In this document: positions 1 through 64,000 of the stretch, piece by piece
Numbering within the stretch: the first letter of the stretch is position 1
Layout of the letters: the number at the start of each line of letters is the position of its first letter
Assembly (NCBI RefSeq): GCF_002302635.1
Contig: NZ_CP022387.1
Span: 930,001-994,000 of the forward strand
Source: Capnocytophaga stomatis
GTDB lineage: Bacteria; Bacteroidota; Bacteroidia; Flavobacteriales; Flavobacteriaceae
Direction of reading: 5' to 3'
Length of the DNA stretch: 64,000 bases
Program-made: the position numbers and the translations under genes
Notes under the pieces: model-generated
What the model saw: the letters and a program-made list of their open reading frames with translations, nothing else
Told to the model about the DNA's origin: nothing
Databases searched by the model: none

Positions 1-1
1 C

Positions 2-511
2 AGTAAAGTTGGCGATATTCGCAAATTCACTTCGGGAGGAAACTACATCGTTGCTCAACTTACTAAAAAAGGTGAAAAAGGAATTAGCTCAGTTCAAGAT
101 GCCGCTCCTTTTGTGAAGCCAATCTTAATTCGTCAGAAAAAAGCCGAAATCCTTGCAGAAAAAGCTAAAGGAAGCTCATTAGATGCCATCGCTTCTGCAA
201 ATAAAGGCGAAGTGAAAACAGCTACGGGCTTGTCAATGAATAATCCTACAATCATCGGTGAAGGGCGTGAGCCAAAAGTTGTGGGTACAGCTTTCGCTTT
301 GAAACAAGGTCAGGTTTCTAAGCCAATCGAAGGAGAAAACGGAGTGTACGTAATTGAAGTAACTTCTACCGCAAAAGCTCCTGCTATTGAGAACTATAAC
401 TCATACACAAAAACTTTAGAAGGACTGAAATTAGGACGTGCTTCAGAAGAAGTTTTGAATGCCCTTAAAAATTCATCTGAGATAAAAGAAAATCTTAGCT
501 CATTCTACTAA
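2..511 (+). CDS. Peptidylprolyl isomerase (PpiD/SurA-like), C-terminal end only
   Basis: The reading frame is open from the first base, so the gene starts outside the window and only the last 169 codons are seen. The stretch around F-A-L-K-Q-G-Q-V-S-K-P-I, followed by G-V-Y-V-I-E-V, is the signature of a parvulin-type (rotamase) domain or its degenerate second copy, as found near the C terminus of PpiD-like periplasmic foldases. Such proteins are anchored in the inner membrane and help outer-membrane proteins fold; the anchor would be in the missing part. An internal GTG at 113 is not a convincing start because the same frame and the same fold continue upstream of it. A strong hairpin terminator follows directly. 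PpiD versus SurA cannot be decided from this fragment. Confidence 0.75.
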   Translation, partial: SKVGDIRKFTSGGNYIVAQLTKKGEKGISSVQDAAPFVKPILIRQKKAEILAEKAKGSSLDAIASANKGEVKTATGLSMNNPTIIGEGREPKVVGTAFALKQGQVSKPIEGENGVYVIEVTSTAKAPAIENYNSYTKTLEGLKLGRASEEVLNALKNSSEIKENLSSFY

Positions 512-530
512 GAACAAACATAGAAAATAG

Positions 531-560
531 AAAAGGAAGGCGTTGTACCTTCCTTTTTTA
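531..560 (+). terminator. Intrinsic terminator after the foldase gene
   Basis: An 8-bp stem (533-540 with 548-555, AAGGAAGG/CCTTCCTT), a 7-base loop and a following T-run. It lies 20 bases past the stop codon and separates the foldase from xth. Confidence 0.85.
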
Positions 561-597
561 TTTTTATAAGAATCCATCTTATTAATCAAAATATTTT

Positions 598-605
598 TAC
601 ATTTG
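598..605 (+). promoter_or_regulatory. -7 box before xth
   Basis: TACATTTG fits the Bacteroidota -7 consensus TAnnTTTG and lies 35 bases before the xth start. I see no good TTTG at the expected upstream distance, so only half of the promoter is supported. Confidence 0.5.
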
Positions 606-639
606 CCTCCCCAAAATAATTTCAAAAAATAGATCCCCG

Positions 640-1404
640 ATGAAAATTATATCTTACAACGTAAATGGCGTACGTGCCGCAATGACTAAAGGGCTGATAG
701 AGTGGTTAAAAAGTGCCAATCCTGATGTACTTTGCCTGCAAGAAATCAAAGCCTTAGAATCACAAATTGAAAAAACAGCCTTTGAAGATTTAGGCTATAA
801 ATACCAATACTGGCATAGTGCCGAAAAGAAAGGATATAGCGGAGTTGCGATATTATCAAAAATAAAACCGAATCACATTGAAATCGGGAGCGGAATTAAC
901 TATATGGATGTTGAAGGACGCATACTCCGTGCTGATTTTGATACAGTTTCCGTAATGAGCCTTTACTTGCCATCAGGAACAAACATTGACCGATTGGATT
1001 TCAAGCTAACCTTTATGGCTGATTTCCAAAAGTATATTGATTCGTTAAAAGAATCATACCCAAACCTGATTATCTGCGGAGATTACAACATTTGTCACAA
1101 AGCCATTGATATTCACGACCCTATACGGAATGCCAATGTTTCTGGTTTTCTGCCTGTGGAACGTGAATGGCTGGACAATTTTATGAAAAGCGGATTTATT
1201 GACAGTTTTCGTCATTTCAACAAAGAACCTCACAATTACTCGTGGTGGAGCTACCGAGCCAATGCCCGCAACAATAATAAAGGGTGGCGAATTGACTATA
1301 ACTTAGTAGCACAACCCCTCGAAAATCGATTGCAACGAGCTTTGATTCTTCCTGAAGCAAAACATAGCGACCACTGCCCCATTTTGGTAGAAATTAAGGA
1401 TTAA
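640..1404 (+). CDS. xth: Exodeoxyribonuclease III / AP endonuclease
   Basis: A 254-residue enzyme of the exonuclease III family, which cuts DNA at abasic sites and removes 3' blocking groups in base excision repair. The family residues are all visible: N7 in the N-V-N-G-V-R start, E35 in L-Q-E-I-K, D148 and N150 in C-G-D-Y-N, D219 in W-R-I-D-Y, and the C-terminal S243-D244-H245. Length matches bacterial ExoIII (about 250-270). The ATG at 640 sits after an A-rich leader and 35 bases after a -7 box. It is transcribed alone between two terminators and converges on the dksA-like gene. No unusual feature is seen. Confidence 0.95.
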   Translation: MKIISYNVNGVRAAMTKGLIEWLKSANPDVLCLQEIKALESQIEKTAFEDLGYKYQYWHSAEKKGYSGVAILSKIKPNHIEIGSGINYMDVEGRILRADFDTVSVMSLYLPSGTNIDRLDFKLTFMADFQKYIDSLKESYPNLIICGDYNICHKAIDIHDPIRNANVSGFLPVEREWLDNFMKSGFIDSFRHFNKEPHNYSWWSYRANARNNNKGWRIDYNLVAQPLENRLQRALILPEAKHSDHCPILVEIKD

Positions 1405-1415
1405 TTTTTGCAAAG

Positions 1416-1462
1416 AAGTCAGATAAAACTGAGAAATAAACTCAATTCTATCTGACTTTTTC
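1416..1462. terminator. Terminator between convergent xth and dksA-like genes
   Basis: A 10-bp perfect stem (AAGTCAGATA at 1416-1425 with TATCTGACTT at 1449-1458), followed by T's on the plus strand. On the minus strand it is downstream of the dksA-like gene, so it may serve both. Confidence 0.75.
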
Positions 1463-1469
1463 TTTGAAA

Positions 1470-1856
1470 TTATTGTAAGTTCTTCGCTTCAATGCTTAAA
1501 GTGGTATGAGGAACAGCGAGCAAGCGTCGTTTATCAATCAGTTTACCTGTTACTCTGCAAACTCCGTACGTTTTGTTTTCTATTCGGATGAGTGCATTTT
1601 TAAGGTCACGGATAAACTTCTCCTGACGAATTGCCAAAGTGGTGTTTTCTTCCTTACTTGTCACCTTCGAACCCTCCTCAAAAGCCTTAAAAGTAGGCGA
1701 AGTATCCTCCGTCCCATTTGTTGCACTATTCATATAGGCACTTTTGAGAAGTTCCAAATCTGCTTGAGCTTTTTTAATTTTTTCTTCGATAAGAGCCTTA
1801 AACTCCTCTAATTCCTTATCGGAATATCGAACTCTAACGTTTTCTTCCATAATCAT
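1470..1856 (-). CDS. DksA/TraR-family regulator lacking the full zinc finger
   Basis: A 128-residue protein with an N-terminal coiled-coil region (about residues 10-90) and a C-terminal DksA/TraR signature (Y-G-V-C-R-V-T-G, then L-S-I-E-A-K). Family members bind the secondary channel of RNA polymerase and adjust transcription of rRNA and amino-acid genes, often with ppGpp. The classical zinc site is C-x2-C-x17-C-x2-C; here only C100 is present, and the other positions are T103, S121 and A124, so it should fold without zinc. The start may be the ATG at 1856 or the second ATG at 1850. It lies downstream of ileS in the same direction, about 280 bases away, an order that I recall from other flavobacteria. 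Confidence 0.85.
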   Translation of the reverse strand: MIMEENVRVRYSDKELEEFKALIEEKIKKAQADLELLKSAYMNSATNGTEDTSPTFKAFEEGSKVTSKEENTTLAIRQEKFIRDLKNALIRIENKTYGVCRVTGKLIDKRRLLAVPHTTLSIEAKNLQ

Positions 1857-2137
1857 ATTTTATTTGAGCTATAAGCTGCATAAAACAACTTTTTAACTGT
1901 TAAACTCTTTATTTGATTGTGAAATTTAAATTTCTAAATCACTCCCTTCAATAGAATCCACCTGTCCCAACAGAACACGTATGCTGGTTATATTTCCCAA
2001 AGTCTATCAAAGTTGCCTTCAACACAGTAACAGCTACTCCCCCAACATTATGGTAAGTGATTTCACTATTATTAACAGAACCCCATCAACCTCAAAAATT
2101 GATTTTTATACTATTAACAACAGAACTTTTTTTCACA

Positions 2138-5100
2138 CTATACTTTTTCGACTACAATTTTAGTTGTAACACCATCAAATTCAATCGGTTCGCCTGAAAG
2201 GGTTTCCGCAAAGGTAAGTTCATTGGTAAGTGTTTCGTTTTTAATATATTGCAAATTCACCGAAACAGCTTCCTCCAAAGCTTTATCACTTTGCAAATGA
2301 ATATTGATTTTATCCGTAATTTCAAAACCACTATCCTTGCGAATATTTTGGATTCGGTTTACTAACTCACGGGCAATCCCTTCTTTTTTAAGCTCTTCCG
2401 TGATGTGAATATCCAATGCCACCAACAAACCTCCGGAACTTGCCACAAGCCAACCTTCAATGTCTTGCGTTGTGATTTCAACATCTTCAATGCTTAAAGG
2501 TACGTCTTTTTCTGCTAATTTCACAATAATTTCACCATTTTTTTCAATGGTTTGAATATCTTCTTGCGTAAACTGCTGAATGGCAGCAACAACCAATTTC
2601 ATATCTTTACCATAACGAGGTCCTAAAGTTTTGAAATTCGGCTTGATTTGCTTTACCAAAACCCCCGAAGCATCTTCCAGAAGTTCGATTTCTTTCACAT
2701 TTACTTCCGATTTTATCAAATCGGCAACGGCCTCAATTTCCGATTTTTCAACCTCATTGGCAATCGGAATCATTATCTTTTGCAACGGCTGACGCACCTT
2801 TATCATCTCTTTTTTACGAAGCGAAAGCACCAATGATGAAATGTTTTGGGCTTTTTCCATTTTGCTTTCCAACTTTTTATCAATAAGGCAGACGTCTGCT
2901 TTCGGAAAATCGGTTAAATGCACACTTTCAGCGGTTTCTTGCTCGGTTCCTGCCATCAAATCTCGGTATAATTTGTCGGCATAGAATGGAGCCACAGGAG
3001 CCATCAGTTTGGCAACGTTCAAAAGACAGGTATATAAAGTTTGGTACGCTGAAATTTTATCTGCCTCATATTCTCCCTTCCAGAAACGTCTGCGACACAA
3101 ACGTACGTACCAGTTACTCAAATGTTCCTGCACGAAATCGGAAATCAACCGCGTGGCACGCGTAGGCTCGTACTCGGCAAAGGCTTCGTCCACCTTTTGG
3201 ATAAGCGTATGCAATTCCGATAAAATCCATCGGTCAATTTCAGGACGTTCTGCCAGCGGAATTTCAGTCTCTTTGTGTGTAAATCCGTCCGTGTTGGCAT
3301 ACAAAGCAAAGAAGGAATATGTATTGTACAGCGTTCCGAAGAATTTACGCCTTACTTCGGCAACTCCTTCTAAATCAAATTTTAAATTATCCCAAGGATT
3401 CGCATTCGAAATCATATACCAACGTGTAGCATCAGCTCCGTATTCTGCCAAAGTAGCAAATGGGTCAATGGCATTGCCCAAACGTTTGGACATTTTTTGT
3501 CCGTTTTTATCCAAAACTAATCCGTTTGAAACCACATTTTTATATGAAACTCCATCGAACACCAAACCTGCAATGGCGTGAAGTGTGTAGAACCAACCGC
3601 GTGTTTGGTCAACTCCTTCGGCGATAAAATCAGCGGTTTTCCAAGTGTTTTCCACCATTTCTTTGTTTTCAAACGGATAATGCCATTGTGCATACGGCAT
3701 CGCTCCCGAATCAAACCAAACATCAATCAAATCGCTTTCACGTTTCATCGGTTTGCCCGAAGCCGAAACCAAAATAATGCTGTCCACTACGTTTTTATGC
3801 AGGTCAATTTTTTCGTAATTCTCATCGGACATATTTCCTACTTGGAATTCAGCAAATACATCTTCGCTCATCAATCCTGCCGCGATAGATTTCTGAATTT
3901 CAGCCTTTAATTCTTCCACCGAACCGATGATAATTTCTTCTTTTTTGTCTTCGGTTCGCCAAATCGGAAGCGGAATGCCCCAGTAACGCGACCGCGACAA
4001 ATTCCAATCGTTGGCGTTTTGTAACCAATTTCCGAAACGCCCTTCACCAGTGGCTTTTGGCTTCCAGTTGATGGTTTTATTCAGTTCGAAAAGACGTTCT
4101 TTCACATCGGTAATCTTGATAAACCACGAATCCAGCGGATAATACAAAACGGGCTTATCCGTACGCCAACAATGCGGATAACTATGGACGTATTTTTCTA
4201 CCTTAAAGGCTTTATTTTCAGTTTTTAATAAAATCGCCAATTCTACGTCCCAATTTTTGTCGGGAATCCCCTCCCCAGCCCTCCCCGAAGGAGAGGGAGT
4301 TACGTCATAATATTCGTTTTTGATGTATTTTCCGCCGAAAATTTCAGGAACATTTTCGCCTTTGATGAATTTTCCTTGCAAATCTACCAAAGGAACCAAG
4401 TTATCGTTTTCGTCTTTGACAAGCATTGGCGGGATTCCGTTTTCTTTGGCAACACGTGCATCGTCCGCCCCGAAGGTAGGAGCGATATGTACAATTCCTG
4501 TTCCGTCTTCGGTGGTTACGAAGTCGCCTGTAATCACGCGGAACGCATTTTCTGGGTTTTCGGCAGGTAAAAACCACGGAATTAGTTGCTCGTACTGCGT
4601 TCCCGCCAAATCCGAACCTTTGAATTCGGCTAAAATTTGGTAGGGAATTTTAGCGTGTTTCATTTCGTTGGTTTGCAAAATCCCTAAATTGATAACATCC
4701 AAAGCATCTTCTCTGTTAGGAATTTCGTTGTATTTTTTCTCAATTCGGTCAAATATCTCGGTATTCTCGCCTTCTGCGAATTTACCTCCGAATTGCTTTG
4801 ATACTAAATCTTTTGCTAAAATTACGTAAATTGGTTCGTAAGTATATTGATTAAATGTTTTAACTAACACATAATCAATGTCGTTTCCTACTGCCAAAGC
4901 GGTGTTTGACGGAAGTGTCCAAGGGGTGGTTGTCCAAGCCAACACAAACACATTTCTACCTAAATCTTTGAATTGATTTACAAGCTGATATGAAAAAGTT
5001 TTCACACGGAATTGAGCCACAATCGTAGTGTCGGAAACATCACGGTAGCACCCGGGTTGGTTTAGCTCGTGCGAAGAAAGTCCTGTTCCTGCTTTGGGCG

Positions 5101-5644
5101 AGTACGGCTGAATGGTGTAGCCTTTGTACAGAAGTCCTTGGTCGTAAATCTGTTTGAGAAGCCACCATACCGACTCCATATACTTGGATTTGTAGGTAAT
5201 ATACGGATTTTCCATATCCACCCAATAGCCCATTTTCTCGGTAAGGTCGTTCCAGATGTTGGTGTAACGCATCACGGCTTCTTTGCACGCTTTGTTGTAG
5301 TCTTCCACCGAGATTTTCTTTCCGATGTCTTCTTTGGTGATGCCCAGTTCTTTTTCCACGCCGAGTTCTACGGGAAGTCCGTGCGTATCCCAGCCTGCTT
5401 TTCGGTGTACTTGAAATCCTTTCTGAGTTTTATAACGACAGAAAATATCCTTAATGGCACGAGCCATCACGTGGTGAATCCCTGGAAGCCCATTTGCCGA
5501 TGGTGGTCCTTCAAAAAACACGAAAGGCGTTTTGCCATCACGCGTTTTGATGCTTTTTTCAAATATGTTATTTTCTTGCCAGTATTTTAATACCTCTTGG
5601 GCAATAACCGATAAATCTAAGTTTTTGTATTCTGTAAATTTCAT
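2138..5644 (-). CDS. ileS: Isoleucyl-tRNA synthetase, IleRS2 type
   Basis: A 1168-residue class I synthetase that charges tRNA-Ile. The N-terminal signature is not HIGH but G55-I56-H57-H58, the GxHH form typical of the IleRS2 branch; the second signature K-M-S-K-R is near residue 717. Between them lies the CP1 editing domain, which hydrolyses Val-tRNA-Ile; the motif C-W-R-T-D-K-P follows it, and the anticodon-binding region follows K-M-S-K-R. Residues 449-461 (T-P-S-P-S-G-R-A-G-E-G-I-P) are encoded by a GC-rich palindromic stretch that looks like an in-frame inserted repeat (listed separately). IleRS2 enzymes are naturally resistant to mupirocin. It is followed by the dksA-like gene; the lspA gene that I would expect nearby is not present. 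Confidence 0.97.
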   Translation of the reverse strand: MKFTEYKNLDLSVIAQEVLKYWQENNIFEKSIKTRDGKTPFVFFEGPPSANGLPGIHHVMARAIKDIFCRYKTQKGFQVHRKAGWDTHGLPVELGVEKELGITKEDIGKKISVEDYNKACKEAVMRYTNIWNDLTEKMGYWVDMENPYITYKSKYMESVWWLLKQIYDQGLLYKGYTIQPYSPKAGTGLSSHELNQPGCYRDVSDTTIVAQFRVKTFSYQLVNQFKDLGRNVFVLAWTTTPWTLPSNTALAVGNDIDYVLVKTFNQYTYEPIYVILAKDLVSKQFGGKFAEGENTEIFDRIEKKYNEIPNREDALDVINLGILQTNEMKHAKIPYQILAEFKGSDLAGTQYEQLIPWFLPAENPENAFRVITGDFVTTEDGTGIVHIAPTFGADDARVAKENGIPPMLVKDENDNLVPLVDLQGKFIKGENVPEIFGGKYIKNEYYDVTPSPSGRAGEGIPDKNWDVELAILLKTENKAFKVEKYVHSYPHCWRTDKPVLYYPLDSWFIKITDVKERLFELNKTINWKPKATGEGRFGNWLQNANDWNLSRSRYWGIPLPIWRTEDKKEEIIIGSVEELKAEIQKSIAAGLMSEDVFAEFQVGNMSDENYEKIDLHKNVVDSIILVSASGKPMKRESDLIDVWFDSGAMPYAQWHYPFENKEMVENTWKTADFIAEGVDQTRGWFYTLHAIAGLVFDGVSYKNVVSNGLVLDKNGQKMSKRLGNAIDPFATLAEYGADATRWYMISNANPWDNLKFDLEGVAEVRRKFFGTLYNTYSFFALYANTDGFTHKETEIPLAERPEIDRWILSELHTLIQKVDEAFAEYEPTRATRLISDFVQEHLSNWYVRLCRRRFWKGEYEADKISAYQTLYTCLLNVAKLMAPVAPFYADKLYRDLMAGTEQETAESVHLTDFPKADVCLIDKKLESKMEKAQNISSLVLSLRKKEMIKVRQPLQKIMIPIANEVEKSEIEAVADLIKSEVNVKEIELLEDASGVLVKQIKPNFKTLGPRYGKDMKLVVAAIQQFTQEDIQTIEKNGEIIVKLAEKDVPLSIEDVEITTQDIEGWLVASSGGLLVALDIHITEELKKEGIARELVNRIQNIRKDSGFEITDKINIHLQSDKALEEAVSVNLQYIKNETLTNELTFAETLSGEPIEFDGVTTKIVVEKV
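4268..4299 (-). repeat. GC-rich palindromic element inside ileS
   Basis: A 32-base C/G-rich segment in an otherwise AT-rich gene. On the minus strand it forms an 8-bp hairpin (arms 4290-4297 and 4279-4286, loop 4287-4289), and its flank repeats the GGGGAG motif. It is read in frame and encodes about 11 of residues 449-461. Its composition and the encoded S-P-S-G-R-A-G-E-G string look like a dispersed intergenic palindrome that has been captured in a coding region; this origin is inferred. Confidence 0.55.
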
Positions 5645-5782
5645 TTTTTTAACTTCTAATTCACTGTGATTAAGTACGTTTTGGGCAAAAAATGCCTCAA
5701 TGTTATTTTAAAGATGCGAAATTACTAAAAAAATATGGGATAAACCGTTTTTTTGAGGCTTTTTTTATTTCTGTAATAAGAT

Positions 5783-5825
5783 AAAAACCTGAAATCGATA
5801 CGTTTAAATCAATTTCAGGTTTTTG
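5783..5825 (-). terminator. Terminator after serS
   Basis: Inverted repeat AAACCTGAAAT / ATTTCAGGTTT with a 16-base spacer and T's on the minus-strand 3' side, 24 bases beyond the serS stop. It also has T's on the other strand, so it could work both ways. Confidence 0.7.
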
Positions 5826-5849
5826 ATTATGAATGATCAACAAATTTCA

Positions 5850-7130
5850 TTATTTTTCGAGTTCGATTTTGTCAAATCCGGTGTATTTTTGTAATACTTC
5901 GGGGATTGCGATGCCGTCTTCGGTTTGGTAATTTTCTAAAATTCCTGCCAAAACGCGGGGCAATGCCAACGAACTTCCGTTAAGCGTATGAGCCAATTTG
6001 TTTTTTCCGTCGGCATCTTTGTAACGCAATTTCAATCGGTTAGCTTGGAACGTCTCAAAGTTAGATACTGAACTGATTTCCAGCCATTTTTGTTGTGCCG
6101 TGGAATAGACTTCAAAATCGTAAGTCAATGCCGAAGTGAAGCCCAAATCACCGCCACACAGACGCAAAATGCGATACGGCAACTTCAACTCGTTCAAAAT
6201 AGATTTCACGTGCTCAACCATTGCATCTAATGCTTTGTACGAGTTTTCGGGGTGTTCCACGCGTACAATTTCCACTTTATCAAACTGATGCAAGCGATTT
6301 AGCCCGCGAACGTGAGCCCCGTAACTTCCCGCTTCTCTGCGGAAACAAGGCGTGTATGCCGTGCAGCAGATAGGAAGCTCATTTTCAGTAAGTAACACAT
6401 CTCTGAAAAAATTGGTTACAGGCACTTCGGCGGTAGGAATCAAATAGAGGTCGTCCAACCCAACGTGATACATTTGCCCTTCTTTATCAGGAAGTTGCCC
6501 CGTTCCGTAGCCTGATGCTTCGTTTACCACGTGCGGCACTTGAAATTCTTGATAGCCTGCTTCGGTGTTTTTATCTAAAAAATAGGTGATTAATGCCCGC
6601 TGCAACTTGGCTCCCTTGCCTTTGTAAACAGGAAAACCAGCTCCCGTAATTTTTACACCAAGCTCAAAATCAATGATATCGTATTTTTTTGTGAGTTCCC
6701 AATGAGGAAGTGCGTTTTCGTCCAAATTCGGGATTTCACCAGCTTGAAAAACTACTTCGTTATCGGTTTCGGAAGTTCCGAACGGGACTAACTCGTTGGG
6801 AATGTTTGGGATACGATACAACAGTTCGTTTAAGTTTTCCGAAATTTCGGACAAGGCATCGGAAAGACTTTTGGATTTATCTTTTAATTCTATTGTTTTC
6901 TCTTTCAAAGCATTAGCCTCGGAAGCTTTCCCTGATTTAAACAACTCTCCAATTTCCTTAGAAATAACGTTAGATTCTGCCAAAACGCCATCCAATTCGG
7001 CTTGTGTGGCTCTTCGCTTCTCATCTAAATCAATAACTTCATCAATGATATGTAAATCTTTGAAATTTCGCTTTTTAAGTCCGCTTAAAACTTTTTCTTT
7101 ATTTTCTCTAACAAAAGTAAGTTGCAACAT
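5850..7130 (-). CDS. serS: Seryl-tRNA synthetase
   Basis: A 426-residue class II synthetase that attaches serine to tRNA-Ser. The first about 110 residues are the long helical arm that grips the tRNA variable loop, rich in K/E heptads. Motif 2 is seen as F-R-R-E-A-G-S-Y-G and motif 3 as L-P-R-V-L-A-G-I-L-E-N-Y-Q, with the T-A-E-V-P serine-binding segment before motif 2. Length is standard. A well-spaced minus-strand promoter (7160-7189) lies just upstream and a terminator just downstream, so it is a single-gene unit. Start ATG at 7130 is the only good one. Confidence 0.97.
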   Translation of the reverse strand: MLQLTFVRENKEKVLSGLKKRNFKDLHIIDEVIDLDEKRRATQAELDGVLAESNVISKEIGELFKSGKASEANALKEKTIELKDKSKSLSDALSEISENLNELLYRIPNIPNELVPFGTSETDNEVVFQAGEIPNLDENALPHWELTKKYDIIDFELGVKITGAGFPVYKGKGAKLQRALITYFLDKNTEAGYQEFQVPHVVNEASGYGTGQLPDKEGQMYHVGLDDLYLIPTAEVPVTNFFRDVLLTENELPICCTAYTPCFRREAGSYGAHVRGLNRLHQFDKVEIVRVEHPENSYKALDAMVEHVKSILNELKLPYRILRLCGGDLGFTSALTYDFEVYSTAQQKWLEISSVSNFETFQANRLKLRYKDADGKNKLAHTLNGSSLALPRVLAGILENYQTEDGIAIPEVLQKYTGFDKIELEK

Positions 7131-7159
7131 ATTGCCTATATTTTATTTGTTTTGAGTCA

Positions 7160-7189
7160 CAAAAGTACAACAATATTTTACAAAGGCAA
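7160..7189 (-). promoter_or_regulatory. Promoter for serS
   Basis: On the minus strand TTG (7189-7187, preceded by T), 19 bases, then TACTTTTG (7167-7160). Exact match to the Bacteroidota sigma pattern; the -7 box ends about 30 bases before the serS start. Confidence 0.8.
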
Positions 7190-7348
7190 AAAATATATCG
7201 TAATGCTATGTTCTTTTACCAAAAAGAAAGCATATTTTATGTCCGAATATATACTAAAATATTTTAACAGAAGAATTTCTCTTGTGGAGCAATTGTGAAT
7301 AAAAATATAAATTTTTAAACATCAACATCATTTTTTAAAGGGGTTTCA

Positions 7349-7378
7349 TTGCAAATTATCATATTATTTTTACATTTG
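7349..7378 (+). promoter_or_regulatory. Promoter for glutamine synthetase
   Basis: TTG (7349-7351), 19 bases, TACATTTG (7371-7378), 22 bases before the start codon. Exact Bacteroidota promoter spacing. Confidence 0.8.
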
Positions 7379-7399
7379 CCCCCATAAAAACACACACTT

Positions 7400-9586
7400 A
7401 TGCCTAATTTAAGATTTAACGCTTTAAAAGAAGTCGGTTCAAGGAAACCGGTAGTAATAACAGAAAAAGGAAAACGTTCCGAACTTTTCGGAAAAAATGT
7501 ATTCAACGAAGAGGCTATGCGTAGGTATATGACCACCGAAGCCTTTGAAAGTGTAATGAACTCAATTCATTACGGAATAAAAATTGACCGCAAAGTAGCC
7601 GATCAAGTAGCTGCTGCAATGCGTGATTGGGCAATTTCAAAAGGAGCAACACATTACACGCATTGGTTTCAGCCTTTAACAGGAACAACTGCCGAAAAGC
7701 ACGATGCTTTTTTTGAGCCTGTGGGAAGAGATAAAGCCATTGAAAAGTTTGGTGGTGGGCAATTGGTTCAGCAAGAATCGGACGCATCGAGTTTCCCGAA
7801 TGGAGGAATCCGAAACACTTTTGAGGCTCGTGGTTATACTGCTTGGGACCCAACCTCCCCACCTTTCATTTACGGAACAACTCTCTGTATTCCAACGATT
7901 TTCATTTCATACACAGGAGAAGCACTTGACAATAAAACTCCTCTACTGAAAGCGATGGCAGCCATTGACCAAGCCGCCACAGAAGTTGCAAAATATTTCG
8001 ACAAAAATGTAACGAAAGTCACTCCTACTTTAGGTTGGGAGCAGGAATATTTTTTGGTAGATAAAGCCTTAGCAAACACACGCCCTGACCTTATACTTGC
8101 AGGACGCACACTTTTAGGACAACAAGCAGCCAAAGGGCAACAGTTGGATGACCATTACTTCGGTTCAATTCCTGACCGAGTATTGAGCTATATGCGTGAT
8201 TTAGAGCACGAATGCTTACTTTTGGGAATTCCTGCAAAAACAAGACATAACGAAGTTGCTCCCAATCAGTTTGAATTAGCTCCTATCTTTGAAGAAGCTA
8301 ACTTGGCTGTTGACCAAAATTCATTATTGATGGATGTTATGAACAAAGTTGCTGAACGTCACGATTTTGTAGTTCTTTTCCACGAAAAACCTTTCGCCGG
8401 CGTGAATGGTTCGGGCAAGCACAATAACTGGTCTTTAGCCACTGACACGGGTGTAAATTTGCTTGCTCCAGGAAAAACTCCAACAAAAAATCTACAATTC
8501 TTAACTTTTTTCATCTGTACGATAAAAGCCGTTTGTGATTATGAGGAACTGCTCAGAGCTTCAGTGGCTTCGGCAAGTAACGACCATCGTTTGGGAGCAA
8601 ACGAAGCTCCTCCGGCTATCGTTTCCGTGTTTATCGGTGAACAACTAACCAAAGTTTTAGACGAATTGGAAGATGTTTCCACAGGAAAACTTTCTCCGGA
8701 GGAAAAAACAGACCTAAAACTCAACGTTGTAGGAAAAATTCCTGATTTATTTTTGGATAATACCGACAGAAACCGAACTTCATCATTCGCCTTTACAGGA
8801 AATAAATTCGAGTTTCGTGCCGTGGGCTCAAAAGCAAATTGCGGAAAACCGATGGCTATCATCAACACAATTGTTGCCAAACAGCTTATCGAATTCAAAA
8901 AAGAAGTAGATTATTTAATTGAAAATAAAGGACTTAAAAAAGACGAAGCGATTTTCAATGCGTTGCGTGAATATATCAAACAATCGAAAAAAATTCGTTT
9001 TGAAGGAGACGGATACAGCGAGGCTTGGGAAAAAGAGGCTGCAAAAAGAGGACTGAGCAACAACAAAACAACTCCTGAAGCACTTAAAGCAAATATTTCG
9101 GAAAAAGCCATCGCCCTATTTGAAGAAATGAAAGTGATGACCCGAGTTGAAATAGAAGCTCGATATGAAATTGAATTGGAAGAATACACGAAAAATATCC
9201 AAATCGAAGGCAGATTAATAGGAGATATTGCTCGAAATCATGTAGTTCCGACCGCTGTGAGATATCAAAACACGCTTATTGAAAATGTAAAAGGATTGAA
9301 AGAAATCTTCGGAAGTGATTATCAAGGAGTTGCTGATGAACAAATAGAGTTAATCAAACGCATTTCAAATCATATCAAAATGATTCACACCAAAGTAGAT
9401 GCAATGATTGAAGCCCGAAAACAAGCAAACAAATTAACAACTGCGGAAGAAAAGGCTAATGCTTATTGTAATAAAGTAAAACCTTATTTTGACGAAATTC
9501 GCTATCACTGTGACAAATTGGAAACAATGGTGGATGACGAACTTTGGACATTAACAAAATATCGTGAGTTGTTATTCACGAACTAA
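7400..9586 (+). CDS. glnN: Glutamine synthetase type III
   Basis: A 728-residue enzyme that joins ammonia and glutamate to make glutamine using ATP, the main entry point for nitrogen. The length and the N-terminal region (A-M-R-R-Y-M, then H-Y-T-H-W-F-Q-P) are those of the large GSIII dodecameric enzymes common in Bacteroidota, not of the 450-residue GSI. Catalytic and metal-binding stretches are visible: W-E-Q-E-Y-F, R-H-N-E-V-A-P-N-Q-F-E, V-N-G-S-G-K-H-N-N-W-S and the R-T-S-S-F-A-F arginine region. The C-terminal helical extension typical of GSIII follows residue 500. It has its own promoter and terminator. GlnB-type or other nitrogen regulators are not present nearby. Confidence 0.96.
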   Translation: MPNLRFNALKEVGSRKPVVITEKGKRSELFGKNVFNEEAMRRYMTTEAFESVMNSIHYGIKIDRKVADQVAAAMRDWAISKGATHYTHWFQPLTGTTAEKHDAFFEPVGRDKAIEKFGGGQLVQQESDASSFPNGGIRNTFEARGYTAWDPTSPPFIYGTTLCIPTIFISYTGEALDNKTPLLKAMAAIDQAATEVAKYFDKNVTKVTPTLGWEQEYFLVDKALANTRPDLILAGRTLLGQQAAKGQQLDDHYFGSIPDRVLSYMRDLEHECLLLGIPAKTRHNEVAPNQFELAPIFEEANLAVDQNSLLMDVMNKVAERHDFVVLFHEKPFAGVNGSGKHNNWSLATDTGVNLLAPGKTPTKNLQFLTFFICTIKAVCDYEELLRASVASASNDHRLGANEAPPAIVSVFIGEQLTKVLDELEDVSTGKLSPEEKTDLKLNVVGKIPDLFLDNTDRNRTSSFAFTGNKFEFRAVGSKANCGKPMAIINTIVAKQLIEFKKEVDYLIENKGLKKDEAIFNALREYIKQSKKIRFEGDGYSEAWEKEAAKRGLSNNKTTPEALKANISEKAIALFEEMKVMTRVEIEARYEIELEEYTKNIQIEGRLIGDIARNHVVPTAVRYQNTLIENVKGLKEIFGSDYQGVADEQIELIKRISNHIKMIHTKVDAMIEARKQANKLTTAEEKANAYCNKVKPYFDEIRYHCDKLETMVDDELWTLTKYRELLFTN

Positions 9587-9603
9587 AATTCTTCTTTCTG
9601 AAC

Positions 9604-9636
9604 AAAAAAGCACTTTTTTTAAAAGTGCTTTTTTTA
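9604..9636 (+). terminator. Terminator after glnN
   Basis: AAAAAGCACTTTT / AAAAGTGCTTTTT stem with a short T loop and a long T-run, about 20 bases after the stop codon. Confidence 0.85.
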
Positions 9637-9707
9637 TTTATCTTTTAAAAATTAATTTTTTTTTCGTACATTTATTTGCATTCCTAAATCTTTCCCAAAT
9701 CTAAATA

Positions 9708-9715
9708 TATCTTTG
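9708..9715 (+). promoter_or_regulatory. -7 box before the PepSY-like gene cluster
   Basis: TATCTTTG fits TAnnTTTG, 30 bases before the first PepSY-like gene. The nearest TTTG is 29 bases upstream, too far for the usual spacing, so the -33 part is unclear. Confidence 0.5.
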
Positions 9716-9745
9716 CCACTGTAAACAAATAAATATTTTTATTAT

Positions 9746-10192
9746 ATGAAAACATTCAAAAAAATCGGAACATTATTAGTAGCTTTATTTAGTGTAACTT
9801 TTGCTTCTGCACAAGATGATAGATTCATTTCCTTCAACCAATTACCTGCAAAAGCACAATCTTTTATCAAGGAATATTTTTCAGAAGGAGATATCGCCTC
9901 TGTTTGGGTAGATACAGATTATTTAGTTAAAAAAGAATACACAGTTGTTTTCAATGACGGTTCGGAAGTGGAATTTTATTCAAACGGAGATTGGGAAGAA
10001 GTTAAATCAAGAACAAATGAGGTTCCTGCCAGAATTATCCCTGCCGGAATAGCTCAACACGTACAGAAAAATTTTCCAAATACCTTCGTAAAGGAAATAA
10101 AAAAACGTAAGTACGGATACGAAGTAGAACTTTCTAACGGGCTTGATTTAGATTTCAACCGCGCCGGAAAATTTTTAAGAATTGATGATTAA
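9746..10192 (+). CDS. Exported PepSY-like protein, single module
   Basis: A 148-residue protein with a Sec signal peptide (K-K at the start, hydrophobic core, cleavage likely after F-A-S-A). The mature part is one PepSY-like (DUF2874) module: two similar halves, each with an N-terminal P-x-x-x-x-x-F-I/V helix, then a V-x-x-x-x-x-Y-x-V/E-F/L-x-x-G hairpin ending in D/E-F-x-x-x-G-x-W or D-F-N-x-x-G. Such domains have a BLIP-like fold; their function is not established, with periplasmic binding or inhibition suspected. It leads a three-gene set of paralogues with 19- and 39-base gaps, so the set is probably one transcript. Confidence 0.8.
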   Translation: MKTFKKIGTLLVALFSVTFASAQDDRFISFNQLPAKAQSFIKEYFSEGDIASVWVDTDYLVKKEYTVVFNDGSEVEFYSNGDWEEVKSRTNEVPARIIPAGIAQHVQKNFPNTFVKEIKKRKYGYEVELSNGLDLDFNRAGKFLRIDD

Positions 10193-10211
10193 ATCTTAAA
10201 CATTTAAAGTT

Positions 10212-10649
10212 ATGAAGAAAAACATATTATACATATTTGCTTTAGTGGCGTTTTTGGTTTCTTGTGGTGGAAGTAACGATAAAGTAATAGGTCTCAATGA
10301 TATACCTAACGTAGGACAATCATTTATTAACAAACACTTCTCCGGACTTAAAGTTTCTCAAACTGTAAAAGACAATGACGGAAGCTATGACGTTCGTTTT
10401 ACAAACGGAACGGAGGTTGATTTTGATACACAAGGAAATTGGACGAGTGTAAGTGCCGCTGACGGACAGGTTATTGCAGACACATCTTTTATTCCTGATG
10501 CAATCACTTCATATGTAGCTCAGAATTATCCCAAAAATGGTATCAACGGCATTGAAAAAACGATAACCGGCTACGAAGTGGAACTTGTAGGCTTGGCTCA
10601 AGAGCTAACTTTTGACAAAAACGGAAATTTCACCGGACTTAAAAAATAA
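10212..10649 (+). CDS. PepSY-like lipoprotein, single module
   Basis: A 145-residue paralogue of the preceding protein, but with a lipoprotein signal: L-V-S-C with the lipid-bearing C18. The residues after it (G-G-S-N-D) lack the K-D-D surface-export pattern, so it probably stays on the periplasmic face. The mature part holds both half-repeats of one PepSY-like module, with the strings F-T-N-G-T-E-V-D-F-D and N-W-T-S-V that recur in the next gene. It sits 19 bases after the first gene. The function is unknown; the shared module and tight spacing suggest that the three act together. Confidence 0.8.
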   Translation: MKKNILYIFALVAFLVSCGGSNDKVIGLNDIPNVGQSFINKHFSGLKVSQTVKDNDGSYDVRFTNGTEVDFDTQGNWTSVSAADGQVIADTSFIPDAITSYVAQNYPKNGINGIEKTITGYEVELVGLAQELTFDKNGNFTGLKK

Positions 10650-10688
10650 TAGAAAACTAAATTTTAAAAATTTAAATCTTACATAATT

Positions 10689-11954
10689 ATGAGAAAACTT
10701 TTTTCAAAATTGGCTATCGTTGCTCTTGCGACGTCCTTAATGGCTTTTTCTTGCGACAAGGATGATTTGATTCCTTACAATAACTTGCCAGTTGCAGCAC
10801 AGTCATTCGTAAGCAAGCATTTCAGTAATGCTGATGTTATCAGAACTGAAAAAGAGAGCAATGGAGCGTACTCTGTTGATTTATCGAACGGAGTGGAAAT
10901 TGACTTCGATGCGAATGGAAATTGGACTAAAGTTGATGCACGTGACGGACAGGATTTGTCCATTTTGGTCACTTCAATGGAGTTCATCCCTCAAAGCATC
11001 GTTAACCACGTAACAAAAACTTATCCTAACAATGCCATCAACAGCATTGAGAAAAAGAGAACAGGTTACGAGGTAGACCTTGTAGGAATCAAGGATGATG
11101 TCTATTTTGATGTTAACGGACAACCTATCGGAGCAGGTAACAACAACGGAGGAAACGGAAATGCAGGAACAGGTAACGCCACTATTATAGGAACAGTTCC
11201 GCAAGTAGTTCAAACAAATGCCAACAGCTTCCTAAAGGCTTACTTCCCTTCAACAGCCGTTGTCAAAATCGAAGTAGAATCAAATAAGGTAGATTATGAT
11301 TTGGCTGATGGTACTGACATTGATTTTGATTTAAAAGGTAATTGGATAAACGTTGATGCTCGTGACGGACAAGCTTTGTCAAACACAGCTTTTATTCCGC
11401 AAAGTATTCTTAATCACTTAAGAACAGCGTATCCTAACAACGCCATCAACGGAATTGAAAAAACTGTTACAGGTTATGAAGTAGAGCTTGTAGGAATCAA
11501 AAATGATATCCATTTTAACGCTAACGGGCAACCTATCGGGGCAGGTAATAACAACGGAGGAAACGGAAATGCTGGCACAGGTAACACTACTATTGTAGGA
11601 ACAGTTCCACAAATAGTTCAAACAAGTGCTAATAACTTCTTGGCTGCTTATTTCCCTTCGGTTGCTGTTAAAAAAATTGAAGTAGAATCCAACAAAGTAG
11701 AGTATGACTTGGTTAATGGCGTTGATATTGACTTTGACTTTAACGGTAACTGGATAAATGTTGATGCTCCTGACAGACAATCCATTCCAACAGGATTCAT
11801 TCCTGCTGCAATAGTAAGGTATGTGCAAACATACTACTCAAGACACGCTTTTAACAGCATTGAGAAGAAAGCTAATTCTTACGAAGTAGAGCTTGTAGGA
11901 TTCAAAAAAGATTTAATTTTTGATTTGAACGGTAACTTCATCAGATTAGACTAA
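10689..11954 (+). CDS. PepSY-like lipoprotein with three tandem modules
   Basis: A 421-residue lipoprotein: signal peptide ending M-A-F-S-C with C22, then D-K-D-D. That C-x-K-(D/E)2 pattern is the lipoprotein export signal known from Capnocytophaga, so surface display is predicted. The rest is three PepSY-like modules of about 120 residues, joined by two nearly identical glycine/asparagine linkers (G-N-N-N-G-G-N-G-N-A-G-T-G-N) about 136 residues apart. The DNA of modules and linkers is also very similar (about 11118-11216 versus 11526-11625), pointing to recent duplication. It ends the three-gene cluster, followed by a terminator. Binding function is inferred only; no catalytic motif is seen. 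Confidence 0.8.
   Translation: MRKLFSKLAIVALATSLMAFSCDKDDLIPYNNLPVAAQSFVSKHFSNADVIRTEKESNGAYSVDLSNGVEIDFDANGNWTKVDARDGQDLSILVTSMEFIPQSIVNHVTKTYPNNAINSIEKKRTGYEVDLVGIKDDVYFDVNGQPIGAGNNNGGNGNAGTGNATIIGTVPQVVQTNANSFLKAYFPSTAVVKIEVESNKVDYDLADGTDIDFDLKGNWINVDARDGQALSNTAFIPQSILNHLRTAYPNNAINGIEKTVTGYEVELVGIKNDIHFNANGQPIGAGNNNGGNGNAGTGNTTIVGTVPQIVQTSANNFLAAYFPSVAVKKIEVESNKVEYDLVNGVDIDFDFNGNWINVDAPDRQSIPTGFIPAAIVRYVQTYYSRHAFNSIEKKANSYEVELVGFKKDLIFDLNGNFIRLD
11118..11625 (+). repeat. Direct DNA repeats inside the triple-module gene
   Basis: Two copies of about 100 bases (11118-11216 and 11526-11625), offset by 408 bases (136 codons) and differing at few positions. They encode the Gly/Asn linker and the start of the following module. 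They are coding repeats and could recombine to change the number of modules. Confidence 0.75.
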
Positions 11955-11965
11955 AAGAAATAACA

Positions 11966-11997
11966 AAAAAAACCCTCAAAAATTGAGGGTTTTTTAT
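11966..11997. terminator. Bidirectional terminator between PepSY cluster and OFA transporter
   Basis: AAAACCCTCAA / TTGAGGGTTTT hairpin with A-run on one side and T-run on the other, placed between convergent genes, so it can serve both. Confidence 0.85.
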
Positions 11998-12012
11998 TTT
12001 CGTATTCCAAAA

Positions 12013-13212
12013 TTATTTCTTTGATTTTATCAAAAAACTCAACAAAAAAGCTATAACCGAAACTGCAAGCCCTGTAACAAACACGTAAACACCCGCATTT
12101 TCATTGAATGTATCTTTCAAAAAAGCAGTGGTCAGCGTTCCTACCAAACCTCCAACTCCCCAACCCGTCAGCATTTTTCCGTACATTTTGGACATTTTAG
12201 CTTCTCCAAATTCATCTTTAACAAGAGAAGGTAATATACCAAAACCTCCACCGTAACAGAGAAGCACCAAGCAAACCAACACGGAAAAAAGAATTACATT
12301 CTGGGTAAAAATCAGCAAAATGAAACATCCTATTTCAAGCCCGATAAGCATTTTGAAAGTATTGATACGCCCAATTTTATCTGACAAACTCGCCCAAACA
12401 AGACGCCCAATTCCGTTGAAAAATGCACTTACAGCAATTAATGTTGCACCCACTTGCATTAAATATTCTTTATCAACTTGTCCTTCTTTCTGAATAAGTT
12501 CTTGAAGAAGAGGTGATTGAAAAGATAAAAAAATCATTCCTACAATAATATTCAATGTAAAAATCAACCATATCAGAATTGTTTTTTTGCTTGAACTTTT
12601 TGATTCAGAAATTTCTTTCTTTGCACAAGCCACTTCAGCTTGAGGAGGAAATTTTAAAAGCATTCCCAGCAAAGGAATCACTGCCAGAAACAAAATCCCT
12701 GAATATCGGAAGCTCAAAGCTACATTTTGCTCTGTCAGTTCAAAAAAAAGCGGAGCCAATATTTTGGACATCATAAAAGCTCCCAAACCGAAGCCCATTA
12801 CCACCATTCCTGTCGCTAATCCCTGATTTTTCTTGAACCATCGGCTAACTACAGCAACCGGAGTTACGTACGCAAGCCCCAAGCCACATCCTCCTATCAG
12901 CCCGAAACAGAGATAAAACAGCCATAAATTCACACTTTCCAAAGCATATGAAGCTAAAATATATCCCAATCCAAATAAAATTCCTCCTGCGATTGTTAAT
13001 TTCTGTGGTCCGTAAATTCCTAATTTTCGTCCTGCCCACGATGCAGTAATTCCCAATGTTAAAATTGTTAAGCTAAATGCCATTGTGGTTTCGGTATTGT
13101 TCCAACTTGTGTTTTCCATTATTGGAACTTGAAAAAAACTCCAAGCATAAACCGTACCCAAAAACAAATGGATTAATGTGCCGATAATCGCTGTTTTCCA
13201 AGAATTTGACAT
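12013..13212 (-). CDS. MFS transporter, oxalate/formate antiporter (OFA) family
   Basis: A 399-residue membrane protein with about 12 hydrophobic segments. The N terminus (G-T-V-Y-A-W-S-F-F-Q-V-P) and the P-V-A-V-V-S-R-W-F-K-K-N-Q-G-L-A-T-G loop after the fourth to fifth helix are typical of the OFA subgroup of the major facilitator superfamily, whose members exchange small carboxylates such as oxalate, formate or pyruvate. The central loop (residues about 190-215) is charged, as usual for MFS. The substrate cannot be read from the sequence, and no oxalate or formate enzymes lie nearby. It converges with the PepSY cluster and follows tyrS in the same direction, but a terminator separates the two. 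Confidence 0.85.
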   Translation of the reverse strand: MSNSWKTAIIGTLIHLFLGTVYAWSFFQVPIMENTSWNNTETTMAFSLTILTLGITASWAGRKLGIYGPQKLTIAGGILFGLGYILASYALESVNLWLFYLCFGLIGGCGLGLAYVTPVAVVSRWFKKNQGLATGMVVMGFGLGAFMMSKILAPLFFELTEQNVALSFRYSGILFLAVIPLLGMLLKFPPQAEVACAKKEISESKSSSKKTILIWLIFTLNIIVGMIFLSFQSPLLQELIQKEGQVDKEYLMQVGATLIAVSAFFNGIGRLVWASLSDKIGRINTFKMLIGLEIGCFILLIFTQNVILFSVLVCLVLLCYGGGFGILPSLVKDEFGEAKMSKMYGKMLTGWGVGGLVGTLTTAFLKDTFNENAGVYVFVTGLAVSVIAFLLSFLIKSKK

Positions 13213-13242
13213 AATATTATCCTTAAATTTGTTTGAAAAAAC

Positions 13243-13276
13243 AAACCACGAACTGAACTTTCAATTCGTGGTTTTT
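13243..13276 (-). terminator. Terminator after tyrS
   Basis: AAACCACGAA (13243-13252) pairs with TTCGTGGTTT (13265-13274), with T's on the minus-strand 3' side. It falls between tyrS and the start of the OFA transporter gene. Confidence 0.75.
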
Positions 13277-13286
13277 CATTATTTTT

Positions 13287-14591
13287 TTATTTTATTCTGA
13301 CTACAAAATAATTTTTCTTACCTCTTTGAAGCAAAACAAACTGATTGTTTATCAAATCTTTTTCTGTAACTACGTAATCCTCTGATACTTTTTCTTTGTT
13401 TATTGAAATGGAATTTTCCTTCAGTGCCCTACGAGCCTCGGAATTACTTTTAATAAATTCGGTTTTGGCAGAAAGTATAGCTATCATATCCAGCCCGTTT
13501 TCGATATCTGCACGAGAAAGCTCAGCTTGCGGAACACCGTCGAAAACATCAAGAAAAGTTTGCTCATCCAACTTTTTCAAATCATCTGATGTTGAATTTC
13601 CGAACAAAATTTTCGATGCCTGAATTGCCTTTTCCAATTCTTCTTTTCCGTGAACTAAAACTGTAATCTCCTCAGCGAGTTTACTTTGCAACACACGCAA
13701 GTGAGGAGCTTGTTTATGTTCTGCGGTCAAACTTTCAATTTCTTCTTTGGAAAGCATCGTAAAGATTTTAATATATCGCTCGGCGTCCTCATCGGAAGTA
13801 TTTATCCAATACTGATAAAACTTATACGGCGATGTTTTCTCTGGGTCGAGCCAAATATTTCCGCCTTCGGATTTTCCGAATTTCGTTCCGTCTGCCTTTG
13901 TGATAAGCGGACAAGTCATTGCATAGGCTTTTCCACTGGCAATTCTTCTAATCAGTTCGGTTCCTGTGGTGATATTTCCCCATTGGTCAGAACCTCCCAT
14001 TTGAAGCGTACAGTTTTTCTCTCGGAAAAGATGCAAAAAGTCATATCCTTGAATCAATTGGTATGAAAATTCAGTGAATGACATTCCGTCCGTGTTTTCA
14101 TTCGGGTCGAAACGCTTTTTTACAGAATCTTTTGCCATCATATAATTCACGGTGATGTGCTTCCCAATATCACGAATGAAGGACAAAAACGAGAAGTTTT
14201 TCATCCAATCGTAATTGTTCACAAGTTCTGCTTTATTAGGTTCTTTACTTTCAAAATCCAAGAATTTAGCTAATTGCTTTTTGATTCCTTCGATGTTGTG
14301 AGCCAAGACTTCTTCCGTAAGTAAATTTCTTTCAACCGACTTTCCCGAAGGATCACCTATCATTCCTGTGGCTCCTCCAACCAAAGCATAAGGTTTATGC
14401 CCACAGTTTTGGAAATGCCTGAGAATCATCACTCCCACCAAATGTCCAATATGTAATGAATCGGCTGTGGGGTCAATCCCAACATACGCTGAACGAATTC
14501 CTTCCAATAAATGTTGCTCTGTTTCAGGCATTATATCCTGAATCATTCCTCTCCAACGAAGTTCTTCTACAAAGTTTTTCATTGTAACCAT
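13287..14591 (-). CDS. tyrS: Tyrosyl-tRNA synthetase
   Basis: A class I synthetase of 431-434 residues that charges tRNA-Tyr. HIGH is intact at residues 47-50 (D-S-L-H-I-G-H-L), and K-F-G-K-S is present near residue 237 as the second signature. The C terminus carries an S4-like RNA-binding domain (about residues 370-434). The frame opens with M-V-T-M; the fourth codon, ATG at 14582, is the more likely start because homologues begin M-K-N-F-V-E-E-L. A possible -7 box (TATTTTTG on the minus strand, 14616-14609) lies upstream. It is followed by a terminator. Confidence 0.96.
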
Positions 14592-14633
14592 TTTTTATAA
14601 ACAATCGGCAAAAATAATAAAAAAACTGACAAC

Positions 14634-15044
14634 CTACTTTCTACTCATATAATTTTGTAAAATCAAAGTTGCACTAATTTCGTCGATTAGGGCTTTATTT
14701 TGGCGTTGTTTTTTTTTCAATCCGCTATCAATCATTGACTGAAATGCCATTTTAGAAGTAAATCGCTCATCTTCACGAACGATTACTATTTCAGGAAATT
14801 CTTTCTCAAGAAGTTCTATTTTTTTTTGAATTTCCGTCTCAATATCAGAAGATTCGTTATTCATTCGTTTGGGTTGCCCCACAACTATTTCTGTCACATT
14901 TTCTTCGGAAACATATTTCTTCAGAAAGGCAATTAATTCCGTTGTTGCAACCGTAGTCAGTCCTGAGGCAATAATACGCATCGGGTCTGTCACAGCGATA
15001 CCGCAACGCTTACTTCCATAATCTATCGCTAAAATTCGAGACAT
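14634..15044 (-). CDS. ruvX: RuvX/YqgF-family Holliday junction resolvase-like nuclease
   Basis: A 136-residue protein of the YqgF/RuvX family, RNase H fold. The first acidic residue is D8 in A-I-D-Y-G-S-K-R-C-G-I-A-V; the second is the E in R-E-D-E-R-F-T-S; the third is the D in A-L-I-D-E-I-S-A. Family members are essential in many bacteria and have been linked to 16S rRNA 5'-end processing and Holliday junction cutting; which role applies here cannot be seen. It lies 36 bases from the next gene in the same direction, possibly co-transcribed. Confidence 0.92.
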   Translation of the reverse strand: MSRILAIDYGSKRCGIAVTDPMRIIASGLTTVATTELIAFLKKYVSEENVTEIVVGQPKRMNNESSDIETEIQKKIELLEKEFPEIVIVREDERFTSKMAFQSMIDSGLKKKQRQNKALIDEISATLILQNYMSRK

Positions 15045-15080
15045 AATTATTTCTATTTTAATAAAATGAAAATCAACAGG

Positions 15081-17438
15081 TTATTTCAATTCCTTTATTT
15101 CATACACACTTACTCTGTTTTTGGTCGCTCCCAAAACAACCCAAATAGATTTATCCAAATCAACATCCATATCCATCGCAGAAACCCCTTCCAAAGGAAA
15201 ATCTTGCATAAGCTTTCCTTGCTCATTCCACAGGTAAACTTTCTGATTTTGAACATCATTTGCCGAAACATAATTCACGCCTCGCACCCTAAAAAGTTTC
15301 TGTTTATCATATTTTGCATCAGGAATTTCAATTTTCACACTTCCTATTGATAATGTATTTGCTGAAAGAAAAGACGTTGTATATTGATTTCCAATTAAAT
15401 AGTGATTTCTATCCCAATTTCTTTCCGTTTTAGCGATATTCCCATTTAGGTCTATTCGTGTGAGGTTTCCGTCTTGGGTTGAAAACAAAAATCGATTATC
15501 AAAAAACAACGGCGGATTATTTGAAAAATCATATTTCCCCTGAATAGGTATGCGTATTTCCCCGTTACGATGCAGTACATTAAACTTCCCGTTATCAGAC
15601 AGATAAACCAAAAAATCTTTATCTCCCGCTCGGTAATGCTTCGGGGTAAACAGCGGAGCTGCATCGGTATTCTTTCTTAAAAATCCGCCTACAACGTCAC
15701 CTTTTTTGTCAAGCATATGCAGCGTTTTTCCTTCTGCAAATAAAAATCTGTATTCTCTATTCTTGTCATAATCAAACACTTCAAGCGGAGTAATTTTACC
15801 TTTGTACTTTTTAGGAAAAGGAGCTACATTGTTTCCATTTCTGTCCACCACCCAAATAGAATGTTCCGTTGTAAAGGCCATTTGTAAGAAGCCATTTTTA
15901 AACAAATCCACCTGATAAATAGGACTTTGTATTTTACCATCTAATCTTTTTTTCCACAACAAACTTCCGTTATTTCCAATCAAATAGAGGTCATAATTTT
16001 CATCTTGAACAGCAATTTCTCTGCGTTTAGTCCTGTGATTCAGCAATATGGCAGGAGGAATAATCATATCAGCATCCAACGCGAACTGAAAGCGTTCTTT
16101 AATCTTATCTGTAATAGAAGTTTTAGTTTGCTTTTTACTCACAAAATTAAACATATAATACTCATTCTGACACGTTTGCTGAAAAACCGCCCAACGATAA
16201 TTTTGAGCAATTTTGGGATATTTCTCACGAAATTCACTGCTATTGTACAAATTCGCAACACGTGTCAAACTCATATTTGAAGCCGTATTTTTTTCTAATA
16301 ATTCGTACGATTTGTTTTCAGAAAGCGTATTTTTTCGTCCAATGTCATTCATAACCGAACTGAGAACCTCCTTTGTTTTTGAAAAAACCAAATAGTCATC
16401 GTGTACAGATACATATTTCGGTTTAAAATTCGGGTCAAAAGCACTGAAAAAATCCAATGAAGAGTCTTTATTTAACTCATAAACAGGGAATTCACTTTGT
16501 GGTTCTTCAGATAAAATTGGTAATTGCAGCAAAGTTTCATCTACATCAAAAGACGAAGCAGCTGCAAATTTCCCGTCGATAGTTTGTGCAAAAACCAATC
16601 CGTTGAGTGTTTTTTGGAAAGAAGCACTAACCGAATCAGGAAGAGATATTTTTCCCGCATCTTCAAAAGAATAAGAGGTCATTCCCAAAATGTGCGAAGG
16701 TACTATTTCAGCAGGATTGCTTTCGTAAGGTTTCGCTTCCAATAACATATCCGCCTTGTAATCGTTTTGAGCAACTGCCATTCCGCTGAATCTCAAATCG
16801 TTTTCTTCCAAAAACAAATCCAACGCAAGCCAATATTTGAATGGTTTTGTGATGTCAGTTTTGAAAAAAGGAGAAAAAAACTGATTTGCTTGCTCCTTCT
16901 GCATAAATAGGTTAGCACTGCAATCTGTTGTGGCAATCTTCTGGAGTTGCTCCAAAACGGCTTGTTTTTCAGACTTTTCCTGCGTTTCAATTTCGGTTTT
17001 GAAAAACGAATCAATTTCCGATGAATTACTAATTATCAGTCTGTTATCCACAACAGTATAATACCATTCTTTCCCGAATTGTGATTGTTTTTGGATTGTT
17101 GCGTTTGCATTTTTCCAGATGCTTAGCGTATCTGATTCTTCTTTTTTAGTGATGGCGAAAAAGTTTTTGTAAGCAGTAAAAGCTACCCATATGTTATGGT
17201 CTGTAGGGAGGCTTCTTAGCAGTTTTGTTTCGTAAGCACGTAATGGTTTGGGATTGTTTTCCTTCCAAAATTCGTTGTTTTCAATAGCACTTAAAAAATT
17301 ATTTTTGTGATTAACCCGATAGATAACTTGTGTATTTTCAGGGAATAACAACACGTCACCCTTAACAGAATTTCCTTTTTTGTTGCAGGCAACCAGTCCT
17401 AAGACGAAAAATAATATTTTTATAAAAATACGATTCAC
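15081..17438 (-). CDS. Large lipoprotein with propeller-like C-terminal half
   Basis: A 785-residue lipoprotein (G-L-V-A-C, C18). I do not recognise a named family with certainty. The N-terminal half (to about residue 430) is mixed alpha/beta and resembles the DUF3352-like region of some Bacteroidota proteins. The C-terminal half shows repeated strand pairs of the kind L-x-x-D-x-x-G-x-V/L (for example Y-L-I-G-N-N-G-S-L-L-W-K-K, V-V-D-R-N-G-N-N, L-D-K-K-G-D-V-V, V-L-H-R-N-G-E-I, I-D-L-N-G-N-I), which suggests a beta-propeller. The start is a GTG at 17438; an in-frame stop lies immediately before it, and the promoter at 17455-17485 leaves only a short leader. It is followed by ruvX. Confidence 0.65.
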   Translation of the reverse strand: MNRIFIKILFFVLGLVACNKKGNSVKGDVLLFPENTQVIYRVNHKNNFLSAIENNEFWKENNPKPLRAYETKLLRSLPTDHNIWVAFTAYKNFFAITKKEESDTLSIWKNANATIQKQSQFGKEWYYTVVDNRLIISNSSEIDSFFKTEIETQEKSEKQAVLEQLQKIATTDCSANLFMQKEQANQFFSPFFKTDITKPFKYWLALDLFLEENDLRFSGMAVAQNDYKADMLLEAKPYESNPAEIVPSHILGMTSYSFEDAGKISLPDSVSASFQKTLNGLVFAQTIDGKFAAASSFDVDETLLQLPILSEEPQSEFPVYELNKDSSLDFFSAFDPNFKPKYVSVHDDYLVFSKTKEVLSSVMNDIGRKNTLSENKSYELLEKNTASNMSLTRVANLYNSSEFREKYPKIAQNYRWAVFQQTCQNEYYMFNFVSKKQTKTSITDKIKERFQFALDADMIIPPAILLNHRTKRREIAVQDENYDLYLIGNNGSLLWKKRLDGKIQSPIYQVDLFKNGFLQMAFTTEHSIWVVDRNGNNVAPFPKKYKGKITPLEVFDYDKNREYRFLFAEGKTLHMLDKKGDVVGGFLRKNTDAAPLFTPKHYRAGDKDFLVYLSDNGKFNVLHRNGEIRIPIQGKYDFSNNPPLFFDNRFLFSTQDGNLTRIDLNGNIAKTERNWDRNHYLIGNQYTTSFLSANTLSIGSVKIEIPDAKYDKQKLFRVRGVNYVSANDVQNQKVYLWNEQGKLMQDFPLEGVSAMDMDVDLDKSIWVVLGATKNRVSVYEIKELK

Positions 17439-17454
17439 TCACTCAATTTCATTG

Positions 17455-17485
17455 CAAAAGTATGCTTTTTTTTAAAATCTTGCAA
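17455..17485 (-). promoter_or_regulatory. Promoter for the large lipoprotein gene
   Basis: Minus strand TTG (17485-17483), 20 bases, TACTTTTG (17462-17455). It leaves about 10 bases before the GTG start and supports that start. Confidence 0.7.
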
Positions 17486-17574
17486 TTAATAAGCTTATGA
17501 GTCGCTCAAATGTGCAATATTCTCAATTGAAATTCACTTTTTCTGATTTTAAACTTCAAAATTTGCACTGCTTT

Positions 17575-17605
17575 TTTGAAAGAAAGTTATTATTTTTTAC
17601 TTTTG
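17575..17605 (+). promoter_or_regulatory. Promoter for the 17.6-18.8 kb gene pair
   Basis: TTTG (17575-17578), 19 bases, TACTTTTG (17598-17605), 25 bases before the start codon. Exact Bacteroidota promoter spacing. Confidence 0.8.
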
Positions 17606-17630
17606 CTCTGAATTTTTTAAACATAAGCTT

Positions 17631-18350
17631 ATGAAAACCTATTTTTATTTGTTAATAGCATTTTTTCCCTTTTTAGGATTTGGGCAAAATAGCAATATTT
17701 ATGTGATACTTCCCAATCAATTTGAATTTCAAAAGAAAGCAAATGATTTTCAATTAAATAGCTTAACAAAATTTCTTCTTGAGAAAGAAAATTTCAAAGT
17801 CTTTCTTGAAAATGAAACGCCTGAAGAAATCATCAAAAACCCTTGTAATTCTCTAAAAGCGAATGTTTTAAATACATCAGGAATGTTCATCACAAAACTT
17901 CAATTAATCCTAACTGATTGCAAAGGAAAACAAGTTTTCACTTCCGAAATAGGAAAAAGCAGAGAAAAAGAGTTTAAAAAAGCTTATCAAGAAGCCCTTC
18001 GAGATGCTTTTTCTGCGGGAAACAAATTGGCAAACTTCAAGCAAAATCACAAGCACGATGCCTCTACGCAGCCAATTTCTTCCGTAAAATCCATAACCGA
18101 AAACAAAATAGAACCAAAAACCAACGATGCACCAATATTGTATGCTCAACCCAATAGTTTAGGCTTCCAACTAATTGATAACACTCCGAAAATAATTCTG
18201 AAAATAAAACAAACTTCCTTACCTAATATTTATATTGCAGAGGACGAACACGGCAATCACGGTGTATTTTACAAAACTGAAAATCAGTACATTTTTGAAT
18301 TCATCAAAGACGAAAAACTACAACAAAAAGCATTAAACGTTAAGTTCTAA
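17631..18350 (+). CDS. Exported protein of unknown function
   Basis: A 239-residue protein with a Sec signal peptide (F-F-P-F-L-G-F-G-Q, cleavage probably after G-F-G). The mature part opens with I-Y-V-I-L-P-N-Q-F-E-F-Q-K and a L-x-x-F-L-L-E-K-E-N-F segment, then a region ending K-A-Y-Q-E-A-L-R-D-A-F-S. A polar linker (about 140-165) leads to a C-terminal beta-rich part with G-N-H-G-V-F-Y-K. This organisation occurs in uncharacterised flavobacterial exported proteins; no function can be assigned. It has its own promoter and is 24 bases upstream of the DUF4268 gene, so the two are probably co-transcribed. Confidence 0.7.
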   Translation: MKTYFYLLIAFFPFLGFGQNSNIYVILPNQFEFQKKANDFQLNSLTKFLLEKENFKVFLENETPEEIIKNPCNSLKANVLNTSGMFITKLQLILTDCKGKQVFTSEIGKSREKEFKKAYQEALRDAFSAGNKLANFKQNHKHDASTQPISSVKSITENKIEPKTNDAPILYAQPNSLGFQLIDNTPKIILKIKQTSLPNIYIAEDEHGNHGVFYKTENQYIFEFIKDEKLQQKALNVKF

Positions 18351-18374
18351 ACGCCGAAAAATTTTAATTTTTTT

Positions 18375-18809
18375 ATGTACAGCAAAGCAGAAGCAAAAAA
18401 ATTGCGTGAGGATTTCTGGATTTCTTTTGGTAAATCTTTCCCTCGCAAGTGGGTGCTATACAACACTAAAATAAAAGATTTTAGTTTTAAGTTCTATTTT
18501 GACACAAAAAAGGCTATCGTATCTTTAGACATTGAAGACAACATACTAAGTAACAGAATATTATATTACGAAAAACTAATTTCTTTAAAAAGTATCCTTC
18601 TTGAGGAATATCTGCCGGATGCCATATTTGAGGATTGCTATTTTTTAGATAACAAGAAGGAAATCAGCCGTATTTACGTCCAAAAAGAAAACGTAAACAT
18701 TCACAATAAAGACACTTGGCGAGAAACGATGGAATTCCTGTATGAGAAAATGTCCAAGTTTGAAGAATTTTGGTATGAATACGAAGATGTCATAAAAGAA
18801 AATTTTTAA
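18375..18809 (+). CDS. DUF4268-domain protein
   Basis: A 144-residue soluble protein. It opens with A-E-A-K-K-L-R-E-D-F-W-I-S-F-G and is rich in aromatic and charged residues, ending W-R-E-T-M-E-F-L-Y-E-K-M-S-K-F-E-E-F-W, which matches my recollection of the DUF4268 family common in flavobacteria. In other proteins that domain accompanies restriction or nuclease modules, but here it is alone and no catalytic motif is visible. It follows the exported protein gene by 24 bases. Confidence 0.7.
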   Translation: MYSKAEAKKLREDFWISFGKSFPRKWVLYNTKIKDFSFKFYFDTKKAIVSLDIEDNILSNRILYYEKLISLKSILLEEYLPDAIFEDCYFLDNKKEISRIYVQKENVNIHNKDTWRETMEFLYEKMSKFEEFWYEYEDVIKENF

Positions 18810-18899
18810 CAATTTTATTTTCAAACCATTAACATTAAAAATAGAAAATTATTTTACCCATAAAAAGCTCTTGCAATAGAAATTCGTTTGGAAATTATG

Positions 18900-18907
18900 T
18901 ATCTTTG
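18900..18907 (+). promoter_or_regulatory. -7 box before argS
   Basis: TATCTTTG, 28 bases before the argS start. The upstream TTG (18871-18873) is 26 bases away, longer than the usual 19-21, so the promoter assignment rests on the -7 box. Confidence 0.55.
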
Positions 18908-18935
18908 CGGGCTACAATGAAAAAATATTTCAGAT

Positions 18936-20723
18936 ATGCAGAATTTACAAGAAATACTAAAACAACATACACAAAAGGCAGTTGAGCATCTTTTTGGCAT
19001 TCAGTTTGAAAACGTTGAATTACAGCAAACTAAAAAGGAATTTGAAGGCGATATTACGATTGTAATTTTCCCGATGTTGCGTCAGATTAAGGGAAATCCC
19101 GAACAAATTGGGCAACAAATCGGAGCTTTTTTGCAAGAAAACGTATCTGAAGTAAGCGGATTCAATGTGATTAAAGGATTTTTGAATTTGGTAATTTCTG
19201 ATTCTTATTATATTGATTTTCTGAAAAGTATAGAAAACGAAAATAATTTTGGTTTGGCGACGCCCAATTCCAAAAAGACCATAATGGTTGAATATTCTTC
19301 GCCAAACACCAACAAACCGCTGCATTTGGGGCATATCCGCAATAATTTATTAGGATATTCGGTAGCAGAAATTTTAAAAGCAGCCGGACATAAAGTGTAT
19401 AAAACTCAGATTATCAACGACAGAGGGATACACATCTGCAAATCAATGATTGCTTGGCAACGTTTTGGAAATGGCGAAACACCTGAAAATTCGGGGCTTA
19501 AAGGCGATAAACTTGTCGGGAATTATTATGTAGCTTTCGATAAGGCGTATAAATCTGAAATTGAACAACTTATCTCCGAAGGAAAAACTAAAGAAGAAGC
19601 TGAAAAACAAGCACCTATATTTTTAGAAGCACAAGAAATGCTCAGAAAATGGGAAGCTGGCGATGAGCAAGTTATTTCGCTTTGGAAAGAAATGAATCAA
19701 TGGGTTTACGACGGATTTTCAACCACTTACAAAAATTTAGGCGTTGATTTTGATTCGTATTATTACGAAAGCGACACATATTTATTAGGGAAAGACATCA
19801 TTGAAGAAGGCTTACGAAAAGGCGTTTTCTTCAAGAAAGAAGACGGTTCGGTTTGGTGCGATTTAACCGCCGATGGTTTGGACGAGAAATTAGTCCTCCG
19901 CTCCGACGGAACTTCCGTGTACATCACCCAAGATATTGGTACGGCAACTCAGCGTGTAAAAGATTTTCCAGATGTAAAAGGAATGGTTTATACCGTTGGA
20001 AATGAGCAAGATTACCATTTTAAAGTTCTGTTTTTAATTCTAAAAAAATTAGGCTTTGATTGGGCTGAAAATCTGTATCATTTGAGTTACGGAATGGTGG
20101 ATTTGCCGAGCGGAAAAATGAAAAGCCGTGAAGGAACAGTGGTAGATGCCGACGATTTAATTGCTGAAATGGAGCAAACTGCTGAGGAAATTTCGCAAGA
20201 ATTAGGGAAATTGGACGGATACGATGAAAATCAGAAAAAGGAACTGTACCACACCATCGGTTTGGGGGCTTTGAAATACTACATTCTGAAGGTTGATCCG
20301 AAAAAACGCATTCTTTTTGACCCGAAAGAATCCATTGATTTTCAAGGAAACACAGGTCCTTTTGTTCAGTACACTTATGCCCGAATAAAGTCTATCTTGC
20401 GGAAATACAACGAAATAGGAGTTTCAAAATCAAATAATGAATCGATTTTAGAGTTACATCCGAAGGAGAAAACTTTGCTCAAAAATATGGAGCTTTTCCC
20501 CGAAGTGGTGCAAAACGCAGCAGATTTGTACAGCCCTGCGGTCATTGCCAACTACGTATATGATTTGGTGAAAGACTTTAATTCATTTTACCAGAATGTA
20601 TCCATTTTAGGAGAAGAAAATGTGGCAAAAAGAGAATTTCGGGTATCGCTTTGTAAAAAAATAAGCGAAATTATTGCATCGGCTTTCGCTATGTTAGGAA
20701 TACAAGTTCCTGAAAGAATGTAA
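18936..20723 (+). CDS. argS: Arginyl-tRNA synthetase
   Basis: A 595-residue class I synthetase that charges tRNA-Arg. The N-terminal Add-1 domain (about 1-100) is followed by S-S-P-N-T-N-K-P-L-H-L-G-H, with HLGH at 130-133. As in many ArgRS, the second signature is degenerate: G-K-M-K-S-R-E-G-T instead of KMSKS. The C-terminal anticodon-binding (DALR) domain contains Q-Y-T-Y-A-R-I at its start and ends with I-Q-V-P-E-R-M, the usual terminus. Length is standard. It is a single gene with a -7 box upstream, and precedes two tRNA genes that have their own promoter. Confidence 0.97.
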   Translation: MQNLQEILKQHTQKAVEHLFGIQFENVELQQTKKEFEGDITIVIFPMLRQIKGNPEQIGQQIGAFLQENVSEVSGFNVIKGFLNLVISDSYYIDFLKSIENENNFGLATPNSKKTIMVEYSSPNTNKPLHLGHIRNNLLGYSVAEILKAAGHKVYKTQIINDRGIHICKSMIAWQRFGNGETPENSGLKGDKLVGNYYVAFDKAYKSEIEQLISEGKTKEEAEKQAPIFLEAQEMLRKWEAGDEQVISLWKEMNQWVYDGFSTTYKNLGVDFDSYYYESDTYLLGKDIIEEGLRKGVFFKKEDGSVWCDLTADGLDEKLVLRSDGTSVYITQDIGTATQRVKDFPDVKGMVYTVGNEQDYHFKVLFLILKKLGFDWAENLYHLSYGMVDLPSGKMKSREGTVVDADDLIAEMEQTAEEISQELGKLDGYDENQKKELYHTIGLGALKYYILKVDPKKRILFDPKESIDFQGNTGPFVQYTYARIKSILRKYNEIGVSKSNNESILELHPKEKTLLKNMELFPEVVQNAADLYSPAVIANYVYDLVKDFNSFYQNVSILGEENVAKREFRVSLCKKISEIIASAFAMLGIQVPERM

Positions 20724-20769
20724 AATACTCTTCGGAAAGAAAAATATTTTTCAAAAAGAAAGAAAAATA

Positions 20770-20800
20770 TTTGCCAAGTAAAAAAATGTTCTTATCTTTG
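20770..20800 (+). promoter_or_regulatory. Promoter for the tRNA-Gly/tRNA-Leu pair
   Basis: TTTG (20770-20773), 19 bases, TATCTTTG (20793-20800), 44 bases before the first tRNA. One of the cleanest promoters in the window. Confidence 0.85.
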
Positions 20801-20844
20801 CACTCGCAATCGGATAAGGGTTGCTTTTGAGAGAAACATTTTAC

Positions 20845-20917
20845 GCGAAAATAGCTCAGTTGGTAGAGCGCAACCTTGCCAAGGTTGAGGTCGCGGGTTC
20901 GAACCCCGTTTTTCGCT
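20845..20917 (+). tRNA. tRNA-Gly (anticodon GCC)
   Basis: A 73-base cloverleaf: acceptor GCGAAAA/TTTTCGC, anticodon stem CAACC/GGTTG around TTGCCAA (anticodon GCC at 20878-20880), T arm GCGGG-TTCGAAC-CCCGT, discriminator T. CCA is not encoded. It reads the glycine codons GGC and GGU. Confidence 0.96.
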
Positions 20918-20940
20918 CTTTTTATTGCCTTAATACAGAG

Positions 20941-21026
20941 GCTCGGATGGTGGAATCGGTAGACACGCTGGACTTAAAATCCAGTGGGCAGCAATGCCTG
21001 TGCGGGTTCAAGTCCCGCTCCGAGTA
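20941..21026 (+). tRNA. tRNA-Leu (anticodon TAA)
   Basis: An 86-base class II tRNA with a long variable arm (about 20985-21001). Acceptor GCTCGGA/TCCGAGT has a G-T wobble at the first pair. Anticodon stem CTGGA/TCCAG surrounds CTTAAAA, giving anticodon TAA at 20975-20977. CCA is not encoded. It lies 23 bases after tRNA-Gly, so both are probably one transcript. Confidence 0.95.
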
Positions 21027-21028
21027 CA

Positions 21029-21075
21029 CGAAAAAATCGTAATGCTTTAATATTGAAAGTGTTGCGATTTTTTTA
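21029..21075 (+). terminator. Terminator after the tRNA pair
   Basis: AAAAAATCG(T)AA pairs with TT(G)CGATTTTTT across a roughly 20-base loop, with a T-run, a few bases after tRNA-Leu. Confidence 0.7.
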
Positions 21076-21247
21076 TTGCAAAAATTTAATACACTTAGTA
21101 TCAACAACTTTTCCTTTTTAATAATCTTCACAAATCTTCTGACCACAAATCCTGAAAGAAGCAAATAGCTTCCCACTAATTTTTAAAAATTTCAAAAAAG
21201 ATAAAAAACAAAAAATCAATCCTTTTCAAAATTTATTCTCAATAATA

Positions 21248-21278
21248 TTTGGAGTTTTAATATATTTTATTACTTTTG
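21248..21278 (+). promoter_or_regulatory. Promoter of the ilv operon
   Basis: TTTG (21248-21251), 19 bases, TACTTTTG (21271-21278). Transcription would start near 21285, 14 bases before the leader peptide ATG and about 175 bases before ilvD, leaving room for the attenuator. Confidence 0.85.
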
Positions 21279-21298
21279 TCGCTCGGAAAATTCAAAAA

Positions 21299-21361
21299 AT
21301 GACAAGAATATATTTTTACAGCATTATTAGCCTTATTATTATCATCAATAACACCTATTGA
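21299..21361 (+). CDS. Isoleucine-rich leader peptide of the ilv operon
   Basis: A 20-codon open frame directly after the promoter. It encodes M-T-R-I-Y-F-Y-S-I-I, then S-L-I-I-I-I-N-N-T-Y and stops at TGA. Seven of 20 residues are Ile, with four in a row at codons 13-16 and one Leu. It is followed by a terminator hairpin and a matching antiterminator segment. This is the layout of a leader peptide that makes the ribosome stall when charged tRNA-Ile is scarce. Stalling at codons 13-16 would leave the antiterminator (21358-21372) free; a ribosome reaching the stop codon would cover it. It is too short for normal gene finding. The reading is inferred from sequence alone but is internally consistent. 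Confidence 0.85.
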   Translation: MTRIYFYSIISLIIIINNTY

Positions 21362-21427
21362 TGCGAGGCTTTATATCTGTAAACGAAATAAAAAAACCTG
21401 CATCAACCCAAACTGATGCAGGTTTTT
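21358..21427 (+). promoter_or_regulatory. Transcription attenuator: antiterminator and terminator of the ilv operon
   Basis: The terminator is AAACCTGCATCA (21394-21405) paired with TGATGCAGGTTT (21414-21425), loop of 8, then T's, 35 bases before ilvD. Its left arm can instead pair with TTGATGCGAGGCTTT (21358-21372), which overlaps the leader stop codon: TTGATGC with GCATCAA, AGG with CCT, TTT with AAA, with two single-base bulges. The two structures exclude each other, so a ribosome position on the Ile codons can decide between read-through and termination. Confidence 0.85.
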
Positions 21428-21461
21428 CTTTTTAAAACTGACGAAAAAATTAGGAAATAAA

Positions 21462-23144
21462 ATGGAATTAAACAAATACAGCAAGCAAGTAACACAAGAC
21501 GACACCCAACCCGCCGCACAGGCGATGCTCCACGCTTTGGGACTTACTGACAGCGATTTACAAAAACCTTTGGTGGGCATCGCAAGTACGGGCTATGAAG
21601 GAAATCCCTGCAATATGCACCTCAATGGTTTAGCTTTGAAAATTAAAGAAGGCGTACAAGAATCGGGTTCGGTGGGGCTTATATTTAACACCATAGGCGT
21701 TTCGGACGGAATTTCAATGGGAACCTACGGAATGCGTTATTCGCTTGTGTCTCGCGATATTATTGCCGATTCGGTTGAAACCGTAGTGCAGGCAATGTGC
21801 TACGATGCACTCGTTACGGTGGTGGGCTGCGATAAAAATATGCCTGGGGCTTTGATGGCGATGCTTCGGCTGAATCGCCCTTCGATTTTGGTGTATGGCG
21901 GAACCATCGCTGCGGGTTGCCACAACGGAAAGAAACTCGACGTAGTTTCCGCTTTCGAGGCTTGGGGACAAAAAGTGGCAGGTACAATCGACGAAAAAGA
22001 ATATCGGGAAGTCATTCACAAAGCCTGTCCTGGTGAGGGAGCTTGTGGTGGAATGTACACCGCCAATACAATGGCATCGGCAATTGAAGCCCTCGGAATG
22101 AGTTTGCCGTACAATTCTTCAACACCTGCTTCGGGCGATGCCAAAAAAAACGAATGCCTCAAAGTCGGGAAATATCTCCGTTATTTGCAAGAAAACGACA
22201 TTAAACCCTCCGATATTGTTACCCGAAAATCCATCGAAAACGCCTTTCGTTTGGTGGTGGCTTTGGGTGGCTCTACCAATGCGGTATTACATTTTTTAGC
22301 CATTGCAAAAGCAGCTCAAATTCCGATGACTATTGATGATTTTGCCCAACTGAGCGAAACCACGCCTTTCATTGCCGACCTCAAACCTAGCGGAAAATAC
22401 GTTATGGAAGACCTGCATCACATTGGAGGAATTCCTGCCGTAATGAAATATTTGCTCGAAAAAGGATTATTACACGGTGATTGCCTGACGGTTACAGGAA
22501 AAACCATAGCCGAAAATCTGGCTAATGTTTCACCACTTCCTGAAAATCAAGAAATTATTTTCCCGTTGGAAAAACCAATTAAAGAAACGGGGCATATTCG
22601 TATTCTCTACGGAAATTTAGCCCCCGAAGGAGCGGTGGCGAAAATCACGGGTAAAGAAGGGCTTTCTTTCACAGGCAAAGCCAAAGTTTATGAAGGGGAA
22701 TTTCTGGCTAATGAAGGAATTGCCAAAGGCGAAGTAATCGAAGGAACGGTGGTGGTAATTCGTTACGAAGGACCGAAAGGAGGACCGGGAATGCCCGAAA
22801 TGTTAAAACCGACTTCCGCCATAATGGGAGCAGGTTTGGGCAAAAAAGTGGCACTCATTACCGACGGACGATTTTCGGGCGGTTCACACGGATTTGTGGT
22901 GGGGCATATTTCGCCCGAAGCCCAAAACGGCGGAAATATCGCTTTGGTACAAGACGGCGACCTAATCACCATTGATGCGATAAAAAATACCATTGACGTA
23001 CATCTCACTGAGGAAGAACTCACCCAAAGACGCAAAAATTTCGTGCAAAAACCACTGAAAGAAACCGCCAAACGCGGGGTGCTTTACAAATACGCCCGTA
23101 CGGTGAGTTCTGCCTCGCAAGGGTGTGTAACCGATGAGTTTTAG
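21462..23144 (+). CDS. ilvD: Dihydroxy-acid dehydratase
   Basis: A 560-residue enzyme that removes water from 2,3-dihydroxy acids to give the 2-keto acid precursors of valine and isoleucine, the third step of the pathway. The iron-sulfur cysteines are visible in [15 protein letters not shown] and [17 protein letters not shown]. The C-terminal [19 protein letters not shown] is also typical. Length is standard. It is the first structural gene after the Ile-rich leader and attenuator. The next ilv gene is about 1.4 kb away because three small accessory genes intervene. This gene is visibly richer in G+C than the neighbouring leader DNA. Confidence 0.97.
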
Positions 23145-23198
23145 TTGAAAAGCAAAAATTAAGTTAATGAGTTTAATCAAGAAAAAACGGAAATAAAT

Positions 23199-23638
23199 AT
23201 GCAAAGAATCCAAGAAATTGAGCAGAAAAATGGCTTTGAATTACCTGCTTCGTACAAAAATTATTGGCGGGTTTTGAATTATTTATATTACTGGAAATGA
23301 ACGACCAAGAAATTGATTTACACAACAAAAATCGCCTGACCGAGTCCGTAGGAAAAGGTTTACAAAGCTGGGAATATGTCAAAATTTGGGCAAGTGAAGA
23401 CAAGCGGATACAAAACAATGCCGTACGCCGACACGATATGGACGGAGAAAGTATTGATATAGAGAGGCTTAAAAATAGTTTTATGTTTGCCGATGGTGGC
23501 GATGGTGTTCGCTTATATTTTAATATTCAAGATAATATGTCCGTTTGGGAATATTACACGGACGATGGCAGTGTGGGCAAAATCGTCGATAGCTTTGATG
23601 AAATCGCCCAAAATAGCGAAATTACTGAAAAAGAGTAA
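23199..23638 (+). pseudogene. SMI1/KNR4-like protein, frameshifted
   Basis: An ATG at 23199 opens M-Q-R-I-Q-E-I-E-Q-K-N-G-F-E-L-P-A-S-Y-K-N-Y, a typical SMI1/KNR4 start, then shifts out of frame near 23262 and stops at 23299. A second frame continues from about 23264 to 23638 with A-G-F-E-L-F-I-L-L-E-M-N-D-Q-E-I-D-L, S-W-E-Y-V-K-I-W-A-S-E-D and G-G-D-G-V-R-L-Y-F-N. One missing T in the run TATT-GGCGG would account for both. The restored product would be about 146 residues. SMI1/KNR4 proteins often act as immunity proteins of polymorphic toxins; no toxin lies nearby. A sequencing error is the alternative. Confidence 0.7.
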
Positions 23639-23650
23639 ATTACCAAAAAA

Positions 23651-23839
23651 ATGACCAATAATAACGATATAGAAAATTTTTTGAAAGAAACGCCCGAGGC
23701 GTATGCGGTGTTTCAGACAATGCCCCCTTCGCACCGAAATGAGTATATCAAATGGATAAACGAAGCTAAAAAGCAGGAAACCAAAGAAAAACGCTTACAA
23801 AAAATGCTCGAAATGTTGTTGAAAAAAGGCAATAAGTGA
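23651..23839 (+). CDS. Small YdeI/OmpD-associated-type protein
   Basis: A 62-residue protein. The pattern P-S-H-R-N-E-Y-I-K-W-I-N-E-A-K-K-Q-E-T-K, followed by R-L-Q-K-M-L-E-M-L, is the C-terminal helical signature of the YdeI/OmpD-associated (OmdA) family. Family members are usually longer, so this is a short stand-alone version or a remnant. A role in protection from bacteriocins or peptides has been suggested for the family, but nothing here shows it. Its stop overlaps the GTG of the next frame, although the next gene probably starts later. It lies between ilvD and ilvB in the same direction. Confidence 0.6.
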   Translation: MTNNNDIENFLKETPEAYAVFQTMPPSHRNEYIKWINEAKKQETKEKRLQKMLEMLLKKGNK

Positions 23840-23877
23840 AGAAAAAAGGTTTATTACGTTTCAACGTGAAATTTAAT

Positions 23878-24279
23878 ATGATGAAAGAAAACTATTTGTA
23901 TAAGAGGGACTATATTGCTGAAATAAAAAATATTCTATCACAGGCGAGGCAACGGGCTTATGCGGCTATCAATTCGGCAATGGTGGAAGCCTATTGGCAA
24001 ATTGGCAGACGAATTGTGGAAGAAGAACAAAATGGTGAAAATCGAGCCAAATACGGAAAGGAAGTTTTGCAGAATTTGTCCGCAGAATTGACAAACGAAT
24101 TTGGAAAAGGATATAGTTACAGAACTTTGAGAGAAATACGTCAATTTTATTTGACTTTTCCCGAAATAGAGAAATGGCGAACACTGTTCGCCAAATTGAG
24201 TTGGTCTCATTTTCAGCGAGTTCTAAAAGTTTCTAACGAAAAAGCACCACCCGAAGAAGAATTAATCAGAGAAATATAA
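23878..24279 (+). pseudogene. DUF1016/YhcG-like protein lacking its nuclease domain
   Basis: A 133-residue product starting at ATG 23878 (or 23881); the open frame extends back to a GTG at 23836. It is a good match to the DUF1016 N-terminal domain: A-R-Q-R-A-Y-A-A-I-N-S-A-M-V-E-A-Y-W-Q-I-G-R, then L-S-A-E-L, Y-S-Y-R-T-L-R-E-I-R-Q-F-Y and L-S-W-S-H-F-Q-R-V-L-K-V-S-N-E. Full proteins are about 340-360 residues and carry a C-terminal PDDEXK nuclease. Here, right after S-N-E-K, the chain ends A-P-P-E-E-E-L-I-R-E-I. That tail resembles the last residues of full-length members, which suggests an in-frame internal deletion of the nuclease. It may be expressed, but nuclease activity is not possible. 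Confidence 0.65.
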
Positions 24280-24565
24280 CTAACCCACATTAAATTGTCG
24301 TTCTTTTCAAGAGTGAGCTAACGACCTTGGAGACGAAGCGTTAAGAAAATCAATGAATGTAGCGTAGAAAATATCCATTGTTTGAGCGAAGCGAGTTTGG
24401 AGATTTTCAGCGGAATGAATTGATTTTTAGTGCAGTATCCAAAGTCTTGAATTTTTGGTTCTTTTGTTTCAAGACAAAAGAACAGAAAAAAGACAAATTA
24501 TATAGAATTGGCTATAACACAACAGAAAAACGCAAAATAGAATCAGAATCAAAACATAAAATAAG
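24280..24565. repeat. Repeat-like intergenic stretch before ilvB
   Basis: A 286-base gap without a convincing gene. It holds a hairpin GTTCTTTTG / CAAAAGAAC with an 8-base loop (about 24460-24485) and the strings GAAAATCAATGAATG and GAGCGAAGCGAG, which look like dispersed flavobacterial repeats. A 63-codon frame across it (F-W-F-F-C-F-K-T-K-E-Q-K-K) is of the type that such repeats produce and is not taken as a gene. I see no promoter for ilvB in it. Confidence 0.45.
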
Positions 24566-26248
24566 ATGACAGGAGCAGAAGTTTTAATCAAAAGTTTATT
24601 AGCCGAAGGCGTAGATTTGGCTTTCGGATACCCAGGCGGAGCCATAATGCCCGTTTACGACGAACTTTACAAATACCAAAATCAGTTGAAGCATATCCTC
24701 ACTCGCCACGAGCAGGGAGCTATTCACGCAGCTCAAGGTTACGCTCGTGCTACGAGAAGGGTCGGGGTGGTTTTCGCAACTTCCGGACCAGGGGCTACCA
24801 ACATCATCACCGGAATTGCCGATGCTCAAATCGATTCCACTCCGTTAGTGTGCATTACCGGACAGGTAGCCAAGCACTTATTAGGAACAGATGCCTTCCA
24901 AGAAACGGACATCATCGGGATTTCAACGCCCGTAACCAAGTGGAATTACCAAATCACCGAAGCCGATGAAATTACCGAAGTCATCGCTAAAGCCTTCTAC
25001 ATTGCTCGCTCAGGAAGACCCGGACCAGTACTTATCGACATCGTGAAAAGTGCTCAATTTGACCAAGTTGCTCATTTCAACTATAAAAAATGTAACGGCA
25101 TAAGAAGTTACAAACCTGTTCCTGAAATTGACCAAACTAAAATTGAAGAAGCAGCACAAATCATCAATAATGCACAAAAACCATACGTGATTTTCGGGCA
25201 AGGAATTGTTCTGGCAGAGGCTGAAAATGAACTGAAAACCTTTTTGGAAAAGGCAGATATTCCAGCAGCAGCCACTATTCTTGGGCTTTCCGCCTTACCT
25301 ACAAGTCATCCGAATTACGTTGGGATGGTGGGAATGCACGGCAATTATGCCCCAAATGTGCTTACCAATCAATGTGATGTGCTTATCGCTCTCGGAATGC
25401 GTTTTGACGACCGCGTTACGGGGGATTTAAGCAGATACGCCAAGCAAGCCAAAATCATACATTTTGATATCGACCCTGCCGAAATAGACAAAAACGTAAA
25501 AACCGATGTTGCCGTTCTGGCGGACGTAAAAGAAGCCTTGCAAAAAATAATTCCTTTGATTGAGAAGAAGCAACATACACATTGGCGAGATGCGTTCAAA
25601 CAGTACGATAAAGATGAATATAAGATAGTTATCAAAAACGAGCTATATCCCGAAAAAGTCGGGATGACTATGGGCGAAGTGCTCGAATTGATAAACAAAC
25701 ATTCGGGAGAGGAAGCTGTAATCGTTTCGGATGTAGGGCAACATCAAATGATTGCTTGTCGTTATGGTAAGTTCAAACAAACACGCAGTAAAATCACTTC
25801 GGGCGGATTGGGAACGATGGGATTCGGGCTTCCGGCAGCTATCGGGGCAAAACTTGGAGTTCCTCAAAAACAAGTAGTTGCAATCATCGGTGATGGCGGT
25901 TTTCAGATGACCATTCAGGAATTAGGGACGATATTCCAATCGCAAATTCCTGTGAAAATCGTAGTACTTAATAACGAATTTTTAGGAATGGTACGCCAAT
26001 GGCAAGAATTATTTTTTGACCGCCGATATGCTTCTACCGAAATGACAAATCCTGATTTTATCAAAATTGCCGAAGGATATCATATCAAATCCAAATTAGT
26101 AACCCAACGCACTGATTTAGAGGAATCCATTAAAGAAATGCTCGCCTGCGACAAGGCTTACTTTTTGGAAGTTCGTGTCGAAAAAGAAAATAACGTATTC
26201 CCGATGGTGCCTACGGGAGCTTCGGTTTCGGAAGTGCGATTGAAATAA
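24566..26248 (+). CDS. ilvB: Acetolactate synthase, large (catalytic) subunit
   Basis: A 560-residue thiamine-diphosphate enzyme that condenses pyruvate with pyruvate or 2-oxobutyrate, the first shared step of valine and isoleucine synthesis. The catalytic glutamate lies in L-T-R-H-E-Q-G-A-I-H-A-A-Q-G-Y-A-R; the substrate loop A-T-S-G-P-G-A-T-N follows. The ThDP/Mg motif G-D-G-G-F-Q-M-T then L-N-N-E-F-L-G-M-V-R-Q-W-Q is near residue 450-480. Length is standard. The regulatory subunit gene is downstream but separated by 224 bases containing a perfect palindrome, unusual because the two subunit genes are normally adjacent. No own promoter is seen, so transcription from the ilv promoter is likely. 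Confidence 0.97.
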   Translation: MTGAEVLIKSLLAEGVDLAFGYPGGAIMPVYDELYKYQNQLKHILTRHEQGAIHAAQGYARATRRVGVVFATSGPGATNIITGIADAQIDSTPLVCITGQVAKHLLGTDAFQETDIIGISTPVTKWNYQITEADEITEVIAKAFYIARSGRPGPVLIDIVKSAQFDQVAHFNYKKCNGIRSYKPVPEIDQTKIEEAAQIINNAQKPYVIFGQGIVLAEAENELKTFLEKADIPAAATILGLSALPTSHPNYVGMVGMHGNYAPNVLTNQCDVLIALGMRFDDRVTGDLSRYAKQAKIIHFDIDPAEIDKNVKTDVAVLADVKEALQKIIPLIEKKQHTHWRDAFKQYDKDEYKIVIKNELYPEKVGMTMGEVLELINKHSGEEAVIVSDVGQHQMIACRYGKFKQTRSKITSGGLGTMGFGLPAAIGAKLGVPQKQVVAIIGDGGFQMTIQELGTIFQSQIPVKIVVLNNEFLGMVRQWQELFFDRRYASTEMTNPDFIKIAEGYHIKSKLVTQRTDLEESIKEMLACDKAYFLEVRVEKENNVFPMVPTGASVSEVRLK

Positions 26249-26313
26249 AGGGGTAATGAACAATGAATAATAAAACGTTGGGGCGTATAAAAAAGTATGA
26301 TGATAGTTCCGAT

Positions 26314-26375
26314 TGTCAGGCTGAGCGTAGTCGAAGCCTTATAATTACAAGGCTTCGACTACGCTCAGCCTGACA
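26314..26375. repeat. Perfect 27-bp palindrome between ilvB and ilvN
   Basis: Arms 26314-26340 and 26349-26375 are exact reverse complements over 27 bases, with an 8-base loop (ATAATTAC). The arm contains CTGAGCGTAGTCGAAG, a string that I recall as a dispersed intergenic palindrome in many bacteria. It is G+C-rich compared with its surroundings. Ten bases later there is a CCTTTTTT run, but it is too far from the stem for a normal terminator. In RNA it would form a very stable hairpin. Confidence 0.85.
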
Positions 26376-26472
26376 CAAAAACCTTTTTTAAGACATCTTA
26401 CATTACCTTAAAACATTGAATCTGAAACATTGAACCCCAAAATATTGAACTTAAAAACGTAAAATTGTAGAT

Positions 26473-27009
26473 ATGGAAAATAAAACATACACCATCACCA
26501 TATATTCGGAAAATCAGCTTGGGCTACTCAACAGAGTAACGGGGATTTTCCTCAGAAGACACATCGATATGGAAAGCATCAACGTATCAAAGTCCGAAAT
26601 CGAGAATGTTTTCCGAATGATAATCGTTACTCACACCACACAAAAATGGGTGGAACACATTGTAAAACAGATTGAAAAGCAAATCGAAATCATAAAAGTA
26701 TTTTACCATACTGATGAAGAAATCGTCTTTTTGGAAAACTCACTTTTCAAGATGCCCGCAACTTCGCTTTTTGATGAAGAAACCCCCGTACAAGCTATCA
26801 TTCAACGGAATAACGCAACCATAGCGACGGTTTACAGGGATTTTTACGTAATCTCAAAAACAGGCACACGCGAAAGCATCGAGCAACTTTACAAGGAACT
26901 CAAACCCTACGGCATAATGCAATTTTCGGGTTCGGCACGGATTGCTGTTTCCAAAACGGAAATGAAAGTATCTTCCTTACTTGATAAATATGAGACAGAT
27001 AGCCAATAA
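26473..27009 (+). CDS. ilvN: Acetolactate synthase, small (regulatory) subunit
   Basis: A 178-residue protein that activates the catalytic subunit and makes it sensitive to valine. The N-terminal ACT domain is clear: Y-T-I-T-I-Y-S-E-N-Q-L-G-L-L-N-R-V-T-G-I-F-L-R-R-H-I-D-M-E-S-I-N-V-S. The C-terminal domain (about 85-178) contains V-Y-R-D-F-Y-V-I-S-K-T-G and ends with a G-I-M-Q-F-S-G-S-A-R-I-A-V motif typical of ALS small subunits. It is followed by ilvC after 30 bases. The start ATG at 26473 has an A-rich leader. Confidence 0.94.
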   Translation: MENKTYTITIYSENQLGLLNRVTGIFLRRHIDMESINVSKSEIENVFRMIIVTHTTQKWVEHIVKQIEKQIEIIKVFYHTDEEIVFLENSLFKMPATSLFDEETPVQAIIQRNNATIATVYRDFYVISKTGTRESIEQLYKELKPYGIMQFSGSARIAVSKTEMKVSSLLDKYETDSQ

Positions 27010-27039
27010 TAACACCTTTTAATTAAAGTCAGAAAAAAA

Positions 27040-28509
27040 ATGAAAAATTATTTTAACACATTGAATTTCAGAGATAAATTAGCTCAATTGGGCGTTTGCG
27101 AACTATTGCAAAAAAGTGATTTCAGTCAAGGGGTTGAAGCACTTAAAGGAAAGAAAATTGTCATCGTGGGGGCAGGAGCTCAGGGATTGAATCAAGGGCT
27201 GAATATGCGTGATTCAGGTTTGGATGTTTCCTATGCTTTGCGTGAGTGTGCCATTGCCGAAAAACGCCCTTCGTACACCAATACAACAGCCAACGGCTTT
27301 AAGGTAGGAACCTTTGAGGAGCTTATCCCAAAGGCGGATTTGGTCTGTAATTTAACACCCGACAAACAGCATACTTCCGTGATTAACAACATTATGCCTT
27401 TGATGAAAGAGGGTGCGACACTCTCGTACTCGCACGGCTTCAACATTGTGGAAGAAGGAATGCAAATACGTAAAGATATTACGGTGATTATGGTCGCTCC
27501 CAAATCGCCTGGCTCAGAAGTGCGTGAGGAGTACAAACGCGGATTCGGTGTGCCTACTTTGATTGCTGTACACCCCGAAAACGACCCCGAAGGCAAGGGC
27601 TTTGAGTGGGCAAAGGCGTATGCCGCAGCTTTGGGAAGCCATACGGCAGGGGTGTTGCGTTCTTCTTTTGTAGCCGAAGTAAAATCGGATTTGATGGGCG
27701 AACAAACGATGCTCTGCGGCTTGCTTCAAACGGGTTCTATACTGGCTTTCAACAAGATGAAACGAGAAGGAATCGCCCCCGAGTACGCTTCAAAACTGAT
27801 TCAGTATGGCTGGGAGACCATTACCGAAGCCCTAAAACACGGCGGAATTACCCATATGATGAATCGCCTATCAAATCCTGCCAAAGTGAGAGCCTTTACC
27901 ATTTCCGAAGATTTAAAAAAGAAAATGCGTCCACTTTTTGAAAAACATATGGACGACATTTTGAGCGGTCATTTTTCAAAAACAATGATGGAAGATTGGA
28001 CAAATGACGATAAAAATCTACTTGCGTGGCGGGTGGCTACGGCACAAACGGACTTTGAAAAAACACCCGCTACCCAAGAAACCATCTCCGAACAAACCTA
28101 TTTCGACCACGCAACGCTTCTGGTTGCCATCGTAAAGGCGGGAGTGGAATTGGCTTTTGAGGTAATGACCGAATCGGGAATGAAGGAAGAGTCGGCTTAC
28201 TACGAATCGCTTCACGAATTGCCACTTATAGCCAATACCGTTGCTCGAAAAAAATTGTACGAAATGAACAAAACCATTTCCGATACCGCCGAATACGGAA
28301 ACTATCTGTTTGATAATGCGTGTCGTCCATTGCTTTCTGATTATATCAATGCGTTGGAAAAAGAAATCCTTGGGCGTGATTTTTCAACATCCAATCAGGT
28401 CGATAATTTGCAACTGATAGCCGTAAACAAAGCCATACAAAATCACCCGATAGAAAAAATAGGAAACACCCTACGAACCTATATGACCGATATGAAACGT
28501 ATAAAATAA
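27040..28509 (+). CDS. ilvC: Ketol-acid reductoisomerase, class II (long form)
   Basis: A 489-residue enzyme that isomerises and reduces acetolactate or acetohydroxybutyrate with NAD(P)H, the second shared step. The length marks it as the class II form with a duplicated knotted C-terminal domain, as in E. coli, rather than the 330-residue class I. The Rossmann motif is [11 protein letters not shown]; the cofactor loop [11 protein letters not shown] carries the charged residues usual for NADPH use. Catalytic acid clusters lie in [12 protein letters not shown]. It begins 30 bases after ilvN and ends one base before ilvA, so all are co-transcribed. Confidence 0.96.
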
Positions 28510-28510
28510 T

Positions 28511-29773
28511 ATGGAAACAAAAACGACATACATACCACAAGTTCAGGAAGTTCAGAAAGCAATGTTGCGGATAAAATCGGTAATAACTACCACTCCGCTT
28601 TCGCAAAGCATTCGGCTCGGAAAGTTATTCGGAGCTGAGGTTTTTCTTAAAAGAGAAGATTTGCAACAGGTACGCTCCTACAAAATACGGGGAGCTTACA
28701 ACAAAATCAGTTCACTTTCGGAAGAAGATAAACGGAAAGGAATCGTCTGTGCAAGTGCTGGAAATCACGCCCAAGGAGTGGCTCTTTCCTGCCGAATGTT
28801 GGGGATTAAAGGCGATATTTATATGCCCGTAACCACGCCTCAGCAAAAGATAGAACAAGTGCAAATGTTTGGAGAAGAAAATGTTAATATCATTCTGCAA
28901 GGCGATACTTTTGACGACTCGAACTATGCCGCAATACAATTTGCCCAAGAAAACGAAAAAACGTTCGTACCGCCCTTTGATGATGAAAAAGTTATTGAAG
29001 GACAGGCAACTATCGGGCTGGAAATATTAGACCAAGCTCAAAGCCCAATAGATTACGTGTTTGTGCCTATCGGTGGAGGCGGACTTTCGGCGGGGCTTTC
29101 GGCAATATTCAAAATGCTTTCACCACAAACAAAAATCATCGGGGTTGAGCCTTTGGGAGCTCCTTCAATGCAAGAAGCCCTAAAAGCAGGAAAACCTGTG
29201 GAACTCACTGAAATTGACAAATTTGTAGATGGTGCATCGGTTAAAAAGGTGGGAGATTTGAATTTTGAAATTTGCCGACAATTTCTGGACGACATCGTGC
29301 TGGTACCCGAAGGCAAAGTATGCCAAACCATTTTGGATTTGTACAACCGCGATGCCATTGTGGTAGAACCTGCGGGAGCGTTGGCTATTTCGGCTTTGGA
29401 TTTCTACAAAGAAAAAATTAAAGGTAAAAATGTGGTTTGTGTTATCAGCGGAAGCAATAACGACATCACCCGAACGGCAGAAATTAAAGAACGTGCCCTG
29501 CTTTACGCCAATTTGAAGCATTATTTTATCGTGCGTTTCCCACAACGTGCCGGAGCTCTGAAAGAATTTGTGGCGGAAATACTCGGTAAAACTGACGATA
29601 TTACTTATTTTGAATATTCCAAAAAGCATAATCGTGAAAATGGTCCTGCCGTGGTAGGTATCGAACTAAAACACGAATCTGATTTACAACCTCTTATCGA
29701 CCGAATGAAAAAACACAATTTCTACGGCGATTACCTCAACAACAAACCCGATTTGTTCCAATTTTTGGTGTGA
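28511..29773 (+). CDS. ilvA: Threonine dehydratase (biosynthetic type)
   Basis: A 420-residue PLP enzyme that deaminates threonine to 2-oxobutyrate, the first step specific to isoleucine. The PLP lysine is in Q-V-R-S-Y-K-I-R-G-A-Y-N-K; the phosphate-binding glycine loop is I-G-G-G-G-L-S-A-G; S-G-S-N-N-D is also present. The C-terminal part (from about residue 335, H-Y-F-I-V-R-F-P-Q-R-A-G-A-L-K-E-F) is a single ACT-like domain, so length and layout match the shorter biosynthetic form (about 420) rather than the 514-residue double-ACT enzyme. It is separated from ilvC by a single base and is the last gene of the operon, followed by a terminator. Confidence 0.95.
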   Translation: METKTTYIPQVQEVQKAMLRIKSVITTTPLSQSIRLGKLFGAEVFLKREDLQQVRSYKIRGAYNKISSLSEEDKRKGIVCASAGNHAQGVALSCRMLGIKGDIYMPVTTPQQKIEQVQMFGEENVNIILQGDTFDDSNYAAIQFAQENEKTFVPPFDDEKVIEGQATIGLEILDQAQSPIDYVFVPIGGGGLSAGLSAIFKMLSPQTKIIGVEPLGAPSMQEALKAGKPVELTEIDKFVDGASVKKVGDLNFEICRQFLDDIVLVPEGKVCQTILDLYNRDAIVVEPAGALAISALDFYKEKIKGKNVVCVISGSNNDITRTAEIKERALLYANLKHYFIVRFPQRAGALKEFVAEILGKTDDITYFEYSKKHNRENGPAVVGIELKHESDLQPLIDRMKKHNFYGDYLNNKPDLFQFLV

Positions 29774-29774
29774 T

Positions 29775-29807
29775 AAAAAAAGGCTATCTGTTTGATAGCC
29801 TTTTTCT
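29775..29807. terminator. Terminator between ilvA and sprE
   Basis: AAAAAGGCTATC / GATAGCCTTTTT, loop of 5, with A- and T-runs on both sides. It lies between two convergent genes and can stop transcription from either. Confidence 0.9.
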
Positions 29808-29823
29808 TTTCAATATAGAATTT

Positions 29824-32331
29824 CTATTTTTTTAAACCATTTTCGTACTCAAAAAATTTTTCTTTATTCTTTTTGATTTGCACCAAACGATAATTTTCAG
29901 TTGCAATAGCGAAGTTGGTAAACTTATGATTTACTTGAATTTCTTGTAGTTTTTCGATGATACTTTCTGCTGTATTTCGGTTTTGAAGTCCGTGAATGAC
30001 AAGCCAAGTTTCTTCAGAATTGTAAATATCTTCTGACACAGAAATTTTATCTGAAATTGTAGCCGACTTTTCAATGAGCTGATTTCTAATCTCTTGTCGA
30101 TTTTCCGAAGAAGTACCAACGATAACTACTTTCCAAGACTTTGTTTTTTCGTCAGTAACAAAATCTTCCTTCTCTGTGTCACTTAATTTTTCTAATAATT
30201 CCTTGGCTAACTTACTTTCATCAGTTTCAGGATAATTTATCGTAATTTGCTCAAGTACTTGACGATACGATGCAATTCCATACAAACGAGCGACAGCATC
30301 AGCCTTTAACATTTCCAATTTAGGAGCAACAGCCGTTTCGTGGAAAGAAAGCCTATTATCTTCCAAAGTACGCAATGTTTCTGCAATTTTTCCACTTTCA
30401 AAATCAGCGGTAAGAGCTTCTAAAAGTTCCTGAGCCTTTTGGTCTTTCTGTTGTTGTGAAGATATATTTCCCTTCAAAATGCTTACATAATCCGATTCCG
30501 GAAATTTATTAAATAATTGATTTTTAAAATCTTCCGATTTTGAACTATCCAAATCAATATAGTTTTTGTACAATTCATACAATGCGGCTACTTCCAAATT
30601 GGCATCAGGATTGGCTTCCAATAATTTTCCCAAACGACTGATAGCTAATTCATTATCACCAAACTTAGACCTATACAAAACTCCTAATTGATACAAAGCC
30701 TGATTTCTATCTTTTTCCAATCGTATTATTTCTACTTCCGATTTTGGTAACTTTTCAATGAAAAATTCAGTCGTTAAAGAATTTTCATCAGAAATACTCT
30801 TCTCATTTTCAGAAACTTCCGCAGATTGCACAACTATATTTTTCTCTTTCGATGACCAACGCCAATTATCCTCCAAGGCACGATTTCCCCAATATTGCTG
30901 AAATTGTTGCTTTCCGTAGGCTATTGCCATTGGGTTATAAAAATAGAACTTTCCTCCTTGCTGTTCAGGCATATTTTGAACATAAAATCCTGAACCTAAA
31001 TCATCTGAGGAAGAATTGAGTTGCTTTTGTTCCGCAGATTTTTGTAAAGAATCAATATGTTTCTGAAAGAAAATCAATTGCTCTTCTTTTGGTAATTTTG
31101 CGATTCTTATGACGCTATCATTCTGTTTTACAGTGTATTCGAGCTCCGTGATTTTAGCCAAATTCTCTTTTTTTCGCTCAATGTAAAGACGCTCAAAGGT
31201 ATGTTCCGGAATGTAAGCTAAAGTACTGTCCAAGTGATGATAAGCTCCTGTATAATCTTTCTGTTCAAAGAAAATTTCTGCCAAACGTTCGTGTGTTTTT
31301 GCTTTAAGAGGATTATTTTCTTTGTTGTTTTTCAAAGATTTACGATAGAAATCGGTGGCGGTTGCTTTGCTATTTTCTTGAATAAGAGAACCGTGCGTGA
31401 AGTAAAGAACATCTAACAAATCTTTATGTTCATAGCGTTTTTCTAATTTCGTCAAATACTCTAAAAACTCAATTTTCTCTTCGGGAGAGAAATCTTTATT
31501 ACGAGCCTTGCCTGCTTGGGCTTCCATCCATAATTTTCGTGAAATTTTCCAATTCAGGTTAATCACTTTTTCGTAGGCAACCACCGCCGAATCTCGTTGT
31601 TTTTGTTTCTCATAAAGCTGAGCTGCAATGAAATAATATCGCCCTCTGAGGAGATTATTTTTAGTAAATTTTCCTGCCAAATAAAGAGCTTCAGCCGCAT
31701 TAGGATACATTTCCTGATTGATGTACGCTTGCCCTAATGTTGCGTAGGCTTCAGCTTTATCGTTCTTGCGTAATTTTTCAACAGACAGTAATTCGTGAAG
31801 TTTTTCAATTGCGATTTTGTCTTTCCCTAACCGAAGATTTGTTTTTTGAGCCCAAATGGCGGCTTCAGGGATGCGTTCGCTTTTTCCGTAGTTCGTAAGT
31901 AAGTGATTAAAAGCCTCTAACGCAGGAAGAAAACGTTCGTTGTAATAGCGAGCTTTCCCTAATAACACATAAGCATCGTCAATTTTATAATTCCGCTGAA
32001 CTCCCTTGAAAACCATTGAATGCAGCTGAATTGTTTTGATAGCCTTTTCTTCTGCTCGTTCAAAATTCGGATTTTCAATGCCGTCCAATTGAATTTTTCC
32101 TGACATTTTGATAGGCTCCACAGGTAAAATCTCACTGAAGTTATCCTGATACTGCTGCTGAAGTTCTTTCAAGCCCAAATCAAAAGCTTCTTCTCCATTG
32201 AAAAGCACGTTGTACTTAGTAACGATGGGTTGCATTTGTCGGTTGTAATATGTGTTTGCATTAGGAGTACAGCCAAAAATAAACAACTGAATTACAACGA
32301 CTAAAGTAAGATATTGTGTATGTTTTTTCAT
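29824..32331 (-). CDS. sprE: SprE/PorW-like type IX secretion lipoprotein
   Basis: An 835-residue lipoprotein (F-I-F-G-C, C21) built mostly of tetratricopeptide repeats. The N-terminal signature N-R-Q-M-Q-P-I-V-T-K-Y-N-V-L-F-N-G-E-E-A-F, then Y-Q-D-N-F-S-E-I-L-P-V-E-P, matches my recollection of SprE/PorW proteins, which link to the PorK/PorN ring of the type IX secretion system and are needed for gliding and secretion. TPR-like segments (A-Y-V-L-L-G-K-A-R-Y-Y, A-Y-A-T-L-G-Q-A-Y-I-N) fill residues about 100-400. A low-complexity stretch follows, and the C terminus carries a small alpha/beta domain (about 740-830). It is alone here; no other type IX genes are in the window. Confidence 0.8.
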   Translation of the reverse strand: MKKHTQYLTLVVVIQLFIFGCTPNANTYYNRQMQPIVTKYNVLFNGEEAFDLGLKELQQQYQDNFSEILPVEPIKMSGKIQLDGIENPNFERAEEKAIKTIQLHSMVFKGVQRNYKIDDAYVLLGKARYYNERFLPALEAFNHLLTNYGKSERIPEAAIWAQKTNLRLGKDKIAIEKLHELLSVEKLRKNDKAEAYATLGQAYINQEMYPNAAEALYLAGKFTKNNLLRGRYYFIAAQLYEKQKQRDSAVVAYEKVINLNWKISRKLWMEAQAGKARNKDFSPEEKIEFLEYLTKLEKRYEHKDLLDVLYFTHGSLIQENSKATATDFYRKSLKNNKENNPLKAKTHERLAEIFFEQKDYTGAYHHLDSTLAYIPEHTFERLYIERKKENLAKITELEYTVKQNDSVIRIAKLPKEEQLIFFQKHIDSLQKSAEQKQLNSSSDDLGSGFYVQNMPEQQGGKFYFYNPMAIAYGKQQFQQYWGNRALEDNWRWSSKEKNIVVQSAEVSENEKSISDENSLTTEFFIEKLPKSEVEIIRLEKDRNQALYQLGVLYRSKFGDNELAISRLGKLLEANPDANLEVAALYELYKNYIDLDSSKSEDFKNQLFNKFPESDYVSILKGNISSQQQKDQKAQELLEALTADFESGKIAETLRTLEDNRLSFHETAVAPKLEMLKADAVARLYGIASYRQVLEQITINYPETDESKLAKELLEKLSDTEKEDFVTDEKTKSWKVVIVGTSSENRQEIRNQLIEKSATISDKISVSEDIYNSEETWLVIHGLQNRNTAESIIEKLQEIQVNHKFTNFAIATENYRLVQIKKNKEKFFEYENGLKK

Positions 32332-32423
32332 TTTTTGTTTCCTGAAAATCTCTTATCAAGTTACGAAATTACTGTTTTTCTTTTGAAAAAAAAAGACTTT
32401 TAATTTTTTATTAGGAAATGAAG

Positions 32424-33161
32424 TTACTCACATTCCCATACAAAATCCTCTACTTTTGAGTTCATTTCAGGTCGAAACTCATAATGCCACCATTCGGAAT
32501 AAATTGATTTGAAATTGTGTTTGTTTAAAATGTCTTTCAAAAGCTTCCGATTTTTCAGCACTTCTTCCGGCAAATTTGTGTAAGTGTGATGGGCTTCTTT
32601 CCCGAAAAAATCAAAAGGAGTGCCCATATCTAATTCATTTCCAGCCACATCCACCAGAGTTAAGTCCACCGCAGCTCCTCGATTATGTTTTGAACCCTTT
32701 GCAGGATTTGCCACATAATGCGTTCCCGGCAAAATTGCCCACATTTTTTTCTGTACCGAAAGAGGACGATAACAATCAAACAATTTAAGCCGAAATCCTA
32801 AAGCTTTAAACTCTTCACTAGCAGCCACTAAAGCCTTTGCCGTAGCTTTGCGTAAGTAACATTCGGGACAGTCATACACAGCTTGCTTCAAAAAATTATC
32901 TTCCGTGGCATACTTAATATCCAAAATAAAATCATTTGACAAGCTTTTGATATTCACAAAATCACTGTGAGGCGACTCCATTTTTTCTTCTTCAGAAGCA
33001 ACCTTCTCATTGTCAGAAACTTCTGTTAAAGAAATATTTTCCGGCTCAGACTTTTTTTCTGCTTCAATTACGTCTGTTTTTGTTTTTGGAGAAGCATTTT
33101 GGTTATTATTTTTGCAAGAAAATAACAATACAAGAAATATAAGAAAAAGGAAATTTTTCAT
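32424..33161 (-). CDS. D-Ala-D-Ala dipeptidase, VanX/DdpX type (M15D), lipoprotein
   Basis: A 245-residue zinc peptidase anchored by lipid at C16 (L-L-F-S-C). After a charged linker (about 20-65) comes the M15 domain. The zinc ligands are H159 and D166 (S-K-H-N-R-G-A-A-V-D) and H226 (E-W-W-H-Y), with catalytic E223 and the transition-state arginine R132 (Y-R-P). This is the VanX-type residue pattern. The likely role is to cleave D-Ala-D-Ala from cell-wall turnover; it sits on the periplasmic side, so a role in vancomycin resistance is not implied, because VanX there is cytoplasmic and belongs with vanH/vanA, which are absent. Confidence 0.88.
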   Translation of the reverse strand: MKNFLFLIFLVLLFSCKNNNQNASPKTKTDVIEAEKKSEPENISLTEVSDNEKVASEEEKMESPHSDFVNIKSLSNDFILDIKYATEDNFLKQAVYDCPECYLRKATAKALVAASEEFKALGFRLKLFDCYRPLSVQKKMWAILPGTHYVANPAKGSKHNRGAAVDLTLVDVAGNELDMGTPFDFFGKEAHHTYTNLPEEVLKNRKLLKDILNKHNFKSIYSEWWHYEFRPEMNSKVEDFVWECE

Positions 33162-33206
33162 TTTTAAAGTCTTTATTTTTTCATAAAACCTTTCGATTTC
33201 TTCGAG

Positions 33207-34430
33207 TTATTGCAACATCATTTGAGCTTTTTTAAGCCCTTCAACAAAAGCATCTATTTCTTCGAAAGTATTATAGACTGCAAAACTCACTCGAACAGTT
33301 CCTGGAATGTTATAAAATTCCATAATTGGTTGTGCACAATGATGCCCCGTTCTGACGGCAATTCCTAATTTGTCCAATATCGTGCCTACGTCATACGGAT
33401 GTATCCCTTTCAAATTGAATGAAATAACTGCTGTTCGTTTAGTAAGGTCATCGTTTCCGTAAATTTCAATTCCATCAACTGTTTTGAGTTTTTGAGTGGC
33501 ATATTCCAACAATTTGTGTTCGTAATTTGCTATATTTTCAACTCCAAGTTCGTGAATGTAATCTATCGCACTCCCGAAAGCAATTCCTCCGCAAATATTG
33601 GGCGTTCCTGCTTCAAATTTATGTGGCAAATCGGCGTAAGTTGAACCTTCAAACCTAACCTCTTTAATCATCTCTCCCCCACCTTGATACGGAGGAAGTT
33701 CGTTTAATAATGCTTCTTTTCCGTAAAGTATGCCCGCACCCGTAGGACCATACATTTTATGAGCAGATACAGCGTAAAAATCAACATCAAGAGCCTGAAC
33801 ATCAGCCTGAATGTGTGGAGCAGATTGAGCACCATCTACCAATACAACAGCTCCTTTTTCGTGAGCTTTTCTGATGATAATTTCAATAGGATGAATATTC
33901 CCTAACGCATTGGAAACGTGCTGCACACACACTAATTTTGTTCTATTGCTCAACAATTTCTCAAATGCCTCAAGGTCTAAAATTCCTTTTTTATCCATCG
34001 GAATAACCTTCAAAGTTGCTCCACTTCGCTCGCAAGCAAATTGCCACGGAACGATATTGCTATGATGCTCCGATGCCGAAACAATAATTTCATCTCCTTC
34101 TTTCAAAATTGAAGCATATCCGTTGGCTACCAGATTGATAGCTTGTGTAGCTCCGGAAGTAAAAATAATTTCAGATGACTTTTTTGCATTGAAATGTTTC
34201 TGCAATTTGATGCGAGCTTTTTCATAAGCATCGGTAGCTTCTTGGCTGAGAGTATGTACTCCGCGATGAATATTAGCGTTCAAAAAAGAATAATAATTTA
34301 CAATGCTATCTATCACTTGCACAGGTGTTTGTGAAGTAGCTGCATTATCAAAATATGTTAGAGGTTTACCATTTACTTTTCGTTCCAGTATAGGAAAATC
34401 TTTTCGGATTTCTTGAATAGATTTCATCAA
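33207..34430 (-). CDS. sufS: Cysteine desulfurase, SufS type
   Basis: A 407-residue PLP enzyme that takes sulfur from cysteine for Fe-S cluster building. The PLP lysine is K225 (S-A-H-K-M-Y-G-P-T-G) and the persulfide-carrying cysteine is C365 in R-T-G-H-H-C-A-Q-P, the group II (SufS) form with the short loop. Length is standard. In many Bacteroidota sufS lies with sufB-C-D; here it stands beside the VanX-type gene, and the rest of the Suf genes must be elsewhere. A -7 box (TACTTTTG on the minus strand, 34464-34457) is 26 bases upstream. The likely start is the ATG at 34430 or the next ATG at 34427. Confidence 0.95.
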   Translation of the reverse strand: MMKSIQEIRKDFPILERKVNGKPLTYFDNAATSQTPVQVIDSIVNYYSFLNANIHRGVHTLSQEATDAYEKARIKLQKHFNAKKSSEIIFTSGATQAINLVANGYASILKEGDEIIVSASEHHSNIVPWQFACERSGATLKVIPMDKKGILDLEAFEKLLSNRTKLVCVQHVSNALGNIHPIEIIIRKAHEKGAVVLVDGAQSAPHIQADVQALDVDFYAVSAHKMYGPTGAGILYGKEALLNELPPYQGGGEMIKEVRFEGSTYADLPHKFEAGTPNICGGIAFGSAIDYIHELGVENIANYEHKLLEYATQKLKTVDGIEIYGNDDLTKRTAVISFNLKGIHPYDVGTILDKLGIAVRTGHHCAQPIMEFYNIPGTVRVSFAVYNTFEEIDAFVEGLKKAQMMLQ

Positions 34431-34506
34431 TGTATCGTTTTAAATTCTATCAGAAGCAAAAGTATTTATTTTTTGTGATATTTATAATCGAATTGAAAAT
34501 AAAATG

Positions 34507-34514
34507 TAACTTTG
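34507..34514 (+). promoter_or_regulatory. Possible -7 box before the arginase-fold gene
   Basis: TAACTTTG fits TAnnTTTG but lies 105 bases before the start and has no TTG at the expected distance. Weak call. Confidence 0.35.
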
Positions 34515-34619
34515 TGGCTTAGCCCGATTTTAAAAAATGCACATTTTCAGACTTTTATCATTTTTCGTAGAAAACGATTTTCAAAACATAACTGATAACT
34601 AATTTTTTAACACGTAAAG

Positions 34620-35744
34620 ATGCCATTATTTTATTTACAACCTATTTCAGATTCAATTACTTCGCAAACGTATAGACAGCAACAGATTGGTTTTCAGATA
34701 AAAAAATATCTTCTGGAAGATGGATTACCTGATTTGGAAGGAGTAAAAATAGCTCTTTTCTGCATTGAAAGCCACACCCGAAAAATGACAGATTTTCGGA
34801 AGAAATTGTATTCACTTTATGTAGGAAATTGGAATTTTACAATGGCAGATTTAGGAAATCTGATAGAAAGTCCGTCGGAAAAAGACACGTATTTTGCTAT
34901 TAGAGAGATGGTTAGTTATCTGACAAAAAAAGGAATCACTTCAATTGTAGTTGGAGGCGAACAGCACTTGACATATGCTTTATACCGAAGTTTTGACGAT
35001 TTGGAACAAATGGTAAATTTGGTGAGTGTCGATGCAAAATTTGATTTCAACGATGAAGAAGAACTTTTTTCCGAAAATTCTTATTTTAGCAGAATTTTAA
35101 CTGAAACTCCAAATAACTTATTCGATTTCACTAATTTAGGGTATCAATCTTACTACGTGGCACAAGAAGAATTGGATTTGCTTGACAAAATGTGTTTCGA
35201 TGCTCACCGATTAGGAAATGTAGTGAATGACCTCCCATCAATAGAACCTGCAATGCGTGATGCAGACCTTGTGAGCGTGGATATGACAAGCGTTCAGGCT
35301 CGTGATATTAATAGTGAAACGGGCTATGTAAACGGATTTTCGAATCGTGAAATTTGCACCATTTCTCGTTATGTAGGCATTAGTAACAACGTGCAAGTTT
35401 ACGGAATTTTTGATATTCCACAAACAGAATTAGCCTCGGAATTAGTAGCTGAAATGATTTGGTACTTCAATGAAGGATACAACTTCAGAATCAAAGAATT
35501 ACCCATCGTAAATGACGACAATTACACAAAATATATCGTCCCGATTGATGATGTTCAAATTGAATTTTTCAAAAGCAATGCCACTGGACGTTGGTGGATG
35601 AAACCCGGAAGCGATAAATTTTCAGGACATCAGAATCATTTGCCTTTGGGATTAATGCCTTGCAATCAAAAAGAATATATTGAGGCTACTCAAGGAACTA
35701 TCCCTGAAAGATGGTGGAAATCTTACAGAAAATCAATGCAATAG
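34620..35744 (+). CDS. Arginase/formimidoylglutamase-fold protein with degenerate metal site
   Basis: A 374-residue protein of the ureohydrolase fold. The motif positions are recognisable: G-G-E-Q-H (H116 kept), D138-A-K140-F-D142 (usual D-A-H-x-D, so the histidine is lost), and S-V-D221-M-T223-S-V-Q226 (usual D-x-D-x-x-D, so two aspartates are lost). The dimanganese centre can hardly form, so normal hydrolysis of arginine or formiminoglutamate is unlikely. The downstream N-G-F-x-x-x-E-I-C-x-I-x-R-Y-x-G-I-S segment is typical of a flavobacterial subgroup. A structural or regulatory role is possible. It has no operon partners; it runs between divergent sufS and a convergent kinase gene. Confidence 0.75.
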   Translation: MPLFYLQPISDSITSQTYRQQQIGFQIKKYLLEDGLPDLEGVKIALFCIESHTRKMTDFRKKLYSLYVGNWNFTMADLGNLIESPSEKDTYFAIREMVSYLTKKGITSIVVGGEQHLTYALYRSFDDLEQMVNLVSVDAKFDFNDEEELFSENSYFSRILTETPNNLFDFTNLGYQSYYVAQEELDLLDKMCFDAHRLGNVVNDLPSIEPAMRDADLVSVDMTSVQARDINSETGYVNGFSNREICTISRYVGISNNVQVYGIFDIPQTELASELVAEMIWYFNEGYNFRIKELPIVNDDNYTKYIVPIDDVQIEFFKSNATGRWWMKPGSDKFSGHQNHLPLGLMPCNQKEYIEATQGTIPERWWKSYRKSMQ

Positions 35745-35773
35745 AAAGAATTAAAATTAATTGGAAAAAAAAT

Positions 35774-37231
35774 CTAACTTTCCTCACTTTTCAATCGAAC
35801 AGTAAATGTGCTTCCCTCCCCTTCTTTGGAAGTCAGGGAAATTGTTCCGTTATAGGACGAAACGATGCTTTTTACCATTGCAAGCCCCAAACCACTTCCC
35901 GTAGATTTTGTAGTAAATTTGGGTTCAAAAATTTTGTCCATATTTTCGGCAGAAATACCAACTCCGTTATCACTTACGGATAATTCAACAAAATTATTTG
36001 ATTTGGTCAAAGAAACCAGAATGTTTCTATTCAACTGTCCTTCAGTTGCTTGCAAGGCATTTTTCACCAAATTAGTTACAACACGTCCCATTTGGTCTTT
36101 ATCAAATAAAACGGTGATTTCTTTTTCTGCACAAACGAACGTAATATACTTAGAATCAAAAATATCCAGCGTTCGTTTAACAATCGGGATGATATTGAAA
36201 TATTCATCATTTTTATCCGGCATATTGGTTAAAGCTGAAAAAGCCGTTGATATATTACTCAGAATATCAATCTGTTGAATCATTGATTCGCAAAATTCAT
36301 TTACTTCTTCACTATTTTCAGGTTGTTTTCCAAATTTCCGCTGAAAACTTTGTACCGAAAGCCGCATTGGAGTAAGCGGATTTTTTATTTCGTGAGCCAC
36401 TTGTTTTGCCATTTCCCGCCACGCTTGCTCTCGTTCGGACTTGGCTAACAGCACTTTACTGTTTTCAATTTCGTCAATCATACTGTTATAAGCCCCTACT
36501 AATTGCCCTATTTCTGTACTTGGTGATTTTAATATGATTTTTTCATTTCGTTCCAAAAGCCGAGTTCGCTCAAGCCTTTTCTCAATGGTTTTCAACGACT
36601 TAGTTATATAAGAAGAAATAAAATATGCCAAAACCAATGCTAAAACCAACAATGAAAAATACACCATAGAAAGATTATATAAAGACCCTTCCAAAGCTCT
36701 TTCATTGAATGTATCATTTTCAAAATAAGGAATATTTAAAATAGCTATTGGCTTGAATTGCAAGTCATTAACATATCCATACGAAGTTTGATAGCCCCTG
36801 CCTTCCAGCTCTTTATGTTCCGAAAAACGCTTATCAATATCCGTTGCGAGTTTCTGCAAAATATCCTTTGAAATTTTCAAAGTGTCTTTGTTATCGCCAA
36901 GTACCGCACGCGAACTTTTCAGAAGATTTCCGTTTAGGTCATATAAATCAAAATTTACGTTTAAAATATTAGCAATATTATATATTGATTCCCTGAAAAT
37001 CAATGAAATATATGAAGTTTCAACCGGATATGTAGTTTGTGAGAGAACGTAGTGAATTTGTGTTTTAATTTGGCTTTCTTTGTCAATTAGTCGCTCATCG
37101 TGGTACTCAACCGCCTGCTTTTGATATTGAAGAATCATCACCACGGCAATCGTAGCGAAAGCAATCAATATCAAAAAGGTCATACTCAAGAAGATACGTA
37201 ACCGAAGCGAATTTTTCTTAAACATAGCCAA
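35774..37231 (-). CDS. Orphan sensor histidine kinase
   Basis: A 485-residue membrane kinase; the likely start is M3 (M-F-K-K-N). Two membrane helices (about 12-34 and 189-208) frame a periplasmic domain of about 155 residues, followed by a HAMP-like linker (about 208-262). The phosphorylated histidine is H280 in Q-V-A-H-E-I-K-N-P-L-T-P-M-R, a form seen in NtrY-like kinases. The ATP-binding domain has N-L-V-K-N-A, D-N-G-V-G-I, F-T-T-K-S-T-G-S-G-L-G-L-A. No response regulator is encoded beside it. It is 23 bases downstream of the SPOR gene and shares its promoter. The signal sensed is unknown. Confidence 0.9.
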   Translation of the reverse strand: MAMFKKNSLRLRIFLSMTFLILIAFATIAVVMILQYQKQAVEYHDERLIDKESQIKTQIHYVLSQTTYPVETSYISLIFRESIYNIANILNVNFDLYDLNGNLLKSSRAVLGDNKDTLKISKDILQKLATDIDKRFSEHKELEGRGYQTSYGYVNDLQFKPIAILNIPYFENDTFNERALEGSLYNLSMVYFSLLVLALVLAYFISSYITKSLKTIEKRLERTRLLERNEKIILKSPSTEIGQLVGAYNSMIDEIENSKVLLAKSEREQAWREMAKQVAHEIKNPLTPMRLSVQSFQRKFGKQPENSEEVNEFCESMIQQIDILSNISTAFSALTNMPDKNDEYFNIIPIVKRTLDIFDSKYITFVCAEKEITVLFDKDQMGRVVTNLVKNALQATEGQLNRNILVSLTKSNNFVELSVSDNGVGISAENMDKIFEPKFTTKSTGSGLGLAMVKSIVSSYNGTISLTSKEGEGSTFTVRLKSEES

Positions 37232-37254
37232 ACCCTCAGATTTTCACTCCAAAA

Positions 37255-37614
37255 CTATTTTTTAGGAGCCATTACAAAAGCAGCCGGATATACTTTTTTT
37301 ACTTCAACTAAGTGTTTTTCAGCCTCAAGACGGGTTCTGAAACTTCCAATTCGGATTTTGTAATTTGGAGTTTCAAAAATTAGCTGAGAAGGATATTGCT
37401 TTAATTGTTCCTTGACCTTTGCCAAAGCTTCGTTAGCTCCTGCAATGTTTCCGTTATAAATTTGTATCTGATAGGCACTTTCATTTTTAGCAACTTCTTT
37501 TTTTAGTTCCATCAATTCAGAAATATTATTTTCCTGATTAATAGTTACTTGCGAATACAACGAAGAAACCACAAACGAAAAAACAAATCCTAAAACAATT
37601 TGCAAACGAACCAT
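37255..37614 (-). CDS. Small exported SPOR-domain protein
   Basis: A 119-residue protein with a Sec signal peptide (cleavage probably after S-S-L-Y-S). The mature part has a short helix-rich region, then a C-terminal SPOR-like domain: P-N-Y-K-I-R-I-G-S-F-R-T-R-L-E-A-E-K-H-L-V-E-V-K-K-V-Y-P-A-A-F-V-M. SPOR domains bind denuded peptidoglycan, often at the division site. It is the first gene of a two-gene unit with the histidine kinase, which hints that the kinase may respond to a cell-wall state; this is only a guess. Confidence 0.8.
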   Translation of the reverse strand: MVRLQIVLGFVFSFVVSSLYSQVTINQENNISELMELKKEVAKNESAYQIQIYNGNIAGANEALAKVKEQLKQYPSQLIFETPNYKIRIGSFRTRLEAEKHLVEVKKVYPAAFVMAPKK

Positions 37615-37643
37615 AAATTTTCTTTATTTTGATGAATAGAAGG

Positions 37644-37673
37644 CAAAAATAGTGATTTTAAGGCAAAAGACAA
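37644..37673 (-). promoter_or_regulatory. Promoter for SPOR/histidine kinase genes
   Basis: Minus strand TTG (37673-37671), 19 bases, TATTTTTG (37651-37644), 30 bases before the SPOR start. Confidence 0.8.
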
Positions 37674-37741
37674 ATTATTTTCTCATTAATACAATTTGCT
37701 TTGCGAGAAAGAATTAGAAGAAAAATAATTTCTTGAAAAAT

Positions 37742-37782
37742 GAAAAAATCCCTACGAAAGAAAATTTCATAGAGATTTTTGC
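37742..37782 (-). terminator. Terminator after fucP
   Basis: On the minus strand AAAAATC-CTA... pairs with ...TAG-GATTTTT with small mismatches, followed by T's. It lies about 20-60 bases past the fucP stop. Confidence 0.6.
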
Positions 37783-37803
37783 AATAAAAAACAATTAAAA
37801 GTA

Positions 37804-39099
37804 TTATGAGCCTAATTTTTCATTATGATACACTCGGAATCCGTAAATTCCTATAATCAAAAAGCACAACAGCGGAAGCACAAAAGAGACATTTACAGCC
37901 GCAAAATTTCCAATTCTTTCCAAATCAATGATACTTCCTTGCAAAGGAGGCATTAACGCACCTCCCACAATAGCCATAACCAAGCCCGCAGCTCCCAATC
38001 CTGTGTCTTTACCTGTTTTTTCAAGAGCTAGTCCGTAAATCGTAGGGAACATCAGCGACATAAATCCTGAGGTGAGAATCAAGCAATACAAGCCCAACAT
38101 TCCTTCAATAAAAATAACACCTAAAATAGAAACAAATCCGCCGATGGCAAAAATAGTGAGCATAAACGAAGCCTTTACGTATTTCATTAAAAAGGTGCTG
38201 ACAAATCGTGAAGAGAGAAAAATAGCCATCGCTAAAATATTGTATCTCTGAGCAGTAGCTTTATCCAAACCGATATTTTCAGCATACTGGATAATAAACG
38301 TCCAACACATAATTTGTGCCGCCACATAAAAAACCTGAGCAATAACTCCTTCACGATACACCCTATTTTTTGATAATCGCTTAAGACTTCCTAAGAAATC
38401 TATTTTTTCACTAACTTTCTGGCGTGTTTCGGGCATTTTTGCTAAAGCTATGACAATGAGCATCAACAAAACAAAAAATCCGAGAAGAATATAAGGCTGG
38501 CTGATGATGCCCAAGTCGTGGGTTCGGATTGACATTTTTTCCGCTTGAGGCAAAGTTTCAAATATCAGATTTCCAGCACTATCACGCTTATCTGATTCCA
38601 AGTTAGAAAGAACAAAATTTGAAGCTACGAACATTCCTAAAAGCGAACCCATTGGGTTGAATGCCTGTGCCAAATTCAGCCTTCGAGTAGCAGTGACTTC
38701 GCTTCCCATTGAAAGAATATAAGGATTTGCTGTGGTTTCCAAAAAGGCAAGCCCGAAAGTTAAAATATAAAGAGAAATTAGGAAGAAAGAGAATTCTTGC
38801 CACTGTGCCGCCGGATAAAACAACAATGCCCCAACGGAATACAGCAACAACCCTAATAAAATTCCTTTTTTATAACTGTACTTTTGTGCGAAAATCGCAG
38901 CAGGAATTGCCATTGTTCCGTAGCCTCCATAAAATGCAAACTGAATAAGGGCGGCTTTACTCACCGGAATTTCCATTACTGTCTGGAACGCAGCCACCAT
39001 TGGGTTGGTAATGTCGTTAGCAAATCCCCAAAGAGCGAACAAACTCGTTATAAGTACAAAGGGGAATATGTACTTTCTTTCAACAATTTTTGGTTTCAT
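37804..39099 (-). CDS. fucP: L-fucose permease (MFS)
   Basis: An inner-membrane sugar/proton symporter of 431 residues from the start used here (M-K-P-K-I-V-E). An upstream in-frame extension to 39150 adds 17 residues, but the shorter start is better because FucP proteins begin just before the first helix. About 12 hydrophobic segments are visible; F-A-L-W-G-F-A-N-D-I-T-N-P-M and the E-T-T-A-N-P-Y-I motif are characteristic of the FucP group. L-fucose as substrate is supported by fucI and fucK in the same locus. A terminator-like hairpin lies between susD and this gene, so it may have a separate transcript or partial read-through. Confidence 0.9.
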   Translation of the reverse strand: MKPKIVERKYIFPFVLITSLFALWGFANDITNPMVAAFQTVMEIPVSKAALIQFAFYGGYGTMAIPAAIFAQKYSYKKGILLGLLLYSVGALLFYPAAQWQEFSFFLISLYILTFGLAFLETTANPYILSMGSEVTATRRLNLAQAFNPMGSLLGMFVASNFVLSNLESDKRDSAGNLIFETLPQAEKMSIRTHDLGIISQPYILLGFFVLLMLIVIALAKMPETRQKVSEKIDFLGSLKRLSKNRVYREGVIAQVFYVAAQIMCWTFIIQYAENIGLDKATAQRYNILAMAIFLSSRFVSTFLMKYVKASFMLTIFAIGGFVSILGVIFIEGMLGLYCLILTSGFMSLMFPTIYGLALEKTGKDTGLGAAGLVMAIVGGALMPPLQGSIIDLERIGNFAAVNVSFVLPLLCFLIIGIYGFRVYHNEKLGS

Positions 39100-39170
39100 A
39101 TGGTTGGTATTTAATGGGGTAAAGTTACGATTTTTTTCAAAGATTTTCAAAGGTTTTTGAAAGAAAAAGG

Positions 39171-39202
39171 GATTAACTGTCGCTAATCCCTTTTCGTATG
39201 CA
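39171..39202 (-). terminator. Hairpin between susD and fucP
   Basis: AAAAGGGATTA pairs with TAATCCCTTTT, loop of 8; T's follow the stem on the minus strand. It could separate the susCD and fucP transcripts or attenuate fucP. Confidence 0.7.
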
Positions 39203-39231
39203 ATGAAAATTCGCTTGTTTAAAATTGATTA

Positions 39232-40911
39232 TTACCAACCTGGGTTCTGCTCGTACCCAACCAATTTTAACTCATCTGTTGGTATGGGGTATAGGTACAT
39301 TTTGTCGTCCCAAGTGCGTCCGTTAGGAAATGCTGGATAAACAATCCGATATTTTTGGTCGTCAACAGGAAGTTGACTAACGGCAGGGCTATTATACTCC
39401 GCTTTCAACTCATCTGTTAATTTCATTCCTTTTATAGTTTTCGGATTGTTAAGCAGTTTTCCAGCCTTCCAACGTAAGATGTCATTAAATCGGAAACCTT
39501 CTCCTACAAGCTCTACACGACGCTCTCTGCGTATTTCGTAAAGAATGGGAGCTACGTCATACCCATAATCACTGGCATTAGTGTCTGCTGCTACTCCCAT
39601 TGTCAGGTGTGGCATAGCCACTCGGTCTCTGATTTTGTTGATAGTTCTATCCAAATCAGCTTGTGACAATGTACCCAATTCGTACTTGGCTTCGGCGTAG
39701 TTTAACAATACTTCCGCATATCGAAAGATGAACATATCCGTATCACTACTGTACGCCTCTTCCTGTTTTGGATCGCTTGACATTCCTTTGATAAACCAAT
39801 ACCCTGTGGTAGTTACTGGTGTGCCTATTTCTGGGAGATTTACAATCACTGGCGGGGTAGAACTCGTTTTTACGAACCCTGGTGTGGCTACGGTTTGTGC
39901 ATAGCGTGGATCTCTGTTTTCAGCTTCTTTGCTTGGGGTGCTGTCGTCATAGGTATAAGAGGTAGTACTAATTGGTTTTCCATCTTTAAAGAGGTAGTAC
40001 TCCATAAAATCCTTGCTACATCCGTTGTTAGAGCCTTTGGCTGAACGGCTATATTCGTGTCTTCCAGTTTCAACAGCACGCAGATAATGTCTGTGGAATA
40101 TAGCTTCTTTATTGCCTGCCAAATTATCCTGAATGAATAAATTGCGATAATCCTCATTTGGCTTTCCTGTGGAATAGATTTCATATCCTTTTGTCATCAG
40201 TTTTTCACTGGCATCAACGGCTGCTTCCAAAAATACACGCTCATCACCTAAATTGTGATACTTACGGAAAGTACCTTCCCAAAGTGCAATTCTTGATTTG
40301 AGAGCAAGGGCAGCATCTTTGTGTAACCTTCCTGCCTCTGCATTTGCCTTTTCGGGCAGATGCTCAATAGCAAAATCAAGGTCTTTCAAAACTTCGTCCA
40401 TCACTTTTTTGTGAGGTTCTCTTGGACCATATATTTCAGGTGAGGCATCACCTACTTTTTTGAGTATTAACGGCACATCACCAAAGCGAACTACTTTTTC
40501 CCAATAGTATAACGCCCTGAAAAAACGAACCTCTGCCGCATATTTTTCTTTGGTTGTCCCTGGAACTTTTTGGTAATTTTCTAAAAAGAAATTACAATTT
40601 CGTATGCCATTCCAAGCACCTGTGTCCCAACCTCCTCCTGATGAGGGAACTGTGTATGTCCCAAATAAAAAGTCATCAGGACTATTAGGTACCATATTAT
40701 CCGACTGTACATCTCTATGTTGTAAGATGCTCAAAGGCAAGCTTCCGTAGAATCGGTTAGCAAAAAAACTCAATTCTTGTTCTGTTTTAAAATAGGAAGG
40801 CTCGGTAAACGCATCAGGAGGAAACTTGTCCAAAAAATCATCGTTTTTACAAGAAACGATTGTCAGCACAGCCGATAATCCTATTGCGATATGTTTAATT
40901 TTATTCTTCAT
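39232..40911 (-). CDS. SusD/RagB-family outer-membrane glycan-binding lipoprotein
   Basis: A 559-residue lipoprotein from the start used here (M-K-N-K-I-K-H-I-A, ATG at 40911). The frame extends to 40956, but that would overlap the end of susC and put 15 extra polar residues before the signal peptide. Lipid is on C21 (T-I-V-S-C), followed by K-N-D-D-F, compatible with surface export. The N-terminal TPR-like helices and the C-terminal W-D-x-K-x-Y-L-Y-P-I-P-x-x-E signature identify SusD. It caps the SusC pore and binds the glycan. Its start lies 22 bases after the susC stop, as in all SusCD pairs. Confidence 0.94.
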   Translation of the reverse strand: MKNKIKHIAIGLSAVLTIVSCKNDDFLDKFPPDAFTEPSYFKTEQELSFFANRFYGSLPLSILQHRDVQSDNMVPNSPDDFLFGTYTVPSSGGGWDTGAWNGIRNCNFFLENYQKVPGTTKEKYAAEVRFFRALYYWEKVVRFGDVPLILKKVGDASPEIYGPREPHKKVMDEVLKDLDFAIEHLPEKANAEAGRLHKDAALALKSRIALWEGTFRKYHNLGDERVFLEAAVDASEKLMTKGYEIYSTGKPNEDYRNLFIQDNLAGNKEAIFHRHYLRAVETGRHEYSRSAKGSNNGCSKDFMEYYLFKDGKPISTTSYTYDDSTPSKEAENRDPRYAQTVATPGFVKTSSTPPVIVNLPEIGTPVTTTGYWFIKGMSSDPKQEEAYSSDTDMFIFRYAEVLLNYAEAKYELGTLSQADLDRTINKIRDRVAMPHLTMGVAADTNASDYGYDVAPILYEIRRERRVELVGEGFRFNDILRWKAGKLLNNPKTIKGMKLTDELKAEYNSPAVSQLPVDDQKYRIVYPAFPNGRTWDDKMYLYPIPTDELKLVGYEQNPGW

Positions 40912-40933
40912 TGTTTTGTTCTTTTTAAAATTA

Positions 40934-43900
40934 TTAGAATCGTGCTTGTACCCCAAAGGTAAATACTCTGTTAAGTGGGTAAATCTGATTAAGCAATTCA
41001 GGGTCGTATGATTTTATGAGTTTGGTAAATTCCATTACATTTTCTCCTGTTACATAAACCCTCAAATTACTCATTCCAATGGCTTGCATTACGTCCTTAG
41101 GCAAGGTGTAACCCAATGTGATTTGTTTTACACGTAAGTAAGAAGCATCTTGCAAGTAGCGTGTAGAGGTTTGGAAGTTTCCTCCCCCGAAACGTTGTCT
41201 TGGGAAGTAAGCATTTGGGGTTTCAGGTGTCCAATAATCCAATTGCTCGGTAGTAGGTACTGCCCATTGGTTGGTAAAGCCCCAAAAATAAGTGCCACCC
41301 AAAGCATAATCTCTTTTTGCCGTACCTTGTAAGAATAACGAAAAATCGAATCCTTTGTAATTAGCTCCCATATTTACCCCGAAAGTGTAACGTGAACGGT
41401 TGTTTCCTATAATGCTCATATCACCAGGATTATCTAAGGTATTATCTCCATTATTGATTTTTCCATCACCATTCAAATCCTCAAATTTTACGTCACCAGC
41501 CAACCATTTGTAACCGGCCAATTTTTTCTTATCAAGTTTAGCGGCATCTTCATCGGTTTGGTACAAACCATTAGAGGTATATCCCCATATTTCTCCAATT
41601 TCTCTACCAACATAATATTGATTTATATTTCCTGTTGGGTTCAAATCAAATTTGGTAATGAATGAACGACTATCTGCCAAATTGAAACTTATATTATAAC
41701 TAAAATCTTCGGAAACTCGGTCTTTCCAGCCGATGGAAAACTCAAATCCTTTGGTTTCCAAATCGGCAGCATTTCGCTGTGGAGACCCTGTTCCCAACAC
41801 TTTGGGCAAAGGAACTCCGTTCACCAACATTCCTTTAGTATTTCGGATATAATAGTCAAACGAACCTGATAAGCGGTTGTTAAAGAAGCCGTAATCTACC
41901 CCTATGTTACGCGTTTCTACGGTTTCCCAAGTAAAGTTATCGCTCACTAATCCAGGAGCATTTACGTAAGGAAGTCCTGCATTGCCGAACAGATAGCCTG
42001 TTTGTGCTCCATAGCCCATTGTTGCCAAATACGGGTAATTTCCTCCCACATATTGGTTGGGTAAATCACCGTAGGACACACGGAATTTCAAATCACTTAC
42101 TACTTTGGTTAGAGGCTCAAAAAATCCTTCCTTAGAAATACGCCAACCCAACGAAGCCGAAGGGCTGAATACATATCTGTTATTTTTGCTGAATTTGGAA
42201 GAACCGTCATAACGCCCGTTGATTTCTAACAGATATTTTTCAGCAAATACGTAGTTCAAACGGAAGAAAGAACCTATCAAAGCCCAGTCAGAAATTCCAC
42301 TACCTACGCCAGGTTTATCATCGTTGTTTAGTTTCAGGTACGGATAATCTTGATTGATGAGGTTTTTCACACTTACCCAAAAAGATTCGTTGTGTTTTTC
42401 TTCTTGGCTATACCCTACCATTGCTTTGAAATAGTGTTTTTCAGCAAAGGTGTTTTCGTACTGTGCATAAATGTTAGCTGCTTTGTAGATATCTTGGCTG
42501 CTACTTTCATCTACTCGGGAAGTATTGGTGTGTGGGAAGAAGCCCAAATCAGCAGCCTTTGTAGGGTCAAAAATACTAACACCATCGGTAGGTGCTCCGT
42601 ATTCTTTGAAACGTTTTACGTTTGTTTTACTATTGTTTCTATACGAATTCCAAGTATAGTCCCCTACCACTTTTACGTTTTTAATGGGTTTGAATACAAA
42701 ATTTCCTGTTACCCATATATCATCAGAAGCGTACTTTTCTCTTCCTCCTGTGGCAATCATCGCGAACGGATTGGTAAAACTACCTTGTCCTGAGAAATTT
42801 CCGTCAGGGTGACGCACTGGCATCAAAGGTTTTAAATCACTTGCAAAACGTTCTGTTTCAACACCATTACGCCCGTTTGAAGTCTGGTCGTTTTGTTTGC
42901 GATTTAGGCTTGTTTTAACTCCAAGAGTAAGCCACTTGGTAACATCAGTAGTTAGCCCGAGATTTAAATTGTAACGATTAAATTTTTGATTAGACACTTT
43001 GAAAAGTCCTTGTTGTTCGAACATTCCAACAGAGGCGATATAAGTAGTTTTTTCTGAGCCTCCTGAAAGAGAAATGTTGTGTTGCGATTGCGGAGCCCAA
43101 CCAGGGTACATTTCCTCAATCCAATCGGTATTGCCTACATAACGGTATTTTCGCGGATTGGTAGGGTCAATATACACCGCATTTTCAGGACGTGGGTCAG
43201 CCATATATTTTTTTACCCTGTCAATGTCTTCTTGTCCAAAGCCTTGGCTTCCGCTCGCCCCTCCTGTAAGCCTTCCAACTTCATCGGCTTGTATATACAT
43301 CGTTAAATATTCTAACGAATTTACCAATTTAGGCAAACGTGTAGGGCGTGTAAGCGAATAATTTGTGGAGATGTCCACTTGAAGCGGAGCTCCTTTTTTT
43401 CCTTGTTTGGTAGTGATAAGCACTACCCCAAAAGCGGCACGCCCCCCATAGATAGCTGCCGAAGCGGCATCTTTAAGTACGGTTACATTCTCTACGTCAT
43501 TCGGGTTAATTTGATTAGGATCCATTTGCACTCCATCAACAAGTACTAAGGGATTTCCGCCATTGATGGAAGTAAAACCGCGAATATTGAAATTGGCACC
43601 TGTTCCTGGACGACCATTACCCACTCCGATATTTAAGTTAGGGACTAATCCTTGTAACCCTTGTCCGATGGTAGTGAGCGGACGGCTTTCTAATACTTTT
43701 GCATCAACGGTTGCCACCGCTCCCGTTAAATTCTCTTTTTTCTGTGTTCCGTACCCAACCACTACCACATCATCGAGTTGTTGGGCGTCTTCTTTTAGTA
43801 AGAAGTTGATAATTAATGATTTACCCCCCCCTTCCGTTACTTTTTTGGTTTGGGTTTGAAAGCCAATGAACGAGACTTCGAGTACATCGCCTTGTTTGGC

Positions 43901-44083
43901 TTGGATTTCATAGTTTCCATCGAAATCGGAACTCACTCCGCTTGTAGTCCCTTTTACCACGATGCTAGCACCAGGCAGCGGACTGTTGTTTTCATCGGTA
44001 ACCTTTCCAGTTACCTTTACCTGTGCTGACAGTGGCAACGCCAAGAGCATCAGCACAAATGTTGCAAATAATTGTTTAAACAT
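40934..44083 (-). CDS. SusC/RagA-family TonB-linked outer-membrane transporter
   Basis: A 1049-residue pore protein with a signal peptide (L-P-L-S-A-Q), an N-terminal carboxypeptidase-like domain (V-T-G-K-V-T-D-E-N-N-S-P-L-P-G-A-S-I), the SusC box D-V-V-V-V-G-Y-G-T-Q-K-K, a plug domain (R-P-L-T-T-I-G-Q-G-L-Q-G-L-V-P-N), and a beta-barrel ending in phenylalanine (G-V-Q-A-R-F). It uses TonB energy to bring glycan fragments through the outer membrane. The fuc genes on the same strand upstream suggest a fucose-containing glycan. A 394-base gap separates it from fucI, so it probably has its own promoter, although I cannot identify one. Confidence 0.95.
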   Translation of the reverse strand: MFKQLFATFVLMLLALPLSAQVKVTGKVTDENNSPLPGASIVVKGTTSGVSSDFDGNYEIQAKQGDVLEVSFIGFQTQTKKVTEGGGKSLIINFLLKEDAQQLDDVVVVGYGTQKKENLTGAVATVDAKVLESRPLTTIGQGLQGLVPNLNIGVGNGRPGTGANFNIRGFTSINGGNPLVLVDGVQMDPNQINPNDVENVTVLKDAASAAIYGGRAAFGVVLITTKQGKKGAPLQVDISTNYSLTRPTRLPKLVNSLEYLTMYIQADEVGRLTGGASGSQGFGQEDIDRVKKYMADPRPENAVYIDPTNPRKYRYVGNTDWIEEMYPGWAPQSQHNISLSGGSEKTTYIASVGMFEQQGLFKVSNQKFNRYNLNLGLTTDVTKWLTLGVKTSLNRKQNDQTSNGRNGVETERFASDLKPLMPVRHPDGNFSGQGSFTNPFAMIATGGREKYASDDIWVTGNFVFKPIKNVKVVGDYTWNSYRNNSKTNVKRFKEYGAPTDGVSIFDPTKAADLGFFPHTNTSRVDESSSQDIYKAANIYAQYENTFAEKHYFKAMVGYSQEEKHNESFWVSVKNLINQDYPYLKLNNDDKPGVGSGISDWALIGSFFRLNYVFAEKYLLEINGRYDGSSKFSKNNRYVFSPSASLGWRISKEGFFEPLTKVVSDLKFRVSYGDLPNQYVGGNYPYLATMGYGAQTGYLFGNAGLPYVNAPGLVSDNFTWETVETRNIGVDYGFFNNRLSGSFDYYIRNTKGMLVNGVPLPKVLGTGSPQRNAADLETKGFEFSIGWKDRVSEDFSYNISFNLADSRSFITKFDLNPTGNINQYYVGREIGEIWGYTSNGLYQTDEDAAKLDKKKLAGYKWLAGDVKFEDLNGDGKINNGDNTLDNPGDMSIIGNNRSRYTFGVNMGANYKGFDFSLFLQGTAKRDYALGGTYFWGFTNQWAVPTTEQLDYWTPETPNAYFPRQRFGGGNFQTSTRYLQDASYLRVKQITLGYTLPKDVMQAIGMSNLRVYVTGENVMEFTKLIKSYDPELLNQIYPLNRVFTFGVQARF

Positions 44084-44477
44084 ACTTTGGTTATTTTAAA
44101 AATTGTTGTTAATATAGTTCTATAATATTGATTCACTCTCTCAAAATGTTAAAAATAGATATTTTCACAAACATTTTTTACATTAAATTTTTAAATAATT
44201 ATGATTTAATTCACTTATCACTATCAACTCTAAAAAATTTGAAAACAAATAATTTTAAAATCGCACAAATCTACAAAAACGAAATCTATTTTTCAAAAAA
44301 TTTAATACTTAATTCTTCCGAAATATTTTTAAATACAATCTATTACTTTCGAATTACTTTTCCTATATCCGATTCTTTTCTAAGGTTTTGCCTTTAACAA
44401 CAAGAAAACCCATTGAATATCAACAAATAAAAAACCTTATCAAAGCTTTTTCACTCTGACAAGGTTTCGTATTTCAT
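44084..44477. other. Gap between fucI and susC
   Basis: 394 bases, very AT-rich. It holds the terminator after fucI (44426-44467) and otherwise nothing convincing. A 90-codon plus-strand frame (44128-44397) is low-complexity (Phe, Ile, Asn, Lys rich) and is not accepted as a gene. The susC promoter must lie here, but no TTG-N19-TAnnTTTG match is seen on the minus strand. Confidence 0.5.
44426..44467 (-). terminator. Terminator after fucI
   Basis: On the minus strand AAACCTTGTCA pairs with TGATAAGGTTT (one G-T pair) with a 14-base loop, then T's. It separates the fucI-fucK-aldolase transcript from susC. Confidence 0.75.
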
Positions 44478-46262
44478 CTATTTATATAGTGCTCCGTAAG
44501 TTTGACAGGCACGATAGTCCGAACCTTCTTTGTCCATTCCAAAGCCACTCCACGCTGACGGACGGAAAATATCTTTATCGGCAATATTATGCATCTGAAT
44601 TGGAATACGAAGCATTGACGCCAACGTAATCAAGTCAGCCCCGATATGTCCGTAACAAATAGCTCCGTGATTTGCACCCCAATATGCCATCACAGAATAT
44701 ACATCTTTGAAATTATCCTTAGTTGGATCTAAACGCGGAACAAACCAAGTTGTAGGCCACGTTTGGTTGGTGCGTTCGTCAAGTACTTTATGAATTTCAT
44801 CAGGAATATCCACAGTCCAACCTTCAGCTATTTGTAATACAGGCCCGATTCCTTTTATTAAATTGAGTCGGCACATCGTCACTGGTATTTCTCCGACGGT
44901 TTTAAACTGTGAGGAATAACCTCCGCCGCGGAAATATTCGTGGTCAGCTTGAGGCCAAAGCGTATTTTCCAAGCACGCCTGAACATCTTTTTCTGTTACT
45001 TCCCAATATGGTTTCATTGTATTTTTTCCATCGGAAGTAAGCATTCTGCCCGTTGCATCCAAAGTGGTTGACCCTGAATTAATAAGGTGAATAATACCGT
45101 CTTTAGCTTTTCCTGTTAGCTTTTTGCCTGTTACACGCTCTACTGCCTCAGGACTCCAATAAGTACGAACATCTGAGAATATTTGTGCCGTTCCGGTTAA
45201 TAAGTGTCCGAAAAGCATTGAAATTCCGTTAAGACAGTCATTCTCAGTCGCTACCACAAATGCCTGACGGATGCCGTTCCAATCGAAAGATGAATTAAGA
45301 ATGGCTTCTGCAAAATCGCCATTTGGCAAATAGTCCGTCCATTGGCGTTGTCCTTGAAAGCCCGATACGATAGCATTTCGCCCGTGTGATTCCTCTCCAA
45401 AGCCCATTTCTTTTAGTTTTGGGTTGCCGATCATCATATCACGAATGATAATGGTCATTTTTACTACCATTTCCCATTCGTACTCCTTACGTTTGTCGTC
45501 AATTTTGTTATGAGGTTTGTTGATGTCAATTCCTTCTTTGCAATGTTTTTTTGTCCATTCCATTGCTTTTTTGTATTCCTCTTGGTCAAAAATACCTTCA
45601 TCAATACGACGCAAAATTTCAGTCATATCGACAAACTCTGTTCGGATTCCGAAATAATCTTGCAGAAAATGAATGTCCACCATTGAACCAGCAATTCCCA
45701 TAGAGGAGTAACCGAGTGAAAGGTACGATTTTCCTTTCATATACGCCACAGCAATTCCCGCTTTGGCAAATCGGAGGATTTTTTCCTGTACATCTTCAGG
45801 AATAGAAGTATCGTTTGCATCTTGCACTTCGTGTCCGTAAATTCCAAATGCAGGCAATCCTTTTTGCGAATAGCCAGCCAATGCAGCAGCAAGATACACA
45901 GCTCCAGGTCTTTCCGTTCCGTTAAAGCCCCAAACAGCTTTCGGGATAAGCGGGTCAGTATCCATAACTTCCGTTCCGTAACACCAGCAAGGGGTTACAG
46001 TTAGCGACACGCCCACTCCTTCACGCTGGAACTTATCGGCACACATTGCAGCCTCGGCAACACCCCCGATGGTTGTATCAGCAATAACGCATTCCACTTT
46101 TTGCCCATTCGGGAAACGTAAATTTTCTTCGATAAGTTTGGCAGCAGCCTGTGCCATTTTCATTGTTTGCACTTCGAGTGACTCGCGTACGCCTCGCTCG
46201 CGTCCGTCAATTACCGGACGGATTCCAATTTTGGGCAAACGCCCTATCAATCGTTCTTTCAT
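44478..46262 (-). CDS. fucI: L-fucose isomerase
   Basis: A 594-residue enzyme that converts L-fucose to L-fuculose. It follows E. coli FucI closely: start [52 protein letters not shown] and, at the C terminus, [14 protein letters not shown]. Metal-binding residues E and D of the family (near 340 and 364) and the late histidine are in conserved surroundings. It starts 27 bases after fucK in the same direction. The close match makes L-fucose (or D-arabinose) the substrate. Confidence 0.96.
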
Positions 46263-46289
46263 AGTCAGTTATTCTTTTTAAATATAATT

Positions 46290-47696
46290 TTATTTATTGG
46301 GATAAAAAATGTTACTCTCTTTTATAGTTTGTTGTGCTTCTTTTATAGATTTAAAAAATCCTGCAGAAGTAAATACATAGAAAGACGCTCCAAGAACGGT
46401 AGTTTCCTTCTGTTCGATAACTTTAACGGGAATACCGCAAACATCAGCACGAATTTGATTCCACAAAGCATTTTTTGAACCTCCTCCTACGCAAATGATA
46501 GATTCGGCTTTAAAATTACCCGCTTTTTCAACAGAATTCAACGCTTCTTTTAATTTAAAAGCTAAGGCTTCCAATGCTGCTCGGTAAATATGCCCACGAG
46601 TAGTGTGCAAGGTAAGCCCTTCGATACTTCCGCCAGAAGCACCTTGTGTAGCGTAAAAATCAGGATTTAACTTCACTCCTTCAACTCCTTGAGGAATTTG
46701 TGAAGCCTCACGAATCATTGTTTCATAACACTCTGAACCAGATAAGCTTCCGTAGAAATTTCGTTTTATCCATTCAAGCATTCCTGAAGCAATGTAATTC
46801 ACTCCGATATTATATTTTCCTTTTTCGGCATCAAATTCGGTGGTAATTCCCAAATCCAACTCACGAGGAGTAGAAGTGGCTTTTTCACTTCGGGTCATCA
46901 AAATTTCCCAAGTTCCTGAACTTAGCACAGGCTGGTTAATATCCGCTCCTGACCCGATGATGGCAAATTGCGTATCGTGCCCTGCAAGATATACAGGAGT
47001 TCCCTCAGGAAGCCCGGTTTCTTTTGAAGCAGAAGAAGTTACCTTCCCTACAACATCGCCCGATGCCCCTACTTTTCCAAAAATAGCTGGAGAAATCTGT
47101 AATTTTTCAAAGATTTTTTCCGAAAAATTTTGACTTGCTACACTTGTCAGCATCGAAGTTCCCATCATTGTATTGTCATTGCACTTGGCTCCTGTAAGTC
47201 TCATATTAAGAAGTGAAGGCATAAATAGAAATACTTCGGTTTGGTCAATAATCTCAGGACGATTTTCCTTGAACCAAATCAGTTTGTTTATGGTGTTGAA
47301 ATTATACGGAAATACTCCTGATTCAGTATATAGTTCATCTACAGGAAGATACTTACTTATATTATCTAAAATAGGTATTGTTCTGGGACATTGCCACGAT
47401 ATGATGGGATACAATAATTTTCCTTCTGCATCAACAAAAGCCCCATCAACACCGAAAGTAGTGGTGGTGACTCCAACAATGCGATTAGGATCAATTTGGC
47501 TTGTTACTGATTTACAAGCTCGAAGCAATTTGTTCCAAATGGCATCAAAATCCCAAATCCGCCCCTCGGGGTAGTTAGGATCTGTCTCCGTTTGGTTCGG
47601 GTAGGACTGCAAAGCCTCGATTTCGCCTTGCATATTAATCGCCACTACCCGAACGTTAGTTGCTCCACAATCAAAGATGATAGCTAACGGATTCAT
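46290..47696 (-). CDS. fucK: L-fuculokinase
   Basis: A 468-residue FGGY-family sugar kinase that phosphorylates L-fuculose. It matches FucK rather than RhaB: I-F-D-C-G-A-T-N-V-R-V-V-A-I-N at the N terminus, T-T-F-G-V-D-G-A-F-V-D, P-I-I-S-W-Q-C-P-R-T, A-G-H-D-T-Q-F-A and L-S-S-G-T-W-E-I-L-M. The ATP-binding C-terminal region has C-V-G-G-G-S-K-N-A-L-W-N-Q-I-R-A-D. It lies between the aldolase (65 bases upstream) and fucI (27 bases downstream), in pathway order with them. Confidence 0.95.
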   Translation of the reverse strand: MNPLAIIFDCGATNVRVVAINMQGEIEALQSYPNQTETDPNYPEGRIWDFDAIWNKLLRACKSVTSQIDPNRIVGVTTTTFGVDGAFVDAEGKLLYPIISWQCPRTIPILDNISKYLPVDELYTESGVFPYNFNTINKLIWFKENRPEIIDQTEVFLFMPSLLNMRLTGAKCNDNTMMGTSMLTSVASQNFSEKIFEKLQISPAIFGKVGASGDVVGKVTSSASKETGLPEGTPVYLAGHDTQFAIIGSGADINQPVLSSGTWEILMTRSEKATSTPRELDLGITTEFDAEKGKYNIGVNYIASGMLEWIKRNFYGSLSGSECYETMIREASQIPQGVEGVKLNPDFYATQGASGGSIEGLTLHTTRGHIYRAALEALAFKLKEALNSVEKAGNFKAESIICVGGGSKNALWNQIRADVCGIPVKVIEQKETTVLGASFYVFTSAGFFKSIKEAQQTIKESNIFYPNK

Positions 47697-47761
47697 TGGT
47701 AAATTTGTTTTTTGGTTGTTGGTAATTTGGTTTGGTTATGAAAAAGTTCCTTTTTCGGTAG

Positions 47762-48568
47762 TTATTTCTTTAAAAAATTTACTTCTAATTCATTGAGTTG
47801 CTCATCACTCATTCCTTGAGGCTCAAAGCCGGCCGCCCAAGCCATCAATAGCATTTTGGCTCCTTTGTTGGCAACATCTAAAAAGTCAAAGGCTTTTACA
47901 ACGTCTTCTCCCGTAGCCAACGCTCCGTGTTTTTCCCACAAGATAACATCGTGATTTTTAAGACCTTCGATAGTAATATCAGCTAAAGCCTCCGTTCCGG
48001 ACAAAGCGTACGGACAGCAATGAACTCCATTGGGAACAAACACGCGTATTTCAGGACAAAGTTTCCAAAGTGAATGATTGAATTTGGCTTCATCTTGGAA
48101 AAGCTGATGATGACTTAGCACGATTAATTCAATGGTATGTGTATGTAAAACAGCCTTGTAGGTAGGTTTAAATTTCTGATTAAAGCAGTGAATCTTTATG
48201 TGTGAAATTAATTCGCTTGTTGGTGCAAAAGGCTTGCTTTTTCCTCCCCAGATAATTGCATATCCTGAAGCAGAACCATTAACGTGAATGATGCAAGACG
48301 CCTCCTCAATGTTATTAATAAGCGAACGCAAGTAGCAGCCTGTTCCTGTTATGAAATACGTTTGGTTAGCAGCCTCTAAAGGAAGTTGCCTGCACGAAAC
48401 ATAACTGGTTAAATAATCAAAATCGGATGGAGAGAAATGCTCTGTCAGGTTTATTGAAATGTTTCCTGCATTGCGTTCAGCCCATTCGCGTTGCCACAAA
48501 TATTGTGCTACTTCACTTACTTTAGCTATCTCTTTTTGTACAGATTTAGGTAGTTGATGTGTCTCCAT
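47762..48568 (-). CDS. Class II sugar-phosphate aldolase, RhaD-type, probably for fuculose-1-phosphate
   Basis: A 268-residue zinc aldolase from the ATG at 48568 (M-E-T-H-Q-L-P); a TTG-initiated extension to 48595 is possible but less likely. The L-W-Q-R-E-W-A-E-R-N-A-G-N-I-S motif and overall length match rhamnulose-1-phosphate aldolase, which is about 270 residues, rather than FucA, about 215. Zinc ligands fit V-L-H-T-H-T and E-K-H-G-A; P-T-S-E-L carries the acidic residue. It is in one transcript with fucK and fucI and without rhamnose genes, so it probably cleaves L-fuculose-1-phosphate to dihydroxyacetone phosphate and lactaldehyde. Confidence 0.88.
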   Translation of the reverse strand: METHQLPKSVQKEIAKVSEVAQYLWQREWAERNAGNISINLTEHFSPSDFDYLTSYVSCRQLPLEAANQTYFITGTGCYLRSLINNIEEASCIIHVNGSASGYAIIWGGKSKPFAPTSELISHIKIHCFNQKFKPTYKAVLHTHTIELIVLSHHQLFQDEAKFNHSLWKLCPEIRVFVPNGVHCCPYALSGTEALADITIEGLKNHDVILWEKHGALATGEDVVKAFDFLDVANKGAKMLLMAWAAGFEPQGMSDEQLNELEVNFLKK

Positions 48569-48592
48569 TAAAGTATATTTTGAATTATGGAA

Positions 48593-48610
48593 CAAAATTA
48601 TTCAAAACTA
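48593..48610 (-). promoter_or_regulatory. Possible -7 boxes for the aldolase-fucK-fucI transcript
   Basis: On the minus strand TAATTTTG (48600-48593) and TAGTTTTG (48610-48603) both fit TAnnTTTG and lie 25-35 bases before the aldolase start. No proper -33 is seen. The boxes lie just upstream of the -33 (48616-48618) of the divergent regulator promoter, so the AraC protein may act on both directions here. Confidence 0.4.
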
Positions 48611-48615
48611 ATTGA

Positions 48616-48644
48616 TTGAAAAATGAATAATTTTTGTATTTTTG
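48616..48644 (+). promoter_or_regulatory. Promoter for the AraC-family regulator
   Basis: TTG (48616-48618), 18 bases, TATTTTTG (48637-48644). Transcription would begin near 48650, after the open-frame start at 48634 and before the ATG at 48670, supporting the later start. Confidence 0.7.
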
Positions 48645-48669
48645 TATCTGTTTTAAACATTTTTTCAAA

Positions 48670-49575
48670 ATGGGAAAGGAAAATTTGACTCAACGTGGCG
48701 ACCCTTCAAAAGTGGAACAGGTTTTTACCTCTGTCCGATTGAAACTATGGTGCTGCCGATATTGGCAATTAAGAAAATGGGACACAACAGATATGGCTTT
48801 TCCTTATTGGAGAATTTATTGGAATAAAAATTACGGCGGAATCATTGGTTATGACCAAAAAGAGTACGTAATGTCTCCCGATACGCTTTATATCATTTCA
48901 CCTAACACGCCTTATTTTTCGTGTTTCTTCTCAAAGAAAAAGGAAAACATATATGATGAGGAAGTTGAGGGCAAACGTGTAGATGAAGACGAAAATGAGC
49001 AGCTCATTGCGATGCATTCATTATTACATTTATATATCCATTTTAACCTTGGAATTCCGTTTGATTATGTTAAGGAAGGGATTTACACCATTGAATTAAG
49101 TCCTTTTCAAAAAGAAAAATTAGAGAATTTAACCCAAAACCTCAAAAAGGGAAATATTTTTGATTTTTCTGCCACAATGTATCTTCAATCACTTATTTTT
49201 GAATTTATTTCATTGTTAGACAAATCATTATGGAATTCCGCTCGTATGGATAATCGGGTTCTTACTGTAATACGTTATATTGACCGCAACATTGCTCAAA
49301 ATCACACCAACGAGCACTTGGCTTCGCTCGTTCATATGGCAACAAACTCATTTGCAAGGCTTTTTCACGACGTGATGAAAACTCCGTTGCAACTTTTCAT
49401 CAAGCAAAGAAAAATCAACAATGCGTGCGGGCTTTTTGACCATAACGACATTCCGATTGAAGAAGTCGCACACCAGTTAGGTTTTGCCGACAGATACCAT
49501 TTTTCCCGAATTTTCAAACAAATCAGAGGCGTTTCCCCGGGAGAATATTGCAAAACAAGGAAACGTATTTTTTAA
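48670..49575 (+). CDS. AraC-family transcription regulator, probably of the fucose locus
   Basis: A 301-residue regulator from the ATG at 48670 (M-G-K-E-N-L-T). The open frame begins at 48634, but the promoter overlaps that position. The N-terminal part (about 1-190) is an AraC-like sensor domain with aromatic-rich strands. The C-terminal part has two helix-turn-helix motifs: H-L-A-S-L-V-H-M-A-T-N-S-F-A-R-L-F and I-E-E-V-A-H-Q-L-G-F-A-D-R-Y-H-F-S-R-I-F-K, ending G-V-S-P-G-E-Y. It is divergent from the aldolase gene and is the only regulator in the locus; control of the fuc genes is inferred from position. Confidence 0.88.
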   Translation: MGKENLTQRGDPSKVEQVFTSVRLKLWCCRYWQLRKWDTTDMAFPYWRIYWNKNYGGIIGYDQKEYVMSPDTLYIISPNTPYFSCFFSKKKENIYDEEVEGKRVDEDENEQLIAMHSLLHLYIHFNLGIPFDYVKEGIYTIELSPFQKEKLENLTQNLKKGNIFDFSATMYLQSLIFEFISLLDKSLWNSARMDNRVLTVIRYIDRNIAQNHTNEHLASLVHMATNSFARLFHDVMKTPLQLFIKQRKINNACGLFDHNDIPIEEVAHQLGFADRYHFSRIFKQIRGVSPGEYCKTRKRIF

Positions 49576-49577
49576 AA

Positions 49578-49609
49578 TTGTACGAGATAGCGTAAAAAGC
49601 TTATATTTG
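49578..49609 (+). promoter_or_regulatory. Promoter for the DjlA-like gene
   Basis: TTG (49578-49580), 21 bases, TATATTTG (49602-49609), with the start codon 16 bases downstream. The -33 lies immediately after the regulator stop codon. Confidence 0.7.
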
Positions 49610-49624
49610 CCAAAAAATTAGAAA

Positions 49625-50374
49625 ATGCAGTGGATTTTAGCCATAATAGGTTATTTATTTTTCAAGCTCCCCGGAGCTGTTATGGGTTTCATTTTAGGTC
49701 TTTTCCTTAAGAATTCCCAAATTAATATTGGTAGTTCTACTTTTCGCCCTACTTTCCAAAATCATCAAAATCAGAGTGCAAGCCCTGCTGATTTTGAAGT
49801 TAACTTACTGTCATTATGCTCCTTAGTAATAAAAGCAAACGGACAGGTAAGCCAAGCCGAATTGGATTTTGTACGCATACGTTTTGTAGAGATGTACGGA
49901 AAAGAACGTGCCAATGCTGTTTTTCGCACTTTTAACGAGCTTGTAAAAGGTCGGGAAATTTCTGCCTTCAGAGTAAGTACTTATTTGAAGACGAGAACTC
50001 CTTACGCGACACGCCTGCAAATAATTCATTTTCTTTTTGGTATTGCAAAAGCAGACGGAATTGTAAGCGATTCTGAAATTCAACAAATACACGAAATAGC
50101 TCGCTATTTTCAAATTTCATACAGTGATTTTGAAAGCATTAAAGCAATGTTCGTTCATAATCAAACTGAAAGTATTCGTGACGCATATACAATCCTGGAA
50201 ATCAACAGAAATGCTTCCAATGCCGAAGTAAAAAAAGCATACCGCGAAATGGCTAAAAAATATCATCCTGACAGAGTGATAACACAAGATGAAGCTATTA
50301 AAAAAGGTGCTGAAGAAAAGTTCAAACAAGTGCAGAAAGCCTATGAACAAATATTGAAAGAAAGAGGAATCTAA
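49625..50374 (+). CDS. djlA: DjlA-like membrane-anchored J-domain protein
   Basis: A 249-residue cochaperone that would recruit DnaK at the membrane. The N terminus (about 3-28) is a hydrophobic anchor rich in glycine. The middle (about 58-165) is a TerB-like helical domain with [10 protein letters not shown]. The C-terminal J-domain (about 183-249) has [13 protein letters not shown] and the required H-P-D in K-K-Y-H-P-D-R. The order anchor, TerB, J-domain is that of DjlA. It is transcribed alone and converges with the SRP RNA gene. Confidence 0.87.
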
Positions 50375-50386
50375 TCCAATAAAAAA

Positions 50387-50482
50387 TGGCAAGCTACCTA
50401 CATCGCACCGCTACAACCACATACCTTTGCTGTGTTCCCACCCTGGAGGATTTTGTAGGAGCTGGTCGTGTAGGACTTGCCG
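50387..50482 (-). ncRNA. ffs: Signal recognition particle RNA (small bacterial type)
   Basis: About 96 bases on the minus strand. The ends pair (GGCAAG with CTTGCC), and the tip contains GGGTGGGAACACAGCAAAGG, the conserved Ffh-binding asymmetric loop and tetraloop region of SRP RNA. The arms of the long hairpin are also self-complementary (CTACA/TGTAG segments). A minus-strand promoter (50486-50515) ends just before the 5' end, which fixes the start near 50482. With Ffh it targets membrane proteins. Confidence 0.88.
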
Positions 50483-50485
50483 GTG

Positions 50486-50515
50486 CAAATATACGTACTT
50501 TTATTTAGTAAGCAA
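50486..50515 (-). promoter_or_regulatory. Promoter for the SRP RNA
   Basis: Minus strand TTG (50515-50513), 19 bases, TATATTTG (50493-50486), placed only a few bases before the RNA 5' end. Confidence 0.8.
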
Positions 50516-50536
50516 GTTTTTTTATTAAAAAAAGTG

Positions 50537-50544
50537 TATATTTG
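50537..50544 (+). promoter_or_regulatory. -7 box before ndk
   Basis: TATATTTG, about 100 bases before the ndk start. No clear -33. The long leader contains a small hairpin (TTTCCTC with GAGGAAG, about 50556-50570) of unknown meaning. Confidence 0.5.
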
Positions 50545-50648
50545 TAGGTCGAAGATTTCCTCCGAGGAAGAAAAAAGCTCAAAATAAGAATTGATTTACA
50601 GCATTTTGATGCAAAAAAAATAATAACAAATTTTTAAACATTCATCTT

Positions 50649-51068
50649 ATGGCAACAAATAGAACACTTACGATGATTAAGCCCGATGCCGTTGAAAGCG
50701 GAAATATTGGAGCTATTTTCAATCAAATTACCGAAGCCGGATTCAAAATTAAAGCAATGAAGCTCACACAATTAACACGTCGTGATGCGGAAAATTTTTA
50801 TGCAATCCATAAAGAACGTCCGTTCTTTGAAACCTTAGTTACTTTTATGACAAGAGGTCCTATCGTGGCTGCAGTTCTTGAGAAAGAAAACGCTGTGGCA
50901 GACTTCAGAAAATTAATCGGTTCAACAAATCCTGCCGAAGCTGCTGAAGGCACAATTCGTAAAAAATACGCAACATCTGTTACTGAAAATGCCGTTCACG
51001 GCTCGGATAGCGATGAAAATGCCGAAATAGAAAGTAATTTCCACTTTTCAGGAAGAGAAATTTTTTAA
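50649..51068 (+). CDS. ndk: Nucleoside diphosphate kinase
   Basis: A 139-residue enzyme that passes phosphate from ATP to other nucleoside diphosphates to balance NTP pools. The phosphorylated histidine is H117 in E-N-A-V-H-G-S-D-S. The N-terminal [10 protein letters not shown] and the [11 protein letters not shown] motif are intact. Length is standard. It lies 35 bases before apt, and apt 37 bases before the dapD start, so the three are probably co-transcribed. Confidence 0.96.
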
Positions 51069-51103
51069 AAAAGCCCGATTCAGGCTTTAAATCATAAATA
51101 TAA

Positions 51104-51628
51104 ATGAACGAAGTAGATTATTTAAAAAATAAAATCAGAGACATACAAAATTTCCCAAAGGAAGGCGTTGTTTTTAAGGACATTACACCAATTCTATCAG
51201 ACCCAGAGGCGATGAACAAAGCTATGGATTTGTTCTTGAAGCATCTTGGAAATGTGAAAATTGACAAAGTTGTAGGGATGGAAAGCCGTGGTTTTTTCTT
51301 CGGAACACTGCTCGCTCAACGATTAAACGCCGGATTTGTACCCGTTCGCAAGCCGGGAAAACTTCCGTTTGAAACACTCGCTCAAACTTACGATTTGGAG
51401 TACGGTCAAGACCAACTTGAAATCCACTCCGATTCCATCAAAAAGGGAGAAAACGTACTCATACACGATGATGTTTTGGCAACGGGAGGCACTGCGGAAG
51501 CTGCTGTTAAATTGGTTGAAAAACTCGGCGGAAATATCGTACAATTAAATTTTCTGATAGAATTAACATTTCTTGATGGCATAAAAAAACTGAAAAATCA
51601 CGATGTTTTCAGCATTTTGAAATATTAA
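51104..51628 (+). CDS. apt: Adenine phosphoribosyltransferase
   Basis: A 174-residue salvage enzyme that joins adenine to PRPP to give AMP. The opening I-R-D-I-Q-N-F-P-K-E-G-V-V-F-K-D-I-T-P-I is diagnostic of Apt; the PRPP motif V-L-I-H-D-D-V-L-A-T-G-G-T-A is complete; the flexible loop R-K-P-G-K-L-P-F-E-T is also present. Length is standard. It is preceded by ndk, also a nucleotide enzyme, and followed by dapD. Confidence 0.96.
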   Translation: MNEVDYLKNKIRDIQNFPKEGVVFKDITPILSDPEAMNKAMDLFLKHLGNVKIDKVVGMESRGFFFGTLLAQRLNAGFVPVRKPGKLPFETLAQTYDLEYGQDQLEIHSDSIKKGENVLIHDDVLATGGTAEAAVKLVEKLGGNIVQLNFLIELTFLDGIKKLKNHDVFSILKY

Positions 51629-51665
51629 AAAACTTATTTATTGAAATATTAATCATTAATTGTTT

Positions 51666-52481
51666 ATGACAGAATTACGTAAAAAGATAGAAAATGCTTG
51701 GGAAAATCGTGAACTTCTGCAAGAAGAAGACACACAAGAAGCCATCCGAGAAGTTGTCAATCTGCTGGATAGTGGCGAGTTACGTGTAGCCGAGCCTACC
51801 GAAAACGGCTGGCAAGTGAACGAATGGGTAAAAAAAGCCGTAGTACTTTATTTCCCTATCCAAAAAATGGAAACCCTTGAAGCTGGCATTTTTGAATATC
51901 ACGACAAAATACCTTTGAAGAGAAACTACGAAGCAAAAGGCATCCGTGTGGTTCCCAATGCGGTTGCACGTCACGGAGCATATATTTCAAAAGGAGTTAT
52001 CCTAATGCCGAGTTATGTAAACATTGGTGCATATGTAGATGAAGGCACAATGGTGGACACTTGGGCTACTGTAGGTAGTTGTGCTCAAATTGGCAAAAAT
52101 GTGCATTTGAGTGGTGGCGTCGGTATTGGTGGCGTTCTGGAACCATTGCAAGCCTCACCTGTGATTATTGAAGACGGAGCCTTTATCGGGTCGCGTTGTA
52201 TTGTGGTTGAAGGTGTTCGTGTTGAAAAAGAAGCTGTTCTGGGGGCTAACGTGGTACTTACTGCCTCAACCAAAATCATTGACGTTACAGGAGAAACCCC
52301 AGTAGAATTAAAAGGTTACGTGCCTGAGCGTTCGGTAGTTATACCGGGAAGCTATACCAAAAAATTCCCTGCCGGAGAATTCCAAGTACCTTGTGCTTTA
52401 ATTATCGGGAAAAGAAAAGCATCTACCGATAAAAAGACATCTTTAAATGATGCCTTACGAGAATACAGCGTATCGGTATAA
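51666..52481 (+). CDS. dapD: Tetrahydrodipicolinate N-succinyltransferase
   Basis: A 271-residue enzyme of the diaminopimelate/lysine pathway, which supplies lysine and peptidoglycan cross-links. The C-terminal half is a left-handed beta-helix of hexapeptide repeats (I-S-K-G-V-I-L-M-P-S-Y-V-N-I-G-A-Y, then G-V-G-I-G-G-V-L-E-P), typical of the family. The ATG at 51666 (M-T-E-L-R-K) is preferred to the upstream ATG at 51660 because homologues begin with this motif. A terminator follows. This is the only dap gene in the window. Confidence 0.95.
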   Translation: MTELRKKIENAWENRELLQEEDTQEAIREVVNLLDSGELRVAEPTENGWQVNEWVKKAVVLYFPIQKMETLEAGIFEYHDKIPLKRNYEAKGIRVVPNAVARHGAYISKGVILMPSYVNIGAYVDEGTMVDTWATVGSCAQIGKNVHLSGGVGIGGVLEPLQASPVIIEDGAFIGSRCIVVEGVRVEKEAVLGANVVLTASTKIIDVTGETPVELKGYVPERSVVIPGSYTKKFPAGEFQVPCALIIGKRKASTDKKTSLNDALREYSVSV

Positions 52482-52486
52482 AAACA

Positions 52487-52516
52487 AAAACCTCCCTTTT
52501 CGGGGAGGTTTTTTTA
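52487..52516. terminator. Bidirectional terminator between dapD and rpmE2
   Basis: AAACCTCCC / GGGGAGGTTT hairpin with short loop and runs of A and T on its two sides, between two convergent genes. Confidence 0.85.
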
Positions 52517-52531
52517 TGTTTTAAGTAATTC

Positions 52532-52783
52532 TTATTTTTTGAATTTAGCATATTTGCTTTTGAACTTGTCGATACGTCCGGCAGTATCAATAAGTTTTGA
52601 TTTTCCTGTGTAGTAAGGATGTGAAGTTCTCGAAATCTCCAATTTCACTAATGGGTACTCAACTCCGTCAACTACAATAGTTTCTTTTGTATCAATGGTG
52701 GACTTTGTAATGAAGATGTCCTCGTTTGACATATCCTTAAAAGCTACCAATCTGTAAGACTCTGGATGTATTCCTTTTTTCAT
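52532..52783 (-). CDS. rpmE2: Ribosomal protein bL31, type B (zinc-free)
   Basis: An 83-residue protein of the large ribosomal subunit. The M-K-K-G-I-H-P-E-S-Y-R start and the S-H-P-Y-Y-T-G-K-S-K motif are those of L31. It lacks the C-x-x-C zinc pairs of the type A protein and is longer, so it is type B, the form often used under zinc limitation; here it may be the only L31. It has its own promoter, and the terminator shared with dapD. Confidence 0.95.
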   Translation of the reverse strand: MKKGIHPESYRLVAFKDMSNEDIFITKSTIDTKETIVVDGVEYPLVKLEISRTSHPYYTGKSKLIDTAGRIDKFKSKYAKFKK

Positions 52784-52823
52784 TGCAATGTATATTTTTT
52801 ATCTTCTTAAATTTTTCAAGGGG

Positions 52824-52853
52824 CAAAGGTAGTGATATTTATTTAATTAACAA
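52824..52853 (-). promoter_or_regulatory. Promoter for rpmE2
   Basis: Minus strand TTG (52853-52851), 19 bases, TACCTTTG (52831-52824), about 40 bases before the start. Confidence 0.8.
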
Positions 52854-53183
52854 TACTTTTTTCAAAAAAATCAACTCAATGTTGTAATTTCAGCCGAAAT
52901 TTCCTTTTATTTATCATCACTTTTTCTCTATTAAATCTCGAATTATTTTGATAACACTGTTAAAATCATTGATTTCTCGCTCTTTCAAAAACAAAATTAC
53001 AACATAAATAGAAAAGAATCTCTTTCTAATTTTAAAAAAACAGAATTAATTTTTATCTCTCGTGCAATCTGTTTTCTGACAAATTTCTTGCTTTTACATT
53101 ATAAGTCAATCGTATTTTTTACTTACCTTTGCGAGCCTTTTTCCAAAAACATATTTTTCACAAACCCAAAACAATGTTAAATA

Positions 53184-53215
53184 TTTGGAATTGACGCAGT
53201 TTTAATTTAATTTTG
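53184..53215 (+). promoter_or_regulatory. Promoter for the TonB-dependent receptor operon
   Basis: TTTG (53184-53187), 20 bases, TAATTTTG (53208-53215), with 53 bases to the start codon. Confidence 0.7.
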
Positions 53216-53268
53216 TAGAGCTACGTTCTGCTCTTTTAAATGATAAATACTTAAAAAATTTATTTAAT

Positions 53269-55983
53269 ATGTATCGAATATTTTATTTTTGTTTAATGAT
53301 GCTTTTGTCGGCTCCTGTTTTTTCGCAGTCCGTTGTAGAAGGAACAGTTGTTGATTATCAGACAAAAGAGGTTCTGCAAAATGTCAAAATTGTTGTAGAG
53401 GAAACTTCAATTGAAAGTTTTACGGATAGCAACGGATATTTTTCCATACAACTTGCTGAAGGTAGTTACGTTTTTCGTTTTTCACTTAATGGATTTAACG
53501 AAATGCGAATGCCGATAAACGCTTCCAGCCCCAAAATTACCATTTCAAAAATTTATTTGGAGCCTGATTTGGCACGAGAAGCCGAGCAACTTGTTGTTAT
53601 ATCCGAAACTGAATTGGAAGATGACGAAAGTGGAGCTGATATGATTTCGGGCTTGCTGCAAAGCTCTCAGGACATTTTTATGAGACGTGCGGCTTATGAT
53701 TTTAGTTCTGTTTTTTTCAAACCAAGAGGCTATGATTCTAAAGATGTTACAGTGCTTATCAACGGAATCCCGATGAATCGTGTTGAAAACGGAAGAGCAC
53801 AATGGGCTAATTGGGGAGGATTAAACGATGTTACCAGAAATCAGGAACTTAGCCAAGGAATTAACAAATCGGATTACACTTTCGGGGGGATGTCGGGTTC
53901 AAATTACATCAATGTTCGTCCGTCACTGAATCGCACGGGTCTTCGTTTTTCTACCTCTGCAGGAAACCGAAGCTATGTAGGAAGAATTATGGCTACTTAC
54001 AATTCCGGAATTCAATCTAACGGACTGGCTTACAGTTTATCAGCATCGCGTCGTTGGGCTGCAAACGGAAGCTGGGTTGATGGAACGCTTTACAATGCCT
54101 ATTCTTTCTTTGGAGCTTTGGAGTATCAATTTAATAACCATCACAGTATCAATGCTATCGGAATGTTTTCACCCATTCGCAGAGGAAAAACTTCTCCGCT
54201 AACTCGCGAAGTGATTGACTTGGTCGGATATCAGTACAATCCTTATTGGGGAAAACAAGGTGGCGATATCCGAAATTCAAGAAATAGAATCGTTTCCGAG
54301 CCTATTTTTGTTTTGTCGTACAATTATAACAAGGACAATACTCGCTTGAATATTGATTTGGGTTACCAATTCGGAAAGATTGGAAATACGCGACTTAGCT
54401 ACGCAAACGCTCAAAATCCTGAGCCAAACTACTACAAAAATTTGCCAAGTTATTACATCAATCAAGAATCGGGAGCAAATTGGAATTTGGCAAATCTACA
54501 AAAGGAATATTTCTTGAATAATTCGCAATTAAACTGGAATTCAATCTATTACGCAAACAGTAACACAACTAACGGACGAAGTGCTTTCATCATAAGCAAC
54601 GATGTGAATGACGAACGTACTTTCACGGGAAACATCAACTTTTCTACGCCAATTCACGAGAAAATAAAATGGACCTCGGGCATTGTTTACCGAAATATTT
54701 CTTCTGAAAATTATGCTGAAGTTGATGATTTGTTAGGAGGCTCGCATTTTATGAATTATGATTACTTCGCCAACAAGCCTTATGACGCAAATGACACTGA
54801 TTTTCAGAAAAAAGTAGGTGATAAATGGAGTTATTTTTACGGATTGAAAAGCAACGTAGGCGAGTTTTTCACACAATTGGAATTCAATTTCAAAAAATTA
54901 GAACTTTTTGTGGCTGGTCGTTACCACTATACTGATTATCAACGTGAAGGAAAATTTAATTATCCTCTTTTCGCTGATTCTTACGGAAAAAGTACTAAAC
55001 AAACCTTTAATGGCGTGAGTACCAAAGCAGGACTTACCTATGCCCTTACTGGTCGTCACGTATTTCAGTTAAACACAGGATACCTGAACACTCCGCAATC
55101 AGTGCGAAATACATTCGCTAACATACGAAATTCCAACAGATTACTTCCGAATTTAAAAAACGAAACAGCCTATACTGTTGATGGAAGTTATATTTTGAGA
55201 ATGCCTTACTTCAAATCACGATTAACAGGTTATTTCACTCATATTGAGAATACTTCGGAAACGAATTTCTTCTTTACCGAAACCACATTGACTGATGAAA
55301 TATCAAGTGATTTTGTTTCTCAAACGGTTGATAACATCAAAAAAAGACATTTTGGTTTGGAGTTTGGGGCAGAAGCTCAGATTATTCCCACTTTAAAATT
55401 AACCGCAGTTGCGGCAATCGGTCAGCACACTTACGTAAACAACCCGAAAATGTACGTTTCTTCAGGAGAAATCGGTGTGGTTGAAATCGACCAAGTGCAC
55501 TTGAAAAACTATCGCGTACCAAGCGGTCCGCAGCAAGCGTATTCCTTAGGTTTGGAATATCGTGACCCAAAATATTGGTGGGTGGGAGCAACGGCGAATT
55601 TATTAGCTCGAAATTACATTTCTCTTTCTGCTATCAATCGCACCAGAAACTTTTTTATTGACCCTGACACGAAAAATTATTTCACCAATATTGATAAAAC
55701 TCTTGCTCGTAACTTACTAAAACAAGAACGCTTGGATGATGTCTTTTTGTTAAACATCGTAGGTGGAAAATCGTGGAGAGTGAAGAAAACTTATATCAGC
55801 CTGATTGCCAGCATCAACAATGTTCTTGGAAAAGAATTTGTTTCGGGCGGATTTGAACAATCTCGTACTGCCAACTACGGCGATATGGTTCGGGATAATG
55901 CCAATGGCGTGCCTTCGTTTGGTCCGCGTTATTTTGTAGGTTACGGACGAACATATATGGTCAATTTGGCTGTAAGTATGTAA
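53269..55983 (+). CDS. TonB-dependent outer-membrane receptor
   Basis: A 904-residue protein with a signal peptide (S-A-P-V-F-S-Q), a carboxypeptidase-regulatory-like domain (about 23-105: V-E-G-T-V-V-D-Y-Q-T-K-E-V-L-Q-N-V-K-I), a plug (about 120-220) and a beta-barrel to the C terminus. It lacks the SusC box (V-V-V-G-Y-G) and is not followed by a SusD, so it belongs to another receptor group. The partner 49 bases downstream is a DUF5689 lipoprotein. Such pairs occur in flavobacteria; the ligand is unknown, and no siderophore or vitamin genes lie nearby. Confidence 0.9.
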   Translation: MYRIFYFCLMMLLSAPVFSQSVVEGTVVDYQTKEVLQNVKIVVEETSIESFTDSNGYFSIQLAEGSYVFRFSLNGFNEMRMPINASSPKITISKIYLEPDLAREAEQLVVISETELEDDESGADMISGLLQSSQDIFMRRAAYDFSSVFFKPRGYDSKDVTVLINGIPMNRVENGRAQWANWGGLNDVTRNQELSQGINKSDYTFGGMSGSNYINVRPSLNRTGLRFSTSAGNRSYVGRIMATYNSGIQSNGLAYSLSASRRWAANGSWVDGTLYNAYSFFGALEYQFNNHHSINAIGMFSPIRRGKTSPLTREVIDLVGYQYNPYWGKQGGDIRNSRNRIVSEPIFVLSYNYNKDNTRLNIDLGYQFGKIGNTRLSYANAQNPEPNYYKNLPSYYINQESGANWNLANLQKEYFLNNSQLNWNSIYYANSNTTNGRSAFIISNDVNDERTFTGNINFSTPIHEKIKWTSGIVYRNISSENYAEVDDLLGGSHFMNYDYFANKPYDANDTDFQKKVGDKWSYFYGLKSNVGEFFTQLEFNFKKLELFVAGRYHYTDYQREGKFNYPLFADSYGKSTKQTFNGVSTKAGLTYALTGRHVFQLNTGYLNTPQSVRNTFANIRNSNRLLPNLKNETAYTVDGSYILRMPYFKSRLTGYFTHIENTSETNFFFTETTLTDEISSDFVSQTVDNIKKRHFGLEFGAEAQIIPTLKLTAVAAIGQHTYVNNPKMYVSSGEIGVVEIDQVHLKNYRVPSGPQQAYSLGLEYRDPKYWWVGATANLLARNYISLSAINRTRNFFIDPDTKNYFTNIDKTLARNLLKQERLDDVFLLNIVGGKSWRVKKTYISLIASINNVLGKEFVSGGFEQSRTANYGDMVRDNANGVPSFGPRYFVGYGRTYMVNLAVSM

Positions 55984-56031
55984 TAACTAAAATATTTTTT
56001 GAATTATTGAGTAATTTAATCAGATAAGATT

Positions 56032-58017
56032 ATGAAACTGAAAAATCTAATTTCAATTTATGGTGTACTTTTACTTTCAACTATCGGGATTATTTCCTGC
56101 GTAAAAGACACTGATTACGAGCTTCCAAACTTGGGAGACTTAAAAAAAGATATTCCTTCTTTTGACGGAAACATAGTAACTTTTGCTCAAGCGACGGCTT
56201 CTGCAACCACAAATGTAGCTACTTATGAAAACAATGATGCTATTGAAGGGTATGTAGTTTCGAGCGATGAAGGCGGAAATTTCTACAAGAAAATTTATAT
56301 CCAAAATGCTGACAAAACGGCAGGAGTCTCAGTATCCATCAATAAAAGTGGATTGTACACAGAATTCCCTGTGGGAGCTAAAGTTCAAATTCGTTTGAAA
56401 GGACTGACCACACAAATCAATAACGGAGGGTTAGAAATCGGGTACAACATTTACACCAGTGGCAGTGGAAGAAAAAGCGTAGGGCAAATGGCTGAAGCGG
56501 TTTATAAAAAACACGTTTACAATCTGCAAGAACCTCTGAAAGCAAGAGCCGAACTTACAAAATCAGATGCTTCGATTGACGTTTTGAAAACAAATGCAAA
56601 TGTAAATCAATTAATTACACTAAAAAATGTTTCCTTTGAAAGTAGTGCTTCCGGCAAAACGTATCACGTAGCTAAAAATGACGCACAAAACGGAACAAAT
56701 TACAACTTGATTGACGCCAATGGCAAAACCATCACTTTCAGAACCAGTAAGTATGCAAAATTCATCAATGAGCCTGTGGCTTCAGGTCTTTTGGATGTAA
56801 CAGGAGTTCTGACAAAGTACGGTTCTACCTATCAATTTATGATAAATAATCCTCAGGAAGATATCATCGTTGTTGGTAGCGGAAGTAATTCTGAAACAAC
56901 TACAGTTACCGAGTTAGAAGACTCAAAAGCAACAGCTTCTGATTATGTTGCAGGAAAAAAAGTAAAACTTCACGGGAAAATTGTTATTGAGAAAAACAAA
57001 CCTCATTTCAGATTCTCGGACGGAACAATGATTCAAATCTACGCTCCGAATTCTGTTTTCAATAATCTTTCACAAGGAGCGAAGGACAAATTGCAGATTG
57101 AAGGACAGGAAATTACCGTTACTGGTGAATTTAAAGACTTTACAAATTCCAATACTGGCGTAACCGTAAAAGAAATTGTATATTCCAAAGAAGCCGATTT
57201 GGTTTTCGGCACAACACCAAATGTTTCTGTTACTGAGCTTGAGGCTTCAACAGCAACTGCTTCTGATTACGTGGTAGGAAAAAAAGTGAAACTTCACGGA
57301 AAAATCACTATTAATGGCGGCAAGCCTTATTTCAAGCTTTCCGACAATACAATGATTCAAATTTATGCTCCAAAATCTGTTTTCGACAATATTTCAAAAG
57401 AAGCAAAAGACAAACTAAAAATTGAAGGACAGGAGATTACTGTAACAGGAACTTTTGAAGATTACACCAATCCTAAAACTAATACCACCATAAAAGAAAT
57501 TGTATACTCCAAAGAAGCTGATTTAGTTTTCGGAGCCGCTTCAGGCAACAATGACGGTGGCAACTCCGGAGGAAACACAACAGGTAATGTCTTTGATTTT
57601 GAAAGCCTTAATACAACTGGTACTGATGCAAATAAGTATAGCAATACTGGAAGTTTGACTGTAGAGAATGCCACAATTCATTATAAGGCTCGCTTAGATA
57701 TGGACAATTATGGTATCAACGGAAAAGGGTTAATGATACACTCCCACAAAGATAATCCTTATATAAAAATAACTTTTTCAAAGGGAGTTAAAACATTAAA
57801 ATTCAAATACAAAGCAGCTTACACAAGTACCAAAGATAGAAATTTAGTTATATATGATGGTAATGAAACTAGTGATAAAAAGCTAAACGAAGTTTCAATA
57901 AAAAAAGACGCTTCGGGTACTCATACTTTAGAGATTAACAAGTCAGGAAGCACTGTAATAACACTAAAATCAACTCAAAATCAAATCGTTATTGATGACA
58001 TCGAATGGACTGAATAA
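56032..58017 (+). CDS. DUF5689-type lipoprotein with tandem OB-like domains
   Basis: A 661-residue lipoprotein (I-I-S-C, C23; then V-K-D-T-D, which partly fits a surface-export signal). The N-terminal region (about 30-285) is a DUF5689-like domain with the beta-rich G-Y-V-V-S-S-D-E-G-G-N-F-Y-K-K-I-Y-I-Q-N motif. It is followed by two near-identical modules of about 105 residues (about 295-395 and 400-505), each T-E-L-E-x-S-x-A-T-A-S-D-Y-V then V-K-L-H-G-K-I and I-E-G-Q-E-I-T-V-T-G, with an OB-like pattern. The C-terminal part (about 520-661) is a separate jelly-roll-like domain. It is probably the surface partner of the receptor upstream. Confidence 0.8.
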   Translation: MKLKNLISIYGVLLLSTIGIISCVKDTDYELPNLGDLKKDIPSFDGNIVTFAQATASATTNVATYENNDAIEGYVVSSDEGGNFYKKIYIQNADKTAGVSVSINKSGLYTEFPVGAKVQIRLKGLTTQINNGGLEIGYNIYTSGSGRKSVGQMAEAVYKKHVYNLQEPLKARAELTKSDASIDVLKTNANVNQLITLKNVSFESSASGKTYHVAKNDAQNGTNYNLIDANGKTITFRTSKYAKFINEPVASGLLDVTGVLTKYGSTYQFMINNPQEDIIVVGSGSNSETTTVTELEDSKATASDYVAGKKVKLHGKIVIEKNKPHFRFSDGTMIQIYAPNSVFNNLSQGAKDKLQIEGQEITVTGEFKDFTNSNTGVTVKEIVYSKEADLVFGTTPNVSVTELEASTATASDYVVGKKVKLHGKITINGGKPYFKLSDNTMIQIYAPKSVFDNISKEAKDKLKIEGQEITVTGTFEDYTNPKTNTTIKEIVYSKEADLVFGAASGNNDGGNSGGNTTGNVFDFESLNTTGTDANKYSNTGSLTVENATIHYKARLDMDNYGINGKGLMIHSHKDNPYIKITFSKGVKTLKFKYKAAYTSTKDRNLVIYDGNETSDKKLNEVSIKKDASGTHTLEINKSGSTVITLKSTQNQIVIDDIEWTE

Positions 58018-58032
58018 AAAATATAAACTTAT

Positions 58033-58062
58033 AAAAGGAGGCTCAAAAGCCTCCTTTTTTTT
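58033..58062 (+). terminator. Terminator after the DUF5689 lipoprotein gene
   Basis: GGAGGCT / AGCCTCC with extra A-T pairs and a T-run, about 16 bases after the stop codon. Confidence 0.9.
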
Positions 58063-58078
58063 ATTTAATCAATTCATT

Positions 58079-58108
58079 TTGCTTTTAAGTATAAATATGA
58101 TACTTTTG
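58079..58108 (+). promoter_or_regulatory. Promoter for the 58.1 kb beta-barrel gene
   Basis: TTG (58079-58081), 19 bases, TACTTTTG (58101-58108), 26 bases before the start codon. Confidence 0.85.
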
Positions 58109-58134
58109 CACCCCTTAATTTTAATTTTTTACAT

Positions 58135-58980
58135 ATGAGAAAAAGCATAATTGTATTTTTTATCGGGTGTTTAAGTTTCTTTTCAACATTTGCCCAAACA
58201 ACACAAGTAAGCCCAGAGCGATATACAGCTCATAACAAAGGTAAATTTTTCGTCTATTGGGGTGGAAATAGAGGTTATTACAGCAAATCGGATATTCAAT
58301 TCAAAGGCAGTGACTACAACTTCATTCTCAGCGATGTTTCAGCTATTGACAGACCTAAAGGATGGCACATTGACTATATCAATCCTTTGCGAATGACTAT
58401 CCCTCAAACAAATGCAAGAATAGGATATTTCATCAGCGATAATTACTCTGTTTCGGCAGGAGTTGACCATATGAAGTACGTAATGAAGCAAGACCAAACC
58501 GTTAAAATAAATGGCTACATTAGCGGAAGCGGAACTTCTCACGACGGAACATATAACAATGAAGATAAAGTACTTACCGAAGATTTTCTAACTTTTGAGC
58601 ATACCGACGGATTAAATTATGTTACAATAGAATTTTCACGAGTTGATGATATTTCAAAATTATTTGGCATCAGAAATACAGACGCATTTCAAGTGAATTT
58701 AACCGAAGGATTAGGTACTGGTGTTCTTTATCCACGCTCAAATACAAAGTTACTCAATAAAGAACGTTATGACGAATTTCATATTGCTGGTTATGGCTTA
58801 AGTGCCAAAGCAGGACTTCACTTAGTTTTCTTGAAACATTTCCTGCTTGTTGGTGAACTTAAAGGCGGATACATCAATATGTATGATATCCGCACAACAA
58901 AAAATATTACCGATAAAGCGAATCAAAAATTCTTCTTTTTTGAAACCATCTTGGGAATAGGCGGAATTTTCCGTTTCTAA
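58135..58980 (+). CDS. Predicted outer-membrane beta-barrel protein
   Basis: A 281-residue protein with a Sec signal peptide (F-S-T-F-A-Q). The mature part shows alternating hydrophobic strands with aromatic girdles (G-K-F-F-V-Y-W-G-G-N-R-G-Y-Y, A-R-I-G-Y-F-I-S-D-N-Y-S-V-S-A-G-V-D, G-Y-G-L-S-A-K-A-G-L-H-L-V-F) and ends in I-G-G-I-F-R-F, the terminal phenylalanine used for barrel insertion. No named family is recognised. It has its own promoter and terminator, so it is not in the receptor operon, although next to it. The function is unknown. Confidence 0.75.
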   Translation: MRKSIIVFFIGCLSFFSTFAQTTQVSPERYTAHNKGKFFVYWGGNRGYYSKSDIQFKGSDYNFILSDVSAIDRPKGWHIDYINPLRMTIPQTNARIGYFISDNYSVSAGVDHMKYVMKQDQTVKINGYISGSGTSHDGTYNNEDKVLTEDFLTFEHTDGLNYVTIEFSRVDDISKLFGIRNTDAFQVNLTEGLGTGVLYPRSNTKLLNKERYDEFHIAGYGLSAKAGLHLVFLKHFLLVGELKGGYINMYDIRTTKNITDKANQKFFFFETILGIGGIFRF

Positions 58981-58995
58981 TATTTTAAAAACAAT

Positions 58996-59029
58996 AAAAG
59001 CCTTTGAATTGAATTTCAAAGGCTTTTAT
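58996..59029. terminator. Terminator between the beta-barrel gene and pepP
   Basis: AAAAGCCTTTGAA / TTCAAAGGCTTTT perfect 13-bp stem with a 6-base loop. Both flanks are A/T-rich, and the flanking genes converge. Confidence 0.9.
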
Positions 59030-59046
59030 TTCTATTGATTAAACTT

Positions 59047-60816
59047 TTAAATTGGTTTTACAATTTCCAAAAACCATTCTTTTACAGCACCTTCCAAATG
59101 TGGAGCTAATTTTTCCTGACAAGTTTTATGATAATTATTCAACCATTGTTTTTCTTCTTCGGAAAGTAATTTCACATTGATTGAATTAGGCATAAACGGA
59201 CAAAGAGTTAAGGTTTCAAAATCATAGAATGTTCCAAACTCGTTGCTTTCCACCTCACGCACAGCAATTAAGTTTTCGTGACGTATGCCATATTTATTTT
59301 CCAAATAAAAACCAGGCTCATCCGAGCAAACCATTCCCACCAGCAACTCCTGCGGATTCATATCTTTTCGGATATTTTGAGGACCTTCGTGTACGTTCAT
59401 AAAGCTACCCACGCCGTGTCCCGTACCGTGTCCGTAATCCTTCTTATTTTTCCATAAAGACATACGTGCAAATGCATCTAATTGCACACCTTTAGTTCCT
59501 TTAGGAAACTGAACCATAGCAAGTTGAATCATTCCTTTCAACACCAATGTACAATCATCAACAAACTCCTGTGAAATCTTGCCAAGCGGAATAGTCCGTG
59601 TGATATCCGTTGTTCCTTCCAAATATTGCCCTCCCGAATCTACCAGAATGCTTCCTTCTGCAAAAACTTCTTTACTTCCTTCTTTTGGGGCAGAATAGTG
59701 AACAATTGCTCCATTTCCTTGATAACCAACAATACTTCCGAAACTTTCTCCTACAAAATTCTTTCCTTCGGCACGGAAATCGTGTAACTTCTTGCCTATG
59801 CTGTATTCCGTCATCGGCTCCTTACCTACCTGATGCGTAAGCCAATACAAGAATTTAACCATCGCCACGCCGTCACGCACCATCACCGTTCTGAATCCTT
59901 CCAACTCTGTTTCATTTTTAGTTGCCTTCATCAGATTTCCGGGAGGTGGAGCCTGTACCAAAGTATTTTCTTTCTGTAAAACATTGAAAATCTCCTGATT
60001 GGCATTAGGAGAAATTAATATTTTTTGATTTTTTATCTCTGCCAAATATTTGAAAAAATCATCGTACTCTTTTATTGTTACGTTTGCCGATTTTAAGTGA
60101 TTTTCTACTTCATTATTCACTTTCGTTTTATCCACGAATAAAATAGCCTCTTTTTCAGACAACGCAACATATCCCAAGAAAACCGGATTATAAGCTACAT
60201 CGCTTCCCCTGAGATTCAGCGTCCAAGCCACATCATCAAGAGCTGTAATTATATGTAAATCAGTATGCTTTTCTGCCATTTTCTTGCGAATAGATTTTAA
60301 CTTGTCCGCTACTGATTGCCCCGCCCATTTATCGGGATGTACAAAGACAGGATTAACTGCTTCTTTTTCTCTGCCCGTCCAAATTTGCTTTAACAGCGGA
60401 TTATTCACAAGTTTTATACCATTGGTTTTCAATGCTTTTTCTAACTTTTCCCAAGCTAAATGTGATGTTGCCAAAGCATTCAAAGCCACTGTGGCTCCCT
60501 TCGGAAGTTCTGAAATAAGCCATTCGGTGTAGTCGGGCGTTCCTTCCACTCCTTCTTTGAATAATTCAATGCCTGAGCCTTTTAACTCAATCGGAGCTTG
60601 TACGAAGTAACGTGAATCAGTCCAAAGCCCAGCTTTATCTTTGGTTATGACCACAAAACCCGCCGAACCTGTAAAGCCTGAAATCCAAACTCGTTCCTGC
60701 CATTCTGCCGGCAGATATTCACTTAAATGCGGGTCAGCACTGAAAACGACAAATGCATCAATATTTTCAGCTTGCATTTGCTTTCTTAAAAGAGATATTT
60801 TTTCTGGTGTATTCAT
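59047..60816 (-). CDS. Aminopeptidase P (Xaa-Pro aminopeptidase)
   Basis: A 589-residue metallopeptidase that removes an N-terminal residue before proline. The long form has two creatinase-like N-terminal domains (about 1-300) and a pita-bread catalytic domain. Metal ligands: D's in V-D-S-G-G-Q-Y-L-E-G-T-T-D-I-T-R-T, H in G-H-G-T-G-H-G-V-G, E in D-E-P-G-F-Y-L-E-N and E in R-H-E-N-L. The C-terminal region (about 530-589) with L-S-E-E-E-K-Q-W-L-N-N-Y-H is the usual AMPP2 extension. No signal peptide, so it is cytoplasmic. A TACCTTTG box (60882-60875, minus) lies upstream without a clear -33. Confidence 0.93.
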   Translation of the reverse strand: MNTPEKISLLRKQMQAENIDAFVVFSADPHLSEYLPAEWQERVWISGFTGSAGFVVITKDKAGLWTDSRYFVQAPIELKGSGIELFKEGVEGTPDYTEWLISELPKGATVALNALATSHLAWEKLEKALKTNGIKLVNNPLLKQIWTGREKEAVNPVFVHPDKWAGQSVADKLKSIRKKMAEKHTDLHIITALDDVAWTLNLRGSDVAYNPVFLGYVALSEKEAILFVDKTKVNNEVENHLKSANVTIKEYDDFFKYLAEIKNQKILISPNANQEIFNVLQKENTLVQAPPPGNLMKATKNETELEGFRTVMVRDGVAMVKFLYWLTHQVGKEPMTEYSIGKKLHDFRAEGKNFVGESFGSIVGYQGNGAIVHYSAPKEGSKEVFAEGSILVDSGGQYLEGTTDITRTIPLGKISQEFVDDCTLVLKGMIQLAMVQFPKGTKGVQLDAFARMSLWKNKKDYGHGTGHGVGSFMNVHEGPQNIRKDMNPQELLVGMVCSDEPGFYLENKYGIRHENLIAVREVESNEFGTFYDFETLTLCPFMPNSINVKLLSEEEKQWLNNYHKTCQEKLAPHLEGAVKEWFLEIVKPI

Positions 60817-60962
60817 TGTGTAAAAATTGTTGTAGTTTATTTTGAATATTATTTATTTTGACAATTGGTTCTGACAAAGGTAGTAAATTATTTCTCACTT
60901 TTTATGCCGTTTTTGTTTTTTATTTTAATAAAGAACGAAGTGCCAACAAACTCACAAAAACT

Positions 60963-60998
60963 AAAAAAGGCTCTGCGATTTCTCGCAAAGCCTTTTTA
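60963..60998 (-). terminator. Terminator after the RNase E/G gene
   Basis: AAAAAGGCT-TGCGA pairs with TCGCA-AGCCTTTTT with one internal mismatch, just past the stop codon, with T's on the minus strand. Confidence 0.85.
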
Positions 60999-61005
60999 TA
61001 TCTTT

Positions 61006-62547
61006 TTAAAGAGGTGTTCCTGCTTTTGTTTTGAAACGATATTCCAAATAAGAATACGCGTCGCGTGGCATAATCTGAATCCATCGCTTGTATTTTAAGA
61101 ACCACTTAAAACGAATGGAATTACATCCCTTGGTCAAATATGCCGCAATAAAAGGATGTGCATTAAGCACTATTCTTCCTTTGTAAGTTCCCTCTTTAAT
61201 AATGCCTTCAAGTTCTGTATTAATTTTATCAATCAGAACGATAGGTGCTTCTACTTCACCTTCTTTACTTGGATTTTCTTCTTTAGTTTTGATGTTTAGT
61301 TCTTGGCGTACCCGCTGACGTGTAATCTGAATCAGCCCGAACTTACTCGGAGGCAACACCTTATGTTTTGCTCTATCTTCCTCCATTTCTTTACGAAGAT
61401 GGTCAAAAAGAATTCTTCGATTATCCGTATTTGACATATCGATGAAATCCACCACGATAATTCCTCCCATATCTCTCAACCTGAGTTGCCTTGCAATCTC
61501 TGTGGCAGCAATCAAATTTACAGCCAAAGCCGTGGACTCTTGGTCGTTAGCCTTGTTTGAATGATTTCCGCTGTTTACATCAATAACGTGCAGAGCCTCT
61601 GTGTGTTCTATAACCAAATAAGCTCCCTTTGTCATCGAAACGGTGCGTCCGAAGGCTGTTTTTATTTGTCGCTCGATATGGAATTTTTCAAAAATCGGAA
61701 CCGATGAGCGGTAATGTTTAACGATATTTTCCTTACCTGGTGCAATATTCTGAACATATTTTACAACCTGTTCATACAATAGGTCATTATCTACGTGAAT
61801 CCCAGTGAAAGTGTCATTGAACATATCACGGAGAATAGCTCCCGTTCGGTTAATTTCACTCATCACCTTCGACGGAAACACCGCCTTATGTATTTTCCTA
61901 CACATCAAAACCCAACGTTCGAATAAAACTTGCAAGTCCTTATCTAACTCTGCAACTTTCTTACCCTCTGCAACAGTGCGAACAATCACCCCAAATCCTT
62001 TGGGTTTTATGCTCTGCAGAAGTCGTCGAAGTCTCTCTTTCTCAGCTTTGCTTTCTATTTTTTGAGAGATGGAAATTCTGTCCGAAAAAGGAACCAAAAC
62101 CAAATATCTTCCTGCGATGGACAGCTCCGAACTTATCCTCGGACCTTTGGTCGATATCGGTTCTTTCACAATTTGAACTAAAATAGGCTGATTTGCCTTC
62201 AGAACATCAACCACACTGCCATCTTTGTTGATGTCTGGTTCCAAGGGAAAGTCTTTTAAAGAATAATCTTTCTGTTTCCCTGAAATTACCTGCTTCACAA
62301 ATTTTAATAATGAGGCAAGTTGCGGACCCAAGTCGTGATAATGCAAGAAAGCATCTTTTTCGTGACCTACATCTACAAAAGCAGCATTAAGCCCCTGAAT
62401 AGGTTTACGTATCTTGGCAAGCATAATATCGCCTACTCCCAATCCGTTTGAACCTTCTTCTTTGTGAAGCTCAATTAGCCTTCCTTCTTTCAATAAAGCA
62501 AAATCTACATAAGAGGAACCAGAACGAATGATTAATTCTTTATTCAC
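61006..62547 (-). CDS. rng: Ribonuclease E/G, without the zinc-link cysteines
   Basis: A 513-residue endoribonuclease that processes rRNA and degrades mRNA. The N-terminal S1 domain (about 37-120), 5'-sensor region and DNase-I-like domain are present. Catalytic residues D323 (H-V-I-D-V-N-S-G) and D367 (V-V-D-F-I-D-M) are intact. After R-Q-R-V-R the usual C-P-x-C-x-G-x-G zinc link is replaced by a segment with E-E-N-P-S-K-E-G-E (about 423-431). The link holds RNase E/G dimers together, so assembly must differ. It lies downstream of HU and a tiny basic protein gene; a hairpin (62645-62668) separates them. Confidence 0.93.
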   Translation of the reverse strand: MNKELIIRSGSSYVDFALLKEGRLIELHKEEGSNGLGVGDIMLAKIRKPIQGLNAAFVDVGHEKDAFLHYHDLGPQLASLLKFVKQVISGKQKDYSLKDFPLEPDINKDGSVVDVLKANQPILVQIVKEPISTKGPRISSELSIAGRYLVLVPFSDRISISQKIESKAEKERLRRLLQSIKPKGFGVIVRTVAEGKKVAELDKDLQVLFERWVLMCRKIHKAVFPSKVMSEINRTGAILRDMFNDTFTGIHVDNDLLYEQVVKYVQNIAPGKENIVKHYRSSVPIFEKFHIERQIKTAFGRTVSMTKGAYLVIEHTEALHVIDVNSGNHSNKANDQESTALAVNLIAATEIARQLRLRDMGGIIVVDFIDMSNTDNRRILFDHLRKEMEEDRAKHKVLPPSKFGLIQITRQRVRQELNIKTKEENPSKEGEVEAPIVLIDKINTELEGIIKEGTYKGRIVLNAHPFIAAYLTKGCNSIRFKWFLKYKRWIQIMPRDAYSYLEYRFKTKAGTPL

Positions 62548-62644
62548 TCTTTTTTGGATTTTTGTTAAACACTATTTAACTGATTATGAACATTTTTTCA
62601 TTCATATCAGTTTTTTTTCAAAGAACATTCCTCAAAAAGAAGAA

Positions 62645-62668
62645 AAAAGTAGTTAAAAACTACTTTTT
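62645..62668. terminator. Hairpin at the end of the small basic protein gene
   Basis: AAAAAGTAGTT / AACTACTTTTT with a 3-base loop. The stop codon of the 30-residue gene lies inside the stem. It can act as a terminator for hup and the small gene, leaving the rng promoter unidentified. Confidence 0.7.
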
Positions 62669-62752
62669 CTTCTTATGGCGATTAGCTCTCGCTCTTTTTT
62701 TACGTTTGTGATTTGCTACTTTATGTCTTTTTCTTTTTTTTCCGCTTGGCAT
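62660..62752 (-). CDS. 30-residue highly basic ribosomal-type protein
   Basis: A very short frame between hup and rng: M-P-S-G-K-K-R-K-R-H, then K-V-A-N-H-K-R-K-K-R, then A-R-A-N-R-H-K-K-K-K, stop. Nineteen of 30 residues are Lys or Arg, and there is no acidic residue. I recall nearly identical short proteins conserved in Bacteroidota and regarded as small ribosomal components (annotated as THX-like, or as a Bacteroidota-specific large-subunit protein); which one cannot be settled here. It starts 17 bases after the HU stop codon in the same direction, so it is probably co-transcribed with hup. Too short for normal gene finding. Confidence 0.75.
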   Translation of the reverse strand: MPSGKKRKRHKVANHKRKKRARANRHKKKK

Positions 62753-62769
62753 AGCTTATCCTTTTTTAA

Positions 62770-63075
62770 TTATTTCTTTTTGCTTGATTTTACTTTAACT
62801 TTAGTTTTTACTCCATCAACAAATACTTTTGCTGGTTTAAAAGCAGGTATGTTGTGTGCAGGAATTTTCAATGTTGTGTTTTTAGAGATATTTCTTCCTG
62901 TTTTCTCTGCTCTTGTTTTGATGATGAAGCTACCAAAACCTCTTAAATACACGTTGTTACCACTTTCCAAAGAAGCTTTTACTTCTTCCATAAAATTTTC
63001 TACTGTTGCTTGAACGTCATTTTTATCAAGACCTAACTTATCAGCGATCTTTGATACGATTTCTGCTTTTGTCAT
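62770..63075 (-). CDS. hup: HU-family DNA-binding protein
   Basis: A 101-residue nucleoid protein that bends DNA. It opens M-T-K-A-E-I-V-S-K-I-A-D-K-L-G-L, carries the R-G-F-G-S-F motif and the beta-arm with R-N-I-S-K-N-T-T-L-K-I-P-A-H-N-I-P-A-F-K-P-A-K, with the conserved proline for DNA intercalation. The tail is lysine-rich (K-V-K-V-K-S-S-K-K-K). It has its own promoter, followed by the 30-residue protein. Confidence 0.95.
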   Translation of the reverse strand: MTKAEIVSKIADKLGLDKNDVQATVENFMEEVKASLESGNNVYLRGFGSFIIKTRAEKTGRNISKNTTLKIPAHNIPAFKPAKVFVDGVKTKVKVKSSKKK

Positions 63076-63119
63076 TTTATATATTTTTTATATTAATATT
63101 TTTAAATAAAATCGGAGTG

Positions 63120-63152
63120 CAAAGATACAAATTAATTATTTAAAAAACACAA
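63120..63152 (-). promoter_or_regulatory. Promoter for hup
   Basis: Minus strand TTG (63152-63150), 22 bases, TATCTTTG (63127-63120). Spacing is a little long; the leader is about 38 bases. Confidence 0.65.
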
Positions 63153-63271
63153 GGTTAGCATTTTTTTTTCATTTAAACCCTCATTTTTAGCAGTTTTAAA
63201 TAAACACACAATTTAAATTACTGATTTTAAGCGACTTAAAAATAAAGATTTAACATCAAAAATTACTTTCC

Positions 63272-64000
63272 TTAATGCTCTTTTTTCTGGATTACTACGC
63301 TTTCTACATCTTTCCAAAAATCAGGATAAGATTTTGAAACTACCTCAGAATCAGAAATTATTATATTTGTTTTGAGCATCAGTGGAGCAAAAGCCATTGC
63401 CATACGATGGTCATTGTAAGTTTCGATAGATACATTTTCATTAATTGTTCCTCCCGATTTTAGGAACAGAGCCTTATCAGAAACTTCTATACTTGCACCC
63501 AATTTCGCTAATTCGGATTTTAGAGCCTCCAAACGGTCAGTTTCCTTGATTTTCAACGTATGAAGCCCCGTAAGCTCGCAAGCTATTCCCAACCCGAAAC
63601 AAGTTACGGCAATGGTTTGAGCTATATCGGGTGCATTCCGCAAATCGTACTTAAAAATCACATTTTCAACCGATTGAATTTTACGAAGTTCAATTTCATC
63701 ATTCAAAAAAACGGTTTCCACACCAAAAAAAGCATAAATTTCAGACAAAATACTGTCGCCCTGCAAACTATTTTTCTTATAACTACTTAATTTTAAAGAT
63801 GTTCCAATCTCCGACAAAGCTACAAAAGAATACCAATACGAAGCAGAACTCCAATCCGATTCTACAGTAATTTCTTTCTTATGGAGATTTTCCAGAGGTC
63901 GGACACTTATCGTATTTCCTTCAAAATCAGAACTTACGCCAATTTCAGAAAGTAAAGCCAATGTCATTTTAATGTAAGGAGCTGACGCCACCTCCCCTAT
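63272..64000 (-). CDS. aroA: EPSP synthase, C-terminal part (cut by window end)
   Basis: The frame is open to the last base, so only about the last 242 residues are seen. The family signatures are clear: P-Y-I-K-M-T-L near the cut, D-W-S-S-A-S-Y-W, A-P-D-I-A-Q-T, I-K-E-T-D-R-L-E-A-L, E-T-Y-N-D-H-R-M-A-M-A-F-A-P and the C-terminal K-S-Y-P-D-F-W-K-D. The enzyme joins phosphoenolpyruvate to shikimate-3-phosphate in aromatic amino acid synthesis and is the glyphosate target. The GTG at 63991 is internal and not the true start. It is the first gene met from the right, with no other shikimate gene in view. Confidence 0.95.
   Translation of the reverse strand: MGEVASAPYIKMTLALLSEIGVSSDFEGNTISVRPLENLHKKEITVESDWSSASYWYSFVALSEIGTSLKLSSYKKNSLQGDSILSEIYAFFGVETVFLNDEIELRKIQSVENVIFKYDLRNAPDIAQTIAVTCFGLGIACELTGLHTLKIKETDRLEALKSELAKLGASIEVSDKALFLKSGGTINENVSIETYNDHRMAMAFAPLMLKTNIIISDSEVVSKSYPDFWKDVESVVIQKKEH

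Follow-up and report, generated by a model that had tools for sequence, protein, structure and literature searches.

The ilvD locus of Capnocytophaga stomatis

The window analysed here, a stretch of 64,000 nucleotides from Capnocytophaga stomatis (contig NZ_CP022387.1), contains a cluster of genes for branched-chain amino acid biosynthesis with ilvD as the first gene of the unit. Between this gene and a pair of tRNA genes lie a promoter, a short reading frame and a set of overlapping inverted repeats. The features are as follows.

20845-21074, tRNA-Gly (GCC) and tRNA-Leu (UAA, 20941-21027) genes followed by a terminator of their own, immediately ahead of the promoter of the putative attenuator
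21030..21074, + strand, separate terminator hairpin behind tRNA-Leu, closing the tRNA transcript (-17.9 kcal/mol, T-run; also at L002 and L006)
21248-21251 (TTTG) and 21271-21278 (TACTTTTG), + strand, Bacteroidota-type promoter TTTG-N19-TACTTTTG, recognised from the sequence and from seven congeneric genomes
21299..21361, + strand, leader peptide frame MTRIYFYSIISLIIIINNTY and stop, 20 codons; C-terminal part conserved in L002-L007
21329..21370, + strand, predicted protector hairpin 1:2 (21329-21334:21365-21370 and 21343-21350:21356-21363), -11.9 kcal/mol on folding
21335..21346, + strand, putative control codons Ile13-Ile16 (ATT ATT ATC ATC), read from the sequence
21358..21368, + strand, segment 2, 5' strand of the predicted antiterminator, pairing with 21397-21406 and holding the UGA stop (21359-21361)
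21392..21434, + strand, intrinsic terminator 3:4 (21392-21405:21414-21427) and U-tract, -19.6 kcal/mol on folding
21462..23144, + strand, ilvD, dihydroxy-acid dehydratase (NCBIfam TIGR00110, 743.9 bits, over cut-off)
24566..26248, + strand, ilvB, acetolactate synthase large subunit (TIGR00118, over cut-off)
26473..27009, + strand, ilvN, acetolactate synthase small subunit (TIGR00119, over cut-off)
27040..28509, + strand, ilvC, ketol-acid reductoisomerase (PRK05225 and TIGR00465, over cut-off)
28511..29773, + strand, ilvA, threonine ammonia-lyase (TIGR02079, over cut-off)

Seven of the 20 leader codons specify isoleucine, four of them in succession at codons 13-16, and the peptide has one Leu and no Val. 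The intrinsic terminator sits between the leader and the first structural gene, and the stretch reaching from leader to U-tract is far more stable than dinucleotide shuffles of it (z = -7.6; 0/200 shuffles equally stable). An earlier note on this DNA had claimed the promoter, the 20-codon leader with its seven Ile (four in a row), the terminator with its T-run, and a segment overlapping the leader stop that can pair with the left arm of the terminator; re-reading and folding located all of these where it had placed them, the last as 21358-21364 plus 21366-21368 with 21397-21406.

Downstream of the leader lies a cognate biosynthetic operon (ilvD, ilvB, ilvN, ilvC, ilvA). The gap between ilvD and ilvB (23145-24565) appears insertion-prone: it holds one ORF without family assignment, an ORF of the OmdA family (PF13376) and a truncated DUF1016_N ORF, is shorter than 200 bp in G002, G003 and G018, and contains at least one of the window's gap genes in G006 and G017. 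Since these small unrelated genes separate ilvD from ilvB, control of ilvBNCA, which would proceed by read-through, is less certain than that of ilvD. The genes leuA (TIGR00973) and hisG (TIGR00070) are absent from the organism's genome (G000), which suggests leucine and histidine auxotrophy with isoleucine/valine synthesis kept. With leuA missing, isoleucine and valine are the products of the pathway, and it is ilvA that directs it towards isoleucine; we infer that the operon content suits an isoleucine rather than a valine signal. Searches at the organism's own loci for a class-IV aminotransferase (ilvE candidate), aspartate kinase and chorismate enzymes revealed no leader in which the expected amino acid forms a clear run.

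Mutually exclusive helices in the leader transcript

The transcript can be folded into four mutually exclusive segments in the classical order, with predicted energies of -11.9 (1:2), -11.4 (2:3) and -19.6 kcal/mol (3:4). The outer helix of 1:2 is formed by AGCCTT (21329-21334) with GAGGCT (21365-21370), including one T-G pair, and the inner helix by CATCAATA (21343-21350) with TATTGATG (21356-21363). The parts list of the earlier note, which named an antiterminator and a terminator, was therefore right about both of these elements but incomplete, as it lacked the protector hairpin of the full 1:2/2:3/3:4 set. The 3' strand of this hairpin is at the same time the antiterminator strand, and with the protector, judged from the sequence, the element has all four segments (1-2-3-4) of a classical trp-type attenuator. 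The antiterminator excludes the terminator, and because its strand contains the stop codon it would be open only to a stalled ribosome.

The terminator exceeds the antiterminator in stability by 8 kcal/mol, and equilibrium folding with the region of a stalled ribosome masked still yields the terminator. As 3:4 is the more stable end state, switching must be kinetic and decided during transcription, as in trp. We take the result of the masked folding as a sign of kinetic control; as an equilibrium calculation it cannot demonstrate switching.

Conservation within the genus

Twenty congeneric genomes were searched, seven of which contain ilvD. The leader is present in all seven and in 0/13 genomes without ilvD. 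The peptide's C-terminal part (IISLIIIINNTY and variants) is kept in the seven genomes, as are the hairpins and the core of the terminator; the N-terminal half of the peptide and the sequence further downstream drift. Differences in leader length are multiples of three, one genome being short of one Ile codon. A promoter precedes the leader in 7/7 genomes (TTG-N19/20-TAnnTTTG, one TTTG reading GTTG).

The helices are maintained through sequence changes as well. In L004 one base pair is altered in step across three strands (segment 2, GATGC to GATGT; segment 3, GCATC to ACATC; segment 4, GATGC to GATGT), so that both 2:3 and 3:4 are kept. In the inner helix of 1:2, L007 has C-G instead of U-A and two G-U instead of A-U pairs, and its outer helix has AACG:CGTT in place of AGCC:GGCT, with the pairing slipped by one base; L005 has U-A for one A-U pair. 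Taken over the seven genomes, three pairs of 1:2 and 3:4 are altered on both sides, against a mean of 0.4 for shuffled alignments (2/500), and 93.8% of the cells are paired, compared to 31-47% when the strands are slid against each other. The 1:2 inner helix is 100% paired, the 1:2 hairpin containing two compensatory pairs. For 2:3, 98.6% of the cells are paired in the seven genomes (20-43% when slid); this helix is nearly invariant and its covariation, taken alone, is weak, with one site and no distinction from shuffling (147/500). The comparative check that the earlier note had proposed was thus passed: the short frame, the helices and the promoter recur in all ilvD-bearing congeners, and compensatory changes are seen in helices 1:2 and 3:4, one of which is common to strands 2, 3 and 4.

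Distribution beyond the genus

Regions upstream of ilvD were gathered from 80 named genomes, to which 29 further genera of the family were added. They were searched with a detector for a leader of 8-40 codons with at least five of eight codons for Ile, Val or Leu, a terminator 15-45 nt past the stop, and a complementary segment. The detector matched 49 of 114 distinct regions (43%; nearly all from Bacteroidota), compared to 1/456 dinucleotide shuffles (0.2%) and 1/114 reverse complements. When amino acids were counted singly, Ile-rich leaders were found in 35/114 regions and Val-rich ones in nine, Lys and Leu giving three each and the rest 0-2 (shuffles, 0-1/456). A first control set consisting of other stretches of the same loci gave 20/247 matches. 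These are leader and terminator modules 1-1.5 kb upstream, located at the loci checked ahead of an ilvE gene preceding ilvD; being further modules, they make this set invalid as a negative control.

In an extended set (2.5 kb upstream, 60 more genera, 172 regions, four evident false matches removed), a module was present in 104 regions and two modules in 23. They occur in Flavobacteriaceae, Weeksellaceae, Chitinophagaceae, Saprospiraceae, Sphingobacteriaceae, Cytophagales and one Ignavibacteriota contig. Two further loci are titled Thalassovita (L048) and Candidatus Planktophila (L060); their IlvD groups with Bacteroidota and their leaders are of the same type, and they are probably misbinned Bacteroidota contigs. 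The spacing between leader stop and terminator arm varies little (median 29, quartiles 26-32). The antiterminator, which had not been selected for here, is better than 95% of shuffles in 81/133 modules, and in those 81 the median start of its 5' strand lies 4 nt upstream of the stop codon's end. A hairpin over this strand is predicted in 112/133 modules. The picture of an isolated compact case drawn by the earlier note did not hold, as the element belongs to a widespread class with similar modules recurring across Bacteroidota; its description of the leader as Ile-only applies to this strain (one Leu, no Val) but not to the relatives, which use Ile plus Val.

Two types of modules and their tandem arrangement

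Most terminators in Flavobacteriaceae are either of type A (arm CCTTCC) or of type B (arm CCTGTATCA), with the leader consensus MKKQIINIISIIIIVIISQ for type A and MKRNKNIISVIIIIPSRG for type B. Type B modules, the window's included, have the core TGAT(A/G)C(A/G)G...CCTG(T/C)ATCA...TGAT(A/G)CAGG, its first copy containing the stop codon. The stop TGA forms the start of the antiterminator strand TGATACAG, so the end of translation is tied to the loss of the antiterminator. The arm of the window element, CCTGCATCA, is of type B, and the element fits the definition of that type, its left arm being CCTG(T/C)ATC and the matching antiterminator containing the leader stop; it is a lone type B module, as in its genus.

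Where both types are present, A precedes B in 16/16 Flavobacteriaceae genomes; A alone is found in 26 and B alone in 31. The A-then-B loci, upstream of ilvD or ilvE, are L009, L027, L032, L096, L097, L098, L103, L110, L128, L145, L149, L160, L165, L171, L173 and L177, and seven further loci (L028, L033, L039, L056, L061, L074, L086) have two modules with other arm types. In A-B tandems the second leader mostly follows the first terminator at a distance of 0-30 nt, and nothing resembling a promoter was detected between the two modules. Many relatives differ from the window and its genus in having an A module ahead of B. In the IlvD tree the genus stands among B and AB genomes (14 rows, SH-aLRT 92), which is consistent with a loss of type A in the genus as one possible direction of change. 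We give slightly better than even odds to a general scheme in which branched-chain amino acid operons of Bacteroidota are governed by a home-grown class of leader-peptide attenuators, often in series (A before B in Flavobacteriaceae) without recognisable promoter between them; such pairs would impose two independent ribosome checks, of which the window's genus would keep only the second.

Other explanations for the conserved leader

In other phyla ilv genes are under the control of T-boxes and a ppGpp riboswitch, and the terminator might likewise be controlled by a ligand riboswitch, a T-box or a protein-bound leader, translation of the short frame being incidental. The ppGpp riboswitch and ilvB are mentioned in PMC10272879. 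We consider this very improbable for the locus studied here. An Rfam scan of the window returned only tRNA and SRP matches and no T-box, ppGpp riboswitch or other cis-regulator, and there were zero matches at the element or at the equivalent places of 15 related loci. Furthermore, what is conserved is the coding run, its hairpin and the antiterminator/terminator rather than a long structured aptamer, and the leader varies as a coding sequence would: its indels come in threes, and in the I/V columns of type B leaders the second codon position is held (differences at positions 1/2/3 of 0.52/0.15/0.59), a pattern that is expected under selection for Ile/Val.

A little less probable still is that the hairpin simply terminates transcription, for instance from the tRNA genes upstream, and that the short frame represents a chance Ile run. 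The region is AT-rich, as are the Ile codons, and the tRNA-Gly/tRNA-Leu pair lies just upstream. However, the tRNA transcript is closed by the separate terminator at 21030-21074, the leader is preceded by a promoter in all ilvD-bearing congeners, a pattern of this kind arises in hardly any of the shuffled regions, and the compensatory changes preserve the alternative helices.

Least probable of all is an action of the leader mainly through ribosome reinitiation aiding ilvD translation or through its peptide in trans: leader genes near a start codon can feed reinitiation (PMC4833913) and in Sinorhizobium a peptide from the trp leader works in trans (PMC7298713), but here the stop codon is 100 nt away from ilvD with a strong terminator in between, compared to a reinitiation peak of 11-14 nt in Bacteroidetes (PMC4833913), and the lack of conservation in the N-terminal half argues against a trans-acting peptide.

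A model of attenuation at ilvD

We favour, with a probability of roughly 0.9, a trp-type ribosome-mediated attenuator with charged tRNA-Ile as its signal and with ilvD and, through read-through, ilvBNCA as its targets. Conservation in the genus and the recurring modules across Bacteroidota support the reading as ribosome-controlled attenuation; we infer the link to isoleucine from the leader codons and the operon content. Transcription would start a few bases past 21278, and a ribosome would load on the leader at 21299. If charged tRNA-Ile is short, it would stall within codons 13-16 and mask the 5' strand of 1:2; segment 2 (21358-21368) could then pair with the emerging left arm of the terminator, and the polymerase would read on, possibly as far as ilvA. 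If isoleucine is plentiful, the ribosome would reach the stop codon inside segment 2, the antiterminator would be blocked, and transcription would end at 21392-21427. Without translation 1:2 and 3:4 would form, termination thus being the default.

Leader-peptide attenuators of the trp, his, thr, leu and ilv operons are known from Enterobacteria, e.g. ilvGMEDA and ilvBN. The window element is likened to them by its layout, that is, a leader with control codons, a 1:2 protector, a 2:3 antiterminator over the leader stop, a 3:4 terminator with U-tract, and a position ahead of the cognate biosynthetic operon. It differs in responding, as predicted from its codons, to isoleucine only (in this strain), in its shorter leader, in the stop codon inside the antiterminator strand and in the Bacteroidota promoter. 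The ilvB leaders of Corynebacterium, Mycobacterium and Streptomyces (PMC1262725; ilvB-II motif, PMC10272879) likewise consist of a uORF rich in branched-chain amino acid codons and a terminator before an ilv operon. In those leaders, however, the ORF and the terminator hairpin overlap, or the ORF extends across P1, whereas here the terminator lies ~30 nt past the leader and there is an explicit antiterminator; for the Streptomyces ilvB leader the exact mode is disputed (PMC1262725).

The mechanism itself is well supported by comparative sequence evidence as classical ribosome-mediated attenuation, a known kind as in E. coli; less expected are its phylum-wide spread and the tandem pairs in relatives. 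We found neither Bacteroidota ilv attenuators nor tandem leader-peptide attenuators in the open literature, where a phylum-wide set with ordered tandem pairs appears to be little documented; a 2010 comparative paper may list Bacteroidota cases. That study of attenuation across bacteria, by Lopatovskaya et al. and cited in PMC10272879 and PMC4833913, reportedly covers Bacteroidetes/Chlorobi among other groups.

Textbook attenuation is thus indicated, on strong comparative evidence, in a phylum in which leader-peptide regulation is almost undocumented in open papers, and the window element offers a compact, testable example of it. The attenuator class would account for many unannotated short frames and terminators ahead of ilvE and ilvD, and the tandem pairs pose the question of what is gained by attenuators in series, a multiplied range of control or a sharper response.
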